Assembly: GCF_039539005.1 (NCBI RefSeq)
Contig: NZ_BAABCP010000001.1
Span: 1,984,001-2,048,000, forward strand
Direction: 5' to 3'
From: Microbacterium soli
Lineage (GTDB): Bacteria > Actinomycetota > Actinomycetes > Actinomycetales > Microbacteriaceae
DNA: 64,000 nt
Shown here: piece by piece, positions 1 to 64,000 of the stretch
How the letters are laid out: every line of letters begins with the position of its first letter
Numbering within the stretch: position 1 is the stretch's first letter
The notes under the pieces: generated by a model
What the model was told of the DNA's origin: nothing
Database searches by the model: none
The model's input: the letters and a program-made list of their open reading frames with translations, nothing else
Position numbers and translations under genes: made by a program

Positions 1-1121
1 ACCGCGCCCACTCCGAGGATCGCCGCTTCTCCGGGGTTGATGATCGGGGTTCCCGCGTCGATGCCGAGGCTTCCGATATTCGTGATGGTGATGGTACCCG
101 CCCGCAGATCGTCCGTACTCGCTCTGCCCTCGCGTGCGACGCCGACCAGTTCCCGGATCCGCTCTGCCAGGGGGAGCAGGCCGAGTTCCTGCGCATTCTT
201 GATGTTCGGCACGATGAGGCCGCGATCCGTCGCCGTGGCGATGCCCAGGTTGACGGCCGCGAATTGGACGATGTGACCGGATTCCTCGTCCCAGCGCGAG
301 TTCATCATCGGGTGGGCGTCGATGACCAGGAGCAGTGCCTGCGAGACCATCGCCAGCATGTTCACTCGTGCGCCCTCGGAACGGAGTCTGGACAGCAGCG
401 CCTCGGACTCGGTCACGTCGACGGTGAGGAACTCGGTCACATGCGGGGCGGTGAATGCGCTCTCGACCATCGCGCGCGCTGTTGCTCGGCGCACGCCGGT
501 GATCGGAATCCGGGTTCTGACGGGGAGGGGATCCTGTGGCGCGGACGAGACGTGCGACGGCGCCGGGCTCACATCGCGCGCCCCCGCGATCGCCGTCATC
601 ACATCGACGCGCTCGACACGGCCGTGGGGGCCGGTGCCGACGATGGCGGCGATGTCCACCCCGGCATCCGCGGCGAGTTTGCGCACGGGGGGAGTGGAGC
701 GCGGCCTCCGAGGCGATGCCGACGTGGGTGACAGCGGACCACTCGCATCCGACGACCGCTCTGCGCTGGCGGATCGTCGTCGCCGGCGCACCGGCTGCTC
801 CCGGGCCGCGCCATAGCCGACGAGAAGGCCCGGATCGGATGAGAGTGTGGTCTCGGGCCGAGGTTGGGAGACATCGGTCGACGTCGTCTGTACCGACAGC
901 AGGGGTGCGCCCACTTCCACCGTTGACCCGACCGGGGCGTGCAGGGCGCTGACGGTGCCGTCGAACGGAGAGGGCAACTCGACCACGGCCTTGGCCGTCT
1001 CGACGTCGGCGATGATCTGATTGAGCGCCACGTGATCGCCCACGTCCACGTGCCAGGCGAGAACCTCAGCGTCGGTGAGTCCCTCGCCGAGGTCCGGAAG
1101 GTGGAAGTCACGGGTGCTCAT
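1..1121 (-). CDS. 2-oxo-acid dehydrogenase E2 (dihydrolipoyl acyltransferase), 3' end outside the window
   Basis: Acyltransferase core of an alpha-keto acid dehydrogenase complex; it passes the acyl group from E1 to CoA through a swinging lipoyl arm. The first 373 codons are present. Visible in order: an N-terminal lipoyl domain (LPDLGEGL near residue 8, lipoyl lysine in ETAKA near residue 43), a charged/proline-rich linker, a peripheral-subunit-binding domain (VRKLAADAGVD to GPHGRV, about 150-175), and the catalytic domain up to TITNIGSLGIDAGTPIINPGE. The HxxxDG active-site motif would lie beyond base 1. The ATG at 1121 overlaps the E1-beta stop (ATGA), so the three genes form one operon. 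In actinobacteria a heterotetrameric E1 with this E2 is usually the branched-chain (Bkd) complex, because pyruvate dehydrogenase uses AceE. The substrate is inferred. Confidence 0.93.
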   Translation of the reverse strand, partial: MSTRDFHLPDLGEGLTDAEVLAWHVDVGDHVALNQIIADVETAKAVVELPSPFDGTVSALHAPVGSTVEVGAPLLSVQTTSTDVSQPRPETTLSSDPGLLVGYGAAREQPVRRRRRSASAERSSDASGPLSPTSASPRRPRSTPPVRKLAADAGVDIAAIVGTGPHGRVERVDVMTAIAGARDVSPAPSHVSSAPQDPLPVRTRIPITGVRRATARAMVESAFTAPHVTEFLTVDVTESEALLSRLRSEGARVNMLAMVSQALLLVIDAHPMMNSRWDEESGHIVQFAAVNLGIATATDRGLIVPNIKNAQELGLLPLAERIRELVGVAREGRASTDDLRAGTITITNIGSLGIDAGTPIINPGEAAILGVGA

Positions 1122-2125
1122 GGCTTCTCCACGCCTGCATGGGGGCGCCCGAGCACGCGGTCGACGCCGTCGAGGATGCGGTCGAGGTCCGGGACGTAAT
1201 GCCGTTCGAGCTTCGCAGGCGGATACGGCGTGTCGAATCCGGCGATTATGGTGGGTGGCGCTTCCAGGAACTCGAAGCAGCGGTCGGTGACGGCGGCGAC
1301 GATGCTCGCGCCCACACCGCCCTGGAGCGGAGCTTCATGCGCCACGACGAGGCGTCCGGTGCGCACGACCGAGTCCTCGATCAGTCGGTCATCCACGGGT
1401 GAGAGCGATCGCAGGTCGATGACCTCGAGTGAGACGCCTTCCGCGGCGGCTGCCTCGGCGGCGTCCAGCGCGGTCTGGACGAGTGCTCCGTACACGACGA
1501 GAGTGACGTCCGACCCGGCTCGGAGAACTCTGCCCTCGTGCAAGGGGTGAAGCACCCGACCGGAGACGGACTCGTCGAGCTCCCCCCTGGTGTGGTAGCG
1601 CCGTTTCGGTTCCAGGAAGATGACGGGGTCGTCGTCGGAGATCGACTGCCTCAGCATGTCGTAGGCGTCCTGCGGTGTCGCGCACGTGACGACTCGGAGT
1701 CCTGGGGTGTGGGCGAAGTACGCCTCCGGCGACTCCGAATGATGCTCGACCGCTCCCACTCCGCCACCGAACGGCATGCGGATCGTGACGGGGAACCGCA
1801 CCTGACCGCGCGTCCGATAGTGGAGCTTGGCGAGCTGCGTGACGATCTGGTCCATGGCGGGGTAGATGAACCCGTCGAACTGTATCTCCACGACGGGGCG
1901 GAAACCTCGATAGGCGAGTCCGATCGCCGTGCCGACGATCGCGCCCTCTGCGAGTGGGGCATCGACGACTCGTCGGGGGCCGAACTCGTCCTGGAGTCCG
2001 TCGGTGACGCGGAAGACACCGCCGAGCCGGCCGATGTCCTCGCCGATCAGCACGACGTCGCCGTCCTCGGAGAGCGCGCGTCGCAGGCCCGCGTTCAGCG
2101 CGGACCTCATCGTGGCGACGGTCAT
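1118..2125 (-). CDS. 2-oxo-acid dehydrogenase E1 component, beta subunit
   Basis: Beta subunit of the thiamine-diphosphate-dependent E1 that decarboxylates a 2-oxo acid and acylates the E2 lipoyl arm. The protein is 335 aa, normal for the family. It shows the transketolase pyrimidine-binding domain (VLIGEDIGRLGGVFRVTDGL near residue 25, EGAIVGTAIGLA, the FGGGVGAVEHHSES loop) and the C-terminal transketolase domain (VIDLRSLSPVDDRLIEDSV, then a VVAHE segment). The frame is open upstream to 2254, but the ATG at 2125 gives the family N-terminus (MTVATMRSALNAGL) and overlaps the E1-alpha stop by ATGA, so it is preferred. Probably branched-chain-type (BkdB-like) and cotranscribed with its neighbours. 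Confidence 0.95.
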   Translation of the reverse strand: MTVATMRSALNAGLRRALSEDGDVVLIGEDIGRLGGVFRVTDGLQDEFGPRRVVDAPLAEGAIVGTAIGLAYRGFRPVVEIQFDGFIYPAMDQIVTQLAKLHYRTRGQVRFPVTIRMPFGGGVGAVEHHSESPEAYFAHTPGLRVVTCATPQDAYDMLRQSISDDDPVIFLEPKRRYHTRGELDESVSGRVLHPLHEGRVLRAGSDVTLVVYGALVQTALDAAEAAAAEGVSLEVIDLRSLSPVDDRLIEDSVVRTGRLVVAHEAPLQGGVGASIVAAVTDRCFEFLEAPPTIIAGFDTPYPPAKLERHYVPDLDRILDGVDRVLGRPHAGVEKP

Positions 2126-3225
2126 GATCCCTCCTCCTCGAACATTCCGAGGTAGGCGGAGAGGAAAGATCTCTGACGGTCGATCACGCGGTGCTCGGTG
2201 GAGTACACATGCGCGAAGATCTCCTCGGGGTCGGGGTCTGACAGCGCGAGACACTCTTCTCTCAGCACCCGTGCGATCTCGTCCGACTCCGAGTCGGCGA
2301 GATCCCGCAGCCCGGTGGACTCGTCTGCGGCGGCCAGCAGCCTCTCGAGCCGCAGCAGAGGGTCTCGTGTGCGCCAGTCCTCCAGCTCCTGCTCCGGCCG
2401 GTACCTGGAAGGGTCGTCCGAGGTGGTGTGCGGGCCCATCCGATAGGTGATGGCCTCGATGAACACCGGGGCGCCATGCTCACGGATGTGCGCCAGCGCG
2501 AAGCGTGTGGCGGCGAGTGCCGCGAGCACGTCGTTGCCGTCGATACGGATGGCGGGGATTCCGAAGCCCAGTGCTCTCTGCGCCAGCGGTGCTCGTGACT
2601 GCAGGCCGACGGGCTCGGAGATCGCGTACTGGTTGTTCTGGCAGAAGAACAGCACGGGGAGATTGAAGCTGGCGGCGAACACCATCGCCTCGCTCACACT
2701 GCCCTGACTCGTCGCGCCGTCGCCGAAGTACGTCACAGCGACGTCATCCGACTCCTGGTTGCGGATTCCCATGCCGTAACCGACGGCGTGCAGGGTCTGC
2801 GCTCCGATGATGATCTGCATCGGAGCCATGCGGATCTCGAGGGGGTCCCAACCGGAATGAGCGGTGCCGCGGCACATTCTGAGCAGCTCGACCGGCTTCG
2901 CGCCGCGAAGATGGGCGACGGCGTGCTCTCGGTAGCTGGAGAAGACGAAGTCGTCAGTCCGCAACGCCCGGGCAGAGCCGACCTGAGCCGCTTCCTGTCC
3001 CAGCAGCGGCGCCCACAGTCCGAGTTCCCCCTGGCGCTGCAGTGCCGTCGCCTCGGTGTCGATGCGTCGTACGACGGCCATGTCCCTGTAGAGGCCGCGC
3101 AGATCGTCGATGGTGAGGTCGGTGATCATCGTGTCGAGCTCGGGATGCGGGATGCGCTCGCCGTCTTCGCTCACGAGTGCTATCGTCTCGTCACCATCTG
3201 TCCACCACGGTGATGTCCGCGTCAT
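2122..3225 (-). CDS. 2-oxo-acid dehydrogenase E1 component, alpha subunit
   Basis: Alpha subunit of the E1 enzyme (367 aa). The thiamine-diphosphate motif is plain: GDGATSQGS followed about 25 residues later by FCQNNQYAIS. The phosphorylation-loop region (MGPHTTSDDPSRYR) typical of branched-chain/pyruvate E1-alpha is present. It is first in a three-gene minus-strand operon, with ATGA overlaps at both junctions. Mycobacterial and other actinobacterial homologues annotated PdhA have been shown to work in branched-chain keto acid oxidation, so a 2-oxo acid from valine, leucine, isoleucine or the adjoining catabolic cluster is a plausible substrate. No E3 gene is in view; it may be beyond the left edge or supplied from elsewhere. 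Confidence 0.95.
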   Translation of the reverse strand: MTRTSPWWTDGDETIALVSEDGERIPHPELDTMITDLTIDDLRGLYRDMAVVRRIDTEATALQRQGELGLWAPLLGQEAAQVGSARALRTDDFVFSSYREHAVAHLRGAKPVELLRMCRGTAHSGWDPLEIRMAPMQIIIGAQTLHAVGYGMGIRNQESDDVAVTYFGDGATSQGSVSEAMVFAASFNLPVLFFCQNNQYAISEPVGLQSRAPLAQRALGFGIPAIRIDGNDVLAALAATRFALAHIREHGAPVFIEAITYRMGPHTTSDDPSRYRPEQELEDWRTRDPLLRLERLLAAADESTGLRDLADSESDEIARVLREECLALSDPDPEEIFAHVYSTEHRVIDRQRSFLSAYLGMFEEEGS

Positions 3226-3559
3226 CGAGAACTCCTCCCGTCCAGAGCATGAGGCCGTGCTCCCGCCGCAGGTGAGATGGGCGGGGTGTCATGGGGGATT
3301 ATGACCGTGGCTGACAGGATGTTCAACTGTCCGTCATCGAACTGCTCCGGATGTCCGGCAGAGCGCTCCGCAATCTCGCTCGACTGAGCGTTCCGATCAG
3401 CAGGGCACGGAACCCCTCGCACGGATCCTCCGCAGATCGCCGTGGGTGGACGGACATCGGACCCACGAACCGGGGCGGAGAAAGCCGGCGCCTCCAGAGC
3501 GGCATGCAGGCGGGTCGTGCGACCGCTGGCCGGGGCCGATGACCGGCTTGGCGCATTGC

Positions 3560-3588
3560 TTGACAAGCCGATTACGGCCGATTACGGT
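3560..3588 (+). promoter_or_regulatory. Sigma-70-type promoter of the lyase/TRAP operon
   Basis: TTGACA at 3560-3565, a 17-base spacer, and TACGGT at 3583-3588. The -35 box is perfect consensus. The expected start, about 3595, coincides with the palindromic operator at 3595-3606, an arrangement typical of repression by blocking. Confidence 0.6.
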
Positions 3589-3594
3589 AAGCGG

Positions 3595-3606
3595 ACAATC
3601 GATTGT
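3595..3606. promoter_or_regulatory. Predicted LacI-family operator (ACAATCGATTGT)
   Basis: Perfect 12-bp palindrome with the central CpG typical of LacI-family sites. Its 10-bp core CAATCGATTG occurs twice more in the window, both upstream of the hyu operon next to the lacI-type gene at 8158-9183. It sits on the predicted transcription start of the lyase/TRAP operon. Confidence 0.65.
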
Positions 3607-3647
3607 ATTCAGAGCTAGTGCATCCAATGAGGGGTGGGCGAGTGGAC

Positions 3648-4583
3648 ATGACAGAACTGCGACTCGGTGGGGTTGTCGTCGCGATGGTGACGCCGTTCCA
3701 GGAGGACGAGTCTCTCGACATCGGCGCGATCGAGGCGTACGCCGACCGACTCGCCTCTGAGGACGGTGTGACCGGACTGCTCGCGTGCGGGTACTCGGGT
3801 GAGCTGCAGAGCCTCTCTGAAGAAGAGCACGTCGCGGTGGTGCGTGCGGTGGCTGAGGGGAATGCGGGCAGACTCCCCATCATCGCGGGACTGTTTCCGA
3901 CCTCCACCCGGCACACGATCGCCGTCGGTGAGCGTCTGCGGGATGCCGGTGCCGACGTGCTTCAGATCAACTCGCCGTTCTATAACCAGTTGAGGCGGGG
4001 CTATTTCGCGGAGGAGAGCATCGGAGTCCAGTTCTTCACCGATCTCGCCGATGCGCTCGACATGCCGATGTCCGTGTTCCAGTACTCGGATGGGTCGGGC
4101 CTCAGATGGCCGGTCTCGACGATCGCCCGCCTGGCGGAGATCCCGCAGGTGATCGCGATCAAGGAGGCGGGACAGATGGAGACCTACGCCGCCGATTATG
4201 AGGCCGTTCAGGGCCGAGTCGGGCTCTTCGCGGACAACAACACGTACTCGTTGCTGGGAATGCTCCAGTACGGCACCGCCGGGACGATGATCGGTCTCGG
4301 GCAGGTGTGCCTGCCGCTGTGGCTCGAACTCTATGAGCTCACCAGCACTGGTCGGTTCACGGAGGCGGTGGCGCACACCAACGAGAAACTCGTCCCGCTG
4401 ATCAACATCTTCACGGCCGAGCTCGGGACATCGACATACTCGGCACTCGGGCGGATCAAGGAAGCGCTCGTGCAGCTTCAGCGGATTCCGGGCAACACGG
4501 TTCGACGGCCTGAGCCTGCGGTGACCGAAGCGGAGAAGGCACTCATCGCACGGGTCCTGCGCTCCGTCGGCGCACTCGACTGA
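3648..4583 (+). CDS. DapA/N-acetylneuraminate-lyase superfamily aldolase
   Basis: Class I (Schiff-base) TIM-barrel lyase of 311 aa. The Schiff-base lysine is in VIAIKEAG (K172) and the partner tyrosine in VFQYSDG (Y146). The substrate loop, GTTGES in true DapA, reads GYSGEL here (48-52), which argues against lysine biosynthesis and for a catabolic aldolase, dehydratase or decarboxylase acting on a keto acid. The ATG at 3648 is preferred because the family N-terminus (LGGVVVAMVTPF) follows directly; GTG 3642 is possible and is better spaced from GAGGGG at 3629. It leads an operon with TRAP transporter genes and sits behind a LacI-type operator, so it probably acts on the imported compound. Substrate unknown. 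Confidence 0.85.
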   Translation: MTELRLGGVVVAMVTPFQEDESLDIGAIEAYADRLASEDGVTGLLACGYSGELQSLSEEEHVAVVRAVAEGNAGRLPIIAGLFPTSTRHTIAVGERLRDAGADVLQINSPFYNQLRRGYFAEESIGVQFFTDLADALDMPMSVFQYSDGSGLRWPVSTIARLAEIPQVIAIKEAGQMETYAADYEAVQGRVGLFADNNTYSLLGMLQYGTAGTMIGLGQVCLPLWLELYELTSTGRFTEAVAHTNEKLVPLINIFTAELGTSTYSALGRIKEALVQLQRIPGNTVRRPEPAVTEAEKALIARVLRSVGALD

Positions 4584-4679
4584 CCCGTCCAGCACTTCGG
4601 GGGGAGAAGATCGGGCGTCCTGGCGTCCGAGGCATTGCAAGCAGAGGAACCACTGAAGGATTGAAATGGGAGGCCGACC

Positions 4680-5705
4680 ATGGCGACCAAGAAGAGATGG
4701 CTGATCGTGGCGGCTGCCGCCGCCGTTCTCGTCACGATGACGGGATGCACGCGAGGAGCGGCGCCTGCGCCGGCCGCAGACGACGGAGAACTCGCCGAAC
4801 GGACGATCATCTTCGCGCACATCGCGCCGGAGAACCACCCGTATCACGCAGCTGCGGAGAAGTTCAAGGAACTCGTCGAGGAGCAGAGCGAGGGCGCGAT
4901 CACCGTCGAGCTCTATCCGGGGGCGCAGCTGGGGGGTGAGCGCGATATCAACGAGTCGATCCTCGAGGGCTCCGTCCACGTCGGCATCGGCGCCGGGGCG
5001 CTGTCATCGCTGTCTCCGATCGTGAATCTCTTCGAACTCCCGTTCCTAATCAATGGACAGGAGCATCTTGCCGACATCATCGGCAGTGACGCGCTGGACC
5101 CCGTGGAGGACAAGCTGGGGGAGACCGGCTTCCAGGTGCTCGACTGGCTGAGTACCGGTGACAGCGCTATTCAGACGGTCGACAGAGCGGTGACCACTCC
5201 CGAAGATCTGCAGGGGCTGAAGCTGCGAGTGATCGAGAACCCGGCGCTGATCGACGCGATGCAGGCATTGGGTGCGAGCCCGACTCCGCTCCCGCTCACG
5301 GAGGTCTTCACGTCGATCCAGACGGGTGTCGTCGACGGGACGACCATGGATTGGACATCCATCGTGTCGTTGAGCCTGCACGAGCTGTTCACCCACTCGA
5401 CGTCACCGGACATCCCGTTCCTCGCGGAGCCCCGCCCGGTCATCGTGTCCGCGGACTTCTGGGAAGGTCTCAATGACTCTGAACGCGACGTGATCTCGTC
5501 GGCGATGGAGGAGGCCGCGGCGGCGGAGCGGGCGGAGTTCGTGGCCGCGCAGGAGAAGGCCGTCACCGCCACTCGCGACTCCGGCGTGACGTTCGCGGAC
5601 ATCGACGAGGCGGCGTTCATGGCCGCGCTGGAGCCGGTCTGGCAGAAGTGGGCCGACGAGCTCGACGCCCAGGACGTCCTCAACAGGATCAACGAACTCC
5701 GGTAA
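4680..5705 (+). CDS. dctP: TRAP transporter substrate-binding protein, DctP family
   Basis: Extracytoplasmic solute receptor of a tripartite ATP-independent periplasmic-type (TRAP) transporter, 341 aa. A lipoprotein signal is visible: basic start, hydrophobic run, lipobox TMTGC with Cys near residue 23, so it is tethered outside the membrane. The mature part follows the DctP fold (FAHIAPENHPYHAAAEKF; LKLRVIENPALIDAMQALGASPTPL; EVFTSIQTGVVDGT), including the family's carboxylate-binding arginine region (LRVIENP). The ligand is probably an organic acid. It lies 96 bases after the lyase gene and 5 bases before dctQ. Confidence 0.92.
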   Translation: MATKKRWLIVAAAAAVLVTMTGCTRGAAPAPAADDGELAERTIIFAHIAPENHPYHAAAEKFKELVEEQSEGAITVELYPGAQLGGERDINESILEGSVHVGIGAGALSSLSPIVNLFELPFLINGQEHLADIIGSDALDPVEDKLGETGFQVLDWLSTGDSAIQTVDRAVTTPEDLQGLKLRVIENPALIDAMQALGASPTPLPLTEVFTSIQTGVVDGTTMDWTSIVSLSLHELFTHSTSPDIPFLAEPRPVIVSADFWEGLNDSERDVISSAMEEAAAAERAEFVAAQEKAVTATRDSGVTFADIDEAAFMAALEPVWQKWADELDAQDVLNRINELR

Positions 5706-5710
5706 GAGTC

Positions 5711-6289
5711 ATGGAGACCCGAGTGACGCACCGGCCCGCCGATCGGCGGAGCGTGTGGACGATCCTCGTCGACGGGCTGGTGCGTGCGACGGGTGTCATC
5801 GACCGCGTGCAGGTGGCGCTGTGCGCTGTACTGCTGTTCGCGCTCTTCGTCGTGATCATCAACGGAGTCATGTTCCGTTATGTGCTCAACAGCTCGCTGG
5901 TCTGGTCGGACGAACTGGCGCGCATCGTCGGGATCTGGGTGGTGTTCCTCGGTATCGCGTGCGCACATCGCCGGAATGAGCACGTCTCGGTCTCGTCCGT
6001 GCTGCGATTCATCCCGGGTATTCGTGCGCGCAACGCGTCGCGCATCGGCGAGATGATCACTCTGGGGCTGTGCGTCGTGATCACGATCGTCGGCACGATG
6101 GCGACCGTCAACAACTTCACGGTCGGCCAGATCACACCGGCACTGCAGCTCCCGATCGGTATCGCCTATGCAGCGATACCCGTCGGGTTCGGCACGATGG
6201 CGCTGCAGAGCGTCGTGCGTCTGCTCGCACCGGGAGTGCTCGGCATGGCGTCCGATTCCATCGGACCGGACGCAGAAGGAGGTGCATGA
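5711..6289 (+). CDS. dctQ: TRAP transporter small permease, DctQ family
   Basis: Small four-helix subunit (192 aa) that pairs with the large DctM permease. Four hydrophobic segments are visible, with the family signature between helices 1 and 2 (RYVLNSSLVWSDELARI, about residues 55-72) and a conserved arginine/asparagine stretch (AHRRNEHVSV). The ATG at 5711 is chosen over upstream in-frame starts, which lie inside dctP. Its stop overlaps the dctM start (ATGA), implying translational coupling. Confidence 0.9.
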   Translation: METRVTHRPADRRSVWTILVDGLVRATGVIDRVQVALCAVLLFALFVVIINGVMFRYVLNSSLVWSDELARIVGIWVVFLGIACAHRRNEHVSVSSVLRFIPGIRARNASRIGEMITLGLCVVITIVGTMATVNNFTVGQITPALQLPIGIAYAAIPVGFGTMALQSVVRLLAPGVLGMASDSIGPDAEGGA

Positions 6290-7566
6290 TGCCCACGCTC
6301 CTCATCGGGAGCTTCGCCGGGTTGATGGTGGTCGGGGTGCCGCTGGCGCTCGTGCTGGCCGGCGCAGGCATCATCTACATCTGGTTCGTCACGGAATTGC
6401 CGATGACGATCATCGCGCAGCGCCTGTACAGCGGCATGGACGAGACCACGATGCTCGCCATCCCGCTGTTCATCGTCGCGGGCTTCCTGATGAACGAGAC
6501 CGGGCTGACCAGGCGGATGGTGATCGTCGCCCGGATCCTTCTGCGGCGCGTCTACGCAGGCCTGGCCCAGGTGGCGGTGCTCGTGTCGATGGTCTTCGGG
6601 GGAGTGACCGGTGCGGCGGCGGCGGACATCGCCGCGGTGGGCATCACGATGATCCCCGAGATGGAGAAGCAGGGTTACAAGCGGGAGTTCAGCACCGCGA
6701 CGATCACCGCGGCATCGCTGATGGGCGCGGTGCTCCCACCCAGCATCCCCTTCATCATCTACGGCGTCCAGAGCGGAACGTCGATCAGTGATCTGTTCCT
6801 GGCCGGGATCATCCCCGGGGTGCTGATCGGGGTCTCGGTGATGATCGCGAATGCTGTCGTCCTCAAGCGAGCGGGGTTCGTGGAGCCAGGGCGCACCGTC
6901 GCAGAGATCCTCGGTGAGGAGAAACTGCTGCCCGCGCTGCGGGACGCCCTGGTCGCATTGATGATGCCGGTCGTGATCATCGGAGGCATCCTGATCGGGG
7001 TGTTCACCCCCACGGAGGCCGCTGCGGTCGCCGTCCTGTACGCCCTGGTCGTGGGCCTGTTCGTGATCCGCACGCTGTCGGTGAAGTCCCTCACACAGGT
7101 GCTCGTACGATCGGTGACGATGACTGCTTCGATCATGCTGATCGTGATCTGCTCGTTCGTGCTGAACTGGGCGCTCTCGTACTCGCAGCTGCCGCAGCTG
7201 ATCGCTCGTGCGCTGCTCGAGGTCACGGACAGCAGAGTGATGTTCCTGCTCATCGTGCTGGCACTGCTGCTGGTGGTCGGCATGCCTCTCGATCCGGTTC
7301 CGGCATTGATCATCGTCACGCCGATCCTGTTCCCCGCGGCGCTCAGCTTCGGCGTCGATCCTGTACATTTCGGCGTCGTGTGCGTGCTCTCGCTGACCCT
7401 TGGGCTTGCGACACCACCCGTGGGGGCCAGCCTGTTCGTGGGCATGTCGATCGCCAAGCTGTCGTTGCATCGGCTTTCCGTCGCGATCATCCCGTTCCTC
7501 GTGGCATTGGGCGTTCTGACCGTCTTCATCACTTTCGTGCCGCAGGTGTACTCGTGGCTGTTGTGA
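6286..7566 (+). CDS. dctM: TRAP transporter large permease, DctM family
   Basis: Large membrane subunit (426 aa) that couples substrate import to an ion gradient, usually sodium. It has about a dozen hydrophobic segments and DctM hallmarks: IPLFIVAGFLMNETGLTRRM, GGVTGAAAADIAAVG, PPSIPFIIYGV, and GLATPPVGASLFVG near the C-terminus. GAAGGAGG-type ribosome site (AGAAGGAGG around 6275) precedes two adjacent ATGs at 6286 and 6289; either could be used. Together with DctP and DctQ it forms a complete transporter. Confidence 0.92.
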   Translation: MMPTLLIGSFAGLMVVGVPLALVLAGAGIIYIWFVTELPMTIIAQRLYSGMDETTMLAIPLFIVAGFLMNETGLTRRMVIVARILLRRVYAGLAQVAVLVSMVFGGVTGAAAADIAAVGITMIPEMEKQGYKREFSTATITAASLMGAVLPPSIPFIIYGVQSGTSISDLFLAGIIPGVLIGVSVMIANAVVLKRAGFVEPGRTVAEILGEEKLLPALRDALVALMMPVVIIGGILIGVFTPTEAAAVAVLYALVVGLFVIRTLSVKSLTQVLVRSVTMTASIMLIVICSFVLNWALSYSQLPQLIARALLEVTDSRVMFLLIVLALLLVVGMPLDPVPALIIVTPILFPAALSFGVDPVHFGVVCVLSLTLGLATPPVGASLFVGMSIAKLSLHRLSVAIIPFLVALGVLTVFITFVPQVYSWLL

Positions 7567-7603
7567 TGTCCGCAGGAGGCCGGACGCGGCAGGGAGAGCA
7601 TCG

Positions 7604-8209
7604 ATGAGCGCGATCGACGGCCTCGATGCCCGCATCATCGCGCTGCTCACGCAGGATGCGCGTGTCGGCGTCGTGGAGTTGGCGCGGAGATTGGGCGTGT
7701 CCAGGAACACCGTCCAGAGCCGCATGAGGTGGCTGGAGGAGCATCAGGTGATCCGCGGGTACCGACCGTGGGTGGATCTGGAGTCCGTCGGCCTGCACGT
7801 GCAGGCCTTCATCGCACTCAAGCTCGTGCAGGGTCGACTCCGTACGGTCGCCGCGGAGCTGGCGCGATTGCCCGAAGTGCTGGAGATGCACGTCACGACC
7901 GGGGAGAAGGATCTGCTGCTGCGGGTCGCGACCACGAACCACGCCATGCTGCAGCAGCTTCTCGAGCGCGTGTACAGCGTGCCGGGTGTCTCGGACAGCA
8001 GCACTTCGCTGTCGATGACCACTCCGCTCCATTTCCGGCTGAGTCCGCTGCTGGACACCATCACGGAGGGGGCGGGGTTCGGGCGTGCGAAGCCCTCGGC
8101 CGCCGAAGGCGGCTCCGTGCGGCCGGATTCCGGTCCCCCGGTGGCAGGGTTCGCGGGTCACGCCCGCCAGGAATCGCTGGACGCCCGGACGACGAGTCGG
8201 GGTTCGTAG
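7604..8209 (+). CDS. Lrp/AsnC-family transcriptional regulator
   Basis: DNA-binding regulator of 201 aa. The N-terminal winged HTH is clear (LDARIIALLTQDARVGVVELARRLGVSRNTVQSRMRWLEE, cut short here, residues 7-46), followed by the RAM ligand-binding/oligomerisation domain (about 60-150). Typical family members are about 150 aa; this one has a roughly 50-residue hydrophilic tail, and its last 52 bases overlap the convergent LacI-type gene tail to tail. It sits 37 bases after dctM and may be cotranscribed. It could sense an amino acid or 2-oxo acid from the pathway; the effector is unknown. Confidence 0.88.
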   Translation: MSAIDGLDARIIALLTQDARVGVVELARRLGVSRNTVQSRMRWLEEHQVIRGYRPWVDLESVGLHVQAFIALKLVQGRLRTVAAELARLPEVLEMHVTTGEKDLLLRVATTNHAMLQQLLERVYSVPGVSDSSTSLSMTTPLHFRLSPLLDTITEGAGFGRAKPSAAEGGSVRPDSGPPVAGFAGHARQESLDARTTSRGS

Positions 8210-9183
8210 ACGTCGGAGCGCGGAGCCTCACCCTCGATCTGACCGATCACGGCCCTGATGGCCTCTTCCCCCATGCGACGCAGCGGGACGGACACCGAGG
8301 ACAGGGGTATGGGCAGCGCGGCCCCTGCTTCGGTGTCGTTGTATCCGACCAGGGCGAGGTCGTCGGGGACCCGCCTCCCGAGGTCACGTGCCGCCGACAT
8401 CACTCCGAGCGCGACGAAGTCATTCGCAGCGAAGATCGCCGTCGGCGGCTCGTCGAGCTGGAGCAGTCGTCGGCCGAGCTCGATTCCGCTCCCGATCCCC
8501 AGACCCGACCACTGGATCAGCTGTGGATCGAGACTGATCGTGGCTTCACGGAAGGCGCGGGTGAACCCGTCGCGTCTCAGCTCCGCGCTCGAAGCCCCTG
8601 CCACACCGGAGAGCAGGGCGACGCGCCGGTGGCCGCGTTCGATGAGGTGCGAAGCGGCGAGGTACGCACCGAGCTCATCGTCGGCTCGGATGCAGGGGTC
8701 GTCCCGGTGCACGCGGTTGAGGAGCATATAGGGGATGCCCTGATCCCTCAGCTCATCCAGGGCCGGGTCCTCGAGGTGCGCACTGGCGATGACGAGCCCG
8801 TCGACGCGCCTTCTCACGAGCGCTCTGATCGCCTGACTGCTGCGACCGGGGTCGTCCCCGGTGCTTACCGTGATCGACTGGTAGCCGGAGTCGAATGCGG
8901 TTCGCGTCGCCGCCTCGAACACCTCTCCCATCGTGAAGTCCTCGAAATGCGGCAAGACGAGGCCGATCGTCTGGGTCCGCTGCGTTCGCAGACTCTGCGC
9001 CCATGGGTTGGCCTCATAGCCGAGCTCATCTGCGATGCTCTTGATCTTCGCGACCGTCTCCGCCGTGACCCGACGCGTGGGGGTGGTCGACAGCGCCCGC
9101 GAGACCGTCGAGGGATGCACGCCTGCGAGAGCCGCGATGTCGTAGATGGTCACCCGATCGCGGCTTCGTGACTGGTCGGCCAT
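8158..9183 (-). CDS. LacI-family transcriptional regulator, probable repressor of the cluster
   Basis: 341 aa. The N-terminal LacI HTH (VTIYDIAALAGVHPSTVSRAL, residues 11-31, shortened) and hinge helix (ANPWAQSLRT) are followed by a periplasmic-binding-protein-like effector domain (IGLVLPHF; DGLVIASAHLEDPAL; AIFAANDFVALGVM; DLALVGYNDTEAGA). It is transcribed away from the hyu operon; the space between holds a 33-bp palindrome with two CAATCGATTG cores, and the same core lies before the lyase/TRAP operon. The simplest reading is that this protein represses both operons and is relieved by a pathway compound. A -10-like TAGACT (complement of 9205-9210) and a GAGAGGAG ribosome site precede the start. 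Confidence 0.92.
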   Translation of the reverse strand: MADQSRSRDRVTIYDIAALAGVHPSTVSRALSTTPTRRVTAETVAKIKSIADELGYEANPWAQSLRTQRTQTIGLVLPHFEDFTMGEVFEAATRTAFDSGYQSITVSTGDDPGRSSQAIRALVRRRVDGLVIASAHLEDPALDELRDQGIPYMLLNRVHRDDPCIRADDELGAYLAASHLIERGHRRVALLSGVAGASSAELRRDGFTRAFREATISLDPQLIQWSGLGIGSGIELGRRLLQLDEPPTAIFAANDFVALGVMSAARDLGRRVPDDLALVGYNDTEAGAALPIPLSSVSVPLRRMGEEAIRAVIGQIEGEAPRSDVYEPRLVVRASSDSWRA

Positions 9184-9239
9184 GGGGCTGCTCCTCTCCA
9201 GCGCAGTCTATGGTGCCGGGACGGTCACCACCACAAGGG

Positions 9240-9268
9240 TTGCCGAGACCGGGAACCAACTGTATTGT
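9240..9268 (+). promoter_or_regulatory. Predicted promoter of the hyu operon
   Basis: TTGCCG at 9240-9245, a 17-base spacer, and TATTGT at 9263-9268. The expected start near 9275 falls inside the LacI-type palindrome, as in the lyase/TRAP operon. Confidence 0.55.
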
Positions 9269-9269
9269 A

Positions 9270-9302
9270 TGTGCAATCGATTGGTGACCAATCGATTGCA
9301 CA
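9270..9302. promoter_or_regulatory. 33-bp perfect palindrome with two LacI-type operator cores
   Basis: Two 16-base arms (9270-9285 and 9287-9302) are exact reverse complements around a single G at 9286. Each arm contains CAATCGATTG (9274-9283 and 9289-9298), itself a palindrome. The two sites are 15 bp apart centre to centre, about one and a half helical turns, so two repressor dimers would lie on opposite faces. It overlaps the predicted hyu start and lies between the divergent lacI-type and hyuA genes. Confidence 0.75.
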
Positions 9303-9315
9303 TAGGAGGAAACCA

Positions 9316-11409
9316 GTGAGCTACATCGTTGGGGTTGACATCGGCGGAACCTTCACCGACGTGTGTGCGGTCGATGTCGAGTCGGGAGAGGTCTTCGCCT
9401 CCAAAGCACGATCCACACCGTGGGACCTCATCGAGGGTCTCATCGAGGCGCTGACTCTGACAGCGGGCGATGCAGGCCTGTCGATCGAGGAACTGCTCGC
9501 GCAGACCGAGAAGTTCGCACACGGAACGACGCAGACGTCGAACGTCATGCTGACCTGGGTCGGTGCGAAGACCGGATTGATCACGACCAGAGGTTTCGCC
9601 GACGAGCTGCTCATCATGCGCGCTCGCGGTCGTGTGGCCGGGCTCGGGCTGTCCGACAGGCGGCACCTGCGGACCACGCAGAAGCCCACGCAGATCGTGC
9701 CGCGGGACCTCATCGTCGAGGTATCCGAACGCATCGACTACCGCGGGCGCGCGATCGTCGAGCTCACTCGGGAGGAGGCCGAGCACGCGGTGCGTCGGCT
9801 TCTCGATCAGGGTGTCGAATCGATCGCCGTGTCACTGCTCTGGGCCCATGAGAACCCTCAGCACGAGCTTCTCATCGCCGACGTCGCGCGTGAACTCGCC
9901 CCTGACGTCCACGTCAGCCTCGGACACCGCCTCTCGAACAGCATCGGAGAGTACGAGCGGACGTCCACAGCGGTGGTGAACGCCTTCGTGGCCCCGACCC
10001 TGGAGGACTATCTCGCACGGCTCAGCCAGCGTGTACGCGATCACGATCTCGACGTCCCCGTTCTCGTGCAGCAGGCCAGCGGCGGCGTCGCGAGCATCGA
10101 GCAGACCGTGCCGATCCGAACGATCGAGAGCGGGCCGGCGGCGGGAATGGTTGCGGTGAGGTCCCTCATGGAATCGACCGGCCACCATAACGTGATCGCA
10201 ACAGACGTCGGCGGGACGACGTTCAAGGTCGGGCTCCTCGTCGACGACCAGTGGTCCGTGGCCAACGAGACGATCATCAATCAATACAGTCTGTCGATGC
10301 CGATGATCGACATCGTGTCGATCGGTGCCGGTGGTGGCAGCATCGCGTGGGTCGACGACACCCGACTGCGGATCGGCCCGCTCAGCGCGGGGGGAGACCC
10401 CGGGCCCGCGTGCTACGGCTGGGGCGGCACGCTGCCCACCGTGACCGATGCGGATGCCGTTCTCGGCTTCCTGAACCCCCAGCGCTTCCTCGGTGGACGG
10501 CTGGAACTGCGTCGGGAGCTTGCGGAGGAGGCGATCAGGGAGCACATCGCCGAACCGCTGTTCGGTGGCGATGTCGTGCTCGCGGCAGCCGGAATCCGGA
10601 AGATCATCGACTCTCAGATGGGGGATCTCGTCCGGAAGGCGACGATCGAACGCGGACACGACCCGCGCGACTTCATGATGGTGTCCTACGGCGGTGCGGG
10701 GCCCCTGCATGCATCGGGATACTCCCGCGGGATCGGGGTCCGGGGTGTGCTGGTGCCTCGTGCGGCGACGGGATACTCGGCCTACGGAGCGGCTTCCAGC
10801 CACCTGCGTCACTCCGTCCAGAGGTCGGTGAGCGGAAACCTGCTCGAGGACGATTCCGAGCTACGCCGACGGTACGGGAGTCTCGAGGACGAGGCCACGG
10901 CTTTCGTCCTCGACCAGCGGATCCGTGTGGAAGCGGTTCGGGTGACCAGATGGGCGGAGATGCGGTACGCGCAGCAGCTCCACGCGGTCAGGGTGGAGAT
11001 TCCCGCGGCATCCGCGCGCGTCGGCAGGGACCTGACGGAGGCGTTCGCCGAGCGCTACGTCTCCCTGTACGGTGCGGCCGCGGTGCTCGATGGGGCGACG
11101 CCGGTGCTGCTGCGGATCGGGGTCGATGTCGTGGGAGAGATCGCGGAACCCGCAATGCAGGAGATGCCCGATGACGGACCGTCCGCCGAGGCCGCGCTGG
11201 AGGGCACACGGGACGTGTTCTGGCCGGAGCTGATGGCCTGGCATCCGACTCCCATCTACGACGGAGTCAAACTTCGCAGGGGGAACAGGATCCCGGGCTG
11301 CGCAGTGATCGAGCAGCCCGGCACGACCATCGCCGTTCCCCCGGGAGCGGAATGCGTGATCGACCGATTCGGGAACTGCGTCATCGAGTTCCTGACCGAG
11401 GAGGGATAG
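9316..11409 (+). CDS. Hydantoinase/oxoprolinase (HyuA) family protein, ATP-binding subunit
   Basis: 697 aa, the usual length for the N-methylhydantoinase A, 5-oxoprolinase and acetone/acetophenone carboxylase ATP subunits. The sugar-kinase/Hsp70-like phosphate-binding motif is at the N-terminus (VGVDIGGTFTDV), a second ATPase segment is DVGGTTFKVG, and IDIVSIGAGGGSIAWVD and GPACYGWGG are family signatures. The family uses ATP to activate amide or carbonyl groups. GTG 9316 is chosen because AGGAGG (9304-9309) lies 6 bases upstream. It partners the next gene (3-base gap). The tail on that partner favours a carboxylase-like role over hydantoin cleavage, but this is inference. Confidence 0.9.
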   Translation: MSYIVGVDIGGTFTDVCAVDVESGEVFASKARSTPWDLIEGLIEALTLTAGDAGLSIEELLAQTEKFAHGTTQTSNVMLTWVGAKTGLITTRGFADELLIMRARGRVAGLGLSDRRHLRTTQKPTQIVPRDLIVEVSERIDYRGRAIVELTREEAEHAVRRLLDQGVESIAVSLLWAHENPQHELLIADVARELAPDVHVSLGHRLSNSIGEYERTSTAVVNAFVAPTLEDYLARLSQRVRDHDLDVPVLVQQASGGVASIEQTVPIRTIESGPAAGMVAVRSLMESTGHHNVIATDVGGTTFKVGLLVDDQWSVANETIINQYSLSMPMIDIVSIGAGGGSIAWVDDTRLRIGPLSAGGDPGPACYGWGGTLPTVTDADAVLGFLNPQRFLGGRLELRRELAEEAIREHIAEPLFGGDVVLAAAGIRKIIDSQMGDLVRKATIERGHDPRDFMMVSYGGAGPLHASGYSRGIGVRGVLVPRAATGYSAYGAASSHLRHSVQRSVSGNLLEDDSELRRRYGSLEDEATAFVLDQRIRVEAVRVTRWAEMRYAQQLHAVRVEIPAASARVGRDLTEAFAERYVSLYGAAAVLDGATPVLLRIGVDVVGEIAEPAMQEMPDDGPSAEAALEGTRDVFWPELMAWHPTPIYDGVKLRRGNRIPGCAVIEQPGTTIAVPPGAECVIDRFGNCVIEFLTEEG

Positions 11410-11412
11410 GAA

Positions 11413-13623
11413 ATGATCGTGGATCCGGTGACCTTCGAGGTCGTCTGGCACCGTCTACTCGACACCACCGAGGAGATGGGCATCAAGTACATGCGCACGT
11501 CGGGGTCCCCCGTGCTGGTGGGGGCATATGACGCGAGCACGGGCATCTGCCTTCCTGATGGGCAGCTCGTGGCGATGGGACCCTACATCACCACCCAGGC
11601 GCATGTGCTCGCATTGATCGTACAGGCCACGTTGCAGAAGAGATCTCATCGGCGAGGCATTCGCAAGGGCGACATGTTCATCTGCAACGATCCGTATCTC
11701 GGGGCCACCCATCAGCCCGATGTCGCGACCGTCGCACCGTTCCACCATGGCGACCGGCTGCATGCCTGGGTGGGGTCGTCCGGGCACTGGCTCGACATCG
11801 GAGGCAGCGAACCCGGCGGATTCAACATGAACGCCACGAGCGTGTTCGACGAGGGCCTCCGGCTTCCGCCGACACTTCTCGTCGAGGACGGCGTCCTCCG
11901 CGACGACATCGCCGACCTGATCATGAGCCAGGTGCGGGAGCCGTTGGTGGAGCTGGACCTGCGGGGTCAGGTCACCTCGAATCAGGCGGGTCTGCTTCGT
12001 CTTGCCGAACTCTACGACGCCTACGGCGCAGACACCGTCGACGCCGTTATGCGCGAGGGGCTGGATCACGTGGAACGACGCTTCCGGCAACGGCTGCGGA
12101 CTCTGCCGGACGGCGTGTGGAGAGAGGTGCAGTACCTCGATCATGACGGACATCAGCGCAACCTCCGCAGGATCGTGTGCACGGTGACCAAGAGCGGTGA
12201 ACAGCTGACGATCGACTTCGACGGCAGCGATCCGCAGGTCGCCGGATTCGCCAACTCCGCGTATGGGGGGTTGAGAGCCTCCACGCTCAGTGCCGTGTGC
12301 ATCATGCTCGGCTACGACCTGACCTGGAATGACGGGATGGCGCGCTGCGTGACGATCAATGCGCCGCGTCGGACGATCGTCACGGCCGAGTACCCCATGC
12401 CCGTATCGATGGCGACGATCTCCGCCATCGTCGTGAACCTCAACCTGGTGTTCAGCGCGCTGTCCAAGATGCTCCTGTCCAGCCCGGCGCATCATGAGGA
12501 GGCGATGGCCACCTGGTGCGGCACCTCACTCGGCGTCTCCATCCTCGGGCAGAATGCGGACGGGCAAATGACCGTAGCTCCCGAGGGCAGTCACTTCGCG
12601 GCCGGCGGCGGTGCGCGGACATACGCAGACGGCGTCGACACCGGCGGGATCATCATCAACACCACGGCGAACATCCCCTCGATCGAGCAGACGGAGGCCG
12701 ACTACCCGCTGATGTACATGTTCCGCGAGCAGCTCACGGACTCGGGCGGTCCGGGGAAGTTCCGCGGTGGTATGTCCGGTGGTGTCGCGCTCGTGCCCTA
12801 CGATCACTCCGGTCCGGTGCAGACGACGTTCGCCGGGGTGGGGGCCGACACGCCCAACGGATTCGGGCTCGGAGGCGGTCTTCCCGGTGCGGCTGTCCGC
12901 TTCGTCCGTTACAGGAACGCGGGCCTGCCGGCGGCGCTGGAAGCCGCTCAGGGGCTGCCGGGGACGGAAGCGGAGATACTCGGTGACCGCGAGATGACCA
13001 TGATCAACCGGTCTCTCGCTCCCTTCGAGGATGACACCGTCGAATATCACAACTGGCAAGGTGGCGGTGGATTCGGCGACCCGATCGAACGGGCGACGTC
13101 TGCAGTCGAGGACGATGTGCGACGACGAGCCGTCTCGCGAGCCGTCGCGCATGACGTCTACGGCGTCGTCGTCGACGAGAGCGGGCACGTCGATGAGGAC
13201 GCGACGGCCCGACGACGCGACGACATCCGTCGCCGTCGTCTGGCCGATGGTGTGCCGGCGGAACGGCCTTCCGATCTGCCGCTCCCGACAGCGGCGGAGG
13301 GGACGGTGACAGGCACGACATCATACGGAGACATCGTCAGGTTCGACTTCGACGAGGACACTGCCACGTGCATGGCGTGCGGACATCGTCTCTCCGCGGC
13401 GCGGGAGGACTTCCGCGCCGGATGCCTGGTCGAGACGGTGAGTGTGGCGGCCGCCGGACCGAATCGGGGGCAGGACTACGGAGCGGATGCCGTCAGGCTG
13501 CAGACCTACTGCTGTCCCGGGTGCGCCCGGCAGCTGGAGGTCTCCGTGGTGGCGCGTTCCGGACCGCAGCCCGGGTTCGTGCTGTCTGCACCGGGGCAGG
13601 GGACGAGGACCGCCGGTGATTGA
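11413..13623 (+). CDS. Hydantoinase B (HyuB) family protein with C-terminal acetone-carboxylase-gamma-like zinc ribbon
   Basis: 736 aa. Residues 1 to about 560 match the HyuB/oxoprolinase beta fold: VDPVTFEVVWHRL at the start, FICNDPYLGATHQPD, GHWLDIGGSEPGG, DSGGPGKFRGGMSGG and the glycine-rich end NWQGGGGFGDPIERA. Most HyuB subunits end near there. About 170 further residues include two CxxC pairs, C653-C656 (CMACG) and C701-C704 (CPGC), in a layout resembling the small zinc-binding gamma subunit of acetone carboxylase. The A/B pair plus this tail suggests an ATP-dependent carboxylase or amidase acting on a ketone, lactam or hydantoin. It overlaps the next gene by 8 bases. Confidence 0.88.
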   Translation: MIVDPVTFEVVWHRLLDTTEEMGIKYMRTSGSPVLVGAYDASTGICLPDGQLVAMGPYITTQAHVLALIVQATLQKRSHRRGIRKGDMFICNDPYLGATHQPDVATVAPFHHGDRLHAWVGSSGHWLDIGGSEPGGFNMNATSVFDEGLRLPPTLLVEDGVLRDDIADLIMSQVREPLVELDLRGQVTSNQAGLLRLAELYDAYGADTVDAVMREGLDHVERRFRQRLRTLPDGVWREVQYLDHDGHQRNLRRIVCTVTKSGEQLTIDFDGSDPQVAGFANSAYGGLRASTLSAVCIMLGYDLTWNDGMARCVTINAPRRTIVTAEYPMPVSMATISAIVVNLNLVFSALSKMLLSSPAHHEEAMATWCGTSLGVSILGQNADGQMTVAPEGSHFAAGGGARTYADGVDTGGIIINTTANIPSIEQTEADYPLMYMFREQLTDSGGPGKFRGGMSGGVALVPYDHSGPVQTTFAGVGADTPNGFGLGGGLPGAAVRFVRYRNAGLPAALEAAQGLPGTEAEILGDREMTMINRSLAPFEDDTVEYHNWQGGGGFGDPIERATSAVEDDVRRRAVSRAVAHDVYGVVVDESGHVDEDATARRRDDIRRRRLADGVPAERPSDLPLPTAAEGTVTGTTSYGDIVRFDFDEDTATCMACGHRLSAAREDFRAGCLVETVSVAAAGPNRGQDYGADAVRLQTYCCPGCARQLEVSVVARSGPQPGFVLSAPGQGTRTAGD

Positions 13624-14224
13624 ACGGTGGGATCAGGTGCCGTCGTCCGCTGCGTCGGACTGTCAGGCGCGCTTCGGGGCGATGCGCGCGGAGATCCGGA
13701 ATCTGACGGGCTTCTCCGTGACCGGTCCTGCGCACACCATCCGGATACAGCCGGGGGACAGCCTGTCGCTGCACCGTGAGCTGGAGCACGTCGGGGCGGG
13801 GTCCGTTCTGATCATCGACGCGGGAGGGGTGGAGTCGCGCGCCGTGTGGGGTGAGCTGCTCACTGAGGCGGCGATCGCGCAGGGAATCGCCGGAGTGGTG
13901 ATCGATGGGGCGGTGCGCGACATCGCACGGATTCAGGAGCGGGGCTTCCCACTGTTCGCGCGGGCCGTCACGCCGTCGGGGCCGGTGAAGAGCGGGGGTG
14001 GCAACGCCCGCGTTCCCATCAGCTGCGGCGGAGTGACGGTTGCGCAGGGGGATCGCGTGGTCGGTGACCGGGACGGTGTCACGGTCGTGCCCGCAGCGCA
14101 GGAGTCCCAGGTGTTCGAATGCGTTAAGCGCGTCGTCGAACAGGAGCGGCAGTGGGCCGAGGCGATCCGGCAGGGTCGCCGGACAACGGACCTTCTGGGT
14201 CTCGATGATGGAAGGAGTAAATGA
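13616..14224 (+). CDS. RraA-like/HMG aldolase family protein
   Basis: 202 aa of the RraA-like fold that includes class II 4-hydroxy-4-methyl-2-oxoglutarate aldolases and oxaloacetate decarboxylases. The metal/substrate signature is present: a glycine-containing WGELLTEAAIAQG and VVIDGAVRDIARI, with the catalytic R-D pair of the aldolase subgroup. These enzymes release pyruvate from a substituted 2-oxo diacid. The frame is open far upstream, but GTG 13616 is chosen because it gives the normal length and overlaps the HyuB stop. Its stop overlaps the next start, so it belongs to the hyu operon. It is distinct from the ribonuclease-regulator RraA encoded nearby at 15183-15647. Confidence 0.85.
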   Translation: MIERWDQVPSSAASDCQARFGAMRAEIRNLTGFSVTGPAHTIRIQPGDSLSLHRELEHVGAGSVLIIDAGGVESRAVWGELLTEAAIAQGIAGVVIDGAVRDIARIQERGFPLFARAVTPSGPVKSGGGNARVPISCGGVTVAQGDRVVGDRDGVTVVPAAQESQVFECVKRVVEQERQWAEAIRQGRRTTDLLGLDDGRSK

Positions 14225-15084
14225 TGCATCTGGCGCTGGTGCGTGTCGATGACGGCGAGCAGTTCGCTGTGCGCGAGGACGGAGAGGCTGGGTGGTGCCT
14301 GCTCCGGTCACTCGGCGCGGAGCCGCGGGATCTGCCGGAGGCGGTCCGAGCCGCCGCGGAGGTATCGGCGACGGCGCTGGCTTCGGCGCCGCGCGAGCGG
14401 TCGGTGACGCTGGGAGCGGTGGCGCGAAGTGCGCGGAAGATCCTCGCAGTCGGTCTGAACTACCGTTCGCATGTCGAGGAGACCGGGATGGTGAGACCCG
14501 ATGCTCCCATCATCTTCGTGAAGTACTCCAGCTCCGTGATCGGCCCCACCGATGCCATCCGCGTCGATCCTTCGATCACCACTCAGGTGGATTACGAAGC
14601 CGAACTCGCGGTCGTCATCGGCAGGAGCGCCCGACGGGTGAGCGAGGCGGACGCGCTGGCGCACGTCTTCGGGTACGCCGTCGCGAACGACGTGTCCGCG
14701 CGAGACCTCCAGGCGGCCGACTCTCAGATCTCCCGGTCCAAGAGTCTGGACACCTTCGGGCCGATCGGTCCGTGGATCACGACCGCGGATGCGGTGCCGG
14801 ACCCGCAGTCGCTCACGATCCGCTCCTTCGTCGACGACGAGCCGCGTCAGGACTCCACGACTTCGCTCATGCTGTACTCGGTGGCGGAGTTGATCTCGTA
14901 CCTCAGCCGGACGACGACCCTGGAGCCCGGTGACGTGATTCTGACGGGAACGCCGAAGGGTGTCGGGCTCGGATTCACCCCACCACGGTTCCTCTCGCCG
15001 GGTTCGACGGTTCGCTGCGAGGTGTCCTCGTTGGGGGAGATCTCGAACCCGGTGCTGCTGGACCCCTCGGACGAACTGTCCTGA
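14224..15084 (+). CDS. Fumarylacetoacetate hydrolase family protein
   Basis: 286 aa. An N-terminal flanking domain is followed by the FAH catalytic domain (about residue 75 on): KILAVGLNYRSHVEE, IIFVKYSSSVIGP, the acidic metal ligands in DYEAELAVVIG and ANDVSARDLQ, and DVILTGTPKGVG. The family hydrolyses or decarboxylates beta-diketo acids (fumarylpyruvate, acylpyruvates, oxaloacetate) using Mg or Mn. ATG 14224 lies 6 bases after AAGGAG; ATG 14221 is the alternative. It is last in the hyu operon, where it could cleave a diketo acid made upstream. Substrate not determinable. Confidence 0.9.
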   Translation: MHLALVRVDDGEQFAVREDGEAGWCLLRSLGAEPRDLPEAVRAAAEVSATALASAPRERSVTLGAVARSARKILAVGLNYRSHVEETGMVRPDAPIIFVKYSSSVIGPTDAIRVDPSITTQVDYEAELAVVIGRSARRVSEADALAHVFGYAVANDVSARDLQAADSQISRSKSLDTFGPIGPWITTADAVPDPQSLTIRSFVDDEPRQDSTTSLMLYSVAELISYLSRTTTLEPGDVILTGTPKGVGLGFTPPRFLSPGSTVRCEVSSLGEISNPVLLDPSDELS

Positions 15085-15182
15085 TCTGACGAACGCGGCA
15101 AGGAGACCGACGGCACCGAACAGTGCGGGCCCTGCCGGTCGGATAACGGAAATCCGGGTTCTGCTCCGGTGCACTGACGGGC

Positions 15183-15647
15183 TCAGCGTTCGACGAGCAC
15201 GCCGTCCTCGTCGGCGTGCAGGCGCGCGCCGGGGCGGAAGGAGACACCGCCGAATTCCACGACGACGTCGATCTCACCCGTGCCCTCCTTCGCGCTCTTG
15301 CGCGGATTGGTGCCGAGCGCCTTGACGCCCAGGGGCATCCTGGCCAGAGCGACGCTGTCGCGCACGCATCCGTGGATCACGACGCCGGCCCAGCCGGCGT
15401 CCACGGCGCTCTGCGCGATCATGTCGCCCATCAGAGCGGTCTGGAGGGATCCCGATCCGTCGACGACGAGCACCGCGCCGTCGCCCGGTGTCTGCAGGAT
15501 CCGCTTGACGAGGGCGTTGTCCTGGAAGCATCGCACGGTGCGGATCGGGCCCTCGAACCGCGGAACACCGCCGAAGGAGCGCAGTTGCAGCGGGAGGGAC
15601 TGCAGGGCCTCGCCGTGCAGGTCGTAGAGGTCGGCGGTGGACATCAT
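15183..15647 (-). CDS. rraA: Ribonuclease E activity regulator RraA
   Basis: 154 aa, close in length and sequence to E. coli RraA (FGGVPRFEGPIRTVRCFQDN; VLVVDGSGSLQTALMGD; GVVIHGCVRD; the C-terminal FGGVSFRPGARLHADEDGV). In E. coli RraA binds RNase E and lowers its activity; many actinobacterial homologues may instead be 2-oxo acid aldolases, since the R-D pair is kept. The start is ATG 15647 or the adjacent ATG 15644, with GGAGACCCC upstream. It lies downstream of aceA on the same strand, separated by a strong inverted repeat, and is convergent with the FAH gene. Confidence 0.85.
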   Translation of the reverse strand: MMSTADLYDLHGEALQSLPLQLRSFGGVPRFEGPIRTVRCFQDNALVKRILQTPGDGAVLVVDGSGSLQTALMGDMIAQSAVDAGWAGVVIHGCVRDSVALARMPLGVKALGTNPRKSAKEGTGEIDVVVEFGGVSFRPGARLHADEDGVLVER

Positions 15648-15672
15648 GGGGTCTCCTTCGGAGAGCGGGGTG

Positions 15673-15720
15673 CTTCGACGGGCTCAGCGGCCCACTGCTG
15701 GGCCCCTGAGCCCGTCGAAG
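15673..15720. repeat. Inverted repeat with 15-bp arms between aceA and rraA
   Basis: CTTCGACGGGCTCAG (15673-15687) is the exact reverse complement of 15706-15720. The loop contains a second stem, GGCCCA/TGGGCC. It could stop or protect transcripts from aceA, or be a dispersed REP-like element. A half copy (CTGAGCCCGTCGA) occurs near 31746-31758 after nusG. Confidence 0.7.
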
Positions 15721-15735
15721 GGATCGAGGAGTCGA

Positions 15736-17331
15736 TCAGCTGAACTGGTTCATGGTGTTGTGCTTTCCGCCGGCCTTCAGCGCGGCCTCGCCGGCGAAGT
15801 ACTCCTTGTGGTTGTCGCCGATGTCGCTGCCCGCCATGTTCTGGTGCTTGACGGTGGCGATGCCCTGGCGGATCTCCTGGCGCTGCACGTCACGGACGTA
15901 GGTCAGCATGCCCTCGTCGCCGAAGTAGCCCTTGGCGAGGCTGTCGGTCGACAGGGCCGCCGTGTGGTAGGTCGGCAGGGTGATGAGGTGGTGGAAGATG
16001 CCGGCGCGGGCGGACCCGTCGCGCTGGAACGTGCGGATCTTCTCGTCGGCGATCCGGGCGAGCTCGGTGTCGTCGTAGTCCACGCTCATGAGCTTGTCGC
16101 GGTCGTAGGCGGAGACGTCCCGGCCCTGCTCGACCAGCTGGTCGTAGGCCTGCTGGCGGAAGTTGAGCGTCCAGTTGAACGACGGGCTGTTGTTGTACAC
16201 CAGCTTGGCGTCGGGCATGACCTCGCGGATGCGGTCGACCATGCCGGCGATCTGCTCGACGTGCGGCTTCTCGGTCTCGATCCACAGCAGGTCGGCGCCG
16301 TGCTGCAGGGCCGTGATGCAGTCCAGCACCACGCGGTCCTCTCCGGTTCCCGGACGGAACTGGTACAGGTTGCTGGCCAGGCGCTTCGGCCGCAGCAGCC
16401 TCCCCTCGCGCTGGATGACCACATCGCCGTCGCGCAGTTCGGCCTCGCTGATCTCCTCCACGTCGAGGAAGGAGTTGTACTGGTCGCCGAGGTCGCCCGG
16501 CTCCCGGCTGACGGCGAGTTTCTGGGTGAGGCCGGCGCCCAGCGAGTCGGTGCGGGCGACGATGACGCCGTTGTCGACGCCGAGTTCGAGGAACGCGTAG
16601 CGGACCGCATTGAGCTTCGCGATGAAGTCCTCGTGCGGCACCGTGACCTTGCCGTCCTGGTGTCCGCACTGCTTCTCGTCGGAGACCTGGTTCTCGATCT
16701 GGATGGCGCAGGCGCCCGCCTCGATCATCTTCTTGGCGAGCAGGTACGTCGCCTCCGGGTTCCCGAACCCGGCGTCGATGTCGGCGATGATGGGGACGAT
16801 GTGCGTCTGGAACCCGTCGATCTGGGACTGGATGAACTCGGCGGCGGTCTCGTCGCCGGCCGCGCGGGCGGCGTCCAGCCGGGTGAACAGCAGGTCCAGC
16901 TCACGGGCATCCGCCTGACGCAGGAACGAGTACAGCTCCCGGATGAGCGCGGGGACCACGGTCTTCTCGTGCATGGACTGGTCGGGCAGCGGCCCGAACT
17001 CGGAGCGGAGGGCGGCGACCATCCACCCGGACAGGTACAGGTAGCGCTTGTTCGTCGACTTCAGGTGCTTCTTGATGGAGATGAGCTTCTGCTGCCCGAT
17101 GAAGCCGTGCCAGACACCGAGCGACTGGGTGTAGGCCGACGAGTCGGCGTCGTACTCGGCCATGTCGCGGCGCATGATGTCGGCGGTGTGGCGGGCGATG
17201 TCCAGTCCCGTGCGGAACCGGTTCTGCGCCCGCATGCGGGCGGCCGACTCGGGGTCGATGGCGTTCCAGCCCGAGCCGTTGGCGTCCTTCAGCTCCTGGA
17301 TGGCGGCGATGTCGTCCTGATAGTGGGTCAT
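15736..17331 (-). CDS. aceA: Isocitrate lyase
   Basis: Splits isocitrate into glyoxylate and succinate in the glyoxylate shunt, needed for growth on acetate or fatty acids. The 531-aa length and active-site motif KQCGHQDGK (catalytic C222), in place of the KKCGH of the short E. coli/mycobacterial Icl1 type, place it in the long subfamily typified by Pseudomonas AceA. The Mg-binding IIADIDAGFGNPEATY segment (181-196) is present. It is transcribed in the same direction as aceB, 28 bases downstream, so the two are probably an operon under the divergent RamB-type regulator. Confidence 0.96.
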   Translation of the reverse strand: MTHYQDDIAAIQELKDANGSGWNAIDPESAARMRAQNRFRTGLDIARHTADIMRRDMAEYDADSSAYTQSLGVWHGFIGQQKLISIKKHLKSTNKRYLYLSGWMVAALRSEFGPLPDQSMHEKTVVPALIRELYSFLRQADARELDLLFTRLDAARAAGDETAAEFIQSQIDGFQTHIVPIIADIDAGFGNPEATYLLAKKMIEAGACAIQIENQVSDEKQCGHQDGKVTVPHEDFIAKLNAVRYAFLELGVDNGVIVARTDSLGAGLTQKLAVSREPGDLGDQYNSFLDVEEISEAELRDGDVVIQREGRLLRPKRLASNLYQFRPGTGEDRVVLDCITALQHGADLLWIETEKPHVEQIAGMVDRIREVMPDAKLVYNNSPSFNWTLNFRQQAYDQLVEQGRDVSAYDRDKLMSVDYDDTELARIADEKIRTFQRDGSARAGIFHHLITLPTYHTAALSTDSLAKGYFGDEGMLTYVRDVQRQEIRQGIATVKHQNMAGSDIGDNHKEYFAGEAALKAGGKHNTMNQFS

Positions 17332-17359
17332 GTCAAGTCCTTCGTGAGCGGGCGGGTCG

Positions 17360-19027
17360 TCAGGCGGTCTCGGTCAGGAAGCGAGACGCCGTCAGTGTCA
17401 GGAATGCGGGGAACTCGGGCTGGAGAGCGACTTCGCGGAACACGTCGGCGGCGTCGTCGAAGCGATCGCCCTCGGTGCGCGCGGTCTGCGCGATCACCTC
17501 TCCGATGTGGCGTTCGACGTACTCGGCGGTGATGAGGTCGCCTTCCTCCGTGCGGCGGTCCTGGTTGATCCACTGCCAGATCTGCGACCGGCTGATCTCG
17601 GCGGTGGCGGCGTCCTCCATGAGCCCGTCGATGGCCACCGCGCCCTGACCGCGCAGCCAGGCCTCGATGTAGCGGATGGCGACGGACACGTTCTCCCGCA
17701 CGCCGGCGCGGGTGATCGCGCGGCCGATGCGCAGGTCGAGGAGATGGGATGCCGTCACCTCGACGTCGTCGCGCAGACGGTCCAGCTGGTGCGGACGGGC
17801 GCCGAGGACGGCGTCGAACTCGGCCAGCGCGGCGGGGATGAGGTCGGGATGCGCGACCCACGTCCCGTCGAAGCCGTCTCCGGCCTCGCGCCTCTTGTCG
17901 GCCGATACCTTCTCCAGCGCGCGTGCGGTGGCCTCGGCGTCGCGACGGTCGGGGATGAACGCGCTCATGCCGCCGATCGCGTGCGCCCCGCGCCGGTGGC
18001 AGGTCTGCACCAGCAGCTCGGTGTACGCCCGCATGAACGGCACGGTCATCGTCACCTCGCTGCGGTCGGGGAGGACGAAGCGCGCACCGCGGCCACGGTA
18101 GTTCTTGATGATCGAGAAGATGTAGTCCCAGCGGCCGGCGTTGAGCCCCGCGCAGTGCTCGCGCAGCTCGTACAGGATCTCGTCCATCTCGAACGCGGCC
18201 GGCAGGGTCTCGATCAGCACGGTCGCGCGGATCGTGCCGTGCGGGATGCCGAGGTACTCCTCGCTGAAGGAGAACACGTCGTCCCACAGCCGCGCCTCCT
18301 CGCTGGACTCCAGCTTGGCGAGGTAGAAGTAGGGGCCGCGGCCCGCATCGATGAGCGCTCGCGCGTTGTGGAAGAAGTACAGCCCGAAGTCGATCAGGGA
18401 TCCGGATGCCGACAGGGTGCGGCCCGTGCGGTCCGTGAAGTCGATGTGCCTGTCTCCGAGGTGCCAGCCGCGCGGGCGCATCACGATCGTCGGAGTCCGC
18501 TCGGTCGTGACGCGGTATTCCCTGCCGTCGGCGCTGGTGTGCGCGAGCTCGCCGCGGATCGCATCCCGCAGCGTCAGCTGACCGCCGATGAGGTTGCGCC
18601 AGGTCGGGCTGGTGGCATCCTCCAGGTCCGCCAGCCACACGCGAGCACCGGAGTTGAGCGCGTTGACGGTCATCTTCGGGTCGGTCGGGCCGGTGATCTC
18701 CACCCGGCGGTCCTCCAGCCCGGGGCCGGCGCCGGCGACGCGCCAGTCGGGGTCGTCGCGGATGTGCGCGGTGTCATCGCGGAAGCGCGGGTCGTGGCCG
18801 TTCCCGATCTCGAAGCGGCGACGCATCCGGTCGGCGAGACGGTCGTGACGGCGGCCCGCGAACCGGTGGTGCAGCTCCGTGAGGAAGGCCAGCGCCGCGG
18901 GCGTGAGGATCTCCTCGAACCTCTCGTGCAGGGGGCCGGTGATGCGCAGCTCAGGACCCATGCTGCCGACGACGGCGGTGCCGACGGTCCGGATCGGGGC
19001 GGCCTGAGACGCAGTGGGGATGCTCAT
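17360..19027 (-). CDS. aceB: Malate synthase A
   Basis: Condenses glyoxylate with acetyl-CoA to malate, the second glyoxylate-shunt step. 555 aa, the malate synthase A length. Visible: an N-terminal clasp (LTPAALAFLTELHHRF), the DLEDATSPTW Mg/active-site segment, RPRGWHL, the VLIETLPAAFEMDEILYELREH barrel part and the C-terminal domain (WLRGQGAVAIDGLMEDAATAEISR) with its catalytic aspartate. ATG 19027 follows GAGGAGAAG; the frame is open upstream into the ramB promoter but without family similarity. It faces ramB across 151 bases. Confidence 0.95.
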   Translation of the reverse strand: MSIPTASQAAPIRTVGTAVVGSMGPELRITGPLHERFEEILTPAALAFLTELHHRFAGRRHDRLADRMRRRFEIGNGHDPRFRDDTAHIRDDPDWRVAGAGPGLEDRRVEITGPTDPKMTVNALNSGARVWLADLEDATSPTWRNLIGGQLTLRDAIRGELAHTSADGREYRVTTERTPTIVMRPRGWHLGDRHIDFTDRTGRTLSASGSLIDFGLYFFHNARALIDAGRGPYFYLAKLESSEEARLWDDVFSFSEEYLGIPHGTIRATVLIETLPAAFEMDEILYELREHCAGLNAGRWDYIFSIIKNYRGRGARFVLPDRSEVTMTVPFMRAYTELLVQTCHRRGAHAIGGMSAFIPDRRDAEATARALEKVSADKRREAGDGFDGTWVAHPDLIPAALAEFDAVLGARPHQLDRLRDDVEVTASHLLDLRIGRAITRAGVRENVSVAIRYIEAWLRGQGAVAIDGLMEDAATAEISRSQIWQWINQDRRTEEGDLITAEYVERHIGEVIAQTARTEGDRFDDAADVFREVALQPEFPAFLTLTASRFLTETA

Positions 19028-19178
19028 GATCTTCTCCTCCGTGAGATGTCGGTCGGCACGGGATGTGTCGGGGGCCCGGTTGGCTTGACATCCACAATGC
19101 GTGAAGAACCAGACGATCCGTGGCCAGGATCGAGGTGAAGATTGCTTGAAATTCTGTTCCTGTGACACAATCACGGAC
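19028..19178. promoter_or_regulatory. aceB-ramB divergent control region
   Basis: 151 bases between divergent starts, clearly less GC-rich than the flanks. It contains AT-rich stretches (TTGACATCCACAATGCG at 19084-19100; ATTGCTTGAAATTCTG at 19141-19156) and GTGAAGA twice (about 19100 and 19135). RamB in Corynebacterium represses the ace genes and itself by binding such regions, but no unambiguous RamB box was identified by eye. Confidence 0.5.
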
Positions 19179-20630
19179 ATGACCACCGCAGAAGTCGCAG
19201 AAGACTCCGATGCCCTGACCATCGGCCGCCGCATCCGTCAGCTGCGCACGGCCCGGGGGATGACGCTCGACGACCTCGCCGGACTCGTCGGCCGCGCGCC
19301 CAGCCAGCTGTCGATGTTCGAGACGGGCAAGCGCGAGCCCAAGCTCACCCTGCTGCAGAGCATCGCGCGCGCGCTGGGCACCACGATCGACGCTCTGCTG
19401 GAGGGCGAGCCGCTCGATGAGCGCAGCACCATGGAGATCGCTCTGGAGCGCGCCATGAAGGGGCAGACGTTCCAGGCGCTGGGGATCTCGCCCTTCCGCA
19501 TCGGCAAGTCCGTGCCCTCCGAGGTCCTGGGCGCGATGCTCGCCCTGCACGGCGAGATCGAGCGGCTCCGCGATGAGCGCGCGGCCACGCCGGAGGAGGC
19601 GCGCCGCGCCAACGTCGAGCTGCGTCACCTCATGCGGGCGCAGGACAACTACTTCGCCGATCTCGAGTCCGAGGCCGCCGACATCCTCGCCGCTGTGGGG
19701 CACTCCGGCGGCCCTGTCACGCAGCGCACGGCCTCCGAGATCGCCGCGCATCTCGGCTTCACCCTGCACTACGCCGCCGATCTGCCGCAGAGCACCCGCA
19801 GCGTCGCCGACCTCGCCAACGGCAGGCTGTACCTCTCCAGCAGCATCCCCGCCAAGGGCGACGCGCGCACGGCGGTGCTGCAGGCGCTGTCCAGTCGCAT
19901 CCTCGGGCACAGCGAACCCCGCAGCTATGCCGAGTTCCTGCGACAGCGGGTGGAGACCAACTACCTCACGGGCGCCATCCTCGTGCCGGAGGCGCATGTC
20001 GTCCCGGTGCTGCAGGAGGCGAAGTCGCGACGCGCCCTGTCCATCGAGGATCTCCGCGACGCCTACGCGGTCTCGTACGAGACCGCCGCGCACCGGTTCA
20101 CGAACCTCGCCACCCGGCATCTGGGGATCGCCGTGCACTTCCTCAAGGTGCACGAGTCGGGCACGATCACCAAGGCGTACGAGAACGACGACGTGAACTT
20201 CCCCACCGACAGGCTGGGCTCCATCGAGGGGCAGATGTGCTGTCGTCGTTGGACGAGCCGCGAGGTGTTCGAGGTCGAGGACCGCTTCAACCCCTACTAC
20301 CAGTACACCGACACCGGAAACGGCACCTACTGGTGCACGGCCCGCGTGGAGCCCTCCAGTGAGGGCCTGCACTCGGTGAGCGTGGGGGTGCGCTTCGACG
20401 ACACGAAGTGGTTCGTGGGGCGCGACACCCCGAATCGCGGCGTCTCCAAGCACTCCGTCGAGGTGTGCTGCCGTCGCGCGCCGGCCGAGCTCGAGGAGCG
20501 CTGGCGCGAGCGGTCCTGGCCGAACGTGCGCACCCCGCGCACGCTGCTCGCGACGCTGCCCACCGGCGCCTTCCCGGGCGTGGACACCACGGACGTGTAC
20601 GAGTTCCTGGAGGCGCACGCCCCGACGTGA
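19179..20630 (+). CDS. ramB: RamB-type XRE/ScfR regulator of acetate metabolism
   Basis: 483 aa. Residues about 15-70 form an XRE HTH (IGRRIRQLRTARGMTLDDLA then GRAPSQLSMFETGKREP). A central IrrE-like segment (about 220-300, including SYEFLRQRVETNYLTGAIL-like text) and a C-terminal ScfR/DUF2083 domain with conserved cysteines (QMCCRRW, YWCTARV, VEVCCRRAP) follow. This is the layout of corynebacterial RamB, which represses aceA, aceB, pta-ackA and other acetate genes in the absence of acetate. Its position divergent from aceB supports the call. The ATG at 19179 is chosen because upstream residues have no family similarity. Confidence 0.88.
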   Translation: MTTAEVAEDSDALTIGRRIRQLRTARGMTLDDLAGLVGRAPSQLSMFETGKREPKLTLLQSIARALGTTIDALLEGEPLDERSTMEIALERAMKGQTFQALGISPFRIGKSVPSEVLGAMLALHGEIERLRDERAATPEEARRANVELRHLMRAQDNYFADLESEAADILAAVGHSGGPVTQRTASEIAAHLGFTLHYAADLPQSTRSVADLANGRLYLSSSIPAKGDARTAVLQALSSRILGHSEPRSYAEFLRQRVETNYLTGAILVPEAHVVPVLQEAKSRRALSIEDLRDAYAVSYETAAHRFTNLATRHLGIAVHFLKVHESGTITKAYENDDVNFPTDRLGSIEGQMCCRRWTSREVFEVEDRFNPYYQYTDTGNGTYWCTARVEPSSEGLHSVSVGVRFDDTKWFVGRDTPNRGVSKHSVEVCCRRAPAELEERWRERSWPNVRTPRTLLATLPTGAFPGVDTTDVYEFLEAHAPT

Positions 20631-20658
20631 GGTGGGAAGGACACGAGGGCGGATGCGG

Positions 20659-22161
20659 TCACGCGGCGCGCAGCGCCGCCCACACCTCCGCACGGGCGGG
20701 GAACCCGGACAGGTCGGTGCCCAGGAGCTTCGCGGCCCGGGCGATGCGCGTGCGCAGGGTGTGCCGGTGGATGCCGAGAGCCGTCGCGCTGCGCTCGCTG
20801 TGCGCGTCGTGCTCCAGCCACACTCGCAGGGTGCGCTCGAGCTCGGACCCGGTTTCCGCGTCGTGGCGGCGCAGCGGCGCCAGCAGGGTGCGGGCGACGA
20901 GCCGTGCTTCCTCGCCGCCGAGCGCATCCAGCACGCCCCCGGTCAGCGTGCTCCGGTAGCGCACGACACCGTCGGCATCGCCGTGGCGCAGCGCCGCGAG
21001 GGCCTGGGCGTGCGCCTGCGAGAAGGCGGTGTAGTCGGCCGGTTCGGAGACGCCGATCCGGAGGTCGAAGGCGCGGGCGGGTCCGTCGAGGACGTCGGCG
21101 TCCTCCGCGGCCACGCACATCGTGACGCCGTCGGCGTCGTCCGCGATGAACGACGCGGTGCCGGCATCCGTTCGTCTGCGGTCCCACCAGTCCATGATCA
21201 TCTCGACGCGGGAGGTCGCGGCGACCGCCACCACGACCGGCGCCGTCGGGAGCGAGCCCAGCACGCGCCGGGCCAGGCCCGGGTCGTCCGCCCGCAGCGA
21301 CGCCAGCAGCTGGCCGTGCAGTCGGCGCCGCTCCCTGGCCATGCGGCGGTTCTGCTCCAGCGCCAGCGCCGCCATCGCGATGACCGAGGTGATGACCGCC
21401 CGGGTTTCGGGGTCCAGCCCCGCAGCCGCCAGCGCGATCACGCCGCGCAGCCTGCCCGAGCGCCCCAGCGTGAACAGCGTGAACGCCGCAGCGCCGTCCT
21501 CGATCGTCCTGCTGGCCGCGCCGCCGCGGGACAGCAGATCGGCGGCACCGGCGGCCACCGCCGGCATCCCCGCCACGGCTTCGGACGGATGCGCGTGCAC
21601 CAGCGCCCCCGTCGCGTCGAACATCCCCACCCAGCATCCCAGGCGCCGGGACAGCTCGGAGAGCGTGGAGTCCAGCCCGTGCGGCCGGAGGGCGGCGACG
21701 GCCAGTGCCCGCTGCGCGTCGAGGGCCCACGTGCGGCGTGCGTACGCCTCCGCGGCGATGACCTCGGCATGCGCGCGGGCGATGGCGAGGAACGGGATGT
21801 CGTAGGGGACCTCGAACAGCGCCAGGCCCGCCCGCGCGCAGGCGGACACCAGCTCGTCCGGCACGCGGCTGCGGTGCACGCCCGAACCGAAGCCGAGGCC
21901 CAGCACGCCGCGATGCACGAGGCGCGAGACGTACTCCTCGGTCCCGTGCGGATCCTGCTCGGCGAGTTGCACGCCGGTGGTGAGCAGCACGAGATCCTCC
22001 GTGAGGAACGGTGTGGGGTCGAGGAGGTCGGAGCTGTGCACCCAGCGCACCCGCTGCTCCAGCGCATCGGCCCCGAGGGCGCTCTCCTCGGAGAGCAGGC
22101 GCAGCCGCAGGTCCGGGCGGCCGAGCAGCGCACGCAGTGTCGACGCGGCGGTCAGCTCCAT
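20659..22161 (-). CDS. PucR-family transcriptional regulator (GabR-like)
   Basis: 500 aa. N-terminal PucR domain (LTAASTLRALLGRPDLRL; SDLLDPTPFLTEDLVLLTTG; GVLGLGFGSGVHRSRVPDEL), a GAF/GGDEF-like middle, and the C-terminal PucR HTH (about 440-500: LRVWLEHDAHSERSATALG, IHRHTLRTRIARAAKLLG). PucR proteins activate purine or amino-compound catabolism; in Corynebacterium a PucR-type GabR activates gabTDP. It diverges from gabT, so it probably activates the putrescine/GABA operon in response to GABA or a related amine. A long frame extends upstream on this strand but is antisense shadow. Confidence 0.9.
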   Translation of the reverse strand: MELTAASTLRALLGRPDLRLRLLSEESALGADALEQRVRWVHSSDLLDPTPFLTEDLVLLTTGVQLAEQDPHGTEEYVSRLVHRGVLGLGFGSGVHRSRVPDELVSACARAGLALFEVPYDIPFLAIARAHAEVIAAEAYARRTWALDAQRALAVAALRPHGLDSTLSELSRRLGCWVGMFDATGALVHAHPSEAVAGMPAVAAGAADLLSRGGAASRTIEDGAAAFTLFTLGRSGRLRGVIALAAAGLDPETRAVITSVIAMAALALEQNRRMARERRRLHGQLLASLRADDPGLARRVLGSLPTAPVVVAVAATSRVEMIMDWWDRRRTDAGTASFIADDADGVTMCVAAEDADVLDGPARAFDLRIGVSEPADYTAFSQAHAQALAALRHGDADGVVRYRSTLTGGVLDALGGEEARLVARTLLAPLRRHDAETGSELERTLRVWLEHDAHSERSATALGIHRHTLRTRIARAAKLLGTDLSGFPARAEVWAALRAA

Positions 22162-22179
22162 GGCATCCGACTCCTCGGC

Positions 22180-22217
22180 TTGTACAAACGGGCGAAAATA
22201 TGCTTCCGATTGTACGA
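22180..22217. promoter_or_regulatory. Tandem TTGTAC(A/G)A sites, possible PucR-type activator sites
   Basis: TTGTACAA at 22180-22187 and TTGTACGA at 22210-22217 are direct repeats exactly 30 bp apart, close to three helical turns, so bound proteins would lie on one face. They stand upstream of the gabT -10 box at 22249 in the divergent regulator-gabT gap. Confidence 0.5.
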
Positions 22218-22248
22218 CGCGGCGGATGCGGAGTGTGCGGCGGCGACA

Positions 22249-22254
22249 TAGCCT
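22249..22254 (+). promoter_or_regulatory. gabT -10 box, leaderless
   Basis: TAGCCT ends 6 bases before the gabT ATG at 22261, so transcription should begin at or next to the start codon. No Shine-Dalgarno sequence is present. Confidence 0.55.
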
Positions 22255-22260
22255 CGCCTC

Positions 22261-23628
22261 ATGACCCTCATCGACGAGACCATCACAATCCCCGCCGGCG
22301 GACCCACCCTCGAGCAGGTCCGTCGCGTCGTCACCGAGCTGCCCGGGCCGCGCTCGGCCGCCATCCTCTCCCGCAAGACGGATGCCGTCGCCGCGGGCAT
22401 CGCGCATTCCGTGCCCGTCGCGGTCGTCGCCGCCGGCGGCGGAGTCGTCCTCGACGCCGACGGCAACTCGCTCATCGACCTCGGCAGCGGCATCGCCGTG
22501 ACCAGCGTCGGCAACGCCCACCCCGCGGTCGCCGCCGCCATCGCCGCGCAGGCGGCGCAGTTCACCCACACCTGCTTCATGGTCTCGCCGTACGAGTCGT
22601 ACGTCGAGGTCGCCGAGGCGCTGAACCGCCTCACCCCCGGCGCTCACGCCAAGAAGACCGCCCTGTTCAACTCCGGCGCCGAAGCCGTCGAGAACGCGAT
22701 CAAGATCGCCCGCAAGCACACCGGCCGCCAGGCCGTCGTCGCCTTCGACCACGGGTACCACGGGCGCACCAACCTGACCATGGCGCTCACCGCCAAGGCC
22801 ATGCCCTACAAGGCCGGTTTCGGACCGTTCGCCCCCGAGGTCTACCGCGTGCCCGGGTCCTATCCGTACCGCGACGGGCTCACCGGGCCCGAGGCCGCGC
22901 AGCGCGCCATCACGCTCATCGAGAAGCAGATCGGCGCCGACGGCCTCGCCGCCGTCATCATCGAGCCGATCCAGGGGGAGGGCGGCTTCATCGTCCCCGC
23001 CGACGGCTTCCTCGACGCCATCGTCGCCTGGTGCCGAGCCCACGGCGTGGTCTTCATCGCCGACGAGGTGCAGACCGGCTTCGCCCGCACCGGCGCCATG
23101 TTCGCGAGCGAGATCTTCGGCATCGAACCGGACCTCGTCACCACCGCCAAGGGCATCGCCGCAGGGCTCCCGCTGGCCGGAGTCACCGGTCGCGCGGAGA
23201 TCATGGATGCCGCGCACCCGGGCGGTCTGGGCGGCACCTACGGCGGCAACCCGGTCGCCTGCGCGGCCGCCATCGCCGCCATCTCCGCCTTCGAGAACGA
23301 GGGCCTCGTCGAGCGCGCGCAGCAGATCGGCACCATCCTGCAGGAGAGGCTGCGGGCCATCGCCGCCGCCGATCCCCGCATCGGCGACGTCCGCGGGCAC
23401 GGGGCGATGGTCGCCGCCGAGTTCGTCGACCCGGCCACCGGGGAGCCGGACGCCGCGCTCACCGGCGCCGTCGCGAAGGCCTGCATCGCCCAGGGCGTGA
23501 TCGTCCTCACCTGCGGCACCTTCGGCAACGTCATCCGCTTCCTGCCGCCGCTGTCCATCGGTGACGACCTGCTCCGCGACGGCCTCGACGTCGTCGCCGC
23601 CGCGCTCGCCGGCATCCGGCAGGACTGA
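22261..23628 (+). CDS. gabT: 4-aminobutyrate aminotransferase
   Basis: PLP-dependent class III aminotransferase (455 aa) moving the amino group of GABA to 2-oxoglutarate, giving succinate semialdehyde and glutamate. Family marks: NSGAEAVENAIKIARKHTGR (PLP phosphate site), FDHGYHGRTNLTMALT, VIIEPIQGEGGF, the ADEVQTGFARTG aspartate and the TTAKGIAAGLPLAG Schiff-base lysine. It heads an operon with putrescine oxidase and two aldehyde dehydrogenases and is divergent from a PucR regulator. Confidence 0.95.
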   Translation: MTLIDETITIPAGGPTLEQVRRVVTELPGPRSAAILSRKTDAVAAGIAHSVPVAVVAAGGGVVLDADGNSLIDLGSGIAVTSVGNAHPAVAAAIAAQAAQFTHTCFMVSPYESYVEVAEALNRLTPGAHAKKTALFNSGAEAVENAIKIARKHTGRQAVVAFDHGYHGRTNLTMALTAKAMPYKAGFGPFAPEVYRVPGSYPYRDGLTGPEAAQRAITLIEKQIGADGLAAVIIEPIQGEGGFIVPADGFLDAIVAWCRAHGVVFIADEVQTGFARTGAMFASEIFGIEPDLVTTAKGIAAGLPLAGVTGRAEIMDAAHPGGLGGTYGGNPVACAAAIAAISAFENEGLVERAQQIGTILQERLRAIAAADPRIGDVRGHGAMVAAEFVDPATGEPDAALTGAVAKACIAQGVIVLTCGTFGNVIRFLPPLSIGDDLLRDGLDVVAAALAGIRQD

Positions 23629-23632
23629 GACC

Positions 23633-23675
23633 GTCGGTCGCGATCCCGGTCGGGGGATCACGGATCGCGACCGAC
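23633..23675 (+). other. 14-bp perfect hairpin between gabT and the amine oxidase gene
   Basis: GTCGGTCGCGATCC (23633-23646) and its exact complement (23662-23675) flank a 15-base loop. There is no T-run, so it may be a partial terminator or an mRNA-processing/stability hairpin that sets the ratio of GabT to the downstream enzymes. Confidence 0.6.
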
Positions 23676-23710
23676 GCAGCACATTCCGCATCGAATCGAA
23701 GGAGACCAGC

Positions 23711-25090
23711 ATGACTGACCAGGAGATCAGCCGCGACGTCGTCGTCGTCGGCGCCGGGGCCGCCGGACTGACCGCGGCCAACGAGCTGCGCAGGGCGGGG
23801 CTGTCCGTCGCCGTCCTCGAGGCCCGCGACCGCGTGGGCGGCCGGCTGTGGACCGACGTCATCGACGGCGCCATGCTCGAGCTGGGCGGTCAGTGGATCT
23901 CGCCCGACCAGCACGCGCTGCAGGAGACCGTCGAGGACCTCGGTCTGGAGACCTTCAGCCGCCACCGCGACGGCGACAGCGTCTACATCGGCCCGGACGG
24001 CGCCGTGCACCGCTTCACGGGGGAGATGTTCCCCGTGTCGCCCGCGACGGAGAAGGTCATCGCGGAGGTCACCGAGCGCCTCGACGCGATGGCCGCCGAG
24101 GTCGACCCCGACCGCCCCTGGGCGCACCCGAAGGCCGCCGAATGGGATCGGATCACGTGGGACGCCTGGTTGCACGAGCAGACCGATGACGACGAGGCGA
24201 TCCGCAACCTCGCCTTCGCGACAGGGACCGCCATGCTCACCAAGCCCACGCACGCCTTCTCCCTGCTGCAGTCGCTGCTGATGGCGGCATCCGCCGGCTC
24301 CTACTCGAACCTCGTCGACGCCGATTTCATCCTCGACAAGCGCGTCGTGGGCGGACTGCAGCAGGTTCCGCTCCTGCTGGCCGAGCGCCTGGGCGACGAC
24401 GTGCTGCTCGGGCAGCCGGTGCGCAGCCTGGAGTGGTCCGAGGCGGGAGTCGTCGCCACGACGGACCGCACCGTGATCAAGGCCCGCTACGCGATCCTCG
24501 CGCACGCTCCCGTGCTCTACAGCCGCATCTCGTTCACGCCGCCGCTGCCGCGCCGTCAGCATCAGCTGCACCAGCACCTGTCGATGGGCTTCGTCATCAA
24601 GGTGCACGCCGTGTACGACCGGCCGTTCTGGCGCGAGCAGGGCCTGAGCGGCACGGCGTTCAGCCCGTACGAGCTCTCCCACGAGGCGTACGACAACACC
24701 AACCACGGCGACGAGCGGGGAACCCTCGTCGGGTTCGTCAGCGATCGCAACGCCGACGACCTGTTCGAGCTCTCCGCCGACGAGCGCAGGGAGCGCATCC
24801 TCGAATCGCTGTCGCACTACTACGGTCCCGAGGCGAAGAACCCCCTCGTCTACTACGAGAGCGACTGGGGTTCCGAGGAGTGGACCCGCGGCGCCTATGC
24901 GGCCAGCTTCGACATGGGCGGCCTGCACCGCTACGGCGCCGATCTGCGCACCGCCGTCGGGCCCATCCACTTCGCCTGCAGCGACCTCGCCGGCGCCGGC
25001 TACCAGCACGTCGACGGCGCGATCCGGATGGGCAGGCTGGTCGCTTCGCAGATCGTCGACAAGGCGCGCACCGCAGCATCCCAGGAGTGA
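23711..25090 (+). CDS. puo: Flavin monoamine oxidase, probable putrescine oxidase
   Basis: FAD-dependent amine oxidase of 459 aa. The dinucleotide motif is VVVGAGAAGLTAANELRRAG (residues 11-30), followed by LEARDRVGGRLWTD and a C-terminal GAGYQHVDGAIRMG flavin-binding segment. The substrate-domain text (AGSYSNLVDADFILDKRVVGGLQQVP) is of the putrescine oxidase/MAO-N type known from Rhodococcus and Kocuria. It oxidises putrescine to 4-aminobutanal with release of ammonia and hydrogen peroxide. ATG 23711 follows GAAGGAG. Operon context with gabT and gabD supports putrescine as substrate; tyramine-type amines cannot be excluded. Confidence 0.85.
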   Translation: MTDQEISRDVVVVGAGAAGLTAANELRRAGLSVAVLEARDRVGGRLWTDVIDGAMLELGGQWISPDQHALQETVEDLGLETFSRHRDGDSVYIGPDGAVHRFTGEMFPVSPATEKVIAEVTERLDAMAAEVDPDRPWAHPKAAEWDRITWDAWLHEQTDDDEAIRNLAFATGTAMLTKPTHAFSLLQSLLMAASAGSYSNLVDADFILDKRVVGGLQQVPLLLAERLGDDVLLGQPVRSLEWSEAGVVATTDRTVIKARYAILAHAPVLYSRISFTPPLPRRQHQLHQHLSMGFVIKVHAVYDRPFWREQGLSGTAFSPYELSHEAYDNTNHGDERGTLVGFVSDRNADDLFELSADERRERILESLSHYYGPEAKNPLVYYESDWGSEEWTRGAYAASFDMGGLHRYGADLRTAVGPIHFACSDLAGAGYQHVDGAIRMGRLVASQIVDKARTAASQE

Positions 25091-25162
25091 GACGCTGGGC
25101 GGGAACAGCCCGCCCAGCCGCCGATCCGCAATCCTCGCACTCGCAAAGAATTGAGACGAACC

Positions 25163-26635
25163 ATGAGCACACTCGCACCCGCCGAGCAGGACCTCCTCGC
25201 CCGCGTCCCGCACGGCCTCTTCATCGGCGGACAGTGGACGGATGCCGAGGAGGGGCGCACCTTCGACGTGCGCGACCCCTCCACCGACCAGGTGATCGCG
25301 TCCATCGCCGACGCGACGCCGGCCGACGGCATCCTGGCGCTGGATGCGGCCGTCGCCGCGCAGGATGCGTGGGCCGCCACCGCCCCACGCACCCGCAGCG
25401 ACATTCTGCGCCGGGCATGGGAGCTCGTGCAGGAGCACAAGGAGGATCTCGCGCTGCTGATGACGCTCGAGATGGGCAAGCCGCTCGCGGAGTCGCGCGG
25501 CGAGGTCGTCTACGGCGGCGAGTTCCTGCGCTGGTTCAGCGAGGAGGCCGTGCGCATCAGCGGTCGCTACGGCTCCAACCCGGAGGGCACCGGCCGCATG
25601 ATCGTGTCGCAGCGCCCGGTCGGCCCGTCGTTCTTCATCACGCCGTGGAACTTCCCGTTCGCGATGGCCACACGCAAGATCGCTCCCGCGCTGGCGGCCG
25701 GCTGCACCGTCGTCGTCAAGCCCGCGGCGCTCACGCCGCTGACCACGATCTTCTTCGCGAAGCTGCTGGAGGAGGCCGGGCTGCCCGCCGGTGTCGTCAA
25801 CATCGTGCAGACCTCGCGGTCCGGTGCGCTGTCGGCGCCGATCATCGCCGACCCCCGGCTGCGGAAGCTCTCGTTCACGGGCTCGACGCCGGTGGGCCAG
25901 AAGCTCATCGCGCAGGCGGCCCAGGGCGTGCTGCGGGTGTCGATGGAGCTGGGCGGCAACGCGCCGTTCGTCGTGTTCGAGGACGCGGACCTGGACAAGG
26001 CCGTGGACGGCGCGATCGCGGCGAAGTTCCGCAACATCGGCCAGGCCTGCACGGCCGCCAACCGCTTCATCGTGCACGAGTCCGTCGCGGAGGAGTTCGC
26101 GCGCCGGGTGGCCGAGCGCGTGCGGGCGATGAAGATCGGTCGCGGCACCGAGGACGGCGTCGTGATCGGCCCGCTGATCGACGCGGATGCCGTCGCCAAG
26201 GCGACGGAGCTGGTGGGGGATGCCGTGCAGCGCGGCGCCCGCGTGCTGGTCGGCGGCGGCGCGATCGAGGGGGAGGGCACGTTCTACGAGCCGACCGTCC
26301 TCGCCGACGTGGTCGCGGGCAGCGACATCCTGCGCGAGGAGATCTTCGGGCCGGTGCTCGCGATCGCGCGGTTCTCGGACGAGGCCGAAGCCGTGCGCCT
26401 GGCCAACGACACCGAGTACGGGCTGGTCGGCTACGTGTTCACCGAGGACCTCGCCCGCGGTCACCGGATGATCGATGCGCTCGAGACCGGCATGATGGGC
26501 CTGAACGTGGGAGTGATCTCCAACGCCGCAGCCCCCTTCGGCGGTGTCAAGCAGTCGGGCATCGGCCGCGAGGGCGGTGCCGAGGGCATCCACGAGTACC
26601 TGTCCACCAAGTACACCCTCCTCCCCAACAGCTGA
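25163..26635 (+). CDS. gabD: Aldehyde dehydrogenase, probable NAD(P)-dependent succinate-semialdehyde dehydrogenase
   Basis: 490 aa of the ALDH superfamily. Catalytic cysteine in GQACTAANR, general-base glutamate in MELGGNAPF, cofactor-binding TPWNFPFAMATRKIAPALAAG and GSTPVGQKL. The text is closest to GabD/DavD (FGGVKQSGIGREGGAEGIHEYL at the C-terminus). It oxidises succinate semialdehyde to succinate, the last step from GABA. ATG 25163 gives the family start (MSTLAPAEQDLL). Its role and that of the next ALDH could be exchanged. Confidence 0.88.
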   Translation: MSTLAPAEQDLLARVPHGLFIGGQWTDAEEGRTFDVRDPSTDQVIASIADATPADGILALDAAVAAQDAWAATAPRTRSDILRRAWELVQEHKEDLALLMTLEMGKPLAESRGEVVYGGEFLRWFSEEAVRISGRYGSNPEGTGRMIVSQRPVGPSFFITPWNFPFAMATRKIAPALAAGCTVVVKPAALTPLTTIFFAKLLEEAGLPAGVVNIVQTSRSGALSAPIIADPRLRKLSFTGSTPVGQKLIAQAAQGVLRVSMELGGNAPFVVFEDADLDKAVDGAIAAKFRNIGQACTAANRFIVHESVAEEFARRVAERVRAMKIGRGTEDGVVIGPLIDADAVAKATELVGDAVQRGARVLVGGGAIEGEGTFYEPTVLADVVAGSDILREEIFGPVLAIARFSDEAEAVRLANDTEYGLVGYVFTEDLARGHRMIDALETGMMGLNVGVISNAAAPFGGVKQSGIGREGGAEGIHEYLSTKYTLLPNS

Positions 26636-26655
26636 CCCCGACGAGAGGAACCGAC

Positions 26656-28017
26656 ATGACCGACTACGCCGTCGTCAATCCGGCCACGGGTGAGACCGTC
26701 GCCACGTACGACACTTTCACGGACGCGCAGATCGACGACGCCGTCGGGCGTGCGGCATCCGCCGCCACGACCTGGGCGGCGGTCCCGCCCGCCGAGCGCG
26801 CGACCGTCATCCGTCACATCGCCGAGCTGCACCGCGAGCGCAAGGACGAGCTCGGCGCGATCATCGTGCGCGAGATGGGCAAGCCCATCGCCGCCGCGGT
26901 CGGCGAGGTGGAGTTCGCCGCGGACATCATCGAGTTCTACGCCGACAACATCGAGAAGATCACCGCCGACCGTCCGCTCGACATCCTCGGCGACGGGACG
27001 GCGGTGGTGCGCCGTGCCCCACTGGGGGCGCTGCTGGGCATCATGCCGTGGAACTTCCCGGCGTATCAGGTGGCGCGCTTCGCGGCCCCCAACCTCGCGA
27101 TCGGCAACACCATCATCCTCAAGCACGCCCCGCAGTGCCCGGAGTCGGCGGCCGCCCTCGAGGCGATCTACGGGGACGCGGGTCTGCCCGACGGCGGCTA
27201 CGTGAACGTGTACGCCACCAACGAGCAGGCGGCGGACATCATCGCCGACCCGCGCGTGCACGGCGTCTCGGTGACGGGCTCCGAGCGCGCCGGCGCCGCC
27301 GTGGCCGAGGTGGCCGGACGCAACCTCAAGAAGGTCGCGCTGGAGCTGGGCGGGTCCGACCCGTTCATCGTGCTGTCCACGTCCGACCTGGACGCGGTCG
27401 TGCAGAACGCCGTCGACGCGCGACTGGACAACAACGGCCAGTCCTGCAACGGCGCCAAGCGCTTCATCGTCGTGGACGGCTTGTACGAGGAGTTCACGGA
27501 GAAGTTCGTGGCCGCGCTCGCCGCCGTCTCGGCGGAGGACCCCACGCAGGAGGACACCGTGCTCGGGCCGCTGTCGTCGGAGGCGGCGGCCGAGCGGCTG
27601 CAGGAGCAGATCGACACCGCGGTGGCGCAGGGCGCGACGCTGCTGACCGGCGGCACGAGAGAGGGCACGTTCTTCGCACCGACCGTGCTGGCCGATGTGA
27701 CGCCGGAGATGGACGTGTACCGCGAGGAGTTGTTCGGGCCCGCGGCGGTCGTGTACCGCGTCGCCGACGAGGACGCCGCCGTGGCGCTCGCCAACGACAC
27801 CTCCTTCGGGCTGGGATCGTACGTCTTCACGACCGACGCCGAGCAGGCCGAGCGCGTGGCCGATCGCATCGAGGCGGGGATGGTGTACGTCAATCTTGTG
27901 CTCGCCGACAGCCCCGAGCTGCCCTTCGGCGGCGTCAAGCGCAGCGGCACCTCCCGCGAGTTGGGCCTGCTGGCCGCCGACGAGTTCGTCAACAGGAAGC
28001 TCATCCGCAAGGCCTGA
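26656..28017 (+). CDS. Second aldehyde dehydrogenase, probable 4-aminobutanal or succinate-semialdehyde dehydrogenase
   Basis: 453 aa, the compact length of mycobacterial GabD1-type enzymes. Catalytic cysteine in NNGQSCNGAKRF, glutamate in LELGGSDPF, MPWNFPAYQVARFAAPNLAIGN at the cofactor site, ending FGGVKRSGTSRELG. Because the operon already encodes a GabD, the missing step between putrescine oxidase and GabT (4-aminobutanal to GABA) is the likely job. Sequence alone, however, groups it with NADP-dependent succinate-semialdehyde dehydrogenases. It lies 20 bases after gabD with a GAGAGGA ribosome site. Confidence 0.85.
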   Translation: MTDYAVVNPATGETVATYDTFTDAQIDDAVGRAASAATTWAAVPPAERATVIRHIAELHRERKDELGAIIVREMGKPIAAAVGEVEFAADIIEFYADNIEKITADRPLDILGDGTAVVRRAPLGALLGIMPWNFPAYQVARFAAPNLAIGNTIILKHAPQCPESAAALEAIYGDAGLPDGGYVNVYATNEQAADIIADPRVHGVSVTGSERAGAAVAEVAGRNLKKVALELGGSDPFIVLSTSDLDAVVQNAVDARLDNNGQSCNGAKRFIVVDGLYEEFTEKFVAALAAVSAEDPTQEDTVLGPLSSEAAAERLQEQIDTAVAQGATLLTGGTREGTFFAPTVLADVTPEMDVYREELFGPAAVVYRVADEDAAVALANDTSFGLGSYVFTTDAEQAERVADRIEAGMVYVNLVLADSPELPFGGVKRSGTSRELGLLAADEFVNRKLIRKA

Positions 28018-28061
28018 CGGCTGCCGCGGCCGTGCGGTCGGCGGACCGCCCGCTGCTCTGC

Positions 28062-28141
28062 CGAGCCACCACCCTGTTCGCGAGCCACCATCGAGATCAC
28101 CGCGATCCGCATGGTGGCTCGCGGGTCGGATGGTGGTTCGG
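28062..28141. repeat. REP-like 80-bp repeat, copy 1
   Basis: Contains the perfect inverted repeat GCGAGCCACCAT (28080-28091)/ATGGTGGCTCGC (28111-28122) nested within outer arms CGAGCCACCACC and GGTGGTTCGG. It is 73/80 identical to copy 2 at 29957-30036, same orientation. It lies after the polyamine operon and before poxB. Confidence 0.85.
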
Positions 28142-28206
28142 TGACCGTGCGGGGCGGACGGGGGAGAGAGAGGATGGATCTGGCCCGCGGGGGCCTCGGC
28201 GCGGCA

Positions 28207-28212
28207 TAGGCT
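28207..28212 (+). promoter_or_regulatory. poxB -10 box, leaderless
   Basis: TAGGCT ends 6 bases before the poxB ATG at 28219, with no ribosome-binding site between, predicting a leaderless transcript. Confidence 0.55.
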
Positions 28213-28218
28213 CGGACC

Positions 28219-29943
28219 ATGACCACCGTCGCAGAGAATATGGTCCGCACACTCCGCGCCAATGGCATCGACCGGGTCTACGGCATCCCGGGCGATTCGC
28301 TCAACGGATTCACGGACGCCCTCCGCAAGGACGGCACGATCCGCTGGGTGCACGTGCGCCATGAGGAGTCCGCGGCGTTCGCGGCCGCCGCCGACGCCGC
28401 CCTCACCGGTGATCTCGCCGTGGTCGCCGGCTCCTGCGGGCCCGGAAACCTGCACCTGATCAACGGGCTGTACGACGCCAACCGCTCCCGCGTCCCCGTG
28501 CTCGCGATCGCCGCCCACATCCCGACGGTCGAGATCGGCACGGGTTACTTCCAGGAGACCCATCCGCAGGAGCTCTTCCGCGAGTGCAGCGTGTACGTCG
28601 AGTACGTCGCCGACCCGTCCCAGATGCCGCGCCTGATGGAGGTCGCCATGCGCGCGGCCGTCGAGCAGCGCGGCGTGGCGGTGCTGGTCATCCCCGGCGA
28701 CGTCGCCCTCGCCGACATCGCCGACGACCGCGCGGTCGAGATCCCGCGCGCGAACCCCGTCGTCACCCCGAGCCCGGCGGAGCTGGATCGGGCGGCGCAG
28801 CTGCTCAACGACTGCCGGCGGGTGACGATCCTCGCCGGCGCCGGAGTCGAGGGCGCGCACGACGAGGTCATCGCACTGGCGGACCGCCTGGCGGCGCCCA
28901 TCGTCCACGCGCTGCGCGGCAAGGAGCACATCGAGTACGACAATCCCTTCGACGTCGGGATGACCGGTCTGCTGGGATTCGCCTCGGGCTATCGCGCGAT
29001 GGAGGATGCCGAGACCCTCCTGATCCTGGGGTCCGATTTCCCGTACGCGCAGTTCTATCCTGAGGGCGCGACGACCATCCAGGTGGACATCCGCGGCGAG
29101 CAGCTGGGCAGACGGCATCCGCTCGACCTGGGCCTGGTGGGCGATGTCCAGGCGACGGTCCAGGCGCTGATGCCGCGCCTGACGGCGAAGACCGACCGCG
29201 CACACCTCGATGACGCTCTCGCACACTACCGCAGGACTCGCGCGAAGCTCGACGACCTGGCGGTGCCCGCCCGGGGCAGCGCGCCGATCCACCCGCAGTA
29301 CCTCGCCCGCCTCCTCGATGAGGCGGCCGCATCGGACGCGATCCTCACCGCGGATGTGGGCTCTCCGACGGTGTGGGCCGCACGCTACTTCACCATGACG
29401 CCGAAGCGCCGTCTGATCGGATCGTTCACTCACGGCTCGATGGCCAACGCCCTCCTGCACGCGATCGGCGCGCAGACCGCGCGCCCCGGTCAGCAGGTGA
29501 TCGCGCTCGCCGGGGACGGCGGACTGGCGATGATGCTGGGCGAGCTCATCACCCTCACTCAGAACCGGCTGCCGGTGAAGACCATCGTGGTCAACAACTC
29601 CTCGCTCAACTTCGTCGAGCTGGAGATGAAGGCCGCCGGCTTCGTCACCTACGGCACCGACCTGGACAACCCCGACTTCGCGGCCGTCGCGCAGGCGCTG
29701 GGAATCTTCGCCAGGCGCGTCGAGCGCTCCGAGGACCTGCCCGCCGCCGTCGCCGAGGTGCTCGCTCACGACGGGCCGGCACTGCTGGACGTCGTGACCG
29801 AGCGGCAGGAGCTGTCGATGCCGCCGTCGATCACCGCCGAACAGGTGAAGGGCTTCGCGCTCTACGCGATCCGTACCGTGATGTCCGGGCGCGGCGATGA
29901 GCTGCTCGACCTCGCGAAGGCCAATTGGCGCCAGCTGTTCTGA
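28219..29943 (+). CDS. poxB: Pyruvate dehydrogenase (quinone)/pyruvate oxidase
   Basis: Thiamine-diphosphate- and FAD-dependent peripheral membrane enzyme (574 aa) that turns pyruvate into acetate and CO2 and passes electrons to menaquinone. N-terminal TPP domain (RVYGIPGDSLNGFTDAL, EESAAFAAAADAAL with the activating glutamate), the FAD-binding middle (RGKEHIEYDNPFDVGMTGLLGFASG) and the C-terminal TPP domain (LAGDGGLAMMLGELITLTQN then VNNSSLNFVELE). Length matches E. coli and Corynebacterium PoxB/Pqo. It is a single gene between two REP copies and supplies acetate that the Pta-AckA and glyoxylate enzymes encoded here could reuse. Confidence 0.94.
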   Translation: MTTVAENMVRTLRANGIDRVYGIPGDSLNGFTDALRKDGTIRWVHVRHEESAAFAAAADAALTGDLAVVAGSCGPGNLHLINGLYDANRSRVPVLAIAAHIPTVEIGTGYFQETHPQELFRECSVYVEYVADPSQMPRLMEVAMRAAVEQRGVAVLVIPGDVALADIADDRAVEIPRANPVVTPSPAELDRAAQLLNDCRRVTILAGAGVEGAHDEVIALADRLAAPIVHALRGKEHIEYDNPFDVGMTGLLGFASGYRAMEDAETLLILGSDFPYAQFYPEGATTIQVDIRGEQLGRRHPLDLGLVGDVQATVQALMPRLTAKTDRAHLDDALAHYRRTRAKLDDLAVPARGSAPIHPQYLARLLDEAAASDAILTADVGSPTVWAARYFTMTPKRRLIGSFTHGSMANALLHAIGAQTARPGQQVIALAGDGGLAMMLGELITLTQNRLPVKTIVVNNSSLNFVELEMKAAGFVTYGTDLDNPDFAAVAQALGIFARRVERSEDLPAAVAEVLAHDGPALLDVVTERQELSMPPSITAEQVKGFALYAIRTVMSGRGDELLDLAKANWRQLF

Positions 29944-29956
29944 GACGGACCGTCCC

Positions 29957-30036
29957 CGAGCCACCACCCTGTTCGCGAGCCACCATCGAGATCACTGCGA
30001 TCCGTATGGTGGCTCGCTGGTTGCGTGGTGGCTCGG
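29957..30036. repeat. REP-like 80-bp repeat, copy 2
   Basis: Begins 13 bases after the poxB stop. Inverted arms GCGAGCCACCAT at 29975-29986 and ATGGTGGCTCGC at 30006-30017. Two of its seven differences from copy 1 fall in the loop and most of the rest in the 3' spacer; the inner stem is invariant. Confidence 0.85.
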
Positions 30037-30150
30037 CGGCGGGGTCGGCGGACGGTTCGGTGACTCGGCGGCTCGCGGCGGAACGGGGACGACAGGCCGT
30101 GCGACTCACGCGGGATGTCGGCCCGGTTCGGCCGAGGGGATCGGATGCCG

Positions 30151-30156
30151 TACACT
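30151..30156 (+). promoter_or_regulatory. -10 box upstream of tRNA-Trp
   Basis: TACACT, with TTCGGC at 30127-30132 as a possible -35 (18-base spacer). About 79 bases separate it from the tRNA, so the primary transcript would have a 5' leader removed by RNase P; read-through into secE-nusG is possible. Confidence 0.45.
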
Positions 30157-30234
30157 TGGAGGGCAGTTGTCTGCATCCTTCACCGTGCCCTCCCGGCATG
30201 CGGAGGGCGCGGACCCAGGGGCCATTCGGTCTCT

Positions 30235-30307
<73 letters not shown>

Positions 30308-30348
30308 CGCGTCAGCGCACACGCTGACTCACGAAAGGTACAGGCAGG

Positions 30349-30618
30349 ATGGATCAGGACGACGTTCGCGGCGACAGCGTCGCAGCAGGCCCGTATTCCC
30401 TGCGTGACAAGCAGCTGGGCTTCTTCGGGCGGATAGCGCTGTTCTTCCGCCAGGTGATCAGCGAGCTGCGCAAGGTCGTCACCCCGACTCGCAAGGAGCT
30501 CATCAAGTTCACCGTCGTGGTGCTCGTGTTCGTCCTGATCGTGATGGGTCTGGTCTACGGCTTCGACTCGCTGTTCGGCTACGTGACTCATCTCGTGTTC
30601 GGGGTCCCCGGCAGTTGA
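30349..30618 (+). CDS. secE: Preprotein translocase subunit SecE
   Basis: Single-span clamp subunit of the SecYEG channel (89 aa). The short SecE core is plain: amphipathic FFRQVISELRKVVTPTRKEL followed by one hydrophobic helix (about residues 53-75). The family hallmarks E-LRKV-WP/TP are present. An AAAGG ribosome site (AGGTACAGGCAGG) precedes the ATG. It is followed by nusG, the usual order. Confidence 0.96.
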   Translation: MDQDDVRGDSVAAGPYSLRDKQLGFFGRIALFFRQVISELRKVVTPTRKELIKFTVVVLVFVLIVMGLVYGFDSLFGYVTHLVFGVPGS

Positions 30619-30680
30619 CGCACCCTTCGACGGGCGTGGGAACCACCTGCCGGACCGTCGAGTGAACGGAAAGAAGCAAC

Positions 30681-31733
30681 GTGTCTGAACGATATTCCGA
30701 CGATGCCGACTGGGCCACCGCCGCTGAGCAGTCCAGCGAGGAGGACGAGTCCCAGGAGGGTAACATCCTCGCCGAGCAGCAGGAGGCGTCCTCGTCGGCG
30801 GAGACGGTCGCCCTGCACGTCGAGGGTGGGACCGGCTCCGATGAGGAGTACGACGATGACACGGACGACATCGAAATCGAAGACCCGGAGGCGGACGCGA
30901 TCGTGAACGACGCTCTCAACCTGGACCAAGCGGCTGAGTCTGAAGCGGCCGCCGAGGTCCTCAATGACGCTGTGGCGGAGGAAATCGCTGAAGAGGAGGC
31001 ATCCGCGGCCGAGGCGGTGACGCCGTACGACGGGCCCGAGCCCGACGCTCAGCAGGCCGACGAGACCGAGGGCTCCGACGAGACGGATGCCGAGGATGCG
31101 CCGGTCGAGGAGGACCCGTATGAGGCCTTCAAGATGGACCTGCGGATGCTGCCGGGCAAGTGGTATGTCATCCACTCCTACGCGGGCTTCGAGCGCAAGG
31201 TGAAGGCCAACCTCGAGCAGCGCAAGTCGACCCTCGAGGTCGAGGACGACATCTACCAGATCGAGGTCCCCATGGAGGACGTCGTCGAGATCAAGAACGG
31301 CCAGCGCAAGATGGTCACCCGCGTGCGCATCCCCGGCTACGTGCTGGTGCGCATGGAGCTCAACGAGGACACCTGGTCGGTCGTGCGCCACACCCCGGGT
31401 GTGACCGGCTTCGTGGGCAACGCCCACAACCCGACCCCGCTGCGCTTCGACGAGGCGTTCAACATGCTCAAGCCGCTGGTCGAGGTCAAGGACGTCCCCA
31501 CGGCGAAGTCCATCGCCGCGAAGGGCGGTGTCGCCGTGGCTCGTCCCATGGCCGCGGAGGTCGACTTCGAGGTCGGCGAGACCATCACGATCAAGGAGGG
31601 CTCGTTCGCGGGCCTTCCCGGCACGATCAGCGAGATCAACGCCGCCGCGGGCAAGCTCACCGTACTCGTGTCGCTGTTCGAGCGCGAGACTCCGGTGGAG
31701 CTCGCCTTCGAGCAGGTCACCAAGATGCTGTGA
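30681..31733 (+). CDS. nusG: Transcription termination/antitermination protein NusG with acidic N-terminal extension
   Basis: 350 aa. The NGN domain begins near residue 159 ([20 protein letters not shown]) and the KOW domain is at about 295-345 ([22 protein letters not shown]). Residues 1-150 are an acidic tail rich in Glu, Asp and Ala, about twice the length of the whole missing part in compact NusG (E. coli is 181 aa); actinobacteria often have one. NusG binds RNA polymerase, links it to ribosomes and Rho, and affects pausing. GTG 30681 follows GGAAAG. Cotranscription with secE is likely. Confidence 0.95.
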
Positions 31734-31984
31734 CGCGCGCGGGCCGCTGAGCCCGTCGACGCGCGGAGGCCGTCTGGCCGCACGAGCTGTGCGACGAGCT
31801 GCGCCGGATCGGGGAGTGGATCGCGGCGACGCATCCGGATGCATGACCATCCGAGCCGCGCCGATCGGGTAGACTCCTATGGTTTGTGCGTCGCTTCGGT
31901 GCGCACGAACGGCACCGCGGTCCGGAGATGCCGGATCTGCGGGAGAGGGATGCCCACGGCATCCGCTCGATGAAAGGAAAGAGA
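31734..31984 (+). promoter_or_regulatory. rplK upstream region with TAGACT -10 box and leader
   Basis: 251 bases after nusG. A half copy of the TTCGACGGGCTCAG repeat lies at 31746-31758. TAGACT at 31870-31875 is a plausible -10 element, giving a roughly 100-base leader before rplK with GC-rich hairpin potential (GTGCGTCGCTTCGGTGCGCAC near 31886-31906). That leader may serve L1/L11 feedback, which is inference. Confidence 0.45.
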
Positions 31985-32416
31985 ATGGCACCCAAGAAGA
32001 AGGTGACCGGCCTGATCAAGCTTCAGATCAACGCCGGTGCGGCCAACCCGGCGCCGCCGATCGGACCCGCCCTGGGTCAGCACGGCGTCAACATCATGGA
32101 GTTCTGCAAGGCGTACAACGCCGCGACGGAGTCGCAGCGCGGCAACGTCATCCCCGTGGAGATCACCGTCTACGAGGACCGCAGCTTCACCTTCATCCTG
32201 AAGACCCCGCCGGCGGCTGAACTGATCAAGAAGGCGGCAGGCGTGGCCAAGGGCTCGGCCACCCCGCACACCGTCAAGGTGGCGAAGATCACGGCGGAGC
32301 AGGTCCGTCAGATCGCCGAGCAGAAGCAGGCCGACCTGAATGCGAACGACATCGACGCCGCGTCGAAGATCGTCGCCGGAACCGCCCGCTCGATGGGCAT
32401 CACGGTCGAGGGCTGA
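31985..32416 (+). CDS. rplK: 50S ribosomal protein L11
   Basis: 143 aa, standard length. Start [18 protein letters not shown], the [22 protein letters not shown] segment and the C-terminal rRNA-binding end ([22 protein letters not shown]). L11 forms the GTPase-associated centre with 23S rRNA and is needed for RelA-type activation. ATG 31985 follows AAAGGAAAGAG. Eleven bases separate it from rplA. Confidence 0.98.
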
Positions 32417-32427
32417 GGGAGATAACG

Positions 32428-33117
32428 ATGGCTACCAAGTCCAAGGCATACCGCAACGCAGTCGCGAAGATCGAGGCCGACCGCTTCTACACTCCGACCG
32501 AGGCCGTCGCGCTCGCGAAGGAGACCGGCTCGGCGAAGTTCGACTCGACCGTCGAGGTCGCCCTCAAGCTCGCCGTCGACCCGCGCAAGGCCGACCAGAT
32601 GGTGCGCGGCACCGTCATGCTCCCGCACGGCACCGGTAAGACCGCCCGCGTCATCGTGTTCGCGAACGGTCCGGCCGCCGAGGCCGCCATCGCCGCGGGC
32701 GCCGACGAGGTCGGCAGCACCGAGCTCATCGAGAAGGTCGCCGGTGGGTGGACCGACTTCGACGCCGCCGTCGCGACCCCTGAGCTCATGGGCCAGGTCG
32801 GACGTCTCGGCAAGGTGCTCGGCCCGCGCGGTCTGATGCCCAACCCGAAGACCGGCACCGTGACCCCCAACCCGGCCAAGGCCGTCGAGGAGATCAAGGG
32901 CGGCAAGATCGAGTTCCGCGTCGACAAGCACGCCAACGTGCACTTCATCGTGGGCAAGGCCTCCTTCACCGCCGAGCAGCTGAACGAGAACATCTCGGTC
33001 GCCCTCGACGAGATCGTGCGTCTGAAGCCCGCGAGCGCGAAGGGCCGCTACATCCAGAAGGGCGCCGTGTCGACCACGTTCGGCCCCGGCATCCCGCTGG
33101 ACGTCAACGCCATCTGA
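32428..33117 (+). CDS. rplA: 50S ribosomal protein L1
   Basis: 229 aa, with the L1 two-domain text: [33 protein letters not shown] and the C-terminal [23 protein letters not shown]1 builds the ribosome stalk and in many bacteria represses its own L11-L1 mRNA. A strong hairpin follows 11 bases after the stop. Confidence 0.98.
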
Positions 33118-33128
33118 GTCGAGTCGCA

Positions 33129-33159
33129 GAGAGGCCCTCGCCGCAGGCGGGGGCCTCTC
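33129..33159 (+). terminator. Hairpin terminator after rplA
   Basis: GAGAGGCCC (33129-33137) pairs with GGGCCTCTC (33151-33159), with an inner CGCC/GGCG stem. It closes the rplK-rplA unit; there is no long T-run, as is common in GC-rich genomes. Confidence 0.75.
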
Positions 33160-33323
33160 CGCGTTCGGCGGAGAGCCACCGCAGTCGTCCGGGCGTCACC
33201 CGGCGTCATGAGACGCCGGGTGATGGACCACGGTGCGTACTGTGGCTGGATACCACCCCCATCATCGCGCCCATCGCTCGCAGCCCGAGCCCGCGCATCG
33301 TCACCCCAGGAGGGCAACCACCC

Positions 33324-34142
33324 ATGTCCCGTCGCCTCGTCTCCGTCGCCGCCGTCGTCATCGCGACCGTCACGGCATTGACCGGCTGCTCCACGACCGC
33401 AGCGCCCGCCGGCCCCGCGTCGGTCGGCGCCTCCGGCGGCGACTACGGGCTCGTCAGGGCCGGTGTGCTGACGGTCGCCACAGAGGGGACCTATCGGCCG
33501 TTCAGCTTCCACGCGGACGGCGGGGCGGGCGAACTCACCGGCTTCGACGTGGAGATCATCACGGCGGTGGCCGAGAAGCTCGACCTGAAGGTCGATTTCC
33601 AGGAGACGCAGTGGGATGCCATCTTCGCAGGGTTGGACGCCGGGCGGTTCGACGTCATCGCCAACCAGGTCACGATCAACGACGAGCGCGAGGCCAAGTA
33701 TCTCTTCAGCGAGCCGTACACCGTCTCGCCGGGCGTCATCGTCGTCGCCGATGACGACGATTCGATCAGCTCCTTCTCCGACCTCGCGGGCAGAACCGCA
33801 GCGCAGTCGCTCACGAGCAACTGGAACGATCTGGCGATCGAATCCGGGGCGAAGGTCGAGGCCGTCGACGGGTGGGCGCAGGCCGTCGCGCTGCTGCGCC
33901 AGGGGCGCGTGGATGCGACCATCAACGACAAGCTCACCTTCCTCGACTATGAGACCACCGACGGGCCGACCGGCCTGAAGATCGCCGCGGAGACCGAGGA
34001 TGCCGGTGAGCAGGCGTTCGCGTTCCTGAAGGATCGCACCGCGCTGGCCACGGCGGTCGACGGTGCACTGGACGAGCTGCGCGCGGACGGCACCCTCGCG
34101 AAGATCAGCGAGCGGTACTTCGGCGCGGACGTCACGGAATGA
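33324..34142 (+). CDS. Amino-acid ABC transporter substrate-binding lipoprotein
   Basis: 272 aa, SBP family 3. Lipoprotein signal with lipobox ALTGC (Cys near 23). Mature text is typical of polar amino-acid binding proteins: VATEGTYRPFSFH, LTGFDVEIITAVAEKL, WDAIFAGLDAGRFDVIANQVTI, RTAAQSLTSNWNDLA. The sequence resembles L-cystine binders (FliY/TcyJ type), but the ligand cannot be fixed. ATG follows AGGAGGG. It forms an importer with the next two genes. Confidence 0.92.
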   Translation: MSRRLVSVAAVVIATVTALTGCSTTAAPAGPASVGASGGDYGLVRAGVLTVATEGTYRPFSFHADGGAGELTGFDVEIITAVAEKLDLKVDFQETQWDAIFAGLDAGRFDVIANQVTINDEREAKYLFSEPYTVSPGVIVVADDDDSISSFSDLAGRTAAQSLTSNWNDLAIESGAKVEAVDGWAQAVALLRQGRVDATINDKLTFLDYETTDGPTGLKIAAETEDAGEQAFAFLKDRTALATAVDGALDELRADGTLAKISERYFGADVTE

Positions 34143-34154
34143 GGTGAGCCGTCG

Positions 34155-34817
34155 ATGGACGCCTGGCAGCTCTTCCTGAACTCCCTGGGGCCGATCGCCC
34201 TGGGCGGACTGTTGGGCACCATCCCGCTCGCCCTGGCGTCCTTCGCGGCGGGGCTGGTCATCGCGGTGCTCGTCGCGCTGATGCGGATCTCCGTCCGGCC
34301 CGTCGTCGCGGGCATCGCCAGGTTCTACATCTCCGTCATCCGCGGCACGCCGCTGCTCGTGCAGCTGTTCGTGATCTTCTACGGGATGCCGGCGCTGGGC
34401 ATCCTCATCGACCCGTGGCCGAGCGCCATCATCGCGCTGTCACTGAACGTCGGCGGGTACGGGGCGGAGATCGTGCGAGCGGCCATCCTCTCGGTGCCGA
34501 AGGGGCAGTGGGAGGCGGCGTACACGGTCGGGATGAATCGCACCCGCACGCTGACGCGCGTCATCCTGCCGCAGGCGGCGAGAGTATCCGTGCCGCCGCT
34601 GTCGAACACCTTCATCTCGCTGGTGAAGGACACCTCCCTGGCCTCGACGATCCTCGTCACCGAGCTGTTCCGGCGGGCGGAGCAGATCGCGGCGTCGTCG
34701 TATCAGGTCATGGTCGTGTATCTGACCGCCGCGCTGGTCTACTGGGTGATCTGTCTCGTGCTGGCCGCGGGGCAGAGCGCGTTGGAGAGGAGGCTGGACC
34801 GCCATGTCTCCCACTGA
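34155..34817 (+). CDS. Amino-acid ABC transporter permease
   Basis: 220 aa HisM/GlnP-family inner membrane subunit. Three to five hydrophobic segments, the [21 protein letters not shown] signature and the EAA coupling loop ([25 protein letters not shown]). It has an aspartate/lysine signature ([10 protein letters not shown]) typical of the group. It overlaps the ATPase gene by 14 bases. Confidence 0.93.
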
Positions 34818-35583
34818 GCGGATGCCGCTGCTGAGAGCCGCAGGACTGCACAAGAGCTTCGGCGACAACGAGGTGCTGCGGGGGATCGACCTGACGCTGC
34901 ATCGCGGTGAGGTGGTCGTGCTGATCGGTCCGAGCGGGTCGGGCAAGACCACCGTGCTGCGCTCGCTGAACGGCCTGGAGACGCCGGACGGCGGATCGCT
35001 CGTGGTCGACGGCGGGGTCGACATCGACTTCTCCGTCCCGGTGACGCAGCGGCAGCGCTTCGCGTTGCGCGACCGCTCCGCGATGGTGTTCCAGAATCAC
35101 AACCTGTTCCCGCACTTCACCGTCCTTCAGAACGTCATCGAGGGGCCCTGGCGGGTGCAGGGGCGGCCGAAGGACGAGGTGGTCGCCGAGGCCAGATCGC
35201 TGCTGGCGCGGGTGGGACTGGCGGATCGCGAGGACGCGCGCCCGCACGAGCTCTCCGGTGGTCAGCAGCAGCGCGTCGGCATCGTCCGCGCCCTCGCGCT
35301 GCACCCCGATCTGCTGCTGTTCGACGAGCCGACCAGTGCGCTGGACCCCGAGCTCGTCGGCGAGGTGCTGCGGGTCATCAAGGAGCTGGCCGACGAGGGA
35401 TGGAGCATGGTGGTCGTCACCCACGAACTGAGCTTCGCGAAGGAGGCCGCCGACCGCGTGGTCTTCATGGACGGCGGTGTCGTCGTGGAGGAGGGCGCTC
35501 CTGCGCAGCTGTTCGGCGCCCCCGTCCAGGAGCGCACCCGGCGGTTCCTCGCGAGGATCATGCGCCCCCTCGACGGCGCCTGA
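34804..35583 (+). CDS. Amino-acid ABC transporter ATP-binding protein
   Basis: 259 aa ABC ATPase powering the importer. Walker [11 protein letters not shown]-loop FQNHNLFPH, signature LSGGQQQR, Walker [13 protein letters not shown], and the switch histidine in VVTHEL. Family is GlnQ/TcyN. Its end is 7 bases from the convergent LysE-type gene. Confidence 0.95.
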
Positions 35584-35590
35584 GCCCGGG

Positions 35591-36289
35591 CTATCCCGTG
35601 ACGGCCGGCAGGATCAGCGCGATCGCCAGCACGGCCATGATGACTGCGATGCCGCCATCGAGCATCCGCCATGCCCTGGGCGTGCGCAGCCAACGGCCGA
35701 GGTGACGGGCGCCGAAGCCCAGCCCGGTGAACCACAGGCAACTGGCGAGCACCGCCCCGGCGGCGAAGAGCCAGCGCGCGTCGCCGTGCGTGGCGGCGAC
35801 GGACCCCAGCATGAGCACCGTGTCGAGGTACACGTGCGGGTTGAGCCAGGTCAGCGCGATGACCGTGGCGACGACGGGCATCAGCCGTGTGGTTGTCGCC
35901 GCCGCACGGGGTCGCGTCGTGGTGCGCACCGGTGCGGGGACGGATGCCGCGGACCCGGCCGGCACCGCCTCATGCGCGCCCGCATCGCCCTCGGCGTGCA
36001 GGCTGTCCTGCCCCCGCCAGGAGCGCAGCGCCGCCAGCAGGGCGTACGCGAGCAGGAACAGCGCACCGGCCCATCGTGCTGCGGCCAGGAGCCAGGGCGC
36101 CTGCTCCACGAGGAAGCCGAGCCCGGCGACGCCGGCGACGATGAGGACGGCATCGGAGGCCGTGCAGATCGCCACGACCGCCGGCACGTGCTCCCGCCGC
36201 AGGCCCTGCCGCAGCACGAACACGTTCTGCGCGCCGATCGCGACGATGAGTGAGAGGCCGAGACCGAGGCCGGCGAGGAAGCTGAGCAC
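35591..36289 (-). CDS. LysE/ArgO-family amino-acid exporter
   Basis: 232 aa membrane exporter of basic amino acids (lysine, arginine) of the LysE superfamily. LSFLAGLGLGLSLIVAIGAQNVFVLRQGL at the start (shortened: GAQNVFVLRQGL) and TWLNPHVYLDTVLMLGS are the two family signatures. The middle loop is long and hydrophilic (about residues 95-135). Start is GTG 36289. It is divergent from a LysG/ArgP-type regulator 61 bases away, the classic lysE-lysG layout of Corynebacterium. Confidence 0.93.
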   Translation of the reverse strand: MLSFLAGLGLGLSLIVAIGAQNVFVLRQGLRREHVPAVVAICTASDAVLIVAGVAGLGFLVEQAPWLLAAARWAGALFLLAYALLAALRSWRGQDSLHAEGDAGAHEAVPAGSAASVPAPVRTTTRPRAAATTTRLMPVVATVIALTWLNPHVYLDTVLMLGSVAATHGDARWLFAAGAVLASCLWFTGLGFGARHLGRWLRTPRAWRMLDGGIAVIMAVLAIALILPAVTG

Positions 36290-36350
36290 GCATCCACGCT
36301 AGGTGCAGGAGAACATGAAGTCCAGTGAAGATCACTGCATCAGCATTATC

Positions 36351-37244
36351 ATGGCTTATGTGAGAATCGACGCGCAGCTCGCCGGCACTGTCGCGGCCGT
36401 CATCGATGAGGGCAGCTTCGACGCCGCCGCGCAGCGACTGCACATCACGCCGTCCGCCGTGAGTCAGCGCATCAAGGCCGTCGAGCAGCAGTTGGGTCGT
36501 GTGGTGGTCGTGCGCTCCCGTCCGGTGCGCGCCACCGAGGCCGGAGAGGCGCTGGTTCGACTGGCCCGGCAGGTGGAACTGCTCGAGCACGACGTGGTCG
36601 CCGCCTTCGGCCTCGGGGACACCGGTGACGGCGCGCGGCGCATCCGGGTCCCGGTCGCCGTGAACGCGGACTCGATGGCCACCTGGTTCCTGGCGCCGAT
36701 CGCACGCATCGCGGCACGGCATCCGATCGACGTCGACCTGCATCGCGACGACCAGAACTACACCGCCCGCCTCCTCGAGTCCGGTGAGGTGATGGCCGCG
36801 GTCACCAGTGAGTCGGCTCCGGTGGGCGGGTGCCTCGTCACGCCGCTGGGCATGCTCGAGTACCGCCCGATGGCCTCCGCGGCATACATCCGGCGCTGGT
36901 TCCCGCAGGGTGCCACCGACGATGCGCTGCGAGAGGCGCCCTTCGTCGACTTCGATCGCCGGGATACCCTGCAGCATGACTGGCTGCGGGGCAGGGGGGT
37001 GGACCCGTGGCACGTGCCGCGGCACTACGTGCCGGCATCCCACGACTTCTCGCAGGCCGTGCGGCTGGGCCTGGGCTGGGGGCTCATCCCGATGCCGCAG
37101 GCCGGCGACGACCTCATCGACCTCGGCGGTCCCGCCACGAGGGTTCCGCTGCACTGGCAGCAGTGGAATCTGCGCTCCCCGCTGCTGGACGCCATCGCCG
37201 CCGAGGTGTCCGAGGAGGCGCGGCGGGTGCTCGCCCCGATGTGA
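36351..37244 (+). CDS. LysR-family regulator, LysG/ArgP type
   Basis: 297 aa. HTH: AAVIDEGSFDAAAQRLHITPSAVSQRIKAVEQQLGR (shortened; residues 13-48), then the LysR effector domain. LysG in Corynebacterium activates lysE when lysine or arginine builds up, and the divergent LysE gene supports that role. ATG 36351 puts the HTH at the normal distance from the start; an upstream in-frame ATG at 36303 would overlap the regulatory gap. Confidence 0.92.
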   Translation: MAYVRIDAQLAGTVAAVIDEGSFDAAAQRLHITPSAVSQRIKAVEQQLGRVVVVRSRPVRATEAGEALVRLARQVELLEHDVVAAFGLGDTGDGARRIRVPVAVNADSMATWFLAPIARIAARHPIDVDLHRDDQNYTARLLESGEVMAAVTSESAPVGGCLVTPLGMLEYRPMASAAYIRRWFPQGATDDALREAPFVDFDRRDTLQHDWLRGRGVDPWHVPRHYVPASHDFSQAVRLGLGWGLIPMPQAGDDLIDLGGPATRVPLHWQQWNLRSPLLDAIAAEVSEEARRVLAPM

Positions 37245-37262
37245 GCGGCGCGGCCCGCGGGC

Positions 37263-37943
37263 TCAGTCCGTCAGCGCCAGCGCGCGGAACATGTCGCGCT
37301 CCCGCAGCGAGGTGCGGCTGCGAGGGGCGACTGGGCCGCGGTGGGGCGGTTCCTTGCCCGTCGTACGGTGGTACAGCTCGTCGATCAGTCGATCGGCCAG
37401 GCCCACCAGCCGCCGGATCTGCTTCTCGTCGCGGTCGATCCACACGCACCTGGGCTCGTCGTGCACGGGCTGGAAGTCGACGTGCTCCTCCCACACGAAC
37501 AGCGTCCGTTCGGCGCCGAGGACGTACTGCTGCCACCAGACCTGGCGCAGATAGGTGCGGGGGATGGTGCGCCACGACTTGTTGGTCGTCTTGATCTCGG
37601 CGAGCAGCACGCGCCCCTCGCCGTCGAGACGGACGCCGTCGGGAGTGGCGAGGTGACGGGGCTCATGCTCGGAGCGGAACAGCGCCGACGACGGCAGGAT
37701 GCCATGCGTGGCCGCGACCCAGGCGGCGATCTCCGGTTCGCGCCGCCTGCCGTGGTCGGTGTAGGCGTTGCCCCGGAAGTGCGGGCCCCGGCCGAGCTTG
37801 GCATCCGCCGCCCTGGCTATCGACGACTCCCCGGAGAGCCCGGCGACGTCCGTGGCGGTGATTCCGCGTGCCCGGGCGCGGAGCCAGTCGACCCGATCGC
37901 GCGAGTCCGCGATGATGCGGGCATCGAGTTCTTGCGGGGTCAC
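37263..37943 (-). CDS. YqaJ-family nuclease-fold protein
   Basis: 226 aa. The PD-(D/E)XK-type YqaJ exonuclease fold shows GRRREPEIAAWV (about 64-75), the catalytic core DGVRLDGEGRVLLAEIKTT (about 100-118, with D and E-x-K) and a YLRQVWWQQYVLGAER helix. YqaJ proteins are viral-type recombinases, but here no other phage gene is near, so this is probably a chromosomal DNA-processing enzyme of unknown role. GTG 37943 is supported by a TAGCCT -10 box 6 bases upstream. Confidence 0.85.
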   Translation of the reverse strand: MTPQELDARIIADSRDRVDWLRARARGITATDVAGLSGESSIARAADAKLGRGPHFRGNAYTDHGRRREPEIAAWVAATHGILPSSALFRSEHEPRHLATPDGVRLDGEGRVLLAEIKTTNKSWRTIPRTYLRQVWWQQYVLGAERTLFVWEEHVDFQPVHDEPRCVWIDRDEKQIRRLVGLADRLIDELYHRTTGKEPPHRGPVAPRSRTSLRERDMFRALALTD

Positions 37944-37949
37944 CCCATG

Positions 37950-37955
37950 AGGCTA
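37950..37955 (-). promoter_or_regulatory. -10 box of the YqaJ gene, leaderless
   Basis: TAGCCT (minus strand) lies 6 bases before GTG 37943 with no ribosome site, and so decides the start. Confidence 0.5.
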
Positions 37956-38047
37956 CCCCGCGCGTCCGGCGCGGCCGGCCCGCACACGCCGCGTGCCGGT
38001 CCCGACGTCGGCTCCCGGCCGTGCCCGGGATGACCGGCAGTGCGGAT

Positions 38048-38076
38048 TTGGGAGCGGTGGGCGGATGCCGTAGAAT
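38048..38076 (+). promoter_or_regulatory. rplJL promoter
   Basis: TTGGGA at 38048-38053, 17-base spacer, TAGAAT at 38071-38076. The expected start near 38083 leaves a leader of about 200 bases before rplJ. Confidence 0.6.
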
Positions 38077-38082
38077 CGATGC

Positions 38083-38278
38083 CAACCGAAGACCGCCGGT
38101 CATCCTCGTGTGCGAGCACGAGGATCGAAGCACTGCTCAGCAGGGGCCCGCGCAGGTGTCATAGAGATTCTCTCCCGAGGAACATGCTCCGTGCGCTTGC
38201 GCCGGAGCTTTTCTGCTTTTCAGGCGGGGTGGTCGAGGTCGATGTCACGCAGCCGCGCGGCATCCGTACACGTTAGGA
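38083..38278 (+). promoter_or_regulatory. rplJ mRNA leader, probable L10 autoregulatory element
   Basis: About 195 untranslated bases with stems (CATCCTCGTG/CACGAGGAT at 38101-38127; CCGTGCGCTTGCGCCGG near 38188). In many bacteria the L10-L12 complex binds such a leader and limits translation of rplJL. The structure was judged by eye and not folded. Confidence 0.5.
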
Positions 38279-38284
38279 GTGACC

Positions 38285-38773
38285 ATGGCGCAGAAGGATG
38301 CAACGGTTGCCGAGCTCACGAAGAACTTCGAGAACTCGAACGCCGTCCTGCTGACCGAGTACCGCGGTCTGACGGTCGCCCAGCTCAAGCAGCTGCGCGA
38401 CAGCATCCGTCAGAACGCGGAGTACGCCGTGGTGAAGAACACGCTGACCAAGATCGCCGCCAACAACGCGGGGATCACGACGCTGGACGAGGACCTCACC
38501 GGTCCCTCGGCCGTCGCGTTCGTGCACGGTGACTTCGTCGCCACCGCCAAGGCCATGCGTGACTTCGCCAAGGACAACCCGCTTCTCGTGATCAAGGGCG
38601 GCATCTTCGAGGGCAAGACCCTCGACGCCGCCGAGGTCAGCAAGTACGCCTCCCTGGAGAGCCGCGAGGTTCTGCTGGCGAAGGCGGCGGGCATGATGAA
38701 GGCGACGATGGGCAAGGCCGCCGCCACCATCGACGCGCTTCGCGCAAAGCTGGAGACCGCAGAGGCCGCGTGA
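38285..38773 (+). CDS. rplJ: 50S ribosomal protein L10
   Basis: 162 aa stalk-base protein that binds 23S rRNA and holds L12 dimers through its C-terminal helix. Recognised by VLLTEYRGLTVAQLKQLRDSIR, VVKNTLTKIAA and GPSAVAFVHGDFV. ATG 38285 is chosen over GTG 38279 because TAGGAG (38274-38279) lies 5 bases before it. Confidence 0.97.
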   Translation: MAQKDATVAELTKNFENSNAVLLTEYRGLTVAQLKQLRDSIRQNAEYAVVKNTLTKIAANNAGITTLDEDLTGPSAVAFVHGDFVATAKAMRDFAKDNPLLVIKGGIFEGKTLDAAEVSKYASLESREVLLAKAAGMMKATMGKAAATIDALRAKLETAEAA

Positions 38774-38821
38774 GCGACCGGCGACTCCCTCATACCACCC
38801 CCATCTGTTAGGAGAAACATC

Positions 38822-39205
38822 ATGGCGAAGCTCACCACTGAGGAGCTGCTGGAGCAGTTTGCCGGTCTCACCCTCGTCGAGCTCAGCGAGTTCGTGAAGG
38901 CGTTCGAGGAGAAGTTCGAGGTCACCGCGGCCGCGCCCGTCGCCGTCGCCGGTGCCGCCGGCGGTGCCGGCGAGGCCGCCGCCGAGGAGGAGAAGGACTC
39001 GTTCGACGTCATCCTCGAGTCGGTCGGCGACAAGAAGATCCAGGTCATCAAGGCCGTCCGCGAGCTCACCTCGCTGGGCCTGGGCGAGGCCAAGGCCGTC
39101 GTCGACGGTGCGCCGAAGGCCGTCCTGGAGGGCGCCAACAAGGAGACCGCCGACAAGGCGAAGGAGACCCTCGAGGCCGCCGGCGCGACGGTCACCCTGA
39201 AGTAA
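38822..39205 (+). CDS. rplL: 50S ribosomal protein L7/L12
   Basis: 127 aa acidic stalk protein that recruits elongation factors. N-terminal dimer domain ([29 protein letters not shown]), alanine/glycine hinge (about 35-58) and C-terminal domain ([41 protein letters not shown]). TTAGGAG ribosome site 8 bases upstream. A strong terminator follows. Confidence 0.98.
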
Positions 39206-39230
39206 TCCCGTCGCACCGCGACGATTCGGC

Positions 39231-39264
39231 CGGAGGGCCCCGGGATCCGTCCCGGGGCCCTCCG
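39231..39264 (+). terminator. Terminator after rplL
   Basis: A 15-bp stem (CGGAGGGCCCCGGGA, 39231-39245) pairs with 39250-39264 around a 4-base loop. It ends rplJL and stands before the convergent LacI-type gene. Confidence 0.85.
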
Positions 39265-39303
39265 CCGCACCTGCCGGACGGCCCGTGGCAGGCCCCCGAG
39301 AGC

Positions 39304-40311
39304 TCAGGCGCGCGGGACGGCGGTGGAGGAGCGCACGACGAGCTCGAAGGGCAGCAGCTGTTGGACGGGATCGGCATCCGGATCCTCGATGCGTCGCAGC
39401 AGCAGCGCGACGGCGGCGGCACCCTGTCCACGCGGATGCTGTCGCACGGTCGTCAGGGAGAACATCTCCGCATGCGCATGGTCGTCGATGCCCACCGCGC
39501 TCAGCTCCGCGGGGATGGAGAGGCCCAGCCGGCGGGCGGCGATGATCCCACCCACCGCGGCCTCGTCGCAGACGGCGACGAAGGCCGTCGGCCGCCGCCG
39601 CCGGTCGCCCAGCATCCGCACCCCCGCCTCGTAGCCGCCCGGCATGGTGGGGGCGCTGTCGATGTGGCGGATGTGCGCGGCGAGCCCCGCTGAGGTCATC
39701 GCCGCACGATACCCGGCGAGCCGTCGGTCATCGCCGAACGCATGCGTCGAGGCATCCGTCGTCCCGCCGAGGAAGGCGATCTCGCGGTGACCGAGGTCGA
39801 TGAGATGCTCGGTCACCATGCGCGCGGCGGCGACGTCGTCGATCGCGACCGCGCTGCTGCCCGGACTGTATGCACCGATGCTCACCAGCGGCGAGTCGAC
39901 CATGAGCAGCCGCTCGAGCTCGTGCGCACTGGGCTGGATGCCCACGGCGATGATGCCGTCCAGGCGTCGGTGGGGGAGCACCTCCTCGAACAGGCGCGCG
40001 CGCTCGGCGGTTCCCTCCCGGATCCCGTAGAGGACCAGATCGAGCCCCGAGCCCAGCAGCTCCTCCTGGATGCCGGCGAGGAGCTCGGCGAAGAACCAGC
40101 GGTCCAGAGCGGGCATGATCACCCCCACCGACATCGATCTGCCGGTGGCCAGGCTCGTCGCGGAGGAGTGCCCGATGTAGTCGAGCTCGGCGGCGGCGGC
40201 CCGCACCTTCGCGCGGGTGCGCTCGGAGGCGTAGCCGCGCCCGCTGAGGGCCCGACTCGCCGTCGCCTTGGACACGCCGGCGCGAGCTGCGACGTCGGCG
40301 ATCGTGCTCAT
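39304..40311 (-). CDS. LacI-family regulator of a sugar importer (CebR/AglR-like)
   Basis: 335 aa. LacI HTH at the extreme N-terminus (TIADVAARAGVSKATASRALSG, about 3-24), hinge, and PBP1-like sensor domain (VGVIMPALDRWFFAELLAGIQ; LDGIIAVGIQPS; AVGIDDHAHAEM). Unusual alanine in KATASRAL where most have TVSRAL; this variant occurs in sugar-responsive actinobacterial members. It is divergent from the ABC importer; the gap holds TTTGGGAGCGCTCCCAAA, whose core equals the Streptomyces CebR box, so it is the likely repressor. Confidence 0.9.
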   Translation of the reverse strand: MSTIADVAARAGVSKATASRALSGRGYASERTRAKVRAAAAELDYIGHSSATSLATGRSMSVGVIMPALDRWFFAELLAGIQEELLGSGLDLVLYGIREGTAERARLFEEVLPHRRLDGIIAVGIQPSAHELERLLMVDSPLVSIGAYSPGSSAVAIDDVAAARMVTEHLIDLGHREIAFLGGTTDASTHAFGDDRRLAGYRAAMTSAGLAAHIRHIDSAPTMPGGYEAGVRMLGDRRRRPTAFVAVCDEAAVGGIIAARRLGLSIPAELSAVGIDDHAHAEMFSLTTVRQHPRGQGAAAVALLLRRIEDPDADPVQQLLPFELVVRSSTAVPRA

Positions 40312-40360
40312 GACTCCTCCGTGGTGGGCTCCCGACAGCGTATCCGCATCTTCGAGTCGA

Positions 40361-40376
40361 TGGAAACCGGTTCCAC
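40361..40376. promoter_or_regulatory. Second LacI-like half-symmetric site
   Basis: TGGAAACCGGTTCCA has a perfect AACCGGTT centre and near-matching arms. It is a weaker palindrome than the site at 40386 and may be an additional operator or the regulator's own site. Confidence 0.4.
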
Positions 40377-40385
40377 AGGTTAGTA

Positions 40386-40403
40386 TTTGGGAGCGCTCCC
40401 AAA
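40386..40403. promoter_or_regulatory. Perfect 18-bp palindromic operator with CebR-box core
   Basis: TTTGGGAGCGCTCCCAAA. The 14-bp core TGGGAGCGCTCCCA is the binding site described for the cellobiose regulator CebR in Streptomyces and CelR in Thermobifida. TAGTAT at 40381-40386 adjoins it as a possible -10 box, so binding would block transcription of the importer genes. Confidence 0.75.
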
Positions 40404-40557
40404 CCCTGCATCACGTCTCCACAACGGTTGTGGCCAAGTCCTGGCGTGGCGTTGTGATGGGGCGTCGGGGCAAGTATGTTGTCCTGGAATCGGTTCCTCA
40501 ATGGCAGTGGAGATCGCTGCCTCTGGGTCCGTGATCCATCCGAAGAGGAGAAAACAC

Positions 40558-41889
40558 ATGGCACTGTCACAGCGATACCGCCTGCTCGCTCCCCTCGCCC
40601 TGGTCGGAGCGGCGGCGATCGCCCTGACCGGATGCGCGGAGGCCGCACCCGGTGGCGGAGACGGCGGTTCCGACGGCAAGTCGACGATCCGCATCGCGGG
40701 CGGCATCACCGGCGGCGAGGCCGATGCTCTCAACGAGTCGTTCGCGCAGTTCACGAAGGACACCGGCATCGAGGTCGAGTACATCGGCGACAAGAGCTTC
40801 GAGGGCAACATCGTCACGAAGGTGACCGGTGGCGACGCCCCCGACATCGCGATCGTCCCGCAGCCGGGTCTCCTGAAGACCCTGGTCGACACGGGCAAGG
40901 TCCTGGAGGCGCCCGAGAGCGTCTCGAAGGCCGTCGATGAGAACTGGTCCGCCGACTGGAAGAACTACGGCACCTTCGACGGCACCTTCTACGCCGCGCC
41001 GATGCTGGCCAACCTCAAGGGCTACGTCTGGTACTCGCCGGCGAGCTTCGAGGAGTGGGGCGTCGAGGCCCCGAAGACGTGGGATGAGCTGATCACGCTC
41101 ACCGACACCATCCGCGAGAAGACCGGGAACGCACCGTGGTGCGCGGGCTTCGCCTCCGATGCGGCATCCGGCTGGCCGGGAACCGACTGGATCGAGGACC
41201 TCGTGCTCCGCCAGTCCGGCGCGGACACCTACGACAAGTGGGTCGCCGGAGACGTGAAGTTCACCGATCCCGAGATCAAGGAGGCGTTCGACGCCGTCGG
41301 GGAGATCCTGCTCAACCCGGACTACGTCAACGCCGGATTCGGCGACGTCAAGAGCATCAACTCCACCGCGTTCGGCGACGTGGCGGCCAAGGTCGCCGAC
41401 GGCAGCTGCGCGCTGACCCACCAGGCGTCGTTCCTGTCGGCCAACTTCCTCGACGTGACCAACGCCGACGGTGAGACCCCGACGGTCGCCCCCGACGGCG
41501 ACGTCTACGCGTTCCTCCTCCCCGGCATCAACGAGGGCGACCTGAACGTCGAGGGCGGCGGCGAGTTCGTGGCGGCCTTCAACGACGACCCGTCCACCGT
41601 GAAGGTGCTCGAGTTCATGGCGTCCCCCGAGTTCGCGGACGCGCGCGTCAAGCTGGGCGGCGTGATCTCCGCCAACAAGAACGCCGACCCGAGCCTGGCC
41701 TCGAGCGAGTTCCTGCAGGAGGCCATGAAGACGCTCCAGGACGACAGCACGGTGTTCCGCTTCGACGCATCCGACCTGATGCCGTCGACCGTGGGCTCCG
41801 GCTCGTTCTGGAAGGGCCTGATCGACTGGGTGGACGGCAAGTCCACCGACGAGGTCCTCAGCGACATCCAGGCCGGTTACGAGAACTGA
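40558..41889 (+). CDS. Sugar ABC transporter substrate-binding lipoprotein, alpha-glucoside (AglE-like) type
   Basis: 443 aa, SBP family 1. Lipobox ALTGC (Cys near 23), then a glycine-rich linker. Mature text with DAPDIAIVPQPGLLKTLVDTGKV, WPGTDWIEDLVLRQSGAD and PTVAPDGDVYAFLLPGIN resembles AglE-type receptors of alpha-glucoside importers. A frame upstream is open but lacks a signal sequence. Regulation by a CebR-like box suggests a beta-glucoside alternative, so the ligand is left as a gluco-oligosaccharide. AGGAG at 40542 precedes ATG. Confidence 0.88.
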   Translation: MALSQRYRLLAPLALVGAAAIALTGCAEAAPGGGDGGSDGKSTIRIAGGITGGEADALNESFAQFTKDTGIEVEYIGDKSFEGNIVTKVTGGDAPDIAIVPQPGLLKTLVDTGKVLEAPESVSKAVDENWSADWKNYGTFDGTFYAAPMLANLKGYVWYSPASFEEWGVEAPKTWDELITLTDTIREKTGNAPWCAGFASDAASGWPGTDWIEDLVLRQSGADTYDKWVAGDVKFTDPEIKEAFDAVGEILLNPDYVNAGFGDVKSINSTAFGDVAAKVADGSCALTHQASFLSANFLDVTNADGETPTVAPDGDVYAFLLPGINEGDLNVEGGGEFVAAFNDDPSTVKVLEFMASPEFADARVKLGGVISANKNADPSLASSEFLQEAMKTLQDDSTVFRFDASDLMPSTVGSGSFWKGLIDWVDGKSTDEVLSDIQAGYEN

Positions 41890-42037
41890 CGCTGCGCGCT
41901 AGTCTGAGCGCTACCTGCTGACAGGTGCGGGGTCGGGCCATGGCGTCCGACCCCGCACCCGCATCATCTCCCGGGCCGTGCCTGGCGCGACCCCGTGGCA
42001 CCGGAGCGAAACGGTGCAGTACCCAGAAGGGGAATCC

Positions 42038-43378
42038 ATGTCGCAAGTGATCATCGACGAGACAGAGACGAGCGAGCCGCCGCAGACCACGCACGGCGCC
42101 GACCCGAAGGGCCGTGCGATCACCCGCACGCTCGTCGTGGTCGGCTTCGCACTGATCGCCGCGCTGTTCTTCCTGCTGATCTTCTCGGCGCCCGCCGAGG
42201 ATCCCGCCCGCATCGCGCTCGGGCCGGTCTCGCTCAACACCTTCTTCATGTGGCTCGGCGATCTGCATCCGCTGATCCAGATCCCGATCATCCTCATCGC
42301 CTTCGGCGCCGTCGTCGCCGCCATCCTGGTGCTCATCGAGTACGCGCCGCGTCCGGGCAGGGGCTACTTCATCCTCCGGCTCGTGGCGTGCCTGGCCGTC
42401 CCCGTGCTGGCCTTCATGATGCTGCGTCCGTATTCGAACGCCGTGCTGTACGTGGTGGGCATCGCTCTGCTCAGCGGTGCGCTGCTGTTCTTCGCCGACT
42501 ACCGCTCCAGGCAGGGCGCCGGCTACCTGTTCCAGCTCATCCTCTTCCTCGCCCCGGCCGCGATCATGCTCCTGATCGGATTGATCTACCCGGCCATCGC
42601 GACGTTCTTCAAATCCTTCTTCGACAAGACCGGCACCGACTTTGTGGGCCTGGAGAACTACATCTGGGTGTTCACCAACCCCGTCGGCACCTGGTCCGTG
42701 ATCAACACCCTCATCTGGGCGCTGGTGGCGCCCACCCTCTCGGTCGCCTTCGGCCTCGCCTACGCCGTGTTCATCGACCGGGCGCGCGGCGAGAAGGTGC
42801 TGAAGGTGCTCGTCTTCATGCCCGTCGCGATCTCGTTCGTCGGCGCGGGCATCATCTGGAAGTTCATGTACGACTACCGGCAGGGCGAGCAGCTCGGTCT
42901 GCTCAACGCCATCGTGACGCTGTTCGGCGGCGACCCGGTGAGCTGGCTGGCGGTGAAGCCGCTGGTGAACACCGTCATGCTGCTGATCGTGTTCATCTGG
43001 ACCCAGACCGGCTTCGCGATGGTGATCCTGTCCGCGTCCATCAAGGCCGTCCCCGTCGAGCAGATGGAGGCCGCGGAGCTGGACGGCACCAACGCCTGGC
43101 AGCGGTTCTGGAACGTCACGGTCCCCGGCATCCGCTCCTCCCTGATCGTCGTGCTGACCACCATCGCGATCATGTCGCTGAAGGTGTACGACATCGTCGC
43201 CGTCATGACCGGTGGCCGCGATGACACCACCGTCCTCGGCTTCGAGATGGTCAACCAGCAGCAGCGTTTCCAGAGCTACGGGCACTCCTCCGCGCTGGCG
43301 GTGGTGCTGTTCCTCTTCGTGCTGCCCCTGATCATCTACAACGCCCGATCGCTGAGCAAGCAGAGGGAGATCCGCTGA
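42038..43378 (+). CDS. Sugar ABC transporter permease with long N-terminal membrane extension (AglF/MalF-like)
   Basis: 446 aa, longer than the usual 300-aa permease. After a hydrophilic start, extra hydrophobic segments (residues about 30-55, 65-105, 115-165) precede the standard six-helix MalF-type core with the EAA loop (EQMEAAELDGTNAWQRFWNVTVPGI). This layout fits AglF-type permeases. ATG 42038 follows AGAAGGGGAA. The stop overlaps the next start by one base (TGATG). Confidence 0.9.
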   Translation: MSQVIIDETETSEPPQTTHGADPKGRAITRTLVVVGFALIAALFFLLIFSAPAEDPARIALGPVSLNTFFMWLGDLHPLIQIPIILIAFGAVVAAILVLIEYAPRPGRGYFILRLVACLAVPVLAFMMLRPYSNAVLYVVGIALLSGALLFFADYRSRQGAGYLFQLILFLAPAAIMLLIGLIYPAIATFFKSFFDKTGTDFVGLENYIWVFTNPVGTWSVINTLIWALVAPTLSVAFGLAYAVFIDRARGEKVLKVLVFMPVAISFVGAGIIWKFMYDYRQGEQLGLLNAIVTLFGGDPVSWLAVKPLVNTVMLLIVFIWTQTGFAMVILSASIKAVPVEQMEAAELDGTNAWQRFWNVTVPGIRSSLIVVLTTIAIMSLKVYDIVAVMTGGRDDTTVLGFEMVNQQQRFQSYGHSSALAVVLFLFVLPLIIYNARSLSKQREIR

Positions 43379-44346
43379 TGACCACCACCGAAGCCGTCGT
43401 GAGGGACACCCGCACCAAGCGCCAGGTCGCCCGCGACACCCGCCGCACAGAGGCCATCGCCCACAAGAAGCTCACCTCGAAGGGGGCGACGATCGCCGCG
43501 GTGATCATCGCGTTCTTCTGGACGATTCCCACCTTCGGCCTGTTCGTGACCTCGTTCCGTCCCGGGGCCGACACCCAGTCCACCGGGTGGTGGACCGTCT
43601 TCGTCGACCCGAAGTTCACCCTGGACAACTACTTCGAGGCGCTCACCGCCGGAGGCACATCCACGACGCTGTCCGTCGCGTTCGTGAACTCGCTGGCGAT
43701 CACCATCCCCGCGACGTTCCTCCCGATCGCGCTGGCCTCGCTCGCCGCGTACGCGTTCGCGTGGATCGACTTCAAAGGCCGGAACCTGCTGTTCGTGTTC
43801 GTGTTCGCCCTGCAGATCGTGCCGCTGCAGATGTCGCTCGTGCCGCTGCTGAGCCTGTTCTCCAACGGTCTGACGATCGGCGACGTGCCGGTGTTCCCCG
43901 GGTTCACGCTCGGCGACATGGAGTACAGCTTCGCCCGGGTGTGGATCGCGCACGCGATCTTCGCACTGCCGCTGGCGACGTTCATGCTGCACAACTTCAT
44001 CGCCGAGATCCCCGGCGACGTCATCGAGGCGGCACGCGTGGACGGCGCGGGCCACGGCCAGGTGTTCTTCCGCATCATCCTGCCGCTGGCGATGCCCGCC
44101 ATCGCCTCGTTCGGCATTTTCCAGTTCCTGTGGGTATGGAACGATCTGCTCGTCGCGACGATCTTCGCCTCGCCGGGCGCGCTGCCCATCACCCAGGCGC
44201 TGAACTCGCTGTCGGGCACATGGGGCAACCGCTGGTTCCTGCAGTCGGCGGGTACCTTCATCTCGATCATCGTCCCGCTCATCGTGTTCTTCGCCCTGCA
44301 GCGCTTCTTCGTGCGCGGTCTGCTGGCCGGCGCGACGAAGGGCTGA
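43378..44346 (+). CDS. Sugar ABC transporter permease (AglG/MalG-like)
   Basis: 322 aa. A cytoplasmic start is followed by six hydrophobic segments, FFWTIPTFGLFVTSFRPGADTQSTGWW and the EAA loop (GDVIEAARVDGAGHGQVFFRIILPLAMPA). It completes the importer; no ATPase gene follows, so a shared MsiK-type ATPase encoded elsewhere is needed, as in other actinobacteria. A strong terminator closes the operon. Confidence 0.92.
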   Translation: MTTTEAVVRDTRTKRQVARDTRRTEAIAHKKLTSKGATIAAVIIAFFWTIPTFGLFVTSFRPGADTQSTGWWTVFVDPKFTLDNYFEALTAGGTSTTLSVAFVNSLAITIPATFLPIALASLAAYAFAWIDFKGRNLLFVFVFALQIVPLQMSLVPLLSLFSNGLTIGDVPVFPGFTLGDMEYSFARVWIAHAIFALPLATFMLHNFIAEIPGDVIEAARVDGAGHGQVFFRIILPLAMPAIASFGIFQFLWVWNDLLVATIFASPGALPITQALNSLSGTWGNRWFLQSAGTFISIIVPLIVFFALQRFFVRGLLAGATKG

Positions 44347-44366
44347 TCCGCAGGACGGGTCCGCAC

Positions 44367-44407
44367 ACGACCGCCGCCCCGAATCCACGATTCGGGGCGG
44401 CGGTCGT
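44367..44407 (+). terminator. Terminator after the sugar importer operon
   Basis: An 18-bp stem (ACGACCGCCGCCCCGAAT, 44367-44384, with its complement at 44390-44407) and a 5-base loop, followed by TCC. Confidence 0.88.
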
Positions 44408-44457
44408 TCCTGTGCACGGGCCGGGGTAACACTCTCAGCGGTGGGCGGGCATCCGTC

Positions 44458-44463
44458 TAGCCT
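44458..44463 (+). promoter_or_regulatory. cbs -10 box, leaderless
   Basis: TAGCCT lies 7 bases before ATG 44471; no ribosome-binding site lies between. Confidence 0.5.
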
Positions 44464-44470
44464 GAAGACC

Positions 44471-45865
44471 ATGCGCTATGCCGAGAACATCGTCGACCTC
44501 GTCGGCGACACGCCCCTTGTCAGGCTCAACAGGGTCACTGACGGCATCGCGTGCACCGTGCTGGTCAAGCTCGAGTACCTGAACCCCGGCGGGTCGGCGA
44601 AGGACCGCATCGCGACGCGCATCATCGACGCGGCCGAGGCGGCAGGCGACCTGCGCCCCGGCGGGACGATCGTCGAGCCCACCAGCGGCAACACGGGCGT
44701 CGGACTGGCACTGGTCGCCCAGCAGCGCGGATACCGCTGCGTCTTCGTCGTGCCCGACAAGGTCGGCGAGGACAAGATCGACGTGCTGCGCGCCTACGGA
44801 GCGGAGGTGGTCGTCACCCCGACCTCGGTCCCCGCCGACAGCCCGGAGTCGTACTACAGCGTCAGCGACCGGCTCGCGCGGGAGATCCCCGGGGCCTTCA
44901 AGCCCAACCAGTACGAGAACCTCAACGGTCCGCGCAGCCACTACGAGACCACCGGTCCGGAGATCTGGCGTGACACCGACGGCGGTGTCACGCACTTCGT
45001 CGCCGGCGTCGGGACGGGTGGCACGATCACCGGCACGGGACGGTACCTGCGCGAGGTGTCCGAGGGACGGGTCCGCATCATCGGCGTCGACCCCGAGGGC
45101 AGCGTCTACAGCGGCGGCTCGGGTCGGCCCTACCTTGTGGAGGGCGTCGGCGAGGACATCTGGCCGGGAGCGTACGACCCGCAGGTGCCGCACGAGATCG
45201 TCGCCGTGACGGATGCTGAGGCCTTCGCGATGACGCGCAGGCTCGCCCGCGAGGAGGGGATCCTCGTCGGCGGCTCCAGCGGCATGGCGGTGGTGGGCGC
45301 CCTGCGCGTGGCGCGCGGGCTTCCCGCGGAGGCGGTCATGGTGGTGCTTCTCCCCGATGGCGGTCGCGGGTACCTCGGCAAGATCTTCAACGATTCCTGG
45401 ATGCGCTCCTACGGCTTCAGTGACGTGGAGGCGGAGGAGACCGTCGCCGATGTGCTGACGGCCCGCGACACCATCGTCCGGCAGAAGCAGGAGACCGGTC
45501 GCAGCATTCCGGCGCTCGTGCACACGCATCCGGATGAGACGGTGCTCGAGGCCATCGGCATCATGACGGAGTACGGGGTCTCGCAGCTGCCGGTGCTCAG
45601 CGCCGAGCCCCCCGTGATGATGGGGGAGGTGACGGGCGCCGTCGACGAGAAGGGGCTGCTGGACCTGCTGTTCCGCGGGGAGGCGAAGCCCGGCGACCGC
45701 GTGGGCGCGCACACCGGTGAACAGCTGCCGCTCATCGGCATCCACGACTCGGTTGCGCAGGCGCGCGCGGCCCTGGCGGGCGCCGACGCGCTGCTGGTCA
45801 CCGTGGACGGCCGGCCGCACACCGTGCTCACCCGGCAGGATCTGCTGGGGTACCTCGCGCGCTGA
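44471..45865 (+). CDS. cbs: Cystathionine beta-synthase
   Basis: PLP enzyme joining homocysteine and serine (or O-acetylserine) into cystathionine, first step of reverse transsulfuration. 464 aa: PLP fold with Schiff-base lysine in NPGGSAKDRIA (K44), SGNTG loop, GTGGTITGTG; then two C-terminal CBS domains (about 340-395 and 405-460), a regulatory module that in eukaryotes binds S-adenosylmethionine. It is followed by a gamma-type transsulfuration gene, so the pair can move sulfur between homocysteine and cysteine. Confidence 0.94.
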   Translation: MRYAENIVDLVGDTPLVRLNRVTDGIACTVLVKLEYLNPGGSAKDRIATRIIDAAEAAGDLRPGGTIVEPTSGNTGVGLALVAQQRGYRCVFVVPDKVGEDKIDVLRAYGAEVVVTPTSVPADSPESYYSVSDRLAREIPGAFKPNQYENLNGPRSHYETTGPEIWRDTDGGVTHFVAGVGTGGTITGTGRYLREVSEGRVRIIGVDPEGSVYSGGSGRPYLVEGVGEDIWPGAYDPQVPHEIVAVTDAEAFAMTRRLAREEGILVGGSSGMAVVGALRVARGLPAEAVMVVLLPDGGRGYLGKIFNDSWMRSYGFSDVEAEETVADVLTARDTIVRQKQETGRSIPALVHTHPDETVLEAIGIMTEYGVSQLPVLSAEPPVMMGEVTGAVDEKGLLDLLFRGEAKPGDRVGAHTGEQLPLIGIHDSVAQARAALAGADALLVTVDGRPHTVLTRQDLLGYLAR

Positions 45866-46016
45866 CACGGTGCGGCCGCGTCGCCGATGTGCGCGGATAT
45901 CCGGATGCCGGGACGCGGCCCGGCCCGACGTCCGGCGTAACAGGAGGCCCTCTCGTCGCCGCGCACGGCGTACCGTGTGATGACCCCCTGAACCGATCGA
46001 TCCTCTGAGGAGCGTC

Positions 46017-47174
46017 ATGACCGACCACGCCTTCGCCACCCGCGCCATCCATGCGGGTCAGGCACCCGACCCGCTCACCGGTGCGATCATCCCGCCCATC
46101 TACCAGGCGTCCACGCATGTGCAGGACGGCATCGGCGGCTTCCGGGAGGGATACGAGTACAACCGGGCGGGCAATCCGACCAGGTCTTCACTGGAGACCC
46201 AGCTGGCCGCGCTGGAGGGCGGCGCGGCGGCGCTGTCCTTCTCCTCCGGACTCGCCGCTGAGGACGCCCTGCTGCGCGGCATCCTGCGCCCCGGCGACCA
46301 CGTGCTGCTGGGCAACGACGTGTACGGCGGCACGTACCGTCTGCTGACGAGGGTCTTCGCGCCATGGGGGATCGAGACCACGACGGCCGACCTGCGGGAC
46401 GCCGACGCCGTCCGTGCCGCACTGCGCCCGCAGACCAGGGTGGTGTGGGTGGAGACGCCCAGCAACCCGCTGCTGAAGATCGTCGACATCACGGCGCTCG
46501 CCGAGATCGCCCACGCGGCCGAGGCCGTGCTGGTCGTCGACAACACGTTCGCCTCGCCCGCCCTCCAGCAGCCGCTGGCACGGGGCGCCGACGTGGTCGT
46601 GCACTCCACCACGAAGTATCTGGGCGGCCATTCCGACGTGCTCGGCGGCGCCGTGGTGCTGCGCGATGACCGCTTCACCGAGGCGGTGAGGTTCCAGCAG
46701 TTCGCCGTCGGCGCGGTCTCCGCGCCTCTGGACGCCTGGCTCACCACCCGCGGCATCAAGACGCTCCCGGTGCGCGTCCGCCAGCACTGCGCGAACGCGC
46801 AGGCCATCGCGGAATGGGCGTCGAGCCGTCCGGAGTTCTCCGAGGTCTACTACCCCGGACTGCCCTCGCACCCCGGGCACGACATCGCCGCGCACCAGAT
46901 GAGCGGCTTCGGCGGGATGCTGTCTCTGGGCCTGGCGGCAGGCCCTGCGGTCGCGCGCAGGTTGGCGGAGTCCACCTCGCTGTTCCAACTGGCGGAGTCG
47001 CTGGGCGGAGTGGAGTCGCTCATCGGGTACCCGCCGGACATGACTCACGCCTCCGTGCGCGGCACCGAGCTCGCCGTTCCGGAGAACCTCGTGCGCCTGT
47101 CCGTGGGCATCGAGGAGGTCGCCGATCTCATCGCCGACCTCGAGGAGGGCCTCGACCGCGCGGTCTCGGTCTGA
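46017..47174 (+). CDS. metB: Cystathionine gamma-synthase/gamma-lyase
   Basis: 385 aa Cys/Met-metabolism PLP enzyme. Schiff-base lysine in HSTTKYLGGHSD (about residue 199), YEYNRAGNPTRSSLETQLAALEGG (shortened here: RAGNPTRSSLE) near 45-60 and the SLGGVESLIGYP C-terminal signature. The family includes MetB (O-succinyl/acetylhomoserine + cysteine to cystathionine) and gamma-lyases; next to cbs a gamma-lyase role is equally likely. GAGGAG ribosome site 6 bases before the ATG; a TACCGT -10-like box lies at about 45970. Confidence 0.93.
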   Translation: MTDHAFATRAIHAGQAPDPLTGAIIPPIYQASTHVQDGIGGFREGYEYNRAGNPTRSSLETQLAALEGGAAALSFSSGLAAEDALLRGILRPGDHVLLGNDVYGGTYRLLTRVFAPWGIETTTADLRDADAVRAALRPQTRVVWVETPSNPLLKIVDITALAEIAHAAEAVLVVDNTFASPALQQPLARGADVVVHSTTKYLGGHSDVLGGAVVLRDDRFTEAVRFQQFAVGAVSAPLDAWLTTRGIKTLPVRVRQHCANAQAIAEWASSRPEFSEVYYPGLPSHPGHDIAAHQMSGFGGMLSLGLAAGPAVARRLAESTSLFQLAESLGGVESLIGYPPDMTHASVRGTELAVPENLVRLSVGIEEVADLIADLEEGLDRAVSV

Positions 47175-47225
47175 CCCGCGTGCGCAGCCGGCGCGCGTGC
47201 GTGTCCGACTGATCCGGCCGGCTGC

Positions 47226-47561
47226 TCAGCCCATCAGGGTGAGCAGCGCATGCGAGGGCTCCAGCGCCTCCAACTCATGCGGTTCGGAGGCCGTGACCTG
47301 GATGGCGCCTCCGGCGGTGAGGTCGTATTCGACGCCGGCGACGCGGAACAGGATGCGGCCGGAGACGACGTTGACGAGGATCGGCACCGGTGCACGGTGC
47401 TCGCGCAGCACGGCCCCGGAATCCATCACGAGCGTGCGGATCTTGAACCCGTCGCCGTCGAGGGTGCGGTGCGGGCGCACGCGCCCCGCTTCGACGGGGT
47501 GGGCGGCGACGACGTCGGCGGCGGAGGCGGCCAGCAGCTGGTGAGAGGTGACGAAGCTCAT
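47226..47561 (-). CDS. Small cupin-domain protein
   Basis: 111 aa single cupin barrel (VLREHRAPVPILVNVVSGRI, VEYDLTAGGAIQV, ASEPHELEALEPSHALLTLMG). Only part of the metal-binding histidine set is evident. Its function is unknown; similar proteins sense or isomerise small molecules. It diverges from the PAP2-GNAT gene; a TACGCT -10 box 6 bases before ATG 47561 suggests leaderless translation. Confidence 0.8.
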   Translation of the reverse strand: MSFVTSHQLLAASAADVVAAHPVEAGRVRPHRTLDGDGFKIRTLVMDSGAVLREHRAPVPILVNVVSGRILFRVAGVEYDLTAGGAIQVTASEPHELEALEPSHALLTLMG

Positions 47562-47567
47562 GATCCG

Positions 47568-47573
47568 AGCGTA
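47568..47573 (-). promoter_or_regulatory. -10 box of the cupin gene, leaderless
   Basis: TACGCT on the minus strand ends 6 bases before ATG 47561. Confidence 0.4.
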
Positions 47574-47620
47574 GCCCCGTCCGCGGACCTCCGGCTGCGG
47601 CGGCCACCCGGGCCTGCGGG

Positions 47621-47626
47621 CAGAAT
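47621..47626 (+). promoter_or_regulatory. -10 box of the PAP2-GNAT gene, leaderless
   Basis: CAGAAT ends 6 bases before ATG 47633; the match to TANNNT is partial. Confidence 0.4.
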
Positions 47627-47632
47627 GAGACG

Positions 47633-48886
47633 ATGACCCGATCTCGGATGCTGACCGCCGGAGGCGCGCTGCTGGCAGCGGGCCTCGTGCTGGCCGTGGC
47701 GGTGATGGCCGTCCCCGATGGGGCGCCCGGTGCCGTGGATGCGGACTGGAACCGTCTGATGGTCCGCGTCCGGCAGCCGTGGATGGTGGATGCCGCCCGC
47801 GTGCTGGACGTCATCGGCGGTGGTTGGGCGGCCGCGCTCCTCGGGCCGGTGCTCATCATCGGCGTGCTGCTGATGCGGCGTCGGGCCCGGTCCGCGGTGT
47901 ATGCGGCCGCGGCTCTGGCGATCAGCGCGGGGCTCGTGCAGTCGATCAAGGGGATCCTGGGGCGGGCACGGCCGGAGGACCTCCTGGTGTCCTCGGACTT
48001 CGGCTCCTTCCCGTCCGGGCACACTGCCAATGCGGCGACGGTGGCAGTGGTGCTGGCGCTGCTGTTCCCCCGGCGCTGGGTCGTGGCGGTGGGGGTCTGC
48101 GGGACGGCGATGATGGCGCTGTCGCGCACGATTCTCAGTGTCCACTGGCTGACCGACACCATCGGCGGGATGCTGCTGGGGGCGGCGGCGGCGCTGCTCG
48201 TTGCGGCGGCTGTCGGCGGATGGGCGTCGATAGGGTGGACGCGTGGCCCCGCATCCGAGCAGGCGGAGGCCGGGGAGGGCCCTGTGCCGAGCATCCGTCC
48301 GTACCGTCCGTCGGATCTGGAGGCCGTGTACGACGTGTGCGTGCGCACGGCGGACGGCGGGGCCGATGCGCGGGGGATCCTCGCCGACGACAGGCTGTGG
48401 GGCGACGTCTTCGCTGTGCCGTACGTGCAGCGGCATCCGGATCTGGCCTGGGTCGTCGAGTCCGGAGACGGACGCGCTGTCGGCTATCTCGTGGCGACGG
48501 ACGACACCGAGGCCTTCGAGACCTGGTTCCGTGACGAGTGGTGGCCCGGCGTCGCAGCCCGGTACCCGACGTCGGGGTCGACCCGGCCGACCAGGCAGGA
48601 CGAGCTGATCGGCTATGCGGGCAGGCGCGGCCCCGGGCGCGAACCGCACGCCGCACGGTACCCCGCGCACCTGCACATCGACCTGCTTCCGGAGACTCAG
48701 GGACAGGGCCTCGGGCGCGAGCTGATGCAGACGCTGCTGACCGAGCTGCGCCGCCGCGGCGTCGCCGGTGTGCACCTGGGCATGAACCCCGACAACACCG
48801 GTGCGGGCGCCTTCTACGAGAGACTCGGGATGAGCAGACTGGAATCCGGCCCCGACAGCACGATGTACGGGCTGCGGCTGGATTGA
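47633..48886 (+). CDS. PAP2-type phosphatase fused to a GNAT acetyltransferase
   Basis: 417 aa. Residues 1-205 are a membrane-bound PAP2 lipid phosphatase with the three active-site motifs KGILGRARP, PSGHTAN and SRTILSVHWLTD. A linker leads to a GNAT domain (about 215-417) with the acetyl-CoA loop QGQGLGRELMQTLL and NPDNTGAGAFYERLGM. GNAT alone would have a normal length and could be an independent gene in many genomes; here one continuous frame joins them without a stop. Substrates unknown. It may dephosphorylate an isoprenoid or lipid phosphate and acetylate an amine or sugar nearby. Confidence 0.85.
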   Translation: MTRSRMLTAGGALLAAGLVLAVAVMAVPDGAPGAVDADWNRLMVRVRQPWMVDAARVLDVIGGGWAAALLGPVLIIGVLLMRRRARSAVYAAAALAISAGLVQSIKGILGRARPEDLLVSSDFGSFPSGHTANAATVAVVLALLFPRRWVVAVGVCGTAMMALSRTILSVHWLTDTIGGMLLGAAAALLVAAAVGGWASIGWTRGPASEQAEAGEGPVPSIRPYRPSDLEAVYDVCVRTADGGADARGILADDRLWGDVFAVPYVQRHPDLAWVVESGDGRAVGYLVATDDTEAFETWFRDEWWPGVAARYPTSGSTRPTRQDELIGYAGRRGPGREPHAARYPAHLHIDLLPETQGQGLGRELMQTLLTELRRRGVAGVHLGMNPDNTGAGAFYERLGMSRLESGPDSTMYGLRLD

Positions 48887-48958
48887 GGCTCACCGACACC
48901 TCGGATCGAGGTGGGGACCGCCAGTGCCTCTGAGCGGGGCTTCACGACTGCGGACAGA

Positions 48959-49046
48959 TGGCGGTGATGGAGGGATTCGAACCCTCGGTTGCTTGCACAA
49001 CACACGCTTTCCAAGCGTGCTCCTTCGGCCGCTCGGACACATCACC
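48959..49046 (-). tRNA. serT: tRNA-Ser (GGA anticodon)
   Basis: 88 nt including an encoded 3' CCA, with the long variable arm of class II tRNAs. Acceptor GGTGATG pairs with CATCACC; the anticodon loop reads CTTGGAAAGC; T loop GGTTCGAATCC. It decodes UCC/UCU. Confidence 0.96.
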
Positions 49047-49153
49047 AAGGAACAACTTGTCCATCCTAACCGATCCTCGGAGCGCTTCACGCCGTGCGCG
49101 CGATGCTCCTGACGCGGGTTCCGGCGTGCGGCCGGAGCGAGACGCGGCGCGCC

Positions 49154-49159
49154 TAGAAT
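49154..49159 (+). promoter_or_regulatory. trhO -10 box, leaderless
   Basis: TAGAAT is followed 6 bases later by GTG 49166; the start codon of the mRNA would be its first codon. Confidence 0.55.
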
Positions 49160-49165
49160 CGCAGG

Positions 49166-50065
49166 GTGCCCACCCCGAAGATCGTGCTGTTCTACGCGTT
49201 CGCCCCACTGGCGGATCCGGAGGCGATCCGGCTGTGGCAGCGCGACCTCTGCGAGGGGCTGAGGCTGCGCGGACGCATCCTCATCTCGAAGGACGGCATC
49301 AACGGCACCCTGGGCGGTGACCTCCCGGCGGTGAAGACCTGGCTGCGGAGCTTCCGCGAGTATCCGGCCTTCAAGAATGCCGACGTGAAGTGGAGTGAGG
49401 GCACGGGGGTGGACGCCCACGGGCGCAGCCTGGACTTCCCCCGGCTGAGCGTCAAGGTGCGGGAGGAGATCGTCTCCTTCGGTGCGCCGGACGAGCTGAG
49501 GGTCGATGAGCGCGGCGTCGTCGGCGGGGGAGAGCGACTGACTCCCGAGCAGCTGCACGAGCTCATGGCCGAGCGCGGTGACGAGGTGGTCCTCTTCGAC
49601 GGGCGCAACGCGCTGGAGGCGGAGATCGGGCGCTTCCGAAACGCGATCGTGCCGGACGCGGAGACCACCCGGGACTTCGTACGGCTGCTGGATTCGGGTC
49701 GCTACGACGATCTGAAGGACAGGCCCGTCGTCACCTATTGCACGGGTGGCATCCGCTGCGAGGTGCTCTCCAGCCTCATGGTCTCGCGCGGTTTCGGCGA
49801 GGTCTACCAGCTCGACGGCGGCATCGTGCGCTACGGCGAGACCTACGGCGACGACGGGCTGTGGGAGGGGTCGCTGTACGTGTTCGACGGACGGGGATCG
49901 GTCGACTTCTCCGATCACGCGGCCGTGATCGGCCAGTGCGCCGGGTGCGGCGCGGCGACCAGCCGGACCGCGAACTGCCCGGACGCCTCCTGCCGCCGGC
50001 AGTTCGTCGTGTGCGCCGACTGCGGTGCGGTGCCCTGCGACCAGCACGCCCCCGCCGGAGGCTGA
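49166..50065 (+). CDS. trhO: tRNA uridine-34 hydroxylase TrhO (rhodanese-like)
   Basis: 299 aa. UPF0176/YceA family: N-terminal ferredoxin-like region with [14 protein letters not shown] (about 38-51) then the rhodanese domain with catalytic cysteine in [10 protein letters not shown]. The C-terminal part has [30 protein letters not shown] cysteines, a zinc-ribbon-like tail (shortened). TrhO makes 5-hydroxyuridine at the wobble position of tRNA using molecular oxygen. The GTG start fits the TAGAAT box 6 bases upstream. Confidence 0.9.
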
Positions 50066-50097
50066 CGGAGCGGACGGTCCGCAGCAGGGGGCGTCCG

Positions 50098-52290
50098 TCA
50101 GCGACGGCGGTTGAACAGGGACGCCGGGAGGAGCCGCGCCCGCAGGCGCTGACGTGCATCGACGCTCGCGCCGAGCTGCGCGATCACGATCTGCAACGGG
50201 GCGGAGAGGTCGCCGGCATCGGGAGCGGTGCGCGCGTAGCTGCGGTGCTCCACGGCCCGCACCAGACGCTCGAGCGCGGCGGTATCCACACCGCGGGACG
50301 TCGCCAGGACATCGGCCCGCACACGCGCGGTCTGCGCCTCGGGCACGGCCAGCCCCAGATCGACCAGGGTGTCCGTCAGCTCCCGCCAGGCGGCCATCGC
50401 ATCGCCGGAGTGCGCCCGGCCCCGTCGCACCGCCCGGCGCAGCTCGCGCACCAGGGCGGGCAGCGCCAGCACGAGGAGGACACCCAGCGCGGTCAGCATC
50501 ACCGGTGTCGGGTCCAGCCGCTGGAGCGGGGTGCTCTCGCCGGCGCTCGGCTCTTCCTCGAGCCCGTCCGACCGTGTGGGCGCAGTGGAGGGGCCGGTGG
50601 AGGGGTCCGCACTCGCCTCCGGTGCGTCCCCGCCGCCTCCGTCGGCGTCCGCGGAGGCGGCGGCGAACGCGGTGGGAACGCCGAGGGTGGCCGTCGGCTC
50701 GAACGGCACCCAGCCGATGCCGGCGAAGTGCACCTCGGGCCAGGAGTGCAGCTGGTCGCTGGAGACCGAGTACACCCTGCCGTCGTCGCGCAGTTGATCG
50801 GTCGGAGTGCCGGGCAGGTAGCCGACGACGATCCGCACCGGCATGTCCAGCGTCGAGGCCATCAGTGCGAACGCCCCGGCGAAGTGGATGCAGTAGCCGG
50901 TGCGCGCCTGGAGGAACGTCGCCACCGCATCTGCGCCGGTGCCGTCGAACCCTTCCTCCACCGGAGCATCCAGCGAGTAATCGAATTCGGTGCGGAACCA
51001 GTCCTGCAGTGCGACGAGCCGGTCGTAGTCGGTATCCGCGTCCGCCGTCACCTCCGTCGCGAGCTCGCCGATGATCGGGGACAGCCCCTCCGGAAGATCC
51101 GGGACCCGGACACCCGAGGCCGATGATGCGCGGATCTGCTCGAGGGTGGGCTTCGCGGTGGCCGCTTCGACCGTGTAGTCGGCTCCGGCGGCATCCGCGG
51201 TGAGGCTGGTCGCCGTCCGGTTCGCCGGCATCGCCGACCAGCCGGGGTCGGCGTCGATCACCCTCTCGGGCGCATAGGGAAGCGGGAGGCGGTCGCTGGA
51301 GACGCCGGTGACGCGGATCGACACCTCGGTCTCGACGGTCGTGATCTCCTCGGACCAGTCCCGCTCGCCGAATCCCTCACTCAGCGGCACGCGATCGGCA
51401 CGGTCGGGCCGCCACACCTCGCCGTCGAAGCTCGACAGCGTCGCCATCCGCAGGTAGGGCGCGGAGGAGGCCGAGGTCACCAGCGTCAGTGCTTCGATGC
51501 CCTCCGGGCGGCGCAGGTCATCGCCCAGGCGCAGGTCGGCGCTGACGGTGAGCATCGGTCCCGTGCCGCTCAGAGCGGATGCCAGCGGCGCGGCGGGCGC
51601 GACCATGAGCGCCGTGACGACAGCGAGAGCGCCGACGAGGATCGCGCTCGGGAAGGAGGCGCTCCGCGGTGCCCGCGGATCGTGCCGGGCACCGAACCGC
51701 AGCAGCAGGAGGATCGTCACCGACTGCAGGAGGAACCAGGCGATGTCGACGGCGCCGAACGAGACGAGCATGGGCATCGCGCCCAGGAGCGACGTCAGCA
51801 GCACGGCGAGGATCACCAGCCGGTGCACGATCAGCTGGTCGATGAGGATGGTGGCGGCGGCGAAGACCAGCCCCAGCAGCGCGGCCATCGCGAGAGTCGC
51901 GGCGACGGGCGCGACGCCGGTCAGGATCTCGTCGACGCTCTGCACCAGCAGCAGCCCCATCAACCGCAGGGAGGCGCCGGTGGGCACCATGCCGAACCGT
52001 GCGGTGTCGCCCACGAGCACGGCCGTGCAGACGAGGACGGCCGCCGTCGCCTGCACGAGCAGCACCAGCGGATGCCGGATGCCGGAGCGCACGCTCGCGA
52101 GCGCCGCGCGTGCGAGCATCCCCGCGACCACGACGACGATGATGATCGCGCTGCAGCTGAACGTCCACGGACCCGGCAGCACGACACCGGTGTACGGCCA
52201 GAGCGCGACGAAGGCCGCGAAGGCCGTGAGCAGGCCGGGGCCGACCGCGCCGATCCTGACGCGGTCGGGGGACGGGGACGGCTCAGCCAT
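50098..52290 (-). CDS. Transglutaminase-like membrane protein (TgpA family)
   Basis: 730 aa. An N-terminal block of about seven hydrophobic helices, an extracellular transglutaminase core with catalytic Cys in TGYCIHFAGAFALMAS (near 450) and His in HSWPEVHFAGIGWVPFEPT (near 520), then a proline/serine-rich segment, another membrane helix and a cytoplasmic tail. Such proteins accompany MoxR-DUF58 pairs and are thought to act in cell-envelope or peptide processing. The start overlaps the DUF58 stop by 8 bases. Confidence 0.9.
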   Translation of the reverse strand: MAEPSPSPDRVRIGAVGPGLLTAFAAFVALWPYTGVVLPGPWTFSCSAIIIVVVVAGMLARAALASVRSGIRHPLVLLVQATAAVLVCTAVLVGDTARFGMVPTGASLRLMGLLLVQSVDEILTGVAPVAATLAMAALLGLVFAAATILIDQLIVHRLVILAVLLTSLLGAMPMLVSFGAVDIAWFLLQSVTILLLLRFGARHDPRAPRSASFPSAILVGALAVVTALMVAPAAPLASALSGTGPMLTVSADLRLGDDLRRPEGIEALTLVTSASSAPYLRMATLSSFDGEVWRPDRADRVPLSEGFGERDWSEEITTVETEVSIRVTGVSSDRLPLPYAPERVIDADPGWSAMPANRTATSLTADAAGADYTVEAATAKPTLEQIRASSASGVRVPDLPEGLSPIIGELATEVTADADTDYDRLVALQDWFRTEFDYSLDAPVEEGFDGTGADAVATFLQARTGYCIHFAGAFALMASTLDMPVRIVVGYLPGTPTDQLRDDGRVYSVSSDQLHSWPEVHFAGIGWVPFEPTATLGVPTAFAAASADADGGGGDAPEASADPSTGPSTAPTRSDGLEEEPSAGESTPLQRLDPTPVMLTALGVLLVLALPALVRELRRAVRRGRAHSGDAMAAWRELTDTLVDLGLAVPEAQTARVRADVLATSRGVDTAALERLVRAVEHRSYARTAPDAGDLSAPLQIVIAQLGASVDARQRLRARLLPASLFNRRR

Positions 52291-53464
52291 GCGTCACCGC
52301 CGACAGCGGGAGAGCGGACGCCCACGCCGCGGGCAGCTCCCCGGCGGAACCGGGCTGCACGCTCGGATGCCAGCCGTGCAGCCGCAGCCGGCTCAGCGCG
52401 GCCTCGCTCGCCGCGGCGGCGAACAGCAGCGGCACCGCGGCTCCCGCGGTGCCCAGCTTCTCGGCATCCGTGTCCTCGAGTGCTCCGGTGATCAGCACGA
52501 GCGGTCCGGGAGGGGAGCTGCCGACGACGGTGCGCAGGTCGCGCGCGCCGCCGCGCGGCGCGACCTGCGCGAGCGCGATCATGAGGTCCTCGCGGTCCTC
52601 CTCGAAGCCGCGCAGCGCACCCAGCAGCACGCCGGTGCTGTCGAGCACATCGACGCTGTATCCGTCCTGCGCGAGTCGCAGGGCGGCGGACGCGCACAGC
52701 GTCACGGCGCACTCGAACGCCGGGTCGGGCTCTTCGCCGGGGCGCGCCCAGCGGTCCGCCGCGCGGTCGAGGACGACCAGCGCGTCCGGGCTGGACTCCG
52801 CCTCCTCCTGACGCACCATGAGGTCGCCGCGATGCGCGGTCGCGCGCCAGTGGATGCGTCGACGGGAATCCCCGGACGAGTACGGTCGGGGGATGAGGTC
52901 GTCGGCACCCTGGCCGAGGCGCGTCGAGCGGGTCTGCGCCGAACCGCCGGCCGCCCCGATCCTCGTCGGCAGCGGGGCGAGGGCGACCGTCTGCGGGATG
53001 ACGGTGATCGTGCGGGTGCCGCCGAACTCCTGCCGGCGCCGGGCGAGCCCGAACGGGTCGGTGGTGTGCAGCAGCAGCGGTCCGAGAGTGGAGATGCCGC
53101 GGTGCACCCCCTCCAGGTCGTAGCGCAGTGCATCCTCGGGGTAGTCGCCGGTGGCGCTCCCGCGCACGGCGGACGGGAGGGTGTCGCTCCAGATCCCCGT
53201 CGGGATGCCGAACGCGTACAGGTCGAAGCGCACCGTGACGCGGGACGTCTCGCCCACCGTGAGCAGGTCGGTGGAGATCTGCCTGGTGACGGTGCCGCGC
53301 CGTCGTGGCAGACGCACCGTCACGAGGGACAGCAGCGGCAGGGCGATGAGCAGCACGCCGAGGTGCACCAGCGGTCGCGCCGACACGAGGTTGGCGACCA
53401 CGATCAGGAGGAGGCCGGAGAGCAGGCTCGCCCAGCCGCGTGCGGTCAGCGGGCGGGTCTTCAT
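52283..53464 (-). CDS. DUF58 domain protein
   Basis: 393 aa. Two N-terminal membrane helices (about 10-50), then a DUF58 core with the signature EGVHRGISTLGPLLLHTTDPFGLAR, LGQGADDLIPRPYSSGDSRRRIHWRATAHRGDL (shortened) and LVVLDRAADRW, a von Willebrand A-like fold. It sits between moxR and the transglutaminase gene. DUF58 proteins work with MoxR ATPases as chaperone/adaptor systems; the client here is unknown. ATG 53464 gives the normal start; the frame continues upstream into the moxR stop region. Confidence 0.9.
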   Translation of the reverse strand: MKTRPLTARGWASLLSGLLLIVVANLVSARPLVHLGVLLIALPLLSLVTVRLPRRRGTVTRQISTDLLTVGETSRVTVRFDLYAFGIPTGIWSDTLPSAVRGSATGDYPEDALRYDLEGVHRGISTLGPLLLHTTDPFGLARRRQEFGGTRTITVIPQTVALAPLPTRIGAAGGSAQTRSTRLGQGADDLIPRPYSSGDSRRRIHWRATAHRGDLMVRQEEAESSPDALVVLDRAADRWARPGEEPDPAFECAVTLCASAALRLAQDGYSVDVLDSTGVLLGALRGFEEDREDLMIALAQVAPRGGARDLRTVVGSSPPGPLVLITGALEDTDAEKLGTAGAAVPLLFAAAASEAALSRLRLHGWHPSVQPGSAGELPAAWASALPLSAVTHG

Positions 53465-53471
53465 GCGGGGC

Positions 53472-54467
53472 TCAGCGGCGGGCGCCGGCGAAGGGGACCG
53501 GCACACGGGAGATGATCTGAGCGAGCGCGGCCTCGACAGGCTGGGCGCCGGCGCGGTGCAGTCCGCGCGCGGCCAGCAGGCGGTGTGCGAAGACGGGGAT
53601 CACGAGCCCGGTGATGTCGTCGGGGATGACGAAGTCGCGCCCGTCGAGCGCTGCACTGACCTTCGCCGCGCGCAGCAGCTGCAGCGTCGCACGGGGGCTG
53701 GCGCCGAGGTGCAGCCCGGGGTCCTGTCTGGTGGCCTGGGCGAGCGTGACCGTGTACTCCTCGAGGGATTCCGCGACATGCACGCGCCGCGCCCAGGCGA
53801 TGAGCATCCGCACGGTCCGCGCATCCACCACGGGGGTGACCGCCGACAGCGGGTCGACCGACTCGCGCCTGCGCAGCATGAGCGTCTCTGCAGCGGCATC
53901 CGGATATCCCATCGAGATGCGCATCATGAACCGATCCCGCTGCGCCTCCGGCAGAGGGTAGGTGCCCTCCATCTCCAGCGGATTCTGCGTGGCGACGACG
54001 AGGAACGGATCGGGGAGTCGGTGCGTGGCGCCATCGACGGTCACCTGCTGCTCCTCCATCGCCTCCAGCAGGGCGGACTGCGTCTTCGGCGAGGCGCGGT
54101 TGATCTCGTCGGCGATGACGATGTGCGCGAACACGGCTCCGCGCTTGAACTCGAACTCGCGCCGAACGGGGTCGTACACGGCGACGCCCGTGACGTCGCC
54201 GGGGAGCAGATCGGGGGTGAACTGGATGCGGCGCACGTCGGCGTCGATGCTGGCGGCGAGTCCACGGGCGAGCATGGTCTTGCCCACACCCGGCACGTCC
54301 TCGATGAGCAGATGGCCTTCGGCGAGGAGGCAGATCAGCGCGCTGCGCACGGCCTCGGGCTTGCCGTCGATGACGGCGGACACCGAGGCGATGATGCGAG
54401 AGGTGTGCTCGGCGAACCGCGCGGCGGTGAGCTGCTCAGTGCTCGGCTCGGTCAGCTGCTCTGGCAT
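53472..54467 (-). CDS. MoxR-family AAA+ ATPase
   Basis: 331 aa. Walker A in EDVPGVGKTM (near 57-66), Walker B in VIADEINRAS, sensor motif VVATQNPLE and arginine-finger region. MoxR AAA proteins act as ATP-driven chaperones that mature partner complexes; the downstream DUF58 and transglutaminase genes are the typical partners. GGGGAGG precedes ATG 54467. First gene of a three-gene operon. Confidence 0.94.
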   Translation of the reverse strand: MPEQLTEPSTEQLTAARFAEHTSRIIASVSAVIDGKPEAVRSALICLLAEGHLLIEDVPGVGKTMLARGLAASIDADVRRIQFTPDLLPGDVTGVAVYDPVRREFEFKRGAVFAHIVIADEINRASPKTQSALLEAMEEQQVTVDGATHRLPDPFLVVATQNPLEMEGTYPLPEAQRDRFMMRISMGYPDAAAETLMLRRRESVDPLSAVTPVVDARTVRMLIAWARRVHVAESLEEYTVTLAQATRQDPGLHLGASPRATLQLLRAAKVSAALDGRDFVIPDDITGLVIPVFAHRLLAARGLHRAGAQPVEAALAQIISRVPVPFAGARR

Positions 54468-54536
54468 GCGGTGCCTCCCCTGCGCGACGGTGCGGACTCC
54501 GATCGTAACCCGGCGAGGTGTGCGTCGGCGCCGCCC

Positions 54537-57416
54537 TCACCCCCACAGAGTGGTGCGCGGGGCGGAGCCGTCCAGATATCCGGTGTGCGCCCGGGCCGCA
54601 CGCAGCACCGACAGGCCCTCCTCGCCCTGCGGCTCGACGAGGGCGCAGGGGGTCACGGTCTCCCGCCACAGCTGCGCGAAGCGCTGGGCATCCGCTCGTC
54701 GCCTGCCGATCTGCTGCGGGACCGGGAGCCAGGCGCCCGGGCCGCGGGAGCCGACGCTGCGCAGGAGGAAGCGCGGGGTGCGCACCGGGCCGAACAGCTC
54801 CTGCACGGCATCCGTCAGTGTCGTCCGGGCACGGGAGGGACCCTGGAACATCATCCGCAGACGCGAGGATCCGTCCGGCAGGTGCAGCAGGTCGACCTCG
54901 ATCGCGTCATCGGAGAGCACCGGGATGCGTTCCGCCTCCGTCAGCGCCCTCGCAACCGCCTGCACGGCCGCGAGGTGGATGAGGGCCGGATCGTGGTGTC
55001 GACGGATGATGCGGGCGATCGCCCGGGTACGCGAGGCGAGTGCGGTGACGACGCCTCCCGCCGCGGCGATGCCGATCCCGGCGAGCAGCGGCATCGCCTG
55101 GCCGGCGGACGCGCAGACGGTGATGGTCAGGCCTCCGGTGACAGCGGCTCCGGCGATGAACGGCCAGGTCGTGCCTGCGGCGACCGTGGGAACGATGCGC
55201 GTGAGCTCACTGCGGCGGACGGCCCGCACTGCGACCACCTCGCGCTCCCTGCTGCGGTACGGCTCGCCGATGCGCCAATCGTCCCGGGTCTGCGCCCGTG
55301 GGCGCAGGCTCGCGAGCGCAGCGCGATTGAGCTCGTCGATCGACGTGGATGCGTCCTTCGCGACCACGCGGTCGAGCAGGTTCCGGGTCCGCTCATCCAG
55401 GGCGGCATCGAGCCCGGTGATCACCCGGGTGCGGTCGTCGGCACTCAGCCCCCACAGATGGCTGTGCCTCCGGCGGAGCCGGTCGAGCTCCGCCGAGTCG
55501 TCGAGATCGACATGCGGCGGGATGAGGCAGGTCACCGACCAGTTGTGCGCGACCTTCTGCGGCCACTGCGGATCCAGGCGGAGGGTCCTCCCGCGCAGCT
55601 GCTGGGTGCCGGTGCTGGTGGCCACAGTGGTCAGGTCGATGAGGGTGTTCACCGCCGGGCAGTCCCAGCCCTCGCCGAGGAGCCCACGGGTTCCCACCAG
55701 CAGGCGCACCGAGCCGGCGCTCACCAGTTGCGATACCGCCGCGACGAGCCTTCCCCCGCCGTAGCCGGGCACACGCAGCACGCGGGTGGCGCCGACGCCG
55801 TCGACGACCTCGGCCTGGACGCCGAGCGCCTCCTGAAGCGCATCCGCGATCTGCTCCGCGGCGGTGTCGGTGGTGCGCAGATGCTGCGCGGTCAGCAGCA
55901 CCGGGGTGAGCGCGGCGGTCACCGGATCAGCGGCCAGCAGGTCGAACACGCGCAGGGCTCCGGGTGCCGCATCGCCGGTCAGACCGCGATTGTCGCCCGA
56001 TTCGACGACATCCGTCACCACGACCGCGCGGATGCGCTCGCCGTCGGGCTCGGCCAGCTCCCGGCGCAGGATGTCGACGGCGGCGTGATCCTTGGCGACC
56101 GAGGTCGCCAGCGTCGTCTCCAGCGGGTTGCGGCCCCGGCGGATGCCGCGGTCGGTCAGGTGCAGCCCGAAGTCGGCCAGCGCGCCCTTCACATAGCGCC
56201 ACTGATCGCGGGCGGCCGGATCCGGGAGCAGCCGGCCCAGTGAGAACCTCGCCAGCACCAGCAGCAGATCATCGGTGCCGGCCCGTCCGAACAGCTTCGG
56301 GTCCAGCAGGGCGCACAGCGGATGCCGGGGTGCGACGGCCCGGAGCACCGCGCCGCACGAGGCGGCGAAGGCGAAGTCCTCGCTGAGCGCGCGGTCGATC
56401 CCCAGACGGCGCATCGTCTCCGTCGGAGGAGAATCGGATTCGGCGACGTCGGGCTGCAGCTGCTCCTGCAGGTAGGAGAGCCCGTCGGGGGTGGAGAGCA
56501 CCTGCACCATCAGCTCGTGCAGCTGGGCCTCGCTGCGACGGATGAAATGCGCCTCCTGCGGAACAGGCTCGGTGAACCAGACGTGCGCGCGGTAGGGCGC
56601 GAGATGGCCCGACTTCACCACGGCGGGCGTGGGAACCTCGTAGTCCACGTCCCCCAGAAGCTGCGTGTAGTTGTCGAAGCCCGTGCCGTCGTCCGGTGAC
56701 GGCAGGGTCGCGGTCAACCCGATCAGCAGCCCGGTGCCACCGCGCTCGCGGATCCTGGCCCGGAGATAGGCCACCACGATCGCCCAGTGGTCGAGCAGGT
56801 GATGACATTCGTCGAGCACGATCGTGTCGATGCCGGCCTCGACGATCCGCTCCATCAGTTCGAGGGCGTTCGGATGCAGCACGCGGCTCAGCGAGTCGGG
56901 GCGGGCCTGGGCGAAGCGGCGGCGCAGCCGTGCGGCGCGCTTGCGGATGCCGCGGCGGTACTGCGAGCGGTTGTCCACCGCGAGGGCGGCGAGCCATGTG
57001 GCGGCGTCCGCCTCGGTGCGCCCGGCCTCGGTCAGCTCGTCCGTCCACTGCGCGCGGGCCAGATCGTCGAAGGGCGAGCTGTCGCCGGTCACGCTGAGGA
57101 CCTGGTAGGTCAGAGCCGTCAGATCCGCGAGCGACTCCGGATCGTCGGACACGCTGTCGGGTGCGGCCGTGAGGGTGCGTGCCGTGCGGACCCACTGCTG
57201 ACGGATCGTGAGCGTGGGGGAGAGCACGAGCGTGCGCCGCCCCTCGCGGACTGCCAGCAGGAGCCCGAGCAGGGTCTTGCCCGAGCCCGGTGGGGCGACG
57301 ATGTGCATCGCCGCGTCTGCGGGAGCGGCGGGGATCTGCGCGAGCACCTCCGCCTGGTAGGGCCGGAGCTCGCCGTCGAACCGCCAGTCGGCGAGAGGGC
57401 GGGGCTGTGCATCCAT
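54537..57416 (-). CDS. SF2 DEAD/DEAH-type helicase with two C-terminal membrane segments
   Basis: 959 aa. Helicase core: Walker A APPGSGKTLL (41-50), motif II DECHH (202-206), motif III LTATLPS (234-240), and the RecA-2 half with motif V GTRGLLGEGWDCPAVNTL and motif VI QQLRGRTLRL (about 605-614). Unusually, two hydrophobic segments (about 748-772 and 774-794) follow the core, before a C-terminal domain (about 810-959) with no recognised family. The core resembles type III/UvrB-like helicases of defence and repair, but no nuclease or methylase neighbour is present. ATG 57416 lies 8 bases after TACGCT; it is divergent from the SRP RNA gene. Confidence 0.85.
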   Translation of the reverse strand: MDAQPRPLADWRFDGELRPYQAEVLAQIPAAPADAAMHIVAPPGSGKTLLGLLLAVREGRRTLVLSPTLTIRQQWVRTARTLTAAPDSVSDDPESLADLTALTYQVLSVTGDSSPFDDLARAQWTDELTEAGRTEADAATWLAALAVDNRSQYRRGIRKRAARLRRRFAQARPDSLSRVLHPNALELMERIVEAGIDTIVLDECHHLLDHWAIVVAYLRARIRERGGTGLLIGLTATLPSPDDGTGFDNYTQLLGDVDYEVPTPAVVKSGHLAPYRAHVWFTEPVPQEAHFIRRSEAQLHELMVQVLSTPDGLSYLQEQLQPDVAESDSPPTETMRRLGIDRALSEDFAFAASCGAVLRAVAPRHPLCALLDPKLFGRAGTDDLLLVLARFSLGRLLPDPAARDQWRYVKGALADFGLHLTDRGIRRGRNPLETTLATSVAKDHAAVDILRRELAEPDGERIRAVVVTDVVESGDNRGLTGDAAPGALRVFDLLAADPVTAALTPVLLTAQHLRTTDTAAEQIADALQEALGVQAEVVDGVGATRVLRVPGYGGGRLVAAVSQLVSAGSVRLLVGTRGLLGEGWDCPAVNTLIDLTTVATSTGTQQLRGRTLRLDPQWPQKVAHNWSVTCLIPPHVDLDDSAELDRLRRRHSHLWGLSADDRTRVITGLDAALDERTRNLLDRVVAKDASTSIDELNRAALASLRPRAQTRDDWRIGEPYRSREREVVAVRAVRRSELTRIVPTVAAGTTWPFIAGAAVTGGLTITVCASAGQAMPLLAGIGIAAAGGVVTALASRTRAIARIIRRHHDPALIHLAAVQAVARALTEAERIPVLSDDAIEVDLLHLPDGSSRLRMMFQGPSRARTTLTDAVQELFGPVRTPRFLLRSVGSRGPGAWLPVPQQIGRRRADAQRFAQLWRETVTPCALVEPQGEEGLSVLRAARAHTGYLDGSAPRTTLWG

Positions 57417-57424
57417 CGACACCG

Positions 57425-57430
57425 AGCGTA
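57425..57430 (-). promoter_or_regulatory. -10 box of the helicase gene, near-leaderless
   Basis: TACGCT on the minus strand ends 8 bases before ATG 57416; GTG 57422 in frame (V-S-M) is the alternative start. Confidence 0.35.
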
Positions 57431-57491
57431 GCGGCCGGGGTGGGCGACCGGTGCCGGTGCCGACCCGTCCGACGGGACTCCCGCGGTCGGG

Positions 57492-57497
57492 TAGACT
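57492..57497 (+). promoter_or_regulatory. ffs -10 box
   Basis: TAGACT, about 7 bases before the predicted 5' end of the SRP RNA, matching the -10 form of the leaderless genes here. Confidence 0.5.
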
Positions 57498-57501
57498 CGT
57501 G

Positions 57502-57598
57502 GGCGGCTCTCCGCGTGACGGCATCCAGGCCAATTCCCCCAGGGCGGAAACGCAGCAAGGGTAACCGGGCTCTGTCGGGTGCGCGGAGGGTCTTCTTC
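57502..57598 (+). ncRNA. ffs: Signal recognition particle RNA (small bacterial type)
   Basis: The conserved domain IV motif GGGCGGAAACGCAGCAAGG (57542-57560) with the GGAA tetraloop and asymmetric internal loop is unmistakable. The ends GGCTCTCCGCG and CGCGGAGGGTC pair to close a roughly 95-nt hairpin. It binds Ffh and guides ribosomes making membrane proteins. Exact ends are estimated. Confidence 0.92.
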
Positions 57599-57663
57599 AT
57601 CTCCGGCGTGATCCGGTGACCGCCGTCCAGGCTCCTCCTGACCTGACCTGTCAAGATCGTCGT

Positions 57664-58263
57664 GTGACCGCATCCGCTCCTCCCGCCGCGCGCTCGTCGC
57701 GGGCCTCCCGCTTCCTCGCGCCGGTCGGACTGCTCGCGCTGATGTGGGCGATCCAGACGGCGGATGCGGTGCTGCCGGGCTCGTTCACGGGCTGGGGCCT
57801 GCGCTCGTGGGACCTCGGCAGTCTGCCGGGTCTCGTGCTGGGGCCGCTGCTGCACGCGGGCTGGGCGCATCTGATCGCCAACTCCGGGCCGTTCCTCGTG
57901 CTGGGGTGCCTGGTCGCGGTCGAAGGGGCGAGACGGTTCTGGTTCGTGACGGCGGTGGTCGCGCTGGTGGGCGGGGCCGGGACCTGGCTGCTGAACGTGC
58001 CGGGAACCCTCACGGTGGGGGCGTCCGTGCTGGTGTTCGGGTATTTCGGATACGTCGTGCTGCGGGTGTTCTCGCCGCACCGGCTCGCGCATCGCTTCGC
58101 ATACGCGACGATCGCGGTGATCGTCGTCGTGCTGTACGGGGCGACGATGCTCGCCGGCATCCTCGGCGCCGCGCCGGGGGTGTCCTGGCAGGCGCACCTG
58201 TTCGGCGCGGTCGGTGGTGGGATCGTCGCGGTCGTGGGACGTCGTAGGAGACACGAGGCGTGA
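57664..58263 (+). CDS. Rhomboid-family intramembrane protein
   Basis: 199 aa with about six hydrophobic segments. HAGWAHLIANSGPFLVLG (64-81) carries the family histidine and asparagine, the catalytic serine position is S121 in TVGASVLVFG, and the partner histidine is H178 in SWQAHLFGAVGGG. The usual GxSG is GASV here, with glycine after the serine replaced by valine, so activity is uncertain. GTG 57664 is chosen; upstream starts would overlap the SRP RNA. Its stop overlaps the next gene by 4 bases. Confidence 0.85.
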   Translation: MTASAPPAARSSRASRFLAPVGLLALMWAIQTADAVLPGSFTGWGLRSWDLGSLPGLVLGPLLHAGWAHLIANSGPFLVLGCLVAVEGARRFWFVTAVVALVGGAGTWLLNVPGTLTVGASVLVFGYFGYVVLRVFSPHRLAHRFAYATIAVIVVVLYGATMLAGILGAAPGVSWQAHLFGAVGGGIVAVVGRRRRHEA

Positions 58264-58892
58264 GCGGACGCCGCTCCCGGGCGACGGTCCTGCGGCGACG
58301 TGCACGGCGCCGCAGGGAGCGACGACGGATGCGGAGGGTGGCCGTGGTCACCGCATCCGTCACCCTGGTCGCGGCGGCCCTCCTCGCCGTGCTGGGGCTG
58401 CTGACCGCCCCACGCCCGCAGGCGCCGTGCCCGGATGGACCCGGGGCGCTCCCGGCGGCGGGCGTGGCAGGATGGCGCGGGGACCAGCTCGTCAACGCGG
58501 CCATCATCGTCCGCACCGCCCAGGAGCTGGGCTTCGACCGGGACGGGCAGATCATCGGGGTGATGGCGGCGATGGGGGAGAGCTCGCTGCACAACATCGA
58601 CCACGGGGACTGGGAGACCTCCGGCGTCACCAATCCCGACGGCAGCCGCACCTCGAGCGTCGGGCTGTTCCAGCAGCAGTCCTGGTGGGGCAGCGTCCAG
58701 GAGCGGATGGATCCCGCGACCGCCGCGACGATGTTCTTCACCCGGCTGGGACGGATCCCGCAGTGGCAGAGCCTGCCGCCCTCGCACGCGGTGAACCGGG
58801 TGCAGATCAACTCCGATCGCGAGCACTATGCGCGGTTCCACGACGACGCGGCCGAGGTCGTGGATGCACTGGCGGCGACGTGCGGGGAATGA
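58260..58892 (+). CDS. Secreted/membrane-anchored lysozyme-like protein
   Basis: 210 aa. A very basic N-terminus (residues 1-30), one hydrophobic helix (about 32-55), then an extracellular domain. GVMAAMGESSLHNIDHGD contains the glutamate typical of soluble lytic transglycosylase/phage-tail muramidase folds, and SSVGLFQQQSWWGSVQERMDPATAATMFFTRL is typical of such actinobacterial proteins (shortened here). It may act on peptidoglycan; this is inference from local similarity. Starts with GTG, overlapping the rhomboid gene by 4 bases. Confidence 0.7.
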   Translation: MSGRRSRATVLRRRARRRRERRRMRRVAVVTASVTLVAAALLAVLGLLTAPRPQAPCPDGPGALPAAGVAGWRGDQLVNAAIIVRTAQELGFDRDGQIIGVMAAMGESSLHNIDHGDWETSGVTNPDGSRTSSVGLFQQQSWWGSVQERMDPATAATMFFTRLGRIPQWQSLPPSHAVNRVQINSDREHYARFHDDAAEVVDALAATCGE

Positions 58893-58920
58893 GCGCGGAG
58901 CCGGACCGTGCGCGGATCAC

Positions 58921-58926
58921 TAGGCT
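58921..58926 (+). promoter_or_regulatory. pta -10 box, leaderless
   Basis: TAGGCT ends 6 bases before GTG 58933, with no ribosome site. Confidence 0.5.
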
Positions 58927-58932
58927 CTCAGT

Positions 58933-61047
58933 GTGGCGCGCAGCATCTACATCACCTCCGCCGAAGGGCACACCGGCAAGTCCACGATCGCCCTGGGGGT
59001 GCTGGACACGCTGATGCGCGTGTCGCCTCGCGTGGGGGTGTTCCGGCCCATCGCGCGCTCCTCCGCCGAGTGCGACGATGTGCTGGAGCTCATGCTCGCC
59101 CACGACGGGGTGAGCCTCGAGTACGAGGAGTGCATCGGCGTCACCTACGACGACGTCCGCCGCGACCCCGAGGGCGCGCTGGCGACCATCGTCTCCCGCT
59201 TCAAGGCCGTCGAGGCGCAGTGCGACGCCGTCGTCGTCCTCGGCAGCGACTACACCGCCGTCGCCAGCCCGGCCGAGCTCGGCTACAACGCCCGCATCGC
59301 CGCCAACCTGGGCGCCCCCGTGCTGCTGGTGCTCTCCGGCCGCGACCAGCAGCATCAGGCCGAGCAGCTGGGCACCACCACTGCACGCACGCCCGAGCAG
59401 GTGGGGCAGATGGCCTCGCTGGCGTTCTCGGAGCTCGCCACCGAGCGCGCGGAGCTGTTCGCCGTGGTGGTCAACCGCGCGGACCCGGATGCCCTGGACG
59501 AGACGATCCGGGAGGTGCGCGCTGCGCAGTCCCGGCCGACACCGGTGTGGGCGGTCCCCGAGGACCGCGTCCTCGTCGCGCCGTCCATGCGCGGCATCCT
59601 GCGCGCCGTCGAGGGGCGCCTGGTCAAGGGCGACCCCGCGATGCTGGACCGCGAGGCCTTCGACGTCATCATCTCGGGGATGTCGATGGTCAACGTGCTG
59701 CCGCGGCTGACCGACGGCGCCGTCGTCGTGATCGCCGCAGACCGCACCGAGGTGCTGCTCGCGGCGCTGCTGGCCTCGGCATCCGGCACCTTCCCGCAGA
59801 TCGCCGGCATCGTGCTCAACGGTCCGTTCGCGCTTCCCGACTCCATCGAACGGCTGCTGGAGGGCATGTCCGTGGGCGTCCCCATCATCGCCACCGATCT
59901 CGGCACCTTCGACACCGCCACACGCATCATGAACTCCCGCGGGCGGATGAGCACCGAGTCCGTGCAGCGCTACGAGCGGGCACTGGCGGCCTTCCAGACG
60001 CACATCGACGTCACCGAGCTGACCGTCGAGCTGGGGCTGGCGCGCTCCTCCGTGGTCACGCCCCTCATGTTCGCCTACGGGCTCATGGAGCGCGCGAGCT
60101 CCGACCGCAGGCGCATCGTGCTGCCGGAGGGCGATGACGATCGCATCCTGCGGGCCGCGGCGATCCTGCTCGCCCGCGGCGTCGCCGACCTGACCATCCT
60201 GGGTGATGAGGCCGAGGTGCGCTCCCGCGCCGCCTCGCTGGGGCTCGACATCGCGCAGGCGCAGGTGCTCAGCCCCACCGACCCCGAGCTGGTCGCCCGG
60301 TTCGCCCAGGAGTACGCCCGGCTGCGCGCTCACCGGGGGATCACGCTGCAGCAGGCGGCGGACACCGTCACCGACGTGTCGTACTTCGGCACCATGATGG
60401 TGCATCTGGGGCTCGCCGACGGCATGGTCTCCGGCGCCGCGCACACCACCGCGCACACCATCCGGCCCTCGTTCGAGATCATCAGGACCAGGCCCGGCGT
60501 GGACGTCGTCTCGAGCGTCTTCCTCATGGCGCTCGCCGACCGTGTGCTGGTGTACGGGGACTGCGCGGTGATCCCCGACCCGACCAGCGCCCAGCTCGCC
60601 GACATCGCCGTCTCCTCCGCGGCGACGGCCCGGCAGTTCGGCATCGACCCGAGGGTCGCGATGCTCTCCTACTCGACGGGGGAGTCGGGATCCGGTGCCG
60701 ACGTCGACAAGGTGCGCGAGGCCACCGCCCTCGTGCGCTCCCGCGACCCCGAGCTGCCGGTGGAGGGGCCGATCCAGTACGATGCCGCGGCCGATGCGGC
60801 CGTCGCCGCCGCGAAGCTTCCCGGCTCGACGGTCGCCGGCAGGGCGACGGTGTTCGTCTTCCCCGACCTGAACACCGGCAACAACACGTACAAGGCCGTG
60901 CAGCGGTCCGCCGGCGCCGTGGCGATCGGACCCGTGCTGCAGGGGCTGAACAAGCCGATCAACGATCTCTCTCGCGGCGCCCTCGTCGACGACATCGTCA
61001 ACACCGTCGCGATCACGGCGATCCAGGCGCAGGAGGCCCGCGCATGA
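58933..61047 (+). CDS. pta: Phosphate acetyltransferase
   Basis: 704 aa, the long form. N-terminal P-loop-like dethiobiotin-synthetase fold (TSAEGHTGKSTIALGVLDTL, residues 7-26, shortened) with a DRTGG domain in the middle, then the catalytic PTA domain (about 375-700: VLPEGDDDRILRAA; VSGAAHTTAHTIRPSFEII; LSYSTGESGSGADVDKVREA). It interconverts acetyl-CoA and acetyl phosphate. It overlaps ackA by 4 bases (ATGA). In corynebacteria pta-ackA is also under RamB control, which is plausible here. Confidence 0.95.
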   Translation: MARSIYITSAEGHTGKSTIALGVLDTLMRVSPRVGVFRPIARSSAECDDVLELMLAHDGVSLEYEECIGVTYDDVRRDPEGALATIVSRFKAVEAQCDAVVVLGSDYTAVASPAELGYNARIAANLGAPVLLVLSGRDQQHQAEQLGTTTARTPEQVGQMASLAFSELATERAELFAVVVNRADPDALDETIREVRAAQSRPTPVWAVPEDRVLVAPSMRGILRAVEGRLVKGDPAMLDREAFDVIISGMSMVNVLPRLTDGAVVVIAADRTEVLLAALLASASGTFPQIAGIVLNGPFALPDSIERLLEGMSVGVPIIATDLGTFDTATRIMNSRGRMSTESVQRYERALAAFQTHIDVTELTVELGLARSSVVTPLMFAYGLMERASSDRRRIVLPEGDDDRILRAAAILLARGVADLTILGDEAEVRSRAASLGLDIAQAQVLSPTDPELVARFAQEYARLRAHRGITLQQAADTVTDVSYFGTMMVHLGLADGMVSGAAHTTAHTIRPSFEIIRTRPGVDVVSSVFLMALADRVLVYGDCAVIPDPTSAQLADIAVSSAATARQFGIDPRVAMLSYSTGESGSGADVDKVREATALVRSRDPELPVEGPIQYDAAADAAVAAAKLPGSTVAGRATVFVFPDLNTGNNTYKAVQRSAGAVAIGPVLQGLNKPINDLSRGALVDDIVNTVAITAIQAQEARA

Positions 61048-62267
61048 GCGTCGTGCTCGTGATCAACAGCGGGTCCTCGTCACTGAAGTACAGCCTCATC
61101 GATCCGGCGCGCGAGGCCGTGCCGGCCTCCGGCCTCATCGAGCGCATCGGCCAGGCCACGGGCGCGGTCGGGCACACCGTGCGGACGCTCGCCGAGCCGG
61201 GGCGGGCGGCGCCGGCCGTGCTGGACGCCACCTTCTCCGCCGAGCGGCGCGTCGCCGACCACGACGAGGCGTTCGCCGTCATGCTCGAGCAGTTCGCCGA
61301 GCACGGACCGCTGCTCTGGGAGCATCCGCCGGTCGCCGTCGGGCATCGCGTCGTGCACGGCGGGGCGCGCTTCGTCGAGCCGACGGTGATCACCGCGCAG
61401 GTGGAGGAGGCCATCGAGGACCTCATCGAGCTGGCGCCGCTGCACAACCCGGCCAATCTCGCCGGCATCCGCGCCGCGCGCTCCGCGTTCTCCGACGTGC
61501 CGCACGTCGCCGTCTTCGACACGGCGTTCCACCAGACCCTGTCGCCGGCCGCGTACACGTACGCGATCGACGCGGCGACGGCGCGCGAGCACCGCATCCG
61601 CCGCTACGGCTTCCACGGCACCAGCCACAAGCACGTCTCCGAGGCGGCGGCGAGGTTCCTCGGCGCCCCCGTGGGGGCGCTGCGGCAGATCGTCTTCCAT
61701 CTCGGCAACGGCGCCTCGGTCACCGCCGTGGACGGCGGACGGTCCGTGGAGACCTCGATGGGGTTCACCCCTCTGGAGGGCCTGGTCATGGGCACGCGGT
61801 CGGGTGACATCGACCCGGCCGTCCTGTTCCACCTCGCCCGCCGGGCGGGGATGGACGCCGACGAACTGGACACCCTGCTCAACAAGCGCAGCGGGCTGCT
61901 GGGCATGGCGGGTCGCCTCGACATGCGCGACATCCTCGCCGGTCGCGCGGCGGGGGAGGAGGAGGCGACGCTGGCCTATGACGTCTACATCCACCGGCTG
62001 CGCGCCTACGCGGGTGCGTACATCGCGCAGCTGGGCGGTGTGGATGCGATCGTCTTCACCGCCGGAGTCGGGGAGAACGCCGCCGACGTGCGGGCGGATG
62101 CTCTGGCCACACTGGGCTTCCTGGGAGTGCGGGTCGATCCCGAGCGGAACACGGCGCGGGCCCGCGGCATCCGCCGCATCTCCGCCGACGACTCGGGAGT
62201 CGAGGTCCTCGTCGTCCCCACCGATGAGGAGCTGGAGATCGCCCGGCAGACGCTCGGCGCGATCTGA
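61044..62267 (+). CDS. ackA: Acetate kinase
   Basis: 407 aa ASKHA-fold kinase turning acetyl phosphate and ADP into acetate and ATP, reversibly. INSGSSSLKY (residues 6-15), HRVVHGG, FHGTSHKHVS, HLGNGASV and the C-terminal FTAGVGENAADVR are all present. With Pta it makes and uses acetate; linked to the glyoxylate genes and poxB encoded elsewhere in the window. Confidence 0.97.
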   Translation: MSVVLVINSGSSSLKYSLIDPAREAVPASGLIERIGQATGAVGHTVRTLAEPGRAAPAVLDATFSAERRVADHDEAFAVMLEQFAEHGPLLWEHPPVAVGHRVVHGGARFVEPTVITAQVEEAIEDLIELAPLHNPANLAGIRAARSAFSDVPHVAVFDTAFHQTLSPAAYTYAIDAATAREHRIRRYGFHGTSHKHVSEAAARFLGAPVGALRQIVFHLGNGASVTAVDGGRSVETSMGFTPLEGLVMGTRSGDIDPAVLFHLARRAGMDADELDTLLNKRSGLLGMAGRLDMRDILAGRAAGEEEATLAYDVYIHRLRAYAGAYIAQLGGVDAIVFTAGVGENAADVRADALATLGFLGVRVDPERNTARARGIRRISADDSGVEVLVVPTDEELEIARQTLGAI

Positions 62268-62354
62268 CCTCCACCGCGGCGCGCACCGTTCACGTGGCGT
62301 GCGGCGGTCCTGCGCTCATTAGGCTGGAATCGCATCATCCCGATCGGAGGCACC

Positions 62355-63095
62355 GTGTCCGCAGCACCGCCCGACCTGCACCGCTCCGCAGGCGTGCTCT
62401 TCGACCTCGACGGGGTGCTCACCCCCACCGCCGAGGTGCACATGCGGGCGTGGAAGCGCGTGTTCGACGACGTGCTGACGCAGTGGGGAGTCGCCGAGCC
62501 GTACACGGATGCCGACTACTTCGCCCACGTCGACGGAAAGAAGCGGTACGACGGCGTGGCGAGCCTGCTGCACAGCCGCAGCATCGAGATCCCATGGGGT
62601 CGGGTCGACGATCCGCCCGAGGCCGAGACGATCTGCGGCATCGGCAACCGCAAGAACGCCGCCTTCGCGCTCGCGCTGCGCAGCGAGGGCATCGCCGCGT
62701 ACCCCGGTTCGCTGTCCCTGCTGCAGAGTCTGCGCCGGGCGCAGGTCCCGATGGGCGTGGTGTCCAGCTCGAAGAACGCGGAGGAGGTGCTGGCATCCGC
62801 CGGCATCCGCGACTTCTTCCGCGTCGTCGTCGACGGCGTCGTGGCCGAGCGCGACCACCTGGCCTCCAAGCCCGCGCCCGACATGTTCCGGGAGGGCGCC
62901 CGGATGCTGGGCGTCGACCCCTCCTCCGCCGTCGCCGTGGAGGACGCCGTCTCGGGGGTCGGATCCGCGGCATCCGCCGGCTACGGCACCATCGTCGGCG
63001 TCGATCGCGGCGCCGGATCCGACGCGCTGCGCGAAGCCGGCGCGACCTGTATCGTCGATGATCTTGCGCGGTTGCTGCCCGACGGCACGCGCTGA
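62355..63095 (+). CDS. HAD-family hydrolase, beta-phosphoglucomutase type
   Basis: 246 aa. HAD motif I FDLDGVL (16-22) with the catalytic aspartates, motif II VVSSSKNA, motif III KPAPDMF and motif IV AVEDAVSGV. The cap domain shows AYPGSLSLLQSLR. The family includes beta-phosphoglucomutase (beta-glucose 1-phosphate to glucose 6-phosphate), and it precedes a GH65 phosphorylase that would make beta-glucose 1-phosphate, so the pairing is logical. GTG 62355 with CGGAGG 4 bases upstream; a TAGGCT -10 box lies at 62320. Confidence 0.9.
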   Translation: MSAAPPDLHRSAGVLFDLDGVLTPTAEVHMRAWKRVFDDVLTQWGVAEPYTDADYFAHVDGKKRYDGVASLLHSRSIEIPWGRVDDPPEAETICGIGNRKNAAFALALRSEGIAAYPGSLSLLQSLRRAQVPMGVVSSSKNAEEVLASAGIRDFFRVVVDGVVAERDHLASKPAPDMFREGARMLGVDPSSAVAVEDAVSGVGSAASAGYGTIVGVDRGAGSDALREAGATCIVDDLARLLPDGTR

Positions 63096-63128
63096 CAGCC
63101 CCACCACCTCTCACCCGGAGAACGCAGC

Positions 63129-64000
63129 ATGATCGACCGCGACCGCCGCCCCGTAGATCCCTGGCGCCTCATCGAGACCTGCTATGACGAGGACGGCGTC
63201 TCCGAGACCCTGTTCTCGGTCGGCAACGGCTATCTCGGCCTGCGCGGGAACCACATCGAGGGGCGTGGCGCTCATGAGCACGGCACGTTCATCAACGGCC
63301 TGCATGAGACCTGGCCCATCCGGCACGCCGAGCAGGCGTACGGATTCGCGGAGGTCGGCCAGACCATCGTCAACGCGCCGGATGCCAAGGTCATGCGGGT
63401 CTACATCGACGACGAGCCGCTGTCCTTCGACGAGACCGAGCTCCACGAGTACTCGCGCGTACTGGACATGCGCACCGGGGTGCTCTCCCGCGACGTCGTC
63501 TGGGTCACTCCCTCCGGCAAGCGCGTGCGCATGCGCGATGAGCGCATCGTCAGCTTCGACGAGCGCCACCTGGCCGTGCTGAGGCTGGAGCTGGTGGTGG
63601 AGAATTCCGACGCCCCCGTGACCATCAGCTGCCAGCTGCTGAACAGGCAGGACGGCGCGGGCATCTACGCGGGCGACCCGATGGCCTCCAAATCCGAGAA
63701 CAAGGCGGGATTCGACCCGCGCAGGGCCGAGCGGATCACCGCACGGGTGCTGCAGCCGGTGGAGTACTGGCAGGACGGTCTGCGTTCGGCGCTGTCCTAT
63801 CGGGTGACGGAATCCGGCATGACCGTCGCCGTGGTCGCCGATCACATCGTCGACACCGAGAACGAGTTCAGCGCGCGCACGCTCATCGAGCCCGACATCG
63901 CCAAGAACGTGTTCCGCGTGCAGGCGAAGGCGGGCGTGCCGATCCGCATCAGCAAGATCGTCAGCTATCACAGCTCGCGGGGTGTGCCGCCTCGTGAGCT
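63129..64000 (+). CDS. Glycoside hydrolase family 65 phosphorylase, N-terminal part (runs off the right edge)
   Basis: 290 codons visible. SETLFSVGNGYLGLRGNHIEG, GTFINGLHETWPIRHAEQAYGFA and RVLDMRTGVLSRDVVWVTPSG are the GH65 N-terminal beta-sandwich signatures of maltose, trehalose or kojibiose phosphorylases. The catalytic (alpha/alpha)6 domain lies beyond base 64000. Such enzymes split an alpha-glucoside with phosphate to give glucose and beta-glucose 1-phosphate. Specificity is undetermined. GGAG 5 bases before the ATG. Confidence 0.9.
   Translation, partial: MIDRDRRPVDPWRLIETCYDEDGVSETLFSVGNGYLGLRGNHIEGRGAHEHGTFINGLHETWPIRHAEQAYGFAEVGQTIVNAPDAKVMRVYIDDEPLSFDETELHEYSRVLDMRTGVLSRDVVWVTPSGKRVRMRDERIVSFDERHLAVLRLELVVENSDAPVTISCQLLNRQDGAGIYAGDPMASKSENKAGFDPRRAERITARVLQPVEYWQDGLRSALSYRVTESGMTVAVVADHIVDTENEFSARTLIEPDIAKNVFRVQAKAGVPIRISKIVSYHSSRGVPPRE

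Follow-up and report, generated by a model that had tools for sequence, protein, structure and literature searches.

Candidate LacI-type operators link a lyase/TRAP uptake operon and a hyu-type operon in Microbacterium soli

Are the two operons that lie on either side of a LacI-type gene in Microbacterium soli controlled as one unit? A first-pass annotation of the 64,000-nucleotide stretch of DNA analyzed here (the window) had joined a lyase/TRAP operon and a hyu operon into one regulon on the basis of a 10-bp LacI-type core, CAATCGATTG, located at both predicted starts. We compared five hyu loci, namely the window, L083/084, L001, L002, and L105. The relevant features of the window are as follows.

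3560..3588, plus strand: putative lyase/TRAP promoter, TTGACA - 17 nt - TACGGT (score 9/12, fraction 0.001 of random window positions)
3596..3605, no strand: candidate operator core CAATCGATTG, single site of the lyase/TRAP operon, with counterpart sites at the L002 and L105 DHDPS-family promoters
3648..4583, plus strand: DHDPS/NAL-family lyase (PF00701, 2.7e-35); the start may be the GTG at 3642
4680..5705, plus strand: TRAP transporter solute-binding protein DctP (PF03480)
5711..6289, plus strand: TRAP small permease DctQ (PF04290)
6286..7566, plus strand: TRAP large permease DctM (PF06808)
7604-8209: AsnC/Lrp-type protein
8158..9183, minus strand: LacI-family regulator with recognition helix VHPSTVSR (PF00356, PF13377)
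9240..9268, plus strand: putative hyu promoter, TTGCCG - 17 nt - TATTGT (score 8/12, fraction 0.008 of random window positions)
9268..9304, no strand: perfect palindrome of 37 bp, odd, with its axis at 9286, containing the double operator
9274..9283, no strand: candidate operator core 1 of the hyu operon (CAATCGATTG match)
9289..9298, no strand: candidate operator core 2 of the hyu operon (CAATCGATTG match), 15 bp from core 1
9316..11409, plus strand: HyuA-type alpha subunit, ATP-binding (PF01968/PF05378/PF19278)
11413..13623, plus strand: HyuB-type beta subunit with a C-terminal, gamma-like four-cysteine domain (Cys-653, Cys-656, Cys-701, and Cys-704; PF02538)
13616..14224, plus strand: RraA-like aldolase/decarboxylase, probably with a GTG start (PF03737)
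14221..15084, plus strand: FAA-hydrolase-fold enzyme (PF01557, 8.1e-73)

Results

The three cores are located exactly where they had been placed, and they are the only copies of CAATCGATTG in the window (three observed versus 0.04 expected; 0 of 100 shuffles gave three). The annotation had reasoned that a 10-mer frequent elsewhere would speak against a regulon; in our scan of the whole genome (3,116,214 bases, 3.12 Mb, in 4 contigs), exact CAATCGATTG is confined to these three places. We rejected a chance occurrence on these counts, and also a genome-wide regulon of exact sites, because the genome holds no fourth copy. Allowing one mismatch adds seven places (L093-L099), three of which (L093, L095, and L098) fall within long, likely genes. 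The reversed control pattern of the generic LacI core CAANCGNTTG has 40 matches in the genome and the core itself nine; of these nine, only the window cores have A/T at both N positions. At both promoters CAATC.GATTG forms an even palindrome with a central CG, as expected of a LacI/GalR operator.

The 17-bp spacers claimed for both promoters were recovered, and -35/-10 boxes are present, but weak; a strict sigma-70 scan reported neither the lyase/TRAP nor the hyu promoter. All five hyu loci contain a -35/-10-like pair with a 17-bp spacer, followed after 4-6 nt by a site of the form AAWCGWTT. The distance from the -10 to the core is more variable at the lyase promoters (7, 12, and 19 nt), the value of 19 nt being found only with a widened range and an 18-bp spacer. 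Because the cores follow a -10-like box in all five hyu loci, they occupy the position of a repressor site. This placement argues against a scheme in which the same LacI protein binds these operators but activates transcription, or co-represses together with a ligand as PurR does. PurR indeed binds DNA with its ligand, whereas most LacI-family members bind without one (both as given in the portion of the LacI/GalR survey PMC4052901 cited here), and the regulator scores alike against the PurR and RbsR models, all below cut-off. We consider activation or co-repression unlikely and favor a repressor that is released by an inducer.

The arrangement of lyase-TRAP genes, lacI, and hyu genes is common to the window, L002, and L105, and all three of these loci have an AAWCGWTT site at the lyase/TRAP operon as well (3/3). 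L002 and L105, whose regulators are 49-50% identical, contain both operons and exactly two such sites each, one per operon start, although at the cut-offs used we found no DctQ match in L002 and no RraA match in L105. The sites are in excess of expectation in the window (3 in 64 kb versus about 0.3 expected, Markov-1), L001 (1 in 21 kb versus 0.1), L002 (2 in 14.5 kb versus 0.09), L105 (2 in 19 kb versus 0.04), and L083 (5 in 16 kb versus 0.31), and the 16 kb of L084 contain none. In the stretches read for the window, L001, L002, and L105, no AAWCGWTT lies beyond these operon sites. Overall, hyu or DHDPS-family promoters account for 10 of the 13 sites. L083 contains the remaining three: two at the 5' end of a gene for an ABC binding protein, one of them inside the likely first codons, and one at that of an adenine-deaminase-like gene. 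The promoter-like pairs at these three sites are equaled at about half of random positions (fractions 0.46-0.48). The regulator is thus linked to its candidate targets with sites conserved in orthologous loci, as in a local LacI regulon, and the grouping of the two operons into one regulon is supported by phylogenetic footprinting (L002 and L105) and by the genome-unique sites. What was computed directly comprises the sites and the absence of further exact copies from the genome, the promoter-like placement, the conservation of that place in distant relatives, and the gene linkage.

Matches above gathering scores to PF00356 and PF13377 agree with the LacI-type gene annotated at 8158-9183, which encodes an N-terminal LacI helix-turn-helix and a C-terminal periplasmic-binding-protein-like effector domain. 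Its relatives in the other four hyu loci share 57, 56, 50, 49, and 46% sequence identity with it. Searches with the regulator at 1e-68 returned 4 of 394 class genomes and 4 of 398 family genomes, the own genome within each, and at 1e-72 none in two further genome groups (0/22 and 0/245). A HyuB search at 1e-180 for close hyu loci that lack the regulator, intended as a negative control, returned the own genome only (1/296). One LacI and one HyuB protein search scored only candidates sharing most words.

Could a different protein be the true binder of one or both operators, either another LacI paralogue or the AsnC/Lrp-type protein? The genome contains at least 21 matches to the regulator, its own gene counted (21 of 42 candidates scored), and CAATCGATTG adjoins other LacI genes elsewhere (L005, L006, L027, L058, and L087), so that the core is not exclusive to this regulator. 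However, the exact site is found nowhere else in the genome and lies next to the 8158-9183 gene, the two own-genome paralogues inspected have different helices (VSVSTASR and VSLSTVSH), and tblastn of the stretches read in L002 and L105 finds the LacI relative in both and an AsnC-type gene in neither. We judge another binder to be very improbable and retain the adjoining LacI protein as the candidate. Among regulators with a His after the first helix residue, CAAWCGWTTG is present within ∼350 bp upstream in 6 of 12 loci compared with 3 of 68 others (Fisher p 2e-4, for a hypothesis drawn from loci already seen and with non-independent rows); with the looser AAWCGWTT the difference is weaker (7/12 versus 15/68, p 0.015). 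By a published rule, Arg-20 of a TVSR helix pairs with a G at half-site position -6 (PMC2978694). This G is found in only two of six window half-sites, the outer hyu arms, and in neither lyase half-site. With respect to autoregulation of lacI, the hyu operators lie within the divergent lacI-hyu region in the window, L002, and L105, but the sole AAWCGWTT of L001 is located at hyu, ∼10 kb from the L001 lacI gene.

The palindrome at the hyu start, annotated as a perfect 33-bp repeat, is indeed perfect but measures 37 bp: two fully complementary arms of 18 nt (9268-9285 and 9287-9304) are separated by one base. The reported 15-bp distance between its cores holds and recurs in L083 (sites 12758 and 12773), where the pair is direct; that of the window is inverted. 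Among 394 class genomes, three contain exact double cores separated by 0-30 bp, at spacings of 15 (own genome), 16 (L089), and 18 bp (L091); the L089 pair precedes a LacI-type ORF with a different helix, VSTSTVSL. Since the palindrome is a perfect inverted repeat that precedes a gene, it might be mainly an mRNA hairpin or a terminator and not a protein site. The predicted start falls within it, however, so that part of one arm would be untranscribed; the L083 cores are direct, and L001, L002, and L105 have a single site at hyu. A scan of the hyu promoter region found no terminator-like site. We rejected the hairpin/terminator role as extremely improbable and read the palindrome as a double operator.

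The name hyu requires qualification. The best PDB match of HyuA is acetophenone carboxylase (5l9w_B, 404 bits), and its best NCBIfam model is the caprolactamase alpha subunit (518 bits versus a cut-off of 1000); for both Hyu subunits, the best curated models are caprolactamase, below cut-off. HyuB residues 641-713 match the acetophenone carboxylase small subunit (5l9w_C, 2e-5), but the score against Acetone_carb_G is only 19.8 bits, below the cut-off of 21. The four cysteines are present in 120, 120, 119, and 120 of 120 homologues, with a CxxC...CxxC spacing like that of Apc-gamma (Cys-22/25/75/78, as given in part of PMC5214803). ATP-dependent hydantoinases are described as lacking a gamma subunit in the portion of PMC5214803 cited here; the alpha-beta-only definition of these enzymes and of oxoprolinases does not fit HyuAB, in which a gamma-like domain is fused to HyuB, although the sub-threshold Pfam gamma score and the caprolactamase models weigh against this conclusion. 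Nor does the locus have the separate gamma gene that lies downstream of alpha/beta in acetone carboxylase (Acx); here the next genes encode the RraA-like protein (every NCBIfam match below cut-off) and the FAH-fold enzyme.

Discussion

From sequence comparison, the two operons are very probably under the joint control of a single repressor: the palindrome is present at both starts, and similar sites occupy the same places in distant relatives. With high probability, the locus is best explained by a local LacI-family repressor that acts on the two operons and is released by a metabolite of the pathway. The control is clear but of an ordinary kind, and the catabolic pathway that it controls is the unusual part.

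Binding by the 8158-9183 protein, repression rather than activation, release by an inducer, and the identity of the substrate are predictions. In the mechanism we propose, the protein would bind as a dimer to CAATCGATTG-type operators just after the -10 of the operons for lyase/TRAP uptake (one site) and for HyuAB/RraA/FAH (two sites at a 15-bp spacing). Once bound, it would cover the transcription start and block RNA polymerase. A pathway intermediate imported by the TRAP system would release it, so that uptake and catabolism would switch on together, and the double site would make the control of hyu tighter than that of lyase/TRAP. The regulator, its operators, and the two target operons would thereby be firmly assigned, and the ligand of the regulator would point to the pathway substrate.

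Local catabolic regulons of the LacI/GalR family, as presented in part of the survey by Ravcheev et al. 2014 (PMC4052901), likewise have even palindromes with a central CG, located close to where the linked operons start. The same source reports that about 20% of LacI-regulated operons are preceded by more than one site, and it gives spacing peaks at 13, 22, and 32 bp, compared with 15 bp here. It also cites Escherichia coli GntR, a LacI-family member that has two closely packed sites at the gntKU promoter, as at hyu, with an overlap distance of about 13 bp versus 15 bp in the window and L083. Overlapping LacI sites are described there as hard to reconcile with known structures, a puzzle on which the packed hyu operator bears. 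Our literature search found no paper on LacI with a hydantoinase in a comparable setting (with TRAP or operator), and a search for the 10-mer found none on LacI operators, judged by title or abstract start.

Acetone and acetophenone carboxylases, hydantoinases (PMC5214803), and caprolactamase (PMC8453981) are built from alpha and beta subunits in the published descriptions cited, as is HyuAB. The present operon differs in the fusion of the gamma-like domain to the beta C-terminus, and its other identified genes include no gamma, alpha-prime, or epsilon subunit. A carboxylase reading of HyuAB is made less likely by the caprolactamase models being the best for both subunits. A further proposal, tentative and rather doubtful, has two parts: that the 15-bp distance between cores, outside the published 13/22/32-bp peaks, reflects a maintained architecture in which a pair of LacI-type dimers occupies nearly opposite helix faces, and that the regulon also serves an undescribed pathway built around a ketone carboxylase of two genes, with beta and gamma fused, which databases name N-methylhydantoinase. 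The HyuB-gamma fusion suggests that some proteins named N-methylhydantoinase B may be carboxylase components.

A probable, conserved two-operon regulon

The LacI-type regulator gene lies between two operons in the window:

Upstream, lyase/TRAP operon: DHDPS-family lyase, DctP, DctQ, DctM, AsnC/Lrp-type gene, in this order
8158-9183, minus strand: LacI-type regulator with LacI HTH and effector domain
Downstream, hyu operon: HyuA, HyuB, RraA-like, FAH-fold, in this order

The first-pass annotation had interpreted the locus as one LacI-type regulon of two operons, and conserved sites and related loci support this prediction from sequence; the regulon is new as an instance and ordinary in kind. 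The three copies of the 10-bp palindromic core CAATCGATTG, one at the lyase/TRAP and two at the hyu operon, are where that annotation placed them (0.04 expected in shuffles), and the genome-wide scan it proposed returned no further copy in M. soli. Allowing one mismatch adds seven places. The genome has few copies of the general LacI core CAANCGNTTG (9 places versus 40 for the reversed control pattern), and only the window's three cores have A/T at both free positions. With up to one mismatch, CAAWCGWTTG finds the same three window sites only, where 2.12 would be expected by chance. The palindrome at the hyu operon, previously given as 33 bp, measures 37 bp (9268-9304, axis base 9286).

Regulator relatives occur at two loci of one genome (L001, 57%; L105, 50%), in a Propionibacteriales MAG (L002, 49%) and in G554, a genome of the same family (56% and 46%). 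Both operons are kept in L002 and L105; by tblastn, DctQ has no match in L002, RraA none in L105, and the AsnC/Lrp-type gene none in either. The hyu genes are accompanied by an NMT1-type ABC transporter in L001, and in G554 by an ABC transporter, whose binding protein has xylose-binding nearest models (below cut-off), and a gene nearest adenine deaminase (below cut-off). No DHDPS or TRAP genes were found in the stretches read of L001 and G554. The looser core AAWCGWTT occurs three times in the window, once in L001 (at the hyu promoter), twice each in L002 and L105 (one copy at the hyu promoter, one at that of the DHDPS-family gene), five times in L083 and not in L084 (both G554), with 0.04-0.31 expected per stretch in a calculation covering all but L084. 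Two of the L083 sites lie at hyu and three, which have no promoter-like pair, at 5' ends of ABC and deaminase-like genes.

Around a shared hyu core and kind of regulator, the uptake system varies between TRAP, NMT1-type ABC and sugar-type ABC; in L083, AAWCGWTT sites also mark the ABC gene. The spans compared were:

Window: 3560-15084
L001: 11888-20514
L083: 6658-12830

The AsnC/Lrp-type gene (7604-8209), at the TRAP operon end, overlaps the lacI 3' end convergently by 52 bp; the matched ligand domain of its product stops at residue 139 of 201, with ~60 residues past it.

Putative promoters and the double operator

The 17-bp spacers described earlier between -35/-10-like boxes are present at both operons, with the core 7 nt (lyase/TRAP) and 5 nt (hyu) past the -10-like box. 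A strict promoter scan reports neither box pair, which makes the boxes by themselves weak evidence for promoters. Their scores are matched at fractions of 0.001 (lyase/TRAP) and 0.008 (hyu) of random window positions, and of 0.004 and 0.04, respectively, in composition shuffles. In all five hyu promoters the spacer is 17 bp and the core lies 4-6 nt past the -10-like box. At the lyase promoters this distance is less constant, at 7, 12 and 19 nt; the 19-nt case did not show up within 11 nt and emerged on widening the range, its spacer being 18 bp. A perfect tandem 10-bp repeat, GCCGATTACG, runs from the lyase promoter spacer into the -10-like box (3567-3586) and might be bound by another regulator. 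By eye, a putative minus-strand lacI promoter (TTGGTC, 16 nt, TACAAT; 9264-9291), absent from the strict scan output, overlaps the hyu operators, so autoregulation would be possible.

Two exact cores stand 15 bp apart, centre to centre, in both the window and L083; the intervening bases differ, and the flanks are inverted in the window and direct in L083. Spacings at other LacI loci are 13 bp (L027, L058), 12 bp (L039) and 11 bp (L078). According to PMC4052901, spacings of LacI sites peak at 13, 22 and 32 bp, 13-bp pairs being hard to square with structures. At 10.5 bp per turn, 15 bp puts two dimers ~150 degrees apart round the helix, so both may be able to bind.

Recognition helix and site

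With the own-genome locus left out of 81, 80 loci carrying a LacI hit were compared: CAAWCGWTTG lies within ~350 bp upstream at 6 of the 12 with His after the first helix residue and at 3 of the remaining 68; three of these 68 have no aligned helix. For AAWCGWTT the counts are 7/12 and 15/68. Because the loci were chosen by similarity to the regulator, include near-duplicates and were in several cases known before the hypothesis, this association is support, not proof, that His-type helices go with CAAWCGWTTG sites. One counter-example, L089, has an exact double core ahead of a LacI-type ORF with helix VSTSTVSL. The rule pairing R20 with G at half-site -6, as stated in part of PMC2978694, is satisfied in only 2/6 window half-sites.

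Identity of HyuA and HyuB

HyuA best matches an acetophenone carboxylase subunit in the PDB (404 bits), followed by a 5-oxoprolinase-named entry (346), acetone carboxylase (327) and N-methylhydantoinase (316). The main part of HyuB scores 187 bits with a hydantoinase entry versus 181.5 with a carboxylase subunit, and its end resembles the carboxylase small subunit (2e-5). HyuB (11413-13623) carries a fused gamma-type four-cysteine domain. Pfam Acetone_carb_G scores 19.8, just under the cut-off of 21; among the best 120 of 483 homologues it is assigned to 20, and the four cysteines are kept in 120, 120, 119 and 120. The names of these 120 are mostly none, N-methylhydantoinase B or hydantoinase B family. 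Sections of PMC5214803 describe hydantoinases without this small (gamma) subunit and substrate-site motifs that did not separate enzyme branches. The best NCBIfam model for both subunits is caprolactamase (518 + 224 bits; acetophenone carboxylase 424 + 191; all below cut-off), which counts against a carboxylase. Judged from these sequence matches, "hydantoinase" is a doubtful name for HyuAB and carboxylase chemistry a fair possibility; HyuB-type proteins with the fused domain possibly form a two-gene ketone-carboxylase subfamily.
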